Made by a program: the position numbers and the translations under genes. This document shows positions 1 to 22,809 of a stretch of 22,809 nt of DNA, in pieces. The stretch comes from a virus, in the IMG/VR virus record IMGVR_UViG_3300025674_000429, positions 1 to 22,809 of that record. The stretch is one strand, 5' to 3'. The notes beneath the pieces are model-generated. The model had not been told where the DNA came from. It made no database searches and saw only the letters and a list, made by a program, of their open reading frames with translations. Every line of letters starts with the position of its first letter. The first letter of the stretch is position 1.

Positions 1-168
1 TTAGAGGACTTTGCCGCGTGGGTTGGCGAGAAAAGCGGTATGCCTGCTGAGTTAATCCGCACCGAGGCAGAAAAGCAAGAAGTTATGCAGGGAGCAGCAC
101 AAGCACAAGTCGCAGGGATGGAAGGTGAAGAAACGCCTCGACCACAAGAAGGGCAAACCACTCTATGA
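1..168 (+). CDS. Portal (head-tail connector) protein, C-terminal fragment
   Basis: Only the last 55 codons are in the window; the reading frame is open from base 1 to the TGA at 166-168. The visible peptide contains GMPAELIRTEAEKQEVMQ, which resembles the C-terminal tail of T7-type head-tail connector (portal) proteins, where a conserved 'P-a-e-l-i-R-t-e-x-E' helix precedes an Ala/Gln-rich end. The portal forms the dodecameric ring at the capsid vertex through which DNA is packaged and ejected. The stop overlaps the next start as ATGA, implying translational coupling. The position directly before a Bbp19-like gene, scaffold and capsid gene supports the call. The fragment is short, so identity rests on the tail motif and gene order. 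Confidence 0.75.
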   Translation, partial: LEDFAAWVGEKSGMPAELIRTEAEKQEVMQGAAQAQVAGMEGEETPRPQEGQTTL

Positions 169-449
169 GTTGGGACACAATCAACCAAGCAGCCACTGAT
201 GCGAAAGGTGCAAAGGTGGCTAACGCAGAGAAAAGAAAAGCTGCTGCTGAGTTGGCACAAGCATATAACCAATGCTTCTCTGGTGACATCGGGAAGCGTG
301 TGCTTGATGATATGACGCAGCGGTTTATCTTCAACAACTACACCCCTTTAGGCTCCGCCAATCCAAACTACGAAGCCGCTTACCATAACGGTGAGTCGGG
401 GGTTGTAAAATTCATTATCAATCAGATACAGCAAGCAAAAATACTCTAG
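165..449 (+). CDS. Bbp19-like small phage protein
   Basis: This 94-aa protein has an Ala/Lys-rich helical N-terminus (about residues 1-32). A second part follows the pattern 'F-s-G-d-x-G-k-r-V-L-d-d-l ... y-h-x-G-e-x-s-v-v-x-f-I', typical of the Bbp19-like family found between portal and scaffold genes in podoviruses such as Bordetella phage BPP-1. The function of the family is not known; its position suggests a role in head assembly or in the connector. The ATG overlaps the portal stop (ATGA). The next gene starts 10 nt downstream behind an AGGA ribosome site. Family assignment is from recognised residues, not from a search. Confidence 0.65.
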   Translation: MSWDTINQAATDAKGAKVANAEKRKAAAELAQAYNQCFSGDIGKRVLDDMTQRFIFNNYTPLGSANPNYEAAYHNGESGVVKFIINQIQQAKIL

Positions 450-459
450 GAATAATACT

Positions 460-1191
460 ATGACCGAAGAAGCGCAGATCGCAGAAGAAAGCGGCACTCT
501 GTTGGATGAGGCCACCCCCACCCTTTCTGAGGGTGAATACTTTTTATCAGATGGTATCAAGGGTTCAGGTGAAGCACCCGAATGGTACAAAAGCGACAAG
601 TATAGTTCTGTCGCGGAACAAGCCAGAGCGTACACCGAGTTAGAAAAGAAGTTCGGTGGGTTTACTGGTGCGCCCAAAGATGGATACGCAGGGCCAGAAG
701 GCGTGGATGCCGAAGATGGATTGCTGGCAGAACTGAAAGAGTTTGCCTCTACCCACAACATGAACCAAGAAGCATTTAACCAAGCCTGGGAACTGTTGAC
801 CGCCAACGAAGAAGCCTACGAGCAGGTATCTCAAGAACAAGAGATTGCCAGTCTGGGTGACAATGCAGAGCAGCGAATCAAGAATGTTGAGGGCTTCCTG
901 AAGAACAATCTGGATGCAGAGACATACGAAGCTGCGCGTGACTTGGTAACAGACGCACGATCTATTCAGTTGATCGAAATGCTTGTTGGTGCAACTGCCC
1001 CCAAGAAGCTGCCTATCGACGGTGGAGAGCATCCTACTGGTATGACATGGTCAGACATTGAAGCCGAGATGTTCAAAAGAACCGATGATGGACAACTGCT
1101 CCGTAGCATTGACATGGCTCACGAGCGTAAAATCCAGAAGATGATGAAGGAATTTGGTGGCGATAAGCCGCACCATCACGTATTCGGTTGA
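460..1191 (+). CDS. Capsid assembly scaffolding protein
   Basis: This 243-aa acidic protein guides assembly of the major capsid protein into a procapsid and leaves before DNA packaging. Residues 40-75 contain PEWYKSDKYSSVAEQARAY followed by E-L-E-K-K-F-G-G-F-T-G-A-P, the recognisable scaffold signature of T7-like podoviruses. The middle (about 85-170) is predicted helical and Glu-rich. The C-terminus (about 205-243) is basic and helical (MAHERKIQKMMKEF), as expected for the capsid-binding end of scaffolds. An AGGA ribosome site lies about 10 nt before ATG 460. It sits between the Bbp19-like gene and the capsid gene, the standard order. Its TGA overlaps the -35 element of the capsid promoter. 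Confidence 0.85.
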   Translation: MTEEAQIAEESGTLLDEATPTLSEGEYFLSDGIKGSGEAPEWYKSDKYSSVAEQARAYTELEKKFGGFTGAPKDGYAGPEGVDAEDGLLAELKEFASTHNMNQEAFNQAWELLTANEEAYEQVSQEQEIASLGDNAEQRIKNVEGFLKNNLDAETYEAARDLVTDARSIQLIEMLVGATAPKKLPIDGGEHPTGMTWSDIEAEMFKRTDDGQLLRSIDMAHERKIQKMMKEFGGDKPHHHVFG

Positions 1192-1217
1192 TCTTATGGG
1201 GTGTTTCGGTGTATAAT
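1188..1217 (+). promoter_or_regulatory. Sigma70-like promoter of the capsid gene
   Basis: TTGATC (1188-1193; 4 of 6 consensus bases) and a perfect TATAAT (1212-1217) are separated by 18 nt. The start of transcription would fall near 1224, about 124 nt before the capsid ATG. The -35 overlaps the scaffold stop codon and the -10 sits inside the inverted repeat described for 1198-1238. The sequence TATAATCGG recurs at two - strand intergenic sites. Confidence 0.65.
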
Positions 1218-1238
1218 CGGCACACTGGACACCCCTTT
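1198..1238 (+). terminator. Terminator-like hairpin overlapping the capsid promoter
   Basis: GGGGTGT (1198-1204) is the exact reverse complement of ACACCCC (1229-1235). Inside it GGTGT (1208-1212) can pair with ACACT (1222-1226), one pair being G-U, leaving a 3/2 internal loop and a 9-nt terminal loop. The right arm is followed by TTTCT. This is an imperfect, probably leaky terminator for transcripts coming from the portal-scaffold side. The U-tract is short, so termination is likely partial. Confidence 0.45.
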
Positions 1239-1246
1239 CTCCAAGG

Positions 1247-1285
1247 CCCAGTAAGTTAGGTTGGATGCTGACCAAATTTACTGGG
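1247..1285 (+). promoter_or_regulatory. Stem-loop in the capsid mRNA leader
   Basis: CCCAGTAA (1247-1254) pairs perfectly with TTACTGGG (1278-1285). Within it TTGG (1261-1264) pairs with CCAA (1272-1275) across a 7-nt loop, leaving a 6/2 internal bulge. No T-run follows, so it is not a terminator. A processing site or 5'-stabilising structure, as known in T7 capsid-region transcripts, is a plausible inference. The rest of 1286-1347 is AT-rich and ends in a GAGGA ribosome site. Confidence 0.5.
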
Positions 1286-1347
1286 TACTCAGCTAAAACC
1301 TTAAAAAATACTTTTGTTTATTTACTCTATTTTTTGAGGAATCTATT

Positions 1348-2181
1348 ATGAGTAAGACATTATCATCGGTAGCTGTTACCGAATTTGACAGCATGGTCAA
1401 GCACGCCTATCAAGGCTCTAGCTTGCTCCGTCCTGCTGTTACTGTACGAAACAACGTTGTAGGTGATACCTACAAGTTCCGCAACATGGGCAAAGGTCTG
1501 GCTAACCAGAAGTCTACTTCTGACCTGGTTACTCCAATGGACGTATCCCACAGCTTCGCAACTGCAACTCTGTCTAACTGGAATGCTCCAGAGTACACAG
1601 ATATGTTCGATGCCGCTGAAGTAAACTTTGACGAGAAGCAGGAGCTTGCAAGCACTATCGCACAGTCTCTTGGTCGTCGTTGTGACCAGCTCGTTATCGA
1701 CGCTATGGACGCTGAAACCACTTACGCTGCTACTGTAGTTGAAGGTGGCACTAACCTCACCACTGCTAAAGTTATCGACGCTCAGGTTGCTCTGCGTCGT
1801 CAGGGTGTTCCTAACTCTGAGCTGTTCGCTGCTGTAAACGCTGGTGGACTCGACGGTCTGCTGAACCAGGAGGAAGTAACTTCTTCTGACTACGCTAACG
1901 TTAAGGCTCTGGTAAATGGCGATGTTGATACTTTCGGTGGCTTTAAGTTCATCGTAGTTGAAGATCGTGATGAAGGTGGCCTGACTGTTGCTGCTGACAT
2001 CGTTGACTCTTACTTCTTCCATCGTTCTGCTGTTGGCTTGGCTATCGGCATCGACATGAAGACTAGCGTTGACTGGATCGCTGACCGTACTTCTTGGCTC
2101 TGTAATGGCGCCCTGAAGGCTGGTGCAGTTTCTCGCGATGGCCTCGGCATCGTTAAAGTTCAATACGACGAAACCGCGTAA
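1348..2181 (+). CDS. Major capsid protein
   Basis: This 277-aa protein is predicted to form the icosahedral shell. The position directly after the scaffold gene, the length, and features such as the N-terminal MSKTLSSVAVTEFDSMVKHA, an E-loop-like region around residues 45-75 and the final segment before KVQYDETA fit an HK97-fold podovirus capsid. It appears closest in gene order to BPP-1-type heads. Codon use is extreme: after the first few codons no TTA, CTA or TCA occurs in 266 codons, and Arg is almost always CGT or CGC, as expected for the most abundant virion protein. It has its own promoter, structured leader and a GAGGA ribosome site. Function is inferred mainly from context and bias, but firmly. 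Confidence 0.9.
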   Translation: MSKTLSSVAVTEFDSMVKHAYQGSSLLRPAVTVRNNVVGDTYKFRNMGKGLANQKSTSDLVTPMDVSHSFATATLSNWNAPEYTDMFDAAEVNFDEKQELASTIAQSLGRRCDQLVIDAMDAETTYAATVVEGGTNLTTAKVIDAQVALRRQGVPNSELFAAVNAGGLDGLLNQEEVTSSDYANVKALVNGDVDTFGGFKFIVVEDRDEGGLTVAADIVDSYFFHRSAVGLAIGIDMKTSVDWIADRTSWLCNGALKAGAVSRDGLGIVKVQYDETA

Positions 2182-2193
2182 GGAGATATTATC

Positions 2194-2457
2194 ATGGCTT
2201 TTTCAAGAGATGGCTTATGCCGAATTGGTGGTTCTGGTGACGGTGGTAGCACTTGGCAGTACACTTCTGCTGATGCTAAAACTGATGTTGATGATGCAGA
2301 TTACTTTCTGGATGCAATCAACGAGCTGAACATTGGTGATTTGATTATCTGTAAAGATACTTCTACCCCTACAGCTCCAGTGGTAACTATCACTTATATC
2401 AAGACTAAAACCGCTACTAGCATCACAGCGGCTGCGGGTACTACCATTACCGCATAA
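2194..2457 (+). CDS. Small capsid-associated (decoration-like) protein
   Basis: This 87-aa protein is encoded 12 nt after the capsid gene, behind an AAGGAGAT ribosome site. It shows a Gly-rich N-terminus, an Asp-rich loop (DVDDADYFLDAINELNIGD) and a beta-rich, Thr-rich C-terminus (residues about 58-87), consistent with a small virion surface or capsid-stabilising protein. In BPP-1-like heads a cement protein follows the capsid gene, so the position suggests the same role. It shares the capsid promoter and ends just before a strong terminator, which implies near-capsid transcript levels. No family was recognised with certainty, so decoration is an inference. Confidence 0.6.
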   Translation: MAFSRDGLCRIGGSGDGGSTWQYTSADAKTDVDDADYFLDAINELNIGDLIICKDTSTPTAPVVTITYIKTKTATSITAAAGTTITA

Positions 2458-2472
2458 GTAGTAAAACTGAAT

Positions 2473-2495
2473 GGGGGCTTCGGCCCCCTTTCTTT
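2473..2495 (+). terminator. Intrinsic terminator of the capsid unit
   Basis: GGGGGC (2473-2478), loop TTCG (2479-2482), GCCCCC (2483-2488), then TTTCTTT. The C(UUCG)G tetraloop is exceptionally stable. It lies 16 nt after the decoration-like gene and separates the capsid unit from the tail genes. Confidence 0.92.
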
Positions 2496-2513
2496 CCAAA
2501 CTAAAGGTTTATT

Positions 2514-3074
2514 ATGGCAAGCAGTAAGCTATCGTTAATTAATAATGCACTTATTCTGATTGGCGACAGGCCATTGACCTCCCTGACTGATGGCACTCGC
2601 GCTCAGATTGTAGCTACCAACCTATACGACAATGTTATCGAGAACGAACTCAGCAAACATCGCTGGGGTTTTGCTCGTAAAAAGATCGAGATTAGTAAGG
2701 ACGTAGCGGCCCCTGTAGGCAACGAATGGCAGACCACATACACACTGCCAGCCGACATGATCACCTTGATCAAGTTGGAGCCACTTATCCCATACCAAAT
2801 TCTAGGCGACAAGGTTTACTGCAACTACAGCGGAACCCTGTATGCCGAATACATTTATAAGCCGTCAGAGGGCGATTGGCCTCCATACTTCTGCAAGATG
2901 GTAGAGTATGCTTTGGGCATGGACTTTGCTCCGGCTATCAGAGATAGCGCAACCTCGATGGACTTACTTGCTGGACAGTATCAGAATGCAAGCCGCATGG
3001 CTCGATACACTGACTCTCAGCAACACCCACAATCTTCCATTGCATACAGACCGTTTATTGATGTGAGGTACTAA
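2514..3074 (+). CDS. Tail adaptor, tail tubular protein A (T7 gp11-like)
   Basis: This 186-aa protein joins the portal to the tail nozzle in T7-like podoviruses. Diagnostic parts are the N-terminal INNALILIGDRPLTSLTDGT, the R-A-Q-I-V-A-T-N-L-Y-D stretch, H-R-W-G-F-A-R (about residues 49-55), and the W-Q-T-T-Y-T-L-P-A-D-M segment near residue 75. All are hallmarks of the gp11 or tail-completion family. The length is close to T7 gp11 (about 196 aa). It starts after the capsid terminator behind an AAAGG site. Its TAA overlaps the nozzle ATG by 1 nt, so adaptor and nozzle are translationally coupled. No separate promoter is visible, so expression probably depends on readthrough. Confidence 0.88.
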   Translation: MASSKLSLINNALILIGDRPLTSLTDGTRAQIVATNLYDNVIENELSKHRWGFARKKIEISKDVAAPVGNEWQTTYTLPADMITLIKLEPLIPYQILGDKVYCNYSGTLYAEYIYKPSEGDWPPYFCKMVEYALGMDFAPAIRDSATSMDLLAGQYQNASRMARYTDSQQHPQSSIAYRPFIDVRY

Positions 3075-5668
3075 TGGCACAGTCACAAAACCTGCAAACC
3101 AGTTTTGCCAGCGGGGAACTGTCACCATTACTCAACGGAAGAACTGATCTAGAGCAATACTACAGAGGCGCACAGACTGCTGAGGGCGTAGTTATCGTCC
3201 CCCAAGGTGGCGTAAAGCGTAGACCTGGAACAGAGTACGTAGCTGGCGTGGGCGGCTCCTTGACTCGTGTAACCTCCCCAAATCCAACAATGCCTAACGG
3301 TGGAACTGCTGCTAATCTTAACGATGGTGATGACAGCACGTTTGGCACTACAACAGCTATATTAGCTGCTGACCTTGTTGTTGCTCACTATGATCTAACT
3401 GCAAGTCCTTCTCCTGCCTTACCTTATCAGTTTCTAGATGTAAGGAATGCTGACCTATTGGTTGCCAGTGGAGACAATCCAGAGGCAAGATACACCGCAA
3501 CATTGGCAGTAGAGCATTCTGAAAACAATACAGATTGGACTGAGCTGACCACAGCGGTAATTGATAATAAGACAAAAAGAAGTTTTAGATTTAACATATC
3601 TAGCTTGAGCAAGCGATACTGGAGAATAAAGGTTAAGGGGCCAGTAGGCTCTTCTCCGGCTAATAACTTTTACACTAGGATTGGAGAGTTTGGGTTCAAG
3701 CGTGTTATTGCATCCCCAACAAGCTCATTCCTGCATGGCTGGGAGTACGGCACAGATCAATCATATTTGATGGTTCTTAGCGAAAGTAGCGCAAGTTTTT
3801 ACAGGACTCCCAACGCAAGCAGCACCAGCACTGTTGAGGTTGCTAATGTTGTTTTGCCTTACACTACTGCTCAGTTAGGTGATGTTAAGGTAGCTCAAAC
3901 TGAAAATGTCATGCTGTTGTTCCATGAGGAACATCCTCCGCAGAGAATTATTACTGACGGCCTAGATGCGCTCAACTCTTTTATTGTTGACCCTATTCCT
4001 TTTGTTAATGTGCCTCAGTATGACTACAACGATGATAGTAGCCCTACACCAGTAGCAGAAGTACAAGAGTTGACCTTTGCCCACTTTGCTGATGGCAATA
4101 CTTTTCAGCTTGATGTTGGTGGCATACTCAGTAAGAACATTACTTTTGCTGGCGATAGCACCGCAGACGAACAAGCAAGTACAGCAGAAAATATCCGAAA
4201 GAACTTACAGGATATGCCGAACTTTGGAAACAGTGGTATAAGCGTATCGAGAACAGATGTTGCTGAGTACACAATTACATTTGATGGTGAGTCTGCTCAA
4301 CCCTTAGAGCTTCTGTCTGGGTTTGCTACAGCAACAACTAATATAAACTCTAGCGCGGCAATAGGTGTTGTGCGAACAGCAACCGGTGTAAGCAGGGCAG
4401 AAGATGTGTGGTCTGCCACAAGGGGCTATCCTCGCACTGGCGTTTTTTACGATGGTCGATTGTGGTTAGGTGGAACTAAGTCTAAGAGGCAGAGCATCTT
4501 TGCTAGTCGGGCTGGCACATTCTTTGACTACTTCCTTGAAGAGGGCGATGATGATGAAGCTATCTTTATCACTATTGATAGCCGAGGTCTTACTAACATT
4601 GTCGATCTAAACCCTGATCGTGGGCTGCAGGTATTCTGTTCTGGCGCAGAGTTTGTAGTCAAGGGCAGTACCCCAGCAGAGATTATTGTTGAGCAGCAGA
4701 CTAGGCATGGTACGTTTGGCCTAGAGACGCAATCTATTGATGGCGCAACACTGTTCGTCGATAAGAATGGCAAGACACTGAGACAGTTCCTGTTTAACTT
4801 TAATGAAGATGCTTTTACATCTAATGACATATCGGTGCTGTCATCACAGTTGATTGACCAGCCTGTAGATATGGCAATACTTCCAGGAACTACTACTGAT
4901 GATGCCAACTGGGTATTCATTGTAAACCAAGACGGTACTGCCGCAGTGCTGAACACAATGCGCTCTCAGGACATCAATGGCTTTACACGGTGGACTCCTG
5001 GCGCTTCTTCGACAGATGATACCAAAAAGAACACCATAAAAAGCTGCGCTGTAGCAGGGGATCAACTTTATATGATTTCCCAAAGAACTCCAAGCAGCAC
5101 TGCTTTCTTGGACATTGAGCGATGGGACTTTGACCGAATGCTCGACTCTGGCGTAAAGCAAACTGTAACTACTACTGGTAGCGACATTACTCTTAGCGTA
5201 GGCAGTAGGCTTGAGGGGTTTACCTTGGGCGTTATTGCTGATGGAAATGTCCTTCCAGACCGAGCTGTATCTAGTGGCAACATAACTATTACTGCCGCAG
5301 AGATGACTGGCACTTCATCTAGGGTAATTGAGTATGGTCTCAACTTTAACTGCAAGGTTAAGCCGATGCCACTGAACACTCAAGGGCCTGGCGGCATGAA
5401 TACAATGAAGCGCAAGAAGATTGTTCGCATGAATGTGCGGGTATACGAAAGCGCAGGAGTTCAGATTGACGGCAATGATGTGCCTGTTAGAAAACTGGGC
5501 GAGTCAGAAGACAGTCCTCTTAATACACCTTACACCCCCAGAACTGGTATCATACAAGATAACAATGGCGGTAATGGCTGGGACGTAGAAGTTGTCCCTG
5601 AGATCAATGTACCAAAGGGTACGCCATTCCACCTGCAAGCTATCGGGTATGAAGTATCATCATCATAG
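3074..5668 (+). CDS. Tail nozzle, tail tubular protein B (T7 gp12-like), with two inserted domains
   Basis: This 864-aa protein is the hexameric nozzle that closes the short tail and carries the fibers. The N-terminus (FASGELSPLLNGRTDLEQYY, then V-K-R-R-P-G-T-E-Y-V) and the GYPRTGVFYDGRLWLGGT block at about 451-468 are diagnostic for gp12-like proteins. Two segments look inserted. Residues about 61-211 resemble a discoidin-type (F5/8 type C) jelly roll: N-L-N-D-G-D-D-S-T-F near 81-90, D-W-T-E-L near 154, R-Y-W-R-I-K-V at 181-187. Residues about 328-436 form another beta-rich module (ELTFAHFADGNTFQLDVGG and the downstream YTITFDGESAQPLELL). The core resumes at HGWEYGTDQSYLMVLSE. Insertions could bind surface glycans; that is inference. 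A GAGGT site precedes the ATG. Confidence 0.9.
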   Translation: MAQSQNLQTSFASGELSPLLNGRTDLEQYYRGAQTAEGVVIVPQGGVKRRPGTEYVAGVGGSLTRVTSPNPTMPNGGTAANLNDGDDSTFGTTTAILAADLVVAHYDLTASPSPALPYQFLDVRNADLLVASGDNPEARYTATLAVEHSENNTDWTELTTAVIDNKTKRSFRFNISSLSKRYWRIKVKGPVGSSPANNFYTRIGEFGFKRVIASPTSSFLHGWEYGTDQSYLMVLSESSASFYRTPNASSTSTVEVANVVLPYTTAQLGDVKVAQTENVMLLFHEEHPPQRIITDGLDALNSFIVDPIPFVNVPQYDYNDDSSPTPVAEVQELTFAHFADGNTFQLDVGGILSKNITFAGDSTADEQASTAENIRKNLQDMPNFGNSGISVSRTDVAEYTITFDGESAQPLELLSGFATATTNINSSAAIGVVRTATGVSRAEDVWSATRGYPRTGVFYDGRLWLGGTKSKRQSIFASRAGTFFDYFLEEGDDDEAIFITIDSRGLTNIVDLNPDRGLQVFCSGAEFVVKGSTPAEIIVEQQTRHGTFGLETQSIDGATLFVDKNGKTLRQFLFNFNEDAFTSNDISVLSSQLIDQPVDMAILPGTTTDDANWVFIVNQDGTAAVLNTMRSQDINGFTRWTPGASSTDDTKKNTIKSCAVAGDQLYMISQRTPSSTAFLDIERWDFDRMLDSGVKQTVTTTGSDITLSVGSRLEGFTLGVIADGNVLPDRAVSSGNITITAAEMTGTSSRVIEYGLNFNCKVKPMPLNTQGPGGMNTMKRKKIVRMNVRVYESAGVQIDGNDVPVRKLGESEDSPLNTPYTPRTGIIQDNNGGNGWDVEVVPEINVPKGTPFHLQAIGYEVSSS

Positions 5669-5680
5669 AGGTTAGATAAA

Positions 5681-6112
5681 ATGCCCCCTTGGTTAATAGG
5701 ATTAATGGTCGGCAGCACAGGTTTGCAAGTCTATGGCGCAATACAGCAAGGTAGAGCGCAAAAGGCTGCTTACGAGCGTGAAGCCGAAATGAAGCGTATT
5801 GAAGCTGAAGGTGCAGAGTTAGAACGTCAACAGGCTCTTGGTAGGGCTTTGGCGGCTAATGCTGTAGCAGCAGGTATGTCTGGCATTAAGATGGAAGGCA
5901 CACCCGCTAGTATCGCTCTGGAGACTGCAAGAACAGCAAGTCTACAAGAGGGTATGTCTGGGCTAACCTCTCGACTACAACAGGCTCAATTGCGACGACA
6001 AGGCGCTATGGCATCTAGGGCTGGTGGTATTCAAGCTCTTGGATCACTGCTATCTGGCGCTACCCAGATTGGTATGGCTACTGGCGGCTATGGGCCGTAC
6101 AAGGAAGAATAA
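5681..6112 (+). CDS. Internal virion (ejection) protein, T7 gp14-like
   Basis: This 143-aa protein has a hydrophobic N-terminus (about residues 3-22, LIGLMVGSTGLQVYGAIQQG). An Arg/Glu/Ala-rich amphipathic helix follows (AYEREAEMKRIEAEGAEL, about 30-47). The rest is Ala/Gly-rich and contains M-S-G-I-K-M-E-G-T-P-A, a pattern common to gp14-like proteins ('aaaGv-x-v-x-G-S-p'). In T7, gp14 is ejected and forms the channel in the outer membrane. It lies 12 nt after the nozzle gene and 2 nt before the gp15-like gene, in the standard order. It ends with tandem in-frame stops TAATAA. Confidence 0.75.
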   Translation: MPPWLIGLMVGSTGLQVYGAIQQGRAQKAAYEREAEMKRIEAEGAELERQQALGRALAANAVAAGMSGIKMEGTPASIALETARTASLQEGMSGLTSRLQQAQLRRQGAMASRAGGIQALGSLLSGATQIGMATGGYGPYKEE

Positions 6113-6114
6113 TA

Positions 6115-8316
6115 ATGGCACAAAGACCAAGACAAGCTAGGATTCAGTTCCAATCCCAATTCCGCTCTCCAGGTGTAGATACATCTGGCGCTGAAGTAAT
6201 GCGTCAATTGGCGGGTTTAGGGCGTGTAGGAAGCCAAATAGCTGAGGCAGTAGGTAGACCCATAGTTGAAGAAGAAGCGCGTCAGGCGGGCTTAGAAGCG
6301 GCTAAACAGGCTCGTGTAGAAGACCCTGAGACTGGCTTGGTAAAGTACCAAGATGTTGCACGTAGAACGTATGGCTGGGGCTCATCTGCTTACAATGCCG
6401 CTGCTGCTCAAGAGACTAACAGGCTTAATAGCGCAATAGAAAAAGAAGCCAAGTATTCAGCAAGGATTGCCGCTAGAGAGGAGTTTGCAGAGCTGGCTGA
6501 AACCTATAAGGATGATCCTGCTAGCTTTGATAGTGAAGCTGAAAGCTATATTCAGGGTACGCTGAATGCCACCCCAGAGGGTGCTAGGGCAGAAGTAGAG
6601 GATATGCTTCGTTCTCAGTCATTTGCTACTGGCACTAAGCTAGCTAAAAATTATACAGTTAAACAAACCAACGAAAAGATAGATGCCATTGTTTCTACTG
6701 TTGATGACTTTATGGAGGATTCTGCGCGAAAGCTTTCTGACGGTGATCCTGTAAATGCCCAGATAGCATACGACAGCGCGTTAGAGGCCATAGATGATAT
6801 TGGTGAGCTTAATCCCGACTATGATATAAAGGGCGCAAAAGAAAAGCGAAGAATGCAGTTTGCTAAATCCCAGGCATCTGCAAGTGTTATGGATGCAATT
6901 GATGGCAATGACACAGGCCCAGCTTATGCCAAGCTAGAAGAGATTGCTAAAAAGCCGCCAAAAGGATTTACCCCTGATGAGTGGGAACGAACTGTAATTA
7001 GCAAGATACAGACAGACTTAAGAAGAAAAGAAGACCGCCTTAACAATGCTAACCAAGCTGCTGCGGCTAAGAATGCCGAGTATGTTAGCGGAGTAGTACA
7101 AAGCGTTGCTCTGGGTGTAGAGGTTGACGATGCTGAGTTTGCCAAGGCTTACGATCTTGCAGCAACCCCTGCTCAGGTAGAGGCACTCCAAGACGCAGAG
7201 AAGGTTGCCGAATATTCTGTGAGTGACTACAGAACACGCCAAGGTGTACTAACTACTGCTGCTGACAATCCAGAGACTATTGAGCTTTACCGTCAGATGG
7301 CGGCTCAAGAAAAAAGAATCAGCACGGCATTAAACAAAGATGCTTTTGGGTTTGCCGCATCACAGGGCATTGTACAGAATCCTGTACAGCTTGATGTGTT
7401 GAACCCAGACCCAGAGGCTATTGCAGAGCGTAAGTCACAAGCAGCACTGGCTACTGCCCACTATGGTAGGCAAGTACCTATCCTGACAGATGCCGAAGCT
7501 AACTTGTTGGTAAAGGCATTCCCAGAGATGACATCTGGTGAGCAAACAGCTATGGCACAAGCGTATGGCGCTGACTCTTACATCTGGGGCATGCTCTCAG
7601 ATAAGAATGCTGGTGTTTACTCACAAGCCGCAGCACATCCTAATCCCAATGTAACACAGCAGGTTTTCATTGGCTTAGAAAAGATGAAGGCTCCAGGATA
7701 TAAGATTGGTGAGGCTGATACAAAGACCTTAACTACTGCATTTAATGATCTGTATGGTAAAGATGCGTTCCCAGCACAAGACGCTAAAGATATATTCGAT
7801 GCGGCTATGGCTTACTACACTGCTGCTAAGGAGCCTGGTAAAGTAGCAAGTATTTCTGACTTCAAGAAGGCTCTGCAGGATGTTACAGGCCGAGTAGTTA
7901 GTATTAATGGCGGGAAGACTATATTGCCATTCGATGTAAACGAGGACGACTTTGATGCATACTTTGATGGCATGACTGCTGAAGAGTTGCAGATAATATC
8001 GCCTATGGATCGAACGCAACAACAAATAGATAACACGCTTGATTATATTCGCAATGGCAGATACAAGCAGGTTAGAGGAAATAACGCCTACATTGTTGTC
8101 GATAAAAGCGGCATGACATCTCTTTTCAATGCTGATGGAACACCCATGACATTTATAGTTAATACAGATTCTGTTGCCAACATCGTGTCTGAAGAGCAAA
8201 GGCGCAGATCGGCTGCTAGACAGCGTATGGTAGATGCAAGTATTCCAACAGTAATTCCTTTTGCTGGAGTTGCTGGGCAATACTCTGTAGGCACTTTTGA
8301 AGGATTGGAAAAGTAA
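6115..8316 (+). CDS. Internal virion (ejection) protein, T7 gp15-like
   Basis: This 733-aa, mostly helical and Ala/Glu/Lys-rich protein has no signal peptide or membrane segment. Position between the gp14-like and gp16-like genes, size (T7 gp15 is about 747 aa) and composition point to the ejection protein that forms the periplasmic tube during DNA delivery. The N-terminus is basic and Gln-rich (MAQRPRQARIQFQSQF), as often seen in this class. About residues 30-110 (AGLGRVGSQIAEAVGRP and the following acidic helices) fit the family. Sequence conservation in this family is low, so the assignment is chiefly from synteny. An AAGGAA site ends 9 nt before the ATG. Confidence 0.72.
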   Translation: MAQRPRQARIQFQSQFRSPGVDTSGAEVMRQLAGLGRVGSQIAEAVGRPIVEEEARQAGLEAAKQARVEDPETGLVKYQDVARRTYGWGSSAYNAAAAQETNRLNSAIEKEAKYSARIAAREEFAELAETYKDDPASFDSEAESYIQGTLNATPEGARAEVEDMLRSQSFATGTKLAKNYTVKQTNEKIDAIVSTVDDFMEDSARKLSDGDPVNAQIAYDSALEAIDDIGELNPDYDIKGAKEKRRMQFAKSQASASVMDAIDGNDTGPAYAKLEEIAKKPPKGFTPDEWERTVISKIQTDLRRKEDRLNNANQAAAAKNAEYVSGVVQSVALGVEVDDAEFAKAYDLAATPAQVEALQDAEKVAEYSVSDYRTRQGVLTTAADNPETIELYRQMAAQEKRISTALNKDAFGFAASQGIVQNPVQLDVLNPDPEAIAERKSQAALATAHYGRQVPILTDAEANLLVKAFPEMTSGEQTAMAQAYGADSYIWGMLSDKNAGVYSQAAAHPNPNVTQQVFIGLEKMKAPGYKIGEADTKTLTTAFNDLYGKDAFPAQDAKDIFDAAMAYYTAAKEPGKVASISDFKKALQDVTGRVVSINGGKTILPFDVNEDDFDAYFDGMTAEELQIISPMDRTQQQIDNTLDYIRNGRYKQVRGNNAYIVVDKSGMTSLFNADGTPMTFIVNTDSVANIVSEEQRRRSAARQRMVDASIPTVIPFAGVAGQYSVGTFEGLEK

Positions 8317-8319
8317 CTG

Positions 8320-10134
8320 ATGCCAATACTATCTGAAAAAGGGAACAGGGAACTTTATCAGTCACTAATTCCTGTCCCTCAAGAAGCACTTGACCAGCCT
8401 ACGCCATCCTTTTCGGAAACCTTTAGTGCTGGCTATCAGTTTGTGCGCGATGAAGAACGATCTATATCCTGGACATACAACAACCAAGTTTATCGTAATC
8501 GCAGGGATAGGGTTCGAGAGCTATATAAAGAGGGCATGGACTTAGACCCTTACACCGATGAGCAGGGCGTGTTTGACTACAATAGCTTTGCCGAAGACAC
8601 CGGCCTTATCCCTACAGACATTGAACTCGATAATGAGCGAACAGAGCTTCTTCGTCAGCGCAGGGAGCAGAACCAAGATGTGCTTGATCGTGGGGGCGGC
8701 TTTGCTGGCTTCTTGGGCATGGCATCATCTTATATGGGCGACCCAATTAACCTGGCAACAATGGGCGTAGGTGGCGGTACGATAGGTGCTGCTAAGTCTT
8801 TAACTATGTCTTCTCGCATACTGCTAGGTGCGCGTAACTCTGCTGCTATTGGTGCTGCTACAGAGCTTGCTATCCAGCCTATGGTTTATAACTATAAGCA
8901 GGATATTGATTCCCCTTACACATTTGAGCAAGCCGCTACTGCTGTTGTATCGGTAGCCTTGTTCTCTGGTGTTATTGGTGGTGGTGCTGAAGGACTGGCA
9001 AGTTACTTTGGTAGAGCTGCTGCTGAGACTGCGGCCCAGATTCCTAACTCTCCGTTCCCAAGAGCGCCAATGCGTTTTGAGCCACCAGTGATTGCTGGTA
9101 AGCCAGCTTTATTTCCTACCGATGAGGCGGTTGTAGGATTTAAGAAGCAGCTTATAGAAGAGGCCAAGGCTAAGGTTATTGGCGTTGCAGAAAAGCCTAT
9201 TTCTCGTGGGGAGGCCAAGAAATTACGCGGTGCGTTACGAGAGTTAGAGTTTGAGTTAAAGGCTCTTGATGAAGCCCCTATAGACGTTAAGCCAAAGAAA
9301 GGCGAATCTGCTCGTGCAGCAAAACAAAGAGCGCAAAAAGAAACAAGGGCAGAACTTGATTCTAGAATAAAGGGTATTCGCACCCAGCTAGATAGCTATG
9401 ATGCAGCAGTCAAAGCAAAAGGCGAAGTATCCAGGCTAGACCAAGGAATCCTCCCAGACGCACTACAAGAGCGTTTGGACGACTTTATTGCTACCCCTAG
9501 CACCCCTGCTACTGAATCCGTATTCCAGCTAGAAAGGCTTGCAAAGCAGCTTAGAATCCAAAAAGGGTTTAGGGCGGCAGAGTTGGCACTGCAAAGCTAC
9601 GCCAAGTACAGCGGCAAGTTGATTGACAGCTTGGATGAGGCGAAAGATGCGGCTATCAAAGCACTGGATAATGAGATCAAGATTACATCAGCAGATGATG
9701 TAGATAAGCTGGCAGACTTGCAGCGTGTTAGAGACCGATTGGCTAATACTGCTTCTGTATCTATTAATCCACAAAGTATTGATAGAGCCTTCAAAGAGAT
9801 ATTTGAAGAAAACGTCAGGGCTGATATAGCAATCCTTCAAGCAAACGATGAGCTTGTTGACCAGCTAAATAGGTCTACACTGTCGCCTGATGACTTTGTT
9901 GGGCGACCCACAGAACCCGCACCAAAGGCAAAGACTACACCAATGGAAAGGCAGTCACTCGATGACGCTGGTTTCTCTAGAGCATTTGATGAAGAGGTGC
10001 AAGCCTACAACACCCTAGACAAGAAGTTCGCTATAGTCGATGGAGAGATTGTTGAGGGCGCTGACGATTTAATTAAGGCTCTCGATGAAGACCTGGAGGG
10101 GTTAGAATCTATTATGAGGTGTTCGCGTGGCTAG
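8320..10134 (+). CDS. Ejection protein, gp16-like N-terminal half
   Basis: This 604-aa protein has an N-terminus (about 1-120) with FSETFSAGYQFVRDEERSIS and an Arg-rich helix. A small hydrophobic, Gly-rich stretch follows (residues about 127-190) with Y-M-G-D-P-I-N-L-A-T-M, the 'D-P-v-N-L-A' signature seen in large podovirus ejection proteins. Another hydrophobic segment is at about 205-225 (AATAVVSVALFSGVIGGGAE). The remainder is Lys/Glu-rich and helical. No lytic transglycosylase motif was seen, unlike T7 gp16. It ends in LESIMRCSRG and overlaps the next gene by 8 nt. In many relatives the two halves may be one polypeptide; here they are separate frames. The start follows only a weak GGAAA site. 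Confidence 0.65.
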   Translation: MPILSEKGNRELYQSLIPVPQEALDQPTPSFSETFSAGYQFVRDEERSISWTYNNQVYRNRRDRVRELYKEGMDLDPYTDEQGVFDYNSFAEDTGLIPTDIELDNERTELLRQRREQNQDVLDRGGGFAGFLGMASSYMGDPINLATMGVGGGTIGAAKSLTMSSRILLGARNSAAIGAATELAIQPMVYNYKQDIDSPYTFEQAATAVVSVALFSGVIGGGAEGLASYFGRAAAETAAQIPNSPFPRAPMRFEPPVIAGKPALFPTDEAVVGFKKQLIEEAKAKVIGVAEKPISRGEAKKLRGALRELEFELKALDEAPIDVKPKKGESARAAKQRAQKETRAELDSRIKGIRTQLDSYDAAVKAKGEVSRLDQGILPDALQERLDDFIATPSTPATESVFQLERLAKQLRIQKGFRAAELALQSYAKYSGKLIDSLDEAKDAAIKALDNEIKITSADDVDKLADLQRVRDRLANTASVSINPQSIDRAFKEIFEENVRADIAILQANDELVDQLNRSTLSPDDFVGRPTEPAPKAKTTPMERQSLDDAGFSRAFDEEVQAYNTLDKKFAIVDGEIVEGADDLIKALDEDLEGLESIMRCSRG

Positions 10135-12466
10135 TTTTGATTTCTGTATTAATCAGGCAGTAAAAGACAAAAAGATTACTAAGTCGGTTGCCGAGGAAAT
10201 ACTTGCGTCTGGCGATCCCGCAGCGGCTATCAAAGAGCTTGCTGATAGAACCACTCGTGAAAAGCGAGAGAAGGTTGTTGACGCTGTTCGCATTGCTGAA
10301 GCCATAGAAAAAATTACTTCTCACCCTGATGGTCTGGATAAGGGTTTGCTTGCGCTGTTGAGTAAAGATAGCACTGGCAGGGCTAAGTACATGAATGTGG
10401 ACTTTCTGCAAAAAGTATATACACAGCAGTATCTTTCACAGTGGGCTACAGGTCTTGAGCTATTTAGAACCAAGGGATTTGGAGTGTTCAAGAATGAAGA
10501 GGGGCTAAACAAGTTTGTTCGCGCAGTGTATGGTGAGGTCATTGACGACACAGACATTATGAAGGCTGCTAAGGAGTGGGTTCAGGTAACAGAGAACCTG
10601 CGTACCAAGTTCAATGAGGTAGGCGGTAGCATCAACAAGAATGAAGACTGGCTGTTCCCTCAGCACCATGACATGAAGACTGTCAACAAGGCTACCTTGA
10701 AAGAGTGGAAAGAATACATTACTCCGCTACTGGATAGAAGCAAGATGACTGACGATTTGGGTAAGCCGCTAGATGATGCCCAACTTAGTGAAGCTCTTGA
10801 CGTTGTTTATCAAACCATTGTAAGTGGCGGCATGAACAAGGCTAAAGACTTTACAGCTCCTAGAGGTCTTGGCACTAAGCTGTCTCGTCGTGGCTCTGAG
10901 GAAAGATTCCTTTACTTTGAGAATGCTGACGGCTGGATTAACTATCAGAACAAGTTTGGTCGTGGCGACACCTTGACTACCTTAACCGACTATATCCAAG
11001 CTAAGGCTAGTGATATTGCTATGGTTGAGGTGATGGGTACTAACCCCAAGAATATGTTTTTGGCTGTTAAAGCGTATGCCGAAAAGCAAATGCTTAAAGA
11101 TGGCAAGAAGATGTCTAACCTGTCCTCTCAGGTGTTAGATTGGAACTACAAGGCTATTAGTGGCGAAGCTAATGCTGGAGTAATGACCACTTTGGCTGAT
11201 GGCTTTCAGGGGTTGAGAAACATTGAGATTGCGTCCAAATTGGGCTTTGCTGTTATTTCATCAATAACTGATGCTTGGTCTACCGCACAGACAGCGTATT
11301 TCAATAAATTTTCTGGTATTAAAGTGCTGAAGCGCCACATTCAGAACTTAGCGGCAACAGCCGTAAATGGCAAAGAGTATCGAAAGAACCTGGCAAGGAT
11401 GGGGTTTATTGTAGATACTACTATTGGCCGCGCTCACGCAGGTAACAGGTTTGCTGACAGCTATGGAACTGGCTGGACAGCCAAGACTGCTGAAGCTGTG
11501 CTGAGATTTTCTGGTCTAGAAGTGTGGACGCAGAGTATGCGTAAAGCATTTAGCATGGAGTTTTCTGCGCTATTGGCTGACAACTTTAAGAAGAGCTTTG
11601 ATGAGCTAGACTTTAAGGAAGTGCTTGAGCGATATGGCATTACCAAGAAAGACTGGGATACATTCAGAAAAGCTGATGGTGCAGAGTTAGACATTAATGG
11701 ACACAAATTCTCTGACTTAACTAAAGATCCATCAAACAAGTTTCACTTTATGGTTCTTTCTGAAGGTGAGTTTGCCACACCAACTATTGATGCTAGGACT
11801 CAGGCCATCACGCAAGTTGGCACAGAGCGAGGAACAATTCCTGGGCAGGCTGTTAGAAGCATCATGCAGATCAAGTCTTTCCCAATCAGTGTAATGCAAC
11901 AACACTGGACGAGAGGCATGGCTCAAGCTACTGGTATGGGGAGAGTTGCATACTTAGGTTCTTTTGCGGCTGGCATGACAATGATGGGTGCTGCGTCTAC
12001 ACAGTTATATGAGCTTGCTACAGGTAAAGAGCCTAGACCAATGGATGCAAAATTCTGGGGCGCTGCTTTTATGAAGGGTGGTGCGGGCGGTATCTTTGCA
12101 GACCTAACTTTTGCAAACCCAAACAAGTATGGCAAGAGCTGGCTAGAATCTCTTCTTGGGCCATCATTGGGAACAGCGCAAGATATAAGGGACTTTACTT
12201 ATGGAAACATAGTTGAGGCCTCGAAGGGTGAAGAGACTAATGTGCTGGGGGATTTTGCTAAGTTAGTCGAGAATATAACCCCAGGTGTTTGGCAGACTCA
12301 GCTATTTATGGATTCCATGTTTGATCAGTGGAGGTTGCAAGTTGACCCCAAGTATCAGAGTACCCTAGATCGCATGGTTCGCCAAAGACAAACAGAGTAT
12401 GGTCAAGAGTATTGGTGGCAACCTGGCGAGACACCATCAGAAGTTATCCAAGACTTGGCAGAATAG
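10127..12466 (+). CDS. Ejection protein, gp16-like C-terminal half
   Basis: This 779-aa protein begins at GTG 10127, with a GAGGTG ribosome site at 10116-10121. Upstream in the same frame is a TGA at 10115-10117, so the start is tightly bounded. The N-terminus (FDFCINQAVKDKKITKSVAE) looks like a genuine protein start. Later regions include L-F-P-Q-H-H-D-M-K-T (near 181-190), S-F-P-I-S-V-M-Q-Q-H-W (near 585) and an Ala/Gly/Met-rich hydrophobic stretch (about 608-625), all of the sort found in large podovirus ejection proteins. It is the last member of the gp14-gp15-gp16 block. Function as part of the DNA-ejection apparatus is from synteny and general resemblance. No catalytic motif was recognised. 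Confidence 0.65.
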   Translation: MASFDFCINQAVKDKKITKSVAEEILASGDPAAAIKELADRTTREKREKVVDAVRIAEAIEKITSHPDGLDKGLLALLSKDSTGRAKYMNVDFLQKVYTQQYLSQWATGLELFRTKGFGVFKNEEGLNKFVRAVYGEVIDDTDIMKAAKEWVQVTENLRTKFNEVGGSINKNEDWLFPQHHDMKTVNKATLKEWKEYITPLLDRSKMTDDLGKPLDDAQLSEALDVVYQTIVSGGMNKAKDFTAPRGLGTKLSRRGSEERFLYFENADGWINYQNKFGRGDTLTTLTDYIQAKASDIAMVEVMGTNPKNMFLAVKAYAEKQMLKDGKKMSNLSSQVLDWNYKAISGEANAGVMTTLADGFQGLRNIEIASKLGFAVISSITDAWSTAQTAYFNKFSGIKVLKRHIQNLAATAVNGKEYRKNLARMGFIVDTTIGRAHAGNRFADSYGTGWTAKTAEAVLRFSGLEVWTQSMRKAFSMEFSALLADNFKKSFDELDFKEVLERYGITKKDWDTFRKADGAELDINGHKFSDLTKDPSNKFHFMVLSEGEFATPTIDARTQAITQVGTERGTIPGQAVRSIMQIKSFPISVMQQHWTRGMAQATGMGRVAYLGSFAAGMTMMGAASTQLYELATGKEPRPMDAKFWGAAFMKGGAGGIFADLTFANPNKYGKSWLESLLGPSLGTAQDIRDFTYGNIVEASKGEETNVLGDFAKLVENITPGVWQTQLFMDSMFDQWRLQVDPKYQSTLDRMVRQRQTEYGQEYWWQPGETPSEVIQDLAE

Positions 12467-12492
12467 CTGTATAAAAAATGATCAAAATTTAG

Positions 12493-12498
12493 TATAAT
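12493..12498 (+). promoter_or_regulatory. Putative promoter (-10 box) of the spike/tailspike/lysis block
   Basis: A perfect TATAAT followed by CCA lies in the 59-nt gap after the ejection genes, in very AT-rich DNA. At 17-nt spacing the -35 would be TATAAA (12470-12475), only 3 of 6 matches. Transcription would start near 12505, with AGAGGA just before ATG 12526. The missing -35 lowers confidence. Confidence 0.45.
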
Positions 12499-12525
12499 CC
12501 ACATATCGAAACAGAGGATATTTTA

Positions 12526-12816
12526 ATGTCTATTAACAACAACAACCCCTTCAAGGGCGTAGGGGCAAACCTGACAGGTGCTGTTCGGGACATCATCTCA
12601 GTGACTCCGAATGACAGTGCTGGTACTGCGCCATTTGATGATGACCGAGTAGCTATTGGCCTGTATATCACCACTGGTGGGGCTGTGAAGTTTGTCACAG
12701 TTACAGGTGAGACTCGCACCGTCACTGTACCAGATAACTTCTACCTCGTTTGCGCTTGCAAGCAGGTATTTGCTACTGATACTACTGCAACAGGCATTCA
12801 CGCACTGGTGTCATAA
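12526..12816 (+). CDS. Small virion protein resembling the GTA head-spike base
   Basis: This 96-aa beta-rich protein has the pattern 'F-k-G-x-x-a-x-L-T-G-A-v-R-D-i-i-x-V-T-P-n-D-S' at residues 9-31, 'a-I-x-L-Y-i-T-T-G-G-a-V-k' at 43-55 and 'V-F-A-T-D-T-T-A-T-G-I-h-A-L' at 81-94. These blocks match my recollection of the small head-spike base family of gene transfer agents (R. capsulatus Rcc01079) and of similar small proteins in many tailed phages. The downstream gene encodes a lectin-like protein, comparable with the GTA base-plus-fiber pair. A role as the attachment base for a glycan-binding spike is inferred; a decoration protein is the alternative. Its ribosome site is AGAGGA and it follows a putative promoter. 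Confidence 0.6.
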   Translation: MSINNNNPFKGVGANLTGAVRDIISVTPNDSAGTAPFDDDRVAIGLYITTGGAVKFVTVTGETRTVTVPDNFYLVCACKQVFATDTTATGIHALVS

Positions 12817-13605
12817 ATGATTGGCATAGGCGCTACACTATTCAAGGTTCCTACAGCGTATGGTCAGGGGTTTAGTCCTGCATCTCTTTTCCGTAATGGC
12901 GAGCAGGGTGCATGGTATGACCCATCTGATTTGTCCACTCTATTCCAAGAGGATGGCACTACTCCAGCCGTTGTTGACGGTGTCGTGGGCAAGGTCTTGG
13001 ATAAGTCAGGCAATGGTCATCATATAGTTCAGGCCACAGATACCAAGTGTCCTATCTTAAAACAAGATGGCAGCCTGTACTACTTAGACTTTGATGGAAC
13101 TGATGATTGCTTGCAAACATCTAGCAACATAGATTTTACCGCAACAGATGCAATGTCTGTTTTTGCTGGCGCCAGAAAAGAAACCGATGCAACTGAAGTA
13201 GTTGCCGAGCTATCTAATAACATTGGTGGTGCAACAGGAGCATTTAGGTTGAATGTTGTTAGTAGTGATCGTTGGAGATATTCATCAAAGGGAGCTAACC
13301 TTGTAAATGCTGATGGTGATAACTACGTACCCCCTATTACAAGCGTCTTGACTGGCCTAAGTGATATTAGTGATGACTCATGTATTATAAGAGTTAATGG
13401 GGCGCAAGAAGATATTGCTACAGGAGACCAAGGGGCTGGTAACTATGGCGACCACCCTCTTAATGTGGGCGCTCGTAACAATGGCGCTGGCCTTCAATTA
13501 GATGGAAGAATCTATGGGCTTATCGTAAGAGGTGCATCTTCTACTGCGGCTGAAATTGCATCTGCTGAAGCGTATATAGCTTTAAAAACAGGGGTGTCTA
13601 TCTAA
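12817..13605 (+). CDS. LamG-like (concanavalin-fold) virion protein, probable glycan-binding spike or fiber
   Basis: This 262-aa protein has an N-terminal collar (residues about 22-48) with FRNGEQGAWYDPSDLSTLFQ, a segment common in phage virion proteins that precede a lectin domain, then L-D-K-S-G-N-G-H-H at 61-69. From about 88 the pattern LYYLDFDGTDDCLQ, then M-S-V-F-A-G-A-R, and near the end D-G-R-I-Y-G-L-I-V-R is that of LamG/concanavalin A-like sandwich domains. Such domains bind sugars, so surface attachment is likely. The gene starts immediately after the preceding TAA (no gap). Its stop overlaps the next ATG by 1 nt. Codon use looks more AT-rich than the tailspike gene, hinting at separate origin. 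Confidence 0.7.
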   Translation: MIGIGATLFKVPTAYGQGFSPASLFRNGEQGAWYDPSDLSTLFQEDGTTPAVVDGVVGKVLDKSGNGHHIVQATDTKCPILKQDGSLYYLDFDGTDDCLQTSSNIDFTATDAMSVFAGARKETDATEVVAELSNNIGGATGAFRLNVVSSDRWRYSSKGANLVNADGDNYVPPITSVLTGLSDISDDSCIIRVNGAQEDIATGDQGAGNYGDHPLNVGARNNGAGLQLDGRIYGLIVRGASSTAAEIASAEAYIALKTGVSI

Positions 13606-13859
13606 TGAGTGTATTTGCCACAATAGTTGTTGCTAACGCAAACCAGTCTGCTGCCCAAGCAATTACTTCTAGCGATATGTTTACAAGCCTCTTTAAGAAA
13701 GGGCTGAAAAAATACTGGGTAAGCTCTGGATACTTTTCTCAAGAACACTATGATGCCCTTGTTGATAGCGGATTAACATTTGCTATTGAAACAGATCAAG
13801 AGGTTAGACCTATTGCTGCACTGAATGCACTGGGATTGATTAAAGTTATTGAGGAATAA
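13605..13859 (+). CDS. Conserved small phage protein, function unknown
   Basis: This 84-aa protein starts with MSVFATIVVANANQSAAQAI and has K-K-Y-W-V-S-S-G-Y-F at residues 35-44, followed by a helical 'x-H-y-D-A-L-x-x-s' and a hydrophobic end. A 'valine-rich start plus S-S-G-y-f' layout is familiar from small proteins next to virion spike genes in several phages, but no function is known to me. It lies between the LamG-like protein and the tailspike, overlaps the former by 1 nt and is 3 nt from the latter, so it may be an assembly factor or small part of the same structure. Its 3' end (GAGGAA) carries the tailspike ribosome site. Confidence 0.55.
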   Translation: MSVFATIVVANANQSAAQAITSSDMFTSLFKKGLKKYWVSSGYFSQEHYDALVDSGLTFAIETDQEVRPIAALNALGLIKVIEE

Positions 13860-13862
13860 ACA

Positions 13863-15974
13863 ATGCCAGTCACAGGTGCTACCACCAGGAATGATTATGT
13901 AGCAAGTGCTGGTCAAACAGTATTCAACTACACCTTCCAAATCCTGCTTGCCTCCGATATAAAGGTAATGCAGAACGGAACTCTCCTAACACTCAACAAT
14001 GACTACACCGTATCTGACGCTGGTGATCAGGATGGTGGCACTGTCACGCTGACTACTGGTGCAGGTGATGGAGACTCTATCGCTATATTCTTGGCGATGC
14101 CAATTGACCGTACTACCGAATACCAAGAGGCTGGTGACTTCCTAGCATCCGATGTTAATGGCGACTTTGATAAAGGCTATGTAGCCATGAATCAGTTGCA
14201 GACTGACATTGCTAGATCAATACACCTCAAGGATCAAGACCCCTCTGTAGATATGACTCTGCCTCTTGCAGGAAGCAGGGCTAACAAGTTCCTACGATTC
14301 AATGCTCTTGGCCTACCTGATGTTGCTACAGGCACACCCATCAATGAGGACATCATTACCCCTGCACAGTTTGGTGCATTGGGTGACGGTGCGGATGACG
14401 ATGCTGCTATTCAGGCTATGGTTGCCCATGTCAAAGCTAATGGCGGTGGCACTGTAGACCTGGAGAACAAGATATACAATGTAGGTAGCACCATTGCATT
14501 CGGTGTCCCTGTTAAGTTTATCTGCGGTACAGGTGGTGGATTTAGGGCCAGAAACACTGGCAACTACACAGCCATTACAGGGCGATCTGGGGCCGTACAG
14601 CCTAACCCCGATGGCAGTGGTAATTATACTGTACTGTTCGACATTGACGGTATGGCTTACTCCTCGTTCCAGGGCAGGTTTATTCTTACGTCTGTTGGCT
14701 CAACAAACATTATGGGCGGTGAGGTAAAGTATATTCCTAACCTGATCGCTATGGCCCAGCAGGACGGCACAGGCCCAGTACAAGCCCTTAACGGTTACTT
14801 CGAGACTCTTTTCGTCAGCAGCTTACACGCGGCATTCTTTCAACCAGAGAAGGTAGATGGGTTTGGCCCAGTGCTACCATATACTCGAACATTCTTTGCT
14901 CGATTAGAGATCGTCCGATGCTACCAGGCATGGAACTTCCTGCACGTTAATGGCTTTGATGATTGTGCTGTAGGCGTGTTGCGAGTCAACAAGTGTGCCA
15001 GAGATGCGTTTGCTAAAGCATTTGACCTCGACTGTCTTGAGGCTTTCTTGGCGGGTAGTAAGTCTACAGCCACAGGTACATTTACAACTACAGCATCCAG
15101 CACAGCGTTCACAGTCAGTGCAGACGCAGATGTGGTCGTGGGTGATGCAGTTATGATTAAGGGGGCTGAGACCTACGGACAAGGCTTTGTCACCAAGATC
15201 GCTACACTGAGTGGCACATCTGGTACGTTCGAGGATGTATGCCCAGTTGCTGTAACTGATGCAGAGTTTATCTTTGCCTCTGGTGGTTACGAGATGGACA
15301 GGGCCACCTTTGTTTGTGCCAAGCTCTATCTTGAGGGCGCTCACTACAAGCTGCTTCACTTTACCCGACAGGCCACTCTGGACTGCCAGACGCTCAAGTT
15401 TTCTACTGGTGAGTTTGCTTGTTATCAGGGAAGACCTATTGTGTTTGAGCATATCAACTCACTGTGTAATGTTGGTAGTGTTCCGCAGAGTGAGCAGGGT
15501 GTGAATGGTAACCCTCTAGTTGACGGCTCCTTGGGTAAGTTGATTCAGTCCTATGTTTACATAGGCTTGCGAAGTTTTATTGACATCGAAATCCCAGAGG
15601 ACAGTGGCAACTTCTTTGACTTCTACCCTGACCACAACTGCACCATCAAGCTGATGATGACAGAAGCAGATTTGATTACCTATGGCATAAAGCCCATCGA
15701 GGTCGGTCATACTATCTACGACCCCGCAGGTAAAGCGGGTGGTAGCAGAGAGTTTTCAACCAGTGACAGTCAGCTTACTGTTAGGTATTCCGACAAGACA
15801 GTGAAGGTTTCTGGGGATATAGGTGGAACGCAAATGACTATTGACGATGGCAAGCTAAGAGCTGATAACTCTGCGGCAGCCACAACCCCAGGTAGTGTTG
15901 TTAAAAAGATAGAAGTATTTTCAGAAGGCGGGGTTAGCTTAGGCTTCATCCCAGTCTACTCATCGATAACTTAA
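13863..15974 (+). CDS. Tailspike: T7 gp17-like N-terminus plus beta-helix
   Basis: This 703-aa protein has an N-terminal domain (about 1-130) with the gp17 tail-attachment pattern: Y-V-A-S-A-G-Q-T-V-F-N-Y-T-F, N-G-T-L-L-T-L-N-N-D-Y-T-V, and P-I-D-R-T-T-E-Y-Q. This part docks on the nozzle. After a linker (LRFNALGLPDVATGTP) comes the pectate-lyase-type signature 'Q-F-G-A-L-G-D-G-A-D-D-D-A-A-I-Q' (169-184) then G-G-G-T-V-D-L (194-200), indicating a right-handed beta-helix. A small Thr/Ala/Val-rich beta domain at about 395-470 looks inserted. The C-terminus (about 620-703) would be a trimerisation or carbohydrate module. It recognises and may cleave host surface polysaccharide; no catalytic residues were assigned. 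GAGGAA precedes the ATG. Confidence 0.85.
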   Translation: MPVTGATTRNDYVASAGQTVFNYTFQILLASDIKVMQNGTLLTLNNDYTVSDAGDQDGGTVTLTTGAGDGDSIAIFLAMPIDRTTEYQEAGDFLASDVNGDFDKGYVAMNQLQTDIARSIHLKDQDPSVDMTLPLAGSRANKFLRFNALGLPDVATGTPINEDIITPAQFGALGDGADDDAAIQAMVAHVKANGGGTVDLENKIYNVGSTIAFGVPVKFICGTGGGFRARNTGNYTAITGRSGAVQPNPDGSGNYTVLFDIDGMAYSSFQGRFILTSVGSTNIMGGEVKYIPNLIAMAQQDGTGPVQALNGYFETLFVSSLHAAFFQPEKVDGFGPVLPYTRTFFARLEIVRCYQAWNFLHVNGFDDCAVGVLRVNKCARDAFAKAFDLDCLEAFLAGSKSTATGTFTTTASSTAFTVSADADVVVGDAVMIKGAETYGQGFVTKIATLSGTSGTFEDVCPVAVTDAEFIFASGGYEMDRATFVCAKLYLEGAHYKLLHFTRQATLDCQTLKFSTGEFACYQGRPIVFEHINSLCNVGSVPQSEQGVNGNPLVDGSLGKLIQSYVYIGLRSFIDIEIPEDSGNFFDFYPDHNCTIKLMMTEADLITYGIKPIEVGHTIYDPAGKAGGSREFSTSDSQLTVRYSDKTVKVSGDIGGTQMTIDDGKLRADNSAAATTPGSVVKKIEVFSEGGVSLGFIPVYSSIT

Positions 15975-15986
15975 AGAGATATTATT

Positions 15987-16154
15987 ATGGTCGAAGAAAC
16001 TAAACAGGTTGTTGACGTAGCAGCCGCCTCCACAGGTGTATTGGCGTTGGCAGCTTGGTTGCCACCGATAGCATCTCTGTTCACTATTGTATGGCTAGGA
16101 CTTCGTATATTTGAGTCCGATACCGTACAGAAACTGTTAGGTAAGAAGCAATGA
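15987..16154 (+). CDS. Class II-type holin (55 aa)
   Basis: ATG 15987 opens a 55-codon gene behind AAAGAGAT. The protein starts with an acidic tip (MVEETKQ), has a hydrophobic span at about 10-39 interrupted by W-L-P-P (two short membrane helices, about 10-25 and 28-42), and ends with the basic R-I-F-E-S-D-T-V-Q-K-L-L-G-K-K. This is a compact small-holin architecture, like that of phages whose lysis genes follow the tailspike. Holins make lethal inner-membrane lesions that release or activate the endolysin. The TGA overlaps the next ATG (ATGA). The exact family was not confirmed, but size, topology and position agree. Confidence 0.75.
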   Translation: MVEETKQVVDVAAASTGVLALAAWLPPIASLFTIVWLGLRIFESDTVQKLLGKKQ

Positions 16155-16519
16155 TTGAGAAACTGATAGCACCTGTCACTGGACTACTGGATAAGTTTAT
16201 ACCCGATGCAGACACGAAACAGAAGATTGCTCACGAAATCGCTACAATGTCAGAACGCCACGCGCAGGAGATTGCACTGGCACAGATCGAAGTCAACAAG
16301 GCAGAAGCAAAAGGAAATTGGTTCCAAGCGGGATGGCGACCTGCAACAGGTTGGGTATGTGTACTGGGTTTTGGAGTGAACTTCCTGATCTCCCCACTCG
16401 CAGCAGGAATGGGTATCGACATACCCCAGGCTGACACTAGCACTATGCTACCTGTACTGATGGGTATGCTCGGACTCGGTGGTTTACGCACCTATGAAAA
16501 GTCTTCTAAGAAGGTATAG
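16151..16519 (+). CDS. Holin of the 3TM superfamily (GTA-type)
   Basis: This 122-aa protein has an N-terminal amphipathic, charged region (residues 1-55; FIPDADTKQKIAHEI) and then the family hallmark G-N-W-F-Q-A-G-W-R-P-A-T-G-W at 55-68. Membrane segments follow at about 69-90 and 97-112, with a basic tail. The 'W-R-P-x-x-G-W' motif is characteristic of the Holin_3TM family (PF11351) found in phages and gene transfer agents. It is coupled to the class II holin by an ATGA overlap, so two membrane lysis proteins are made in tandem. It could be a second holin, an antiholin or a pinholin. The 3' end overlaps the next gene by 26 nt. Confidence 0.8.
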   Translation: MIEKLIAPVTGLLDKFIPDADTKQKIAHEIATMSERHAQEIALAQIEVNKAEAKGNWFQAGWRPATGWVCVLGFGVNFLISPLAAGMGIDIPQADTSTMLPVLMGMLGLGGLRTYEKSSKKV

Positions 16520-17129
16520 CCTCGCCTTACTTCTGGTAATGCCCCTTGCCTATGCTGATGAGAACAAGCAGGAAGGTAGCCTCAACACCTACAATGGTGA
16601 AGGCTCTACGGTAAACAGCAACAACAACACCGAAGATAAGTCTGTCAGCAATACCTACAATGGAGCAGGGAGTAGCTCCGAGATTCCTGTAAGCAGTGCT
16701 ATGGCTCCCAGTTTCATGTCTAACGGCATGGAGACCTGCCTCAAGGGTGTGTCTGGCTCTGTGCAAACCGCAGTGGTAGGCATCACATCGGGCAAGTACA
16801 AGCTAGATGTGGACTGTAACCGCAGGAGAGATGCCAAGGTTCTGGGTGATCTGGGTATGAAGGTAGCCGCTATCGGTAGGCTGTGTCAGAGCGTTAAGGT
16901 CTGGAGGGCTATGTTCCTGTCTGGTACGCCATGCCCCATGCTACAGGGTGGCAACCTAGTGGTAGGTAAGAGAGCAATGCTGGCAATGAAGATGCGGCCA
17001 GAGGTATACATCCCTGACTACGAGGGGAACGAAGAGTGGTATAACCAGATACTATCAATAGGAGAAGAGAATGAAGAAGTTGCTGAAGATGATCGCTCTG
17101 TCAGCGATATGTTCCGCACAGGCAAGTGA
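16494..17129 (+). CDS. Exported protein of the lysis region with N-T-Y-N-G repeats, function unknown
   Basis: ATG 16494 is chosen because it places a classical signal peptide at the N-terminus: MKSLLRRYSLALLLVMPLAYA, with likely cleavage before DENKQ. A GTG at 16479 would add five residues. The mature part (about 190 aa) carries two imperfect repeats NTYNGEGS and NTYNGAGS (about residues 33-59). A Cys-containing domain follows, with METCLKG, D-V-D-C-N-R-R-R-D-A-K-V, G-M-K-V-A-A-I-G-R-L-C-Q and S-G-T-P-C-P, so at least four Cys may pair in the periplasm. I recall similar proteins in environmental podoviruses, without a known role. It overlaps the 3TM holin and, by 59 nt, the next exported protein. 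A lysis accessory or virion component are both possible. Confidence 0.65.
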   Translation: MKSLLRRYSLALLLVMPLAYADENKQEGSLNTYNGEGSTVNSNNNTEDKSVSNTYNGAGSSSEIPVSSAMAPSFMSNGMETCLKGVSGSVQTAVVGITSGKYKLDVDCNRRRDAKVLGDLGMKVAAIGRLCQSVKVWRAMFLSGTPCPMLQGGNLVVGKRAMLAMKMRPEVYIPDYEGNEEWYNQILSIGEENEEVAEDDRSVSDMFRTGK

Positions 17130-17877
17130 GCTTGATGACCTGATCAACACCTCTGCTGTGCTGGCAAACAAGATCGACGGGGCCACACAGTTGGTGGGTG
17201 CTGCAATCACTCACTCCAATATGGGGTATGTAACTGAGGATGGCATTGTTGACCCGCACCTGATCAGTGTTGCTGAGGTACAGGCATACAATCAGGCACT
17301 ATCCAATATGTCCTACTACCAGCCCTACGGTGACGCACAGACCTTCCTGGAGGACAAAGCCGCAGAAGAGATCAGCCTGATGAACGATGCAGTCGATGTG
17401 TTCACTGAGGCCACTGTGAAGATGTCTACTGTGATCGAGGTTGCTGATATGGCAGAGACAGCCTCTAGCCCCAATGAGGAGAAAGCTGTACAGGATTATG
17501 TACAGAACAATGTGGAGACACTGACCATAGATCAGGGTGATGTGGATGACTTCAACCAATCCCTGCAAGACATCGAGACCCATGCCAACAATGCGGGTGC
17601 GTATCTGGGTGTGGCCCAAAGCAAAGAGGCTACAGATTTCCTGAATCAGGGAGCAGAGGACAATGGTACACACTTTGATGTTGCCTCTATCAGCTACTCA
17701 TCCAATATGCAGTGGGTGCAGGTGGACTGGGCAAACAATACAGCGAGCGCTGTGTACATCAATGGCAACAACTGGGGGATAGACCTCTACGTATCGGCAG
17801 AGGACGCATACTTTGCTGGTCAACAGTCAGAGTTTTATGAGTACAGCCCATCCAACTACTTCGGTGAGTACCAATGA
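17071..17877 (+). CDS. Second exported acidic protein, function unknown
   Basis: This 268-aa protein has a signal peptide (MKKLLKMIALSAICSAQA, cleavage likely before SELDD). An AGGAG site ends 6 nt before the ATG, inside the preceding gene. The mature protein is acidic, rich in Asp/Glu/Gln/Asn and helical over about residues 20-190. The end (about 205-268) is beta- and aromatic-rich, with W-V-Q-V-D-W-A-N-N and N-G-N-N-W-G-I-D-L-Y. No family is recognised. The Cys in SAIC is preceded by Ile, not Gly/Ala, so a lipoprotein is unlikely. A role in the periplasm or in lysis is inferred only from the signal and position. Its stop overlaps the next ATG (ATGA). Confidence 0.6.
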   Translation: MKKLLKMIALSAICSAQASELDDLINTSAVLANKIDGATQLVGAAITHSNMGYVTEDGIVDPHLISVAEVQAYNQALSNMSYYQPYGDAQTFLEDKAAEEISLMNDAVDVFTEATVKMSTVIEVADMAETASSPNEEKAVQDYVQNNVETLTIDQGDVDDFNQSLQDIETHANNAGAYLGVAQSKEATDFLNQGAEDNGTHFDVASISYSSNMQWVQVDWANNTASAVYINGNNWGIDLYVSAEDAYFAGQQSEFYEYSPSNYFGEYQ

Positions 17878-18350
17878 GTTTAGAAGATACAGAGCTGAGG
17901 ATCGGCAACACATCGTTCAAAGGTGTGTATATTGCTATCGTCCTGAGTCTAGCAACTAGCCTGGGCGGTGGTGTATGGACAGCCAGCTCTCTGTACAGCA
18001 GACTCCAAGAGGTAGAGTCCCGCAGTATCCCTGACATCAAGCCGACCCAAAAGGAGATCAGCCTTATCAAACAGCAGCTAGTTGACAATGATGTATCGCA
18101 ACTCAAGGGAAAGTTGGCAGAGCTGGGGACTAATCTGGCAACCATTATGACACAGCAGGAGAAGCTGTTGGAGTTGAGCCAAGAGGTAACTGATCTGGAG
18201 AAGGATATAGAGTCTATGCGTAGCACAGTGAAGACTGCCGAGCTGTTGGCAGAAGGTGTGCAGGACATAGAAAATAAAGTTAAGATAGCCACTAAAGAAA
18301 TAGAAGAACTGTGGGATGGGCTAGATTATGTAGCCAACCCCTTGAGGTAA
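17874..18350 (+). CDS. Membrane-anchored coiled-coil protein, spanin-like candidate
   Basis: This 158-aa protein has a short N-terminal cytoplasmic part, one membrane helix at about 17-40 (GVYIAIVLSLATSLGGGVWT) and then a long Glu/Lys/Leu-rich coiled coil (about 42-145) in the periplasm. This is the architecture of an inner-membrane spanin (Rz-type), and the gene lies between holins and endolysin. No outer-membrane lipoprotein partner embedded in another frame was found, so the label is tentative. A structural or exclusion role remains possible. It overlaps the preceding stop (ATGA). It ends with NPLR, followed by a gap of 3 nt that, with the gene end, contains GAGGTAAT for the next gene. Confidence 0.55.
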   Translation: MSLEDTELRIGNTSFKGVYIAIVLSLATSLGGGVWTASSLYSRLQEVESRSIPDIKPTQKEISLIKQQLVDNDVSQLKGKLAELGTNLATIMTQQEKLLELSQEVTDLEKDIESMRSTVKTAELLAEGVQDIENKVKIATKEIEELWDGLDYVANPLR

Positions 18351-18353
18351 TAT

Positions 18354-18560
18354 ATGGGTAAGATACTGGACTTCCCTGCACCGCCTGACCTTTCTAAGCT
18401 GTGCGAGGAGTTTGATAGAATGGTAGTGATCTGTGTATCAGATGACACTATCCAAGTGGTCAGCAACATGGCAGACCAAGACATTCTCTACAGCATGGAG
18501 ATCGCCAAGAACGAGATGATCCAGGCTTACTACAGTATCGAAGATGAGGAGATACACTGA
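18354..18560 (+). CDS. Small acidic protein, function unknown
   Basis: This 68-aa protein begins MGKILDFPAPPDLSKLCEEF and continues with a beta-like stretch (V-V-I-C-V-S-D-D-T-I-Q-V-V-S-N-M) and a helical, acidic end (EIAKNEMIQAYYSIEDEE). No signal peptide or membrane segment is present, and no family is recognised. It has a good ribosome site (GAGGT before ATG 18354). Its TGA overlaps the endolysin ATG by 1 nt, so it is translated with the endolysin and might modulate it; that is only a guess from position. Confidence 0.55.
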   Translation: MGKILDFPAPPDLSKLCEEFDRMVVICVSDDTIQVVSNMADQDILYSMEIAKNEMIQAYYSIEDEEIH

Positions 18561-18910
18561 TGCAACTCCAATACTTTAATATCGAAGAATTTAATTGCCA
18601 AGAGACTGGCAACAATGAGATGTGTCCATTCTTTCTTGAGAAACTGGATGAGTTGCGCCACCGGTGTGGATTCCCCTTTAGTATTACTAGCGGTTATCGT
18701 GATCCCTCACACTCTATCGAGCAGAGGAAGGTAAAGCCTGGCACTCATGCCAAGGGTATTGCTGCTGACATACACATCAACAGTGGGTCAGAGGGTTATG
18801 TGATTATTAAGAATGCCATGGAGATGGGCTTTTCTGGCATAGGAATTGCAAAGACATTCATCCATGTTGACACCCGATCTAACACTCCAGTGGTCTGGAC
18901 TTATCGGTAA
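18560..18910 (+). CDS. Endolysin, M15A-type peptidase
   Basis: This 116-aa, zinc-dependent peptidase of the M15 family (D-Ala-D-Ala carboxypeptidase or L-Ala-D-Glu endopeptidase class) cuts peptidoglycan cross-links at lysis. The family signature is complete: S-G-Y-R at 44-47, then G-T-H-A-K-G-I-A-A-D-I-H (61-72) with zinc ligands His63 and Asp70, and the C-terminal F-I-H-V-D (100-104) with the third ligand His102. There is no signal peptide, so release depends on the holins upstream. Its length matches minimal M15A phage endolysins. GAGGAG precedes the ATG. The stop at 18908-18910 overlaps the stop of the converging gene. Confidence 0.9.
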   Translation: MQLQYFNIEEFNCQETGNNEMCPFFLEKLDELRHRCGFPFSITSGYRDPSHSIEQRKVKPGTHAKGIAADIHINSGSEGYVIIKNAMEMGFSGIGIAKTFIHVDTRSNTPVVWTYR

Positions 18911-19146
18911 CGTCTAGTCTTCTTTGCTGCGCCCTTGGGCTGTGCTGAGAACTGCTTACCAGCCCTCGTATCTCTTCTCTTCTTTCTGGTGGTAGCTGCG
19001 TACTCCGATGCGCTCATGGCTTTGATAGCCGCGCTAGGTAGGTATCTCTCCCCTGTAGCCTTTGGCCCCTGAGTGCTTGGCTTGCCAGACTTGGTTCGCC
19101 ACTTCTGCTTGCCCCAGTCGAGCAGGGACTTCTGCGGTTTACGCAT
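18901..19146 (-). CDS. Lysine/arginine-rich small conserved phage protein (81 aa)
   Basis: This strongly basic 81-aa protein contains K-S-L-L-D-W-G-K-Q-K-W-R-T-K-S-G-K-P-S, G-E-R-Y-L-P-S-A-A-I-K-A-M-S, A-S-E-Y-A-A-T-T-R-K-K-R-R-D-T-R-A-G-K-Q-F, and ends KKTRRYR. I recall homologues in marine T7-like and other phages, without a defined function. The net charge suggests nucleic acid binding. Its ATG overlaps the stop of the 59-aa gene by 1 nt (TAATG), so translation is coupled. It is the last gene of the - strand block and overlaps the endolysin 3' end by 10 bp. No terminator is visible. Confidence 0.7.
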   Translation of the reverse strand: MRKPQKSLLDWGKQKWRTKSGKPSTQGPKATGERYLPSAAIKAMSASEYAATTRKKRRDTRAGKQFSAQPKGAAKKTRRYR

Positions 19147-19325
19147 TAGTTGGTGTAGCCTCCACCCTTGGCCTTATAACGCTTTGCCAACATCTGAGCC
19201 TTACGTGCAGACCACTGCCCAGGACGACCACCCTTGCCCCCAGCCTTGATAGCCTCGAACAAGTTCTTCCGCATGGTGGGCTTGGTGTAGTTACCCGCTT
19301 CGTTTACTCTGGACTTCTTCTTCAT
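19146..19325 (-). CDS. 59-aa lysine-rich conserved phage protein
   Basis: The gene runs from ATG (19325) to TAA (19148-19146). The protein starts MKKKSRVNEAGNYTKPTMRK and continues NLFEAIKAGGKGGRPGQWSA then R-K-A-Q-M-L-A-K-R-Y-K-A-K-G-G-G-Y. 'R-V-N-E-A-G-N-Y-T-K-P' and 'G-x-P-G-Q-W-S-A-R-K-A-Q' are familiar blocks of small proteins in marine phages. About a quarter of residues are Lys or Arg and there are only two acidic residues, so DNA binding is likely. The start overlaps the upstream stop (ATGA) and the stop overlaps the downstream start (TAATG), so it sits in a tight coupled chain. Confidence 0.75.
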   Translation of the reverse strand: MKKKSRVNEAGNYTKPTMRKNLFEAIKAGGKGGRPGQWSARKAQMLAKRYKAKGGGYTN

Positions 19326-19453
19326 TTGGAGAGCATCGACTTCTTTTTCTTCTTGCCATACGACATCTTCATGCCAGTGCGCTTGGCTTCTTTCATTGCT
19401 GCTGCTTTACCAGCGGGAGTGTATGCGTACTTCTTGTTTCCTACCTGGGGCAT
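19322..19453 (-). CDS. 43-aa lysine-rich mini-protein
   Basis: I choose ATG 19453. It gives MPQVGNKKYAYTPAGKAAAM, followed by K-E-A-K-R-T-G-M-K-M-S-Y-G-K-K-K-K-K, a pattern ('V-G-x-K-k-Y-x-Y-T-x-x-G-K-x-A-A') shared by many tiny phage proteins. A longer frame reading from 19585 would overlap the 91-aa gene by 128 nt and is not supported. The gene is 4 nt after the 91-aa gene and overlaps the 59-aa gene by 4 nt. The ribosome site is weak (GTGGTG). Five consecutive Lys near the C-terminus indicate nucleic acid or acidic-surface binding. The function is unknown. Confidence 0.65.
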   Translation of the reverse strand: MPQVGNKKYAYTPAGKAAAMKEAKRTGMKMSYGKKKKKSMLSK

Positions 19454-19457
19454 GGTA

Positions 19458-19733
19458 TCACCACTTTGATTTGTTTGCCCAGAATGCGGCAGACATCTTA
19501 CCCTTGGCGATGTTCTTGGCATGACGAGCTTTGAAGGATTTACGACGAGCCTTTTGCTTAGCTGTCTGTGGATTTGAGCCAGCACCTCTCACACCCTGCT
19601 GACCATAGCGAATAGTCTTCACCCTATCGCCCTCTTTTGCGACGACAACGTGAGACTTAGTTGGGTGACCAGGGGTTCTCTTAGGCTTGTTGTACCCAGA
19701 GACCCCGATCCTTTTTAGGAGGCTCTTACTCAT
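19458..19733 (-). CDS. 91-aa basic conserved phage protein (DUF6321-like)
   Basis: This basic 91-aa protein starts MSKSLLKRIGVSGYNKPKRT and continues P-G-H-P-T-K-S-H-V-V-V-A-K-E-G-D, I-R-Y-G-Q-Q-G-V-R-G-A-G, S-F-K-A-R-H-A-K-N-I-A-K-G-K-M-S-A-A-F-W-A-N-K. These blocks are those of a small conserved family in marine phages and some bacteria (I recall DUF6321), of unknown function. It is the first gene of a four-gene basic cluster. A TATAAT box ends 6 nt before the ATG, so a leaderless start is possible. It follows the DUF3310 gene by 18 nt. Confidence 0.75.
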   Translation of the reverse strand: MSKSLLKRIGVSGYNKPKRTPGHPTKSHVVVAKEGDRVKTIRYGQQGVRGAGSNPQTAKQKARRKSFKARHAKNIAKGKMSAAFWANKSKW

Positions 19734-19739
19734 GCCCCG

Positions 19740-19745
19740 ATTATA
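19740..19745 (-). promoter_or_regulatory. Putative - strand promoter of the basic mini-protein cluster
   Basis: On the - strand TATAAT (19745-19740) is followed by CGGGGC and then ATG. The 17-nt-spaced -35 candidate GTGAAC (19768-19763) matches 3 of 6. The exact TATAATCGG sequence also occurs at 1212 and 20862, always between genes. Confidence 0.4.
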
Positions 19746-19751
19746 ACATTT

Positions 19752-19961
19752 TTAGGTGTTCAGTTCACGCTCTATGAGAAAGTCACAGTAGTGTTTGATC
19801 TTGCGTAGGTCTTCAACACCACCCTTGTCCTTCCAGCGGGTCGCGTATTTAACAATATTGCCCTCGCAAAATTCTAACTGGTTAGCCAGGATGTACTCGA
19901 TAGGCTGTATGCCTTTGCTCATGTAATGGGAGCCGCCAACTTGTTTATCATTTGCGCTCAT
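19752..19961 (-). CDS. DUF3310 protein
   Basis: This 69-aa protein is the complete DUF3310 (PF11753) domain. It has K-Q-V-G-G-S-H-Y (6-13), I-Q-P-I-E-Y-I (18-24), C-E-G-N-I-V-K-Y-A-T-R-W-K-D-K-G-G (32-48), and D-L-R-K-I-K-H-Y-C-D-F-L-I (51-63). The family is widespread in phages, often near nucleotide-metabolism genes; function is not established. It has a GAGGAAG ribosome site and overlaps the end of the metallophosphoesterase gene by 14 nt. Confidence 0.85.
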   Translation of the reverse strand: MSANDKQVGGSHYMSKGIQPIEYILANQLEFCEGNIVKYATRWKDKGGVEDLRKIKHYCDFLIERELNT

Positions 19962-20715
19962 ACTTCTTCCTCAAGTAGTTCAGGGATACAGGCATCTCAT
20001 CGCACTGTCCATCGTTGACCTCGTGCAGCATCCAGATACCACGCCAGCTACTGTTGGTCTGGGCAGTCAGGTATTCCTCATCGTGCTGATAGAAGATACC
20101 AGCGAACAGGCCGATCATGGGCTTCATATCTGCTCTGTTGGCAAAGGCAATGTCCCTGTCCTGAACGTGGCCCATCACGCAGCTCATATGCTTCTTGGAT
20201 AGCATCAGCTTGGCACTCGATACAGGGCGACCCATTATGCCACTGGTGAAGTAGTGCGAGTATGCAATGCCGTCGATCACCACAACGTCTAGGAACCCAT
20301 GCACCTCCCAGCCCATATGCTCCAACTCAAAGTCATCATAGCTAATCAGACCCTCTAGCTTGGCATCATCCTCGATGGCTCTCTCAATGCGTTGCTCATG
20401 GTTGCCCAAGCAGAACACCAGTCGGGGCTTCCAGGTCTTATCCTTGTTGCGCTTCAACCTATCCTGCTCTTTCCAGATAGGCTTCATAAACTCTTGCATC
20501 CCCTTGATGCCAGCCTCAATATCATCATTGTATCTGCGGCCTTCAAAGGACTTCTTGCCTATGTCCCAGCTTGAGAGCGAGGGCATATCCCAGTGATCAC
20601 CGATGTGAATGATTACATCTGGCTTCTTCTCTACTGCATACTGTCCTGCCCATCTTAGGTGTTCCATCTTCGAGCCTGGCTTCACCTGAGTGTCAGGGAT
20701 AATCATGTGCTTCAT
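19948..20715 (-). CDS. Calcineurin-like metallophosphoesterase
   Basis: This 255-aa phosphoesterase of the metallophosphatase superfamily has I-P-D-T-Q (6-10, where the usual D-x-H is D-x-Q), H-I-G-D-H-W-D (37-43), C-L-G-N-H-E-Q-R (102-109), S-H-Y (153-155) and M-G-H (181-183), giving the metal ligands Asp8, Asp40, Asn105, and His residues. The Gln at position 10 is a recurring variant in phage members. The substrate is not evident; a nuclease or nucleotide phosphodiesterase acting with the recombination genes is possible. GGAGGAAG precedes the ATG. A terminator lies 27-46 nt upstream of the ATG, so it may depend on readthrough. Confidence 0.85.
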   Translation of the reverse strand: MKHMIIPDTQVKPGSKMEHLRWAGQYAVEKKPDVIIHIGDHWDMPSLSSWDIGKKSFEGRRYNDDIEAGIKGMQEFMKPIWKEQDRLKRNKDKTWKPRLVFCLGNHEQRIERAIEDDAKLEGLISYDDFELEHMGWEVHGFLDVVVIDGIAYSHYFTSGIMGRPVSSAKLMLSKKHMSCVMGHVQDRDIAFANRADMKPMIGLFAGIFYQHDEEYLTAQTNSSWRGIWMLHEVNDGQCDEMPVSLNYLRKKYERK

Positions 20716-20739
20716 ACTTCCTCCATGTTCTAAATAGAC

Positions 20740-20762
20740 AAAAGCCCCAATGAAGGGGCTTA
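20740..20762 (-). terminator. Terminator on the - strand upstream of the phosphoesterase gene
   Basis: Read on the - strand: AAGCCCC, a 6-nt loop (TTCATT), GGGGCTT, followed by TTGTC, giving a run of four T from the stem end. The stem bases are 20761-20755 and 20748-20742. The left arm includes part of the TAA of the 22-aa gene. Stem quality is good but the T-run is short. Confidence 0.7.
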
Positions 20763-20828
20763 GGTCAGGTCTTGGTAGGCTACAGCGGCAAGGCCCAGTA
20801 ACACTACAATGATAGCGATGGTAGTCAT
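20760..20828 (-). CDS. 22-aa hydrophobic peptide
   Basis: A tiny reading frame runs from ATG 20828 to TAA 20762-20760. It encodes MTTIAIIVVLLGLAAVAYQD plus L-T, almost entirely one membrane helix (residues 3-17). It has a putative promoter 29 nt upstream and a terminator overlapping its stop, forming an isolated mini-unit. The ribosome site is weak (GAGA). It may be a membrane toxin-like or exclusion peptide, or a leader; no homologue is recognised. A hydrophobic 22-mer can arise by chance, so confidence is moderate to low. Confidence 0.4.
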   Translation of the reverse strand: MTTIAIIVVLLGLAAVAYQDLT

Positions 20829-20856
20829 GGTGGTCTCGGAAGTCTTATGAGGCCCG

Positions 20857-20862
20857 ATTATA
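20857..20862 (-). promoter_or_regulatory. Putative - strand promoter of the 22-aa unit
   Basis: TATAATCGGG on the - strand (TATAAT at 20862-20857) in a gene-free gap. The 17-nt-spaced -35 candidate TACATA matches 3 of 6. The predicted start is about 20-22 nt upstream of ATG 20828. It shares nine identical bases with the sites at 1212 and 19745. Confidence 0.45.
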
Positions 20863-20911
20863 TGCTGACCAGCGCATTCTATGTAGTGATAAATACTCAT
20901 GGGTATTATGC

Positions 20912-21025
20912 CTATTTCTTATTCCGCTGTTCCCATTCTTTCTGCTTGTCCATCGTAATCAGAACGATGCCAGTGATAACCACACCGAACGCTATGATTA
21001 GGATGCCAGATATTAAACCTTCCAT
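20912..21025 (-). CDS. 37-aa single-pass membrane protein
   Basis: ATG 21025 overlaps the TAA of the SSB-like gene by 1 nt (TAATG), and the frame ends at TAG 20914-20912. The protein starts MEGLISGILIIAFGVVITGI, then V-L-I-T-M, and ends in the charged D-K-Q-K-E-W-E-Q-R-N-K-K. It is one membrane helix (about 4-25) with a charged, probably cytoplasmic or coiled tail. No family is recognised. Membrane exclusion, antiholin or anchoring functions are possible, but only the topology is seen. Translational coupling to the upstream gene is the main evidence that it is real. Confidence 0.6.
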   Translation of the reverse strand: MEGLISGILIIAFGVVITGIVLITMDKQKEWEQRNKK

Positions 21026-21315
21026 TAGAATGGAATGTCTTCATCGAGGGCTTCCTGCTTTGCCTTACCTTTAGCAGGGGCGGCATCACCATCAGTGAAG
21101 AACACCTTTACGTTACCAAGGATAGGGGTTTGTACGCCCTTCTCACGCTCCTCGGCTGTGGTTGCCTGGGAGATAAAACCATTGTTCTCATACTGGTCTT
21201 GCTCCGCAGTATCAAAGAAAGTAGTCAGGTCGAGATAGGTTCCTTTCTCCCCTTCATACAGTCGCGCTTTGTCGATCTTCTTAACGTCGATCTTTACACT
21301 CAATCCAACTTTCAT
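21025..21315 (-). CDS. Phage single-stranded DNA-binding protein (SSB-like)
   Basis: This 96-aa protein has M-K-V-G-L-S-V-K-I-D-V-K-K-I-D-K, then Y-E-G-E-K-G-T-Y-L-D-L-T-T-F-F-D, N-G-F-I-S-Q-A-T, and T-P-I-L-G-N-V-K-V-F-F, a short OB-like beta core. A flexible Ala/Lys linker follows, and the C-terminal D-E-D-I-P-F tip is the canonical SSB interaction tail. It protects single strands and recruits partners during recombination and replication. It is coupled to the exonuclease gene by an ATGA overlap. The compact size is normal for phage SSBs of this kind. The acidic tip is the decisive evidence. Confidence 0.82.
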   Translation of the reverse strand: MKVGLSVKIDVKKIDKARLYEGEKGTYLDLTTFFDTAEQDQYENNGFISQATTAEEREKGVQTPILGNVKVFFTDGDAAPAKGKAKQEALDEDIPF

Positions 21316-21908
21316 ACTAACCTCTCAGTTTCACTTACTATTGTTTCAACAGCAGCTTGGACTTGCTCTGCCATCGCTTCGATAAACTTCTCATTGCGCT
21401 CCATGCGTACCAGCAGGTGTGGCATCTCTGGATGGTAACTCATAAAGTCCCACCACTCTCTCCCTGTTATCCACATACAACCCTGCACTTGCTGGTAATA
21501 CTTGGATGGTACTTTGCCAGCCCGCAGGTAGGATACATGGACGCTGTCAGACGGACATTTTATCTCAAGGCCACCGCTGTCTCCAACCAGTCCATCAGGG
21601 CTACAGCCGAACTCACCACTATCATCCAGGATGAAGCCTGTCTCTACCACCTCATACTCGGTGATAAACTCATAGGCTGATCTGGCCTCTGGCTCCAGCA
21701 TTGTCCCTCTCTCCATATGCTCATTGGTATAGAAGGGTTTACTGCGGCCAGTCAATCTCTCGGCAATCATCTCATTGATGTAATACTCTGCCGATGTGGA
21801 TGGCTTACCTTTGGCTGTTACCAGCTTGGAGAACATGGACGCTGATGGCCTACCCAGTCTTGAGGCAAGCCATTCAGGTGATCCTTGTTCGTGATCTAGG
21901 ATGATCAT
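21312..21908 (-). CDS. YqaJ-type exonuclease (lambda Exo-like)
   Basis: This 198-aa protein is the nuclease partner of an annealase. The N-terminus has E-Q-G-S-P-E-W-L-A-S-R-L-G-R-P-S-A-S, the standard YqaJ opening, and G-T-M-L-E-P-E-A at 68-75. The catalytic set is S-P-D-G-L-V-G (Asp105), L-E-I-K-C-P (Glu115, Lys117), then Y-Y-Q-Q-V-Q (137-142). It resects 5' ends of double-stranded DNA to leave 3' tails for ERF. The length is typical. It overlaps ERF by 4 nt and the SSB-like gene by 4 nt. Confidence 0.92.
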   Translation of the reverse strand: MIILDHEQGSPEWLASRLGRPSASMFSKLVTAKGKPSTSAEYYINEMIAERLTGRSKPFYTNEHMERGTMLEPEARSAYEFITEYEVVETGFILDDSGEFGCSPDGLVGDSGGLEIKCPSDSVHVSYLRAGKVPSKYYQQVQGCMWITGREWWDFMSYHPEMPHLLVRMERNEKFIEAMAEQVQAAVETIVSETERLV

Positions 21909-22474
21909 TTAATCTTGGCCTTGAGGGTGGCAACTGCTCTGTTGTAATCAACAGCTAACATAGTGTCCACAGACTTCGCCTTGAAGTAGGCCAAGAACTT
22001 CTTAACATCAGCACCAGACTCTTCAAGCAGTGATTTAATATGCTCCGCTTTAGAGTCAGCGATCACTTCGTTGGCATCATCACCTCTGAGCATTGCGGCT
22101 TCGGCATCATCATCAGCAGTAGGGATACCTGCGATTGACTGTAGGGCATAACGCCTTGCATAAGTAATGGCAGAGCCAGCAGCTTGTGGGTCGCGCTTAA
22201 CTATTGGCAGGTAGTATTCCTGCTCCAGCCATTCGCCACTGGTGTGCATTAGCCTGGTGATTACACCAATGCCATGCTCGTTGGTTACTGGGAACTGAGT
22301 GTAGCTGAGACCATTATCAGTGAAAGGCTGTTTGATAGCCTTGATAACAGATGTCAGGTCAGCATAGCTAGACTTGAAGAAAGGGTTGGCACTGTCCTTA
22401 ACAGCACCACCCATGGTTGCCTGAGCACTACACAATGCTTCGGCAAGGTTTTTAATTGACTCACTACTATTCAT
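21905..22474 (-). CDS. erf: ERF-family recombinase (single-strand annealing protein)
   Basis: This 189-aa protein carries the ERF motif set: I-K-N-L-A-E-A-L-C-S-A-Q (7-18), N-P-F-F-K-S-S-Y-A-D-L (30-40), V-I-K-A-I-K-Q-P-F (43-51), G-L-S-Y-T-Q-F-P (55-62), and A-I-T-Y-A-R-R-Y-A-L (102-111), followed by D-D-D-A-E. ERF proteins anneal homologous single strands and can circularise or repair phage genomes. Together with YqaJ and SSB it forms a complete Red-type system. A GGAG site precedes the ATG. The gene is 1 nt downstream of the preceding stop. Confidence 0.92.
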   Translation of the reverse strand: MNSSESIKNLAEALCSAQATMGGAVKDSANPFFKSSYADLTSVIKAIKQPFTDNGLSYTQFPVTNEHGIGVITRLMHTSGEWLEQEYYLPIVKRDPQAAGSAITYARRYALQSIAGIPTADDDAEAAMLRGDDANEVIADSKAEHIKSLLEESGADVKKFLAYFKAKSVDTMLAVDYNRAVATLKAKIK

Positions 22475-22475
22475 A

Positions 22476-22688
22476 TTAGACTCCGTATTCAGTGTATTTA
22501 TCGTATGTCATTCCAGCCGCTTCCATCATTGCTTCGACAGAGTGGGCAGTCATACATTCTTGCTTTGCATAGACTGTGGCGTAGCCATTGTAGTATGCCT
22601 CACATTCATCAGTCCTGCACTCATACCCCATCAGGGCATCGTACTCGCCAAGCTCATAGGCGTTGGCATCATTCATGGTCTTCAACAT
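22476..22688 (-). CDS. Acidic small protein, function unknown
   Basis: This 70-aa protein is rich in Tyr, Glu, Asp and Met. It has four Cys-free helices or loops punctuated by Y-E-C-R-T-D-E-C-E-A-Y-Y and A-K-Q-E-C-M. Its ATG overlaps the TAA of the incoming gene (TAATG), which supports the first Met (22688) over the internal Met at 22676. No family is recognised. An acidic small protein at the front of a recombination operon may be a host-inhibitor or nuclease inhibitor, but this is only context. It lies 1 nt upstream of ERF. Confidence 0.55.
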   Translation of the reverse strand: MLKTMNDANAYELGEYDALMGYECRTDECEAYYNGYATVYAKQECMTAHSVEAMMEAAGMTYDKYTEYGV

Positions 22689-22809
22689 TATGCATACCTC
22701 GCGTAGTCGCGCTCACCATAATGATATCCCCACACCTCGTCAACCTTTTCACGCAGGGTAGACTCTAGGTACAGGTAGATGGCATCACGCAGTTTGTAGT
22801 CAAAGCCAG
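22688..22809 (-). CDS. Unidentified protein, C-terminal fragment
   Basis: The frame is open from the right edge of the window to TAA 22690-22688, giving 39 complete codons. The visible end reads GFDYKLRDAIYLYLESTLRE, then K-V-D-E-V-W-G-Y-H-Y-G-E-R-D-Y-A-R-Y-A. It looks helical and charged. The start is outside the window, so no assignment can be made. Its 3' end overlaps the 70-aa gene by 1 nt, which makes it part of the same operon. Confidence 0.6.
   Translation of the reverse strand, partial: GFDYKLRDAIYLYLESTLREKVDEVWGYHYGERDYARYA

Follow-up and report, generated by a model that had tools for sequence, protein, structure and literature searches.

A putative head-spike cassette of a marine podovirus, with evidence that its base and lectin modules are exchangeable

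The DNA studied here, which we call the window, is the whole 22,809-nucleotide stretch of the IMG/VR virus record IMGVR_UViG_3300025674_000429. Between positions 12526 and 13859 it contains three ORFs, all on the plus strand and all as given in a first-pass annotation made from the sequence alone, which encode proteins of 96 aa (12526-12816), 262 aa (12817-13605) and 84 aa (13605-13859). The genes are very closely packed: the TAA stop codon of the first (12814-12816) abuts the ATG of the second at 12817, leaving zero intergenic bases, as that annotation had reported, and the stop of the 262-aa gene overlaps the start of the 84-aa gene by 1 base. The order base, lectin, 84-aa protein and tailspike is kept in most of the closest relatives, and these ORFs are therefore not chance. 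A putative promoter belonging to the cassette had also been proposed. There is a gap of 59 bases upstream of the base gene. Our promoter scan counted 4 promoter-like sites where shuffled sequences gave 3.3 +/- 1.8, no excess over chance, and the site near the gap matched at only 9 of 12 positions, so that this proposal is not supported.

The cassette has genes of internal virion proteins on one side and that of the tailspike on the other, away from the gene of the major capsid protein (1348..2181, plus strand, 277 aa; PF19821 at 1.7e-66 and phrog_3437 at 1.8e-54), the presumed attachment partner of the base. The tailspike (13863..15974, plus strand, 703 aa) matches the tail protein family phrog_1640, a podovirus tail-fibre N-terminus, at 1.1e-23 through its residues 6-104, and its conservation in most relatives is limited to the first about 150-290 residues. 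It is a separate, tail-anchored receptor-binding protein, in agreement with the first reading of this DNA. The same reading had also mentioned a lectin-bearing nozzle. The sole hint that we obtained in the tail nozzle protein (3074-5668) is a weak match of residues 119-190 to F5/8 type C (discoidin-like), whose E-value of 0.0076 is below the cut-off in significance, and this part is not supported. Farther downstream, the region 16479-18350 holds three overlapping genes, which encode proteins of about 212 aa (with phrog_20531), 268 aa and 158 aa and lie between the holin and M15 peptidase genes; they are missing from most close relatives, are 46-63% identical in one group of them (L019/L020/L022/L024/L025) and represent a shared lysis-region insert. 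Several small minus-strand ORFs at 18901-19733 are very rich in lysine and arginine, and similar basic ORFs occur in the loci L037 and L146.

The 96-aa protein contains LTGAVRDIISVTPNDS and VFATDTTATGI, the two blocks quoted in the first-pass annotation, which had proposed a GTA-like head-spike base and a profile comparison with Rcc01079 homologues. This comparison was positive: the NCBIfam profile NF048002 (spike base, RCAP_Rcc01079) scores 60.4 bits against a curated cut-off of 28, and residues 7-95 of the protein are aligned with positions 1-85 of 85, the full length of the profile. Searching the PDB with a profile of 18 phage base sequences (A1) retrieved Rcc01079 (6tb9) at an E-value of 0.0023. 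The AlphaFold2 model (pLDDT 81) is small and jelly-roll-like, and Foldseek placed it nearest to the RcGTA base (6tb9_A1, E 7.6e-4, TMt 0.71) and then to a chain of the Carin-1 mature capsid (8cjz_h, E 1.6e-3, TMt 0.64), with a clear gap before the third-best match at only 4e-2. It should be noted that both profile and fold were required to recognise the base, since BLAST against 50,697 phage records returned no match and the single-sequence PDB search found 6tb9 at an E-value of 0.18 only. The family match, together with the fold, identifies the 96-aa protein as a member of the Rcc01079 family of head-spike bases known from RcGTA; by homology, it would be located on the head.

The 262-aa protein is modelled with high confidence (pLDDT 91.6) as a LamG-like beta-sandwich, confident from about residue 21, and as a putative spike fibre it can be divided into an N-terminal plug, a short linker and a LamG/ConA-like lectin domain (about residues 21-260). 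With this model, 438 PDB entries were matched at E<=0.001, the best being LamG-like lectin domains at 8-15% identity. The earlier call of a LamG-like protein thus holds by fold and fails by sequence, the Laminin_G_3 profile (PF13385) reaching 21.4 bits, under the Pfam gathering cut-off of 27.6. The top Foldseek matches are receptor-binding domains of clostridial neurotoxins and of their partners, also at 8-15% identity; they reflect a generic LamG-like fold and do not imply a toxin function. The protein also matches phrog_10356, a virion structural protein, at 6.8e-12. The profile of the RcGTA spike fibre domain (NF048003) does not match it, while the same library gives 174 bits for RcapMu58, and the podovirus tail-fibre N-terminal anchor found in the 703-aa spike is absent from it. 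Its fold suggests that it may bind host surface sugars.

The plug comprises about the first 15 residues (MIGIGATLFKVPTAY, 12817..12861, plus strand) and begins MIGIGATLFK, with hydrophobic residues at 2, 4, 6 and 8. Residues 1-16 are disordered in the single-chain model, which is what is expected of a peptide folding only inside its socket. In all of the IMG/VR relatives (34/34), and also in most Rhodobacterales loci, the fibre gene adjoins the base gene, and in those 34 relatives the fibre starts follow, exactly or nearly, the pattern of hydrophobic residues at 2, 4, 6 and 8, with bodies behind the plug that vary among LamG, glycine-rich, repeat (judged by eye) and proteins longer than 800 aa. 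An alternation score was higher for the starts of base-downstream genes than for other genes of the same loci, with p about 1e-8 for phages and about 2e-13 for Rhodobacterales genomes, where the phase is shifted by one residue in many cases; since the sequences are mutually related, these counts are not phylogenetically independent and the p-values overstate independence. MIGIGATL scores above 96% of control N-termini, although with four alternating positions, of which A6 is weak, instead of the five (iso)leucines of the RcGTA fibre. Counting ORFs of 80 aa or more in 123 records, we found 35 that start with M-hydrophobic-G-hydrophobic-G, and 34 of them follow a base or base-like gene. Concerning the Rhodobacterales loci (L039-L118), many base-downstream genes start MK[FILV]xxD[FIL]S[VLF]TS, which looks like a third plug type with the alternation shifted by one residue.

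Among the solved structures that we found, only RcGTA and Carin-1 carry GTA-type head spikes. In RcGTA the spike consists of five bases and one fibre. Residues 2-10 of this fibre, IALGLGLGL, are arranged as a five-point star that occupies hydrophobic pockets in the pentamer of bases; the remaining fibre is flexible, and the head fibres bind capsule (PMC7296036). The window shares with RcGTA the Rcc01079 family and fold of the base, the base-fibre gene pair (Rcc01079/Rcc01080) and the alternating plug, and by analogy we propose that its spike could bind capsule as well. RcGTA differs in being a host-encoded, siphovirus-like agent with an HK97-fold capsid, and in its NF048003 fibre, where the window has a LamG-like one. 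Base homologues are also found in the Rhodobacter phages RcapMu, RcapNL and RcMrWorf (NF048002, 74-106 bits), where, unlike in our interpretation of the window, they are annotated as tail fibre or hypothetical; RcapNL resembles the window in that gp30, directly after the base, begins MGLGLGIGLGLS (M-G-L-G-L-G-I-G-L-G-L). RcMrWorf and its kin (L121:3001-3899) have a clear base (73.6 bits) surrounded by genes of DNA metabolism; the gene behind it encodes an HTH protein and none that is fibre-like follows, so it may be an orphan base.

The closest precedent is Carin-1, which infects the marine bacterium Cobetia marina and is, like the virus of the window, a podovirus with an NF048002 base followed by a LamG-like protein having an alternating hydrophobic/glycine start. 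Its base gp40 (40.5 bits with NF048002) is annotated as 'head spike base protein, structurally identified and validated' (GenBank PQ119497) and is chain h of 8cjz, 'Spike Base Protein' of the mature capsid (full-length match, E 2e-55). The next protein, gp39, whose gene slightly overlaps that of gp40, is annotated only as hypothetical; it starts MLGLGLGIAR, and its LamG-like part is 28% identical to the lectin of the window. Strict adjacency, a plug-like fibre start and this precedent all speak for the base-plus-fibre pairing that had first been suggested for the window. Carin-1 differs in that its cassette is placed between the cement and connector genes, that gp39 is longer and that gp38, from the small gene after gp39, does not match the 84-aa protein. 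Moreover, BLAST detected no relation between the capsid proteins of Carin-1 and the window, and attachment of the base to the head of the window is therefore something that we infer. The structure paper on Carin-1 reportedly compares its short capsid spikes with those of RcGTA.

A search with the 84-aa protein led to two loci, L036 and L037, in which lectin and 84-aa gene stand behind a different protein of 98-99 aa that directly follows the major capsid gene. Twenty further loci (L129-L148) show, where the contig allows, the order capsid gene, 99-aa protein, 4 bases, fibre and small protein; wherever such a locus holds upstream sequence, the MCP gene immediately precedes this base-like gene. 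The second family ('IQVLRP...LPANTIEYIHVY...GSAYIT'; L036:1384-1677, L037:6217-6513) has no homology to the spike bases detectable by profile comparison and no significant match in PDB, PHROG or phage records, and no spike base was found in the four second-type records searched. Its position and its partner make it a candidate unrelated spike base. The fibres behind it start MYGLGVN[KRQ]LG or close to it; the two plug sequences are MIGIGATLFKVPTAYG for plug A and MYGLGVNRLGVTN for plug B.

We compared the identity of each part of the cassette within and across base types. In pairs with the same base type, mean identity is 0.76 for the base, about 0.8 for the plug, about 0.52 for the lectin body and about 0.49 for the small protein, while in pairs with different bases it is 0.26, 0.25, 0.52 and 0.48, respectively, and between base types certain lectin bodies reach 82-88% identity, which is higher than their identity to most same-type fibres. 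When the DNA of L009 (spike base) is compared with that of L143 (second type), identity stays at the background of about 0.4 across the base gene and over the initial 50-80 bases of the fibre gene and is then 0.88-0.93, the jump being located at nt 60-84 of the fibre gene. The reverse case is given by L006 and L007, whose bases are 99% identical and whose lectin DNA is 36% identical. From these cross-type identities, this breakpoint and its reverse it follows that the plug tracks the base and the lectin tracks the small protein. On sequence comparison, base plus plug and lectin plus 84-aa protein appear as two exchangeable evolutionary modules, a pattern that would reflect recombination just behind the plug and that can be read as genetic evidence for recognition of the plug by the base. 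In the literature searched we found no prior description of the plug rule or of this exchange; the novelty lies in the module exchange, since the pair of base and lectin itself has a direct precedent in Carin-1. As a separate observation, L006 (2931-4950) has a 571-aa fibre in place of the 262-aa lectin, whose body is nearest to that of the B-type locus L130, apparently another cross-system exchange, and no homologue of the tailspike of the window was found there.

The 84-aa protein (13605..13859, plus strand) gave no usable match in family searches. Its gene adjoins the lectin gene with both base types, and its identity correlates with that of the lectin body (Spearman 0.53) and not with that of the base (0.00). 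Because it is co-inherited with the lectin body, which is the sole basis for assigning it an accessory role, it is most likely a lectin-specific assembly helper, chaperone or partner, and this is the weakest step of our interpretation. In loci with non-LamG fibres (L014, L018, L029-L035) it is replaced by a protein of 114-116 aa starting MAHFAK or MAHYAV, as if every fibre class brought its own partner.

Spike bases of the NF048002 kind occur on at least four capsid backgrounds, which are PF19821/phrog_3437 (the window, L003 and L016), phrog_267 (L029 and L031), the capsid of Carin-1 and the HK97-fold capsid of RcGTA; in several relatives of 35-38 kb (L019, L020 and L025) the capsid matches neither PF19821/phrog_3437 nor phrog_267. 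No spike base was detectable in the isolates whose capsid proteins are closest (Methylophilales MEP301, Dunaliella virus SI2, Vibrio CKB-S2, 1.138.O and PG9A-2), which shows that the lineage does not carry the cassette as a fixed component.

Base and lectin might instead form a receptor-binding complex bound to the tail, for example an extra nozzle fibre. The position of the cassette, next to the tailspike gene and not beside the capsid gene, would fit such a complex, as would the label 'tail fiber' carried by base homologues in PHROG 12296 and in the RcapMu and RcapNL records, and the LamG-like fold also occurs in a tailspike chain of cyanophage Pan3 (9vyh_p, TM 0.6). However, the only solved homologues (6tb9 and 8cjz) sit on capsids, it is the 703-aa spike and not the lectin that bears the tail-anchoring N-terminal domain, and the lectin cassette of the second base system lies directly behind the MCP gene. 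Neighbourhood to the tailspike is also not constant: the two genes are unlinked in L014, where the tailspike gene lies upstream of the base at a distance of about 4 kb. We therefore regard a tail complex as unlikely.

Small jelly-roll proteins are common capsid decorations, and touching genes need not mean that base and lectin bind each other; the 96-aa protein might thus be a plain decoration or cement protein, with the adjacent lectin attaching elsewhere or acting independently. Such an arrangement gives no reason why the gene after the base keeps its start in front of bodies that are unrelated in sequence, nor why a change of base goes with a change of plug, both of which are to be expected if the start of the fibre binds the base, and we hold it to be quite improbable. 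Finally, the N-terminal stretch shared by the fibres is short and hydrophobic and could be taken for an export, processing or translation signal instead of a plug. This appears very improbable, as the stretch falls short of the length of a signal peptide, is specific, in the loci read, to base-downstream genes (34/35), differs between base types carrying the same lectin body and corresponds to RcGTA residues seen bound in the base pentamer.

We consider it highly probable that the segment 12526-13859 encodes the head spikes of a marine podovirus, as a cassette in which base plus plug and lectin plus 84-aa protein are separable. Following RcGTA and Carin-1, five 96-aa bases would form a small beta pentamer, anchored through their N-termini to each five-fold capsomer of the head, and would carry one fibre per pentamer. 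The first 8-11 residues of the fibre, with hydrophobics at 2, 4, 6, 8 and probably 11, would enter the pockets of the pentamer, leaving the LamG lectin outside on a short flexible linker, where, judging from its fold, it would reversibly bind host surface sugars. Such spikes could provide the head with numerous weak and reversible contacts on all sides before the tail engages, when the 703-aa tail-anchored spike would take over. In evolution, as the sequence comparison shows, the plug follows the base, and the lectin, probably served by the 84-aa protein, is swapped between phages, including those with the sequence-unrelated base-like protein. In more general terms, it seems rather probable that marine podoviruses share a plug-and-socket head spike with a base-specific key, that at least two sequence-unrelated bases, in different capsid lineages, draw on one pool of lectins through recombination just behind this key, and that glycan binding by the head evolves independently of the tail.

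These results extend the base-fibre pair to numerous uncultured marine podoviruses whose capsid proteins differ, and propose a function for the unannotated gene downstream of the base, that of a fibre anchored through a short N-terminal plug. They also provide a rule for finding head-spike fibres, namely the gene after a spike base with an alternating hydrophobic start, and the plug itself suggests a peptide tag for protein display on such capsids. The breakpoint between plug and lectin indicates a route by which head adhesion could be exchanged between phages, and supports the idea that the spikes of GTAs and those of phages are one exchangeable toolkit.
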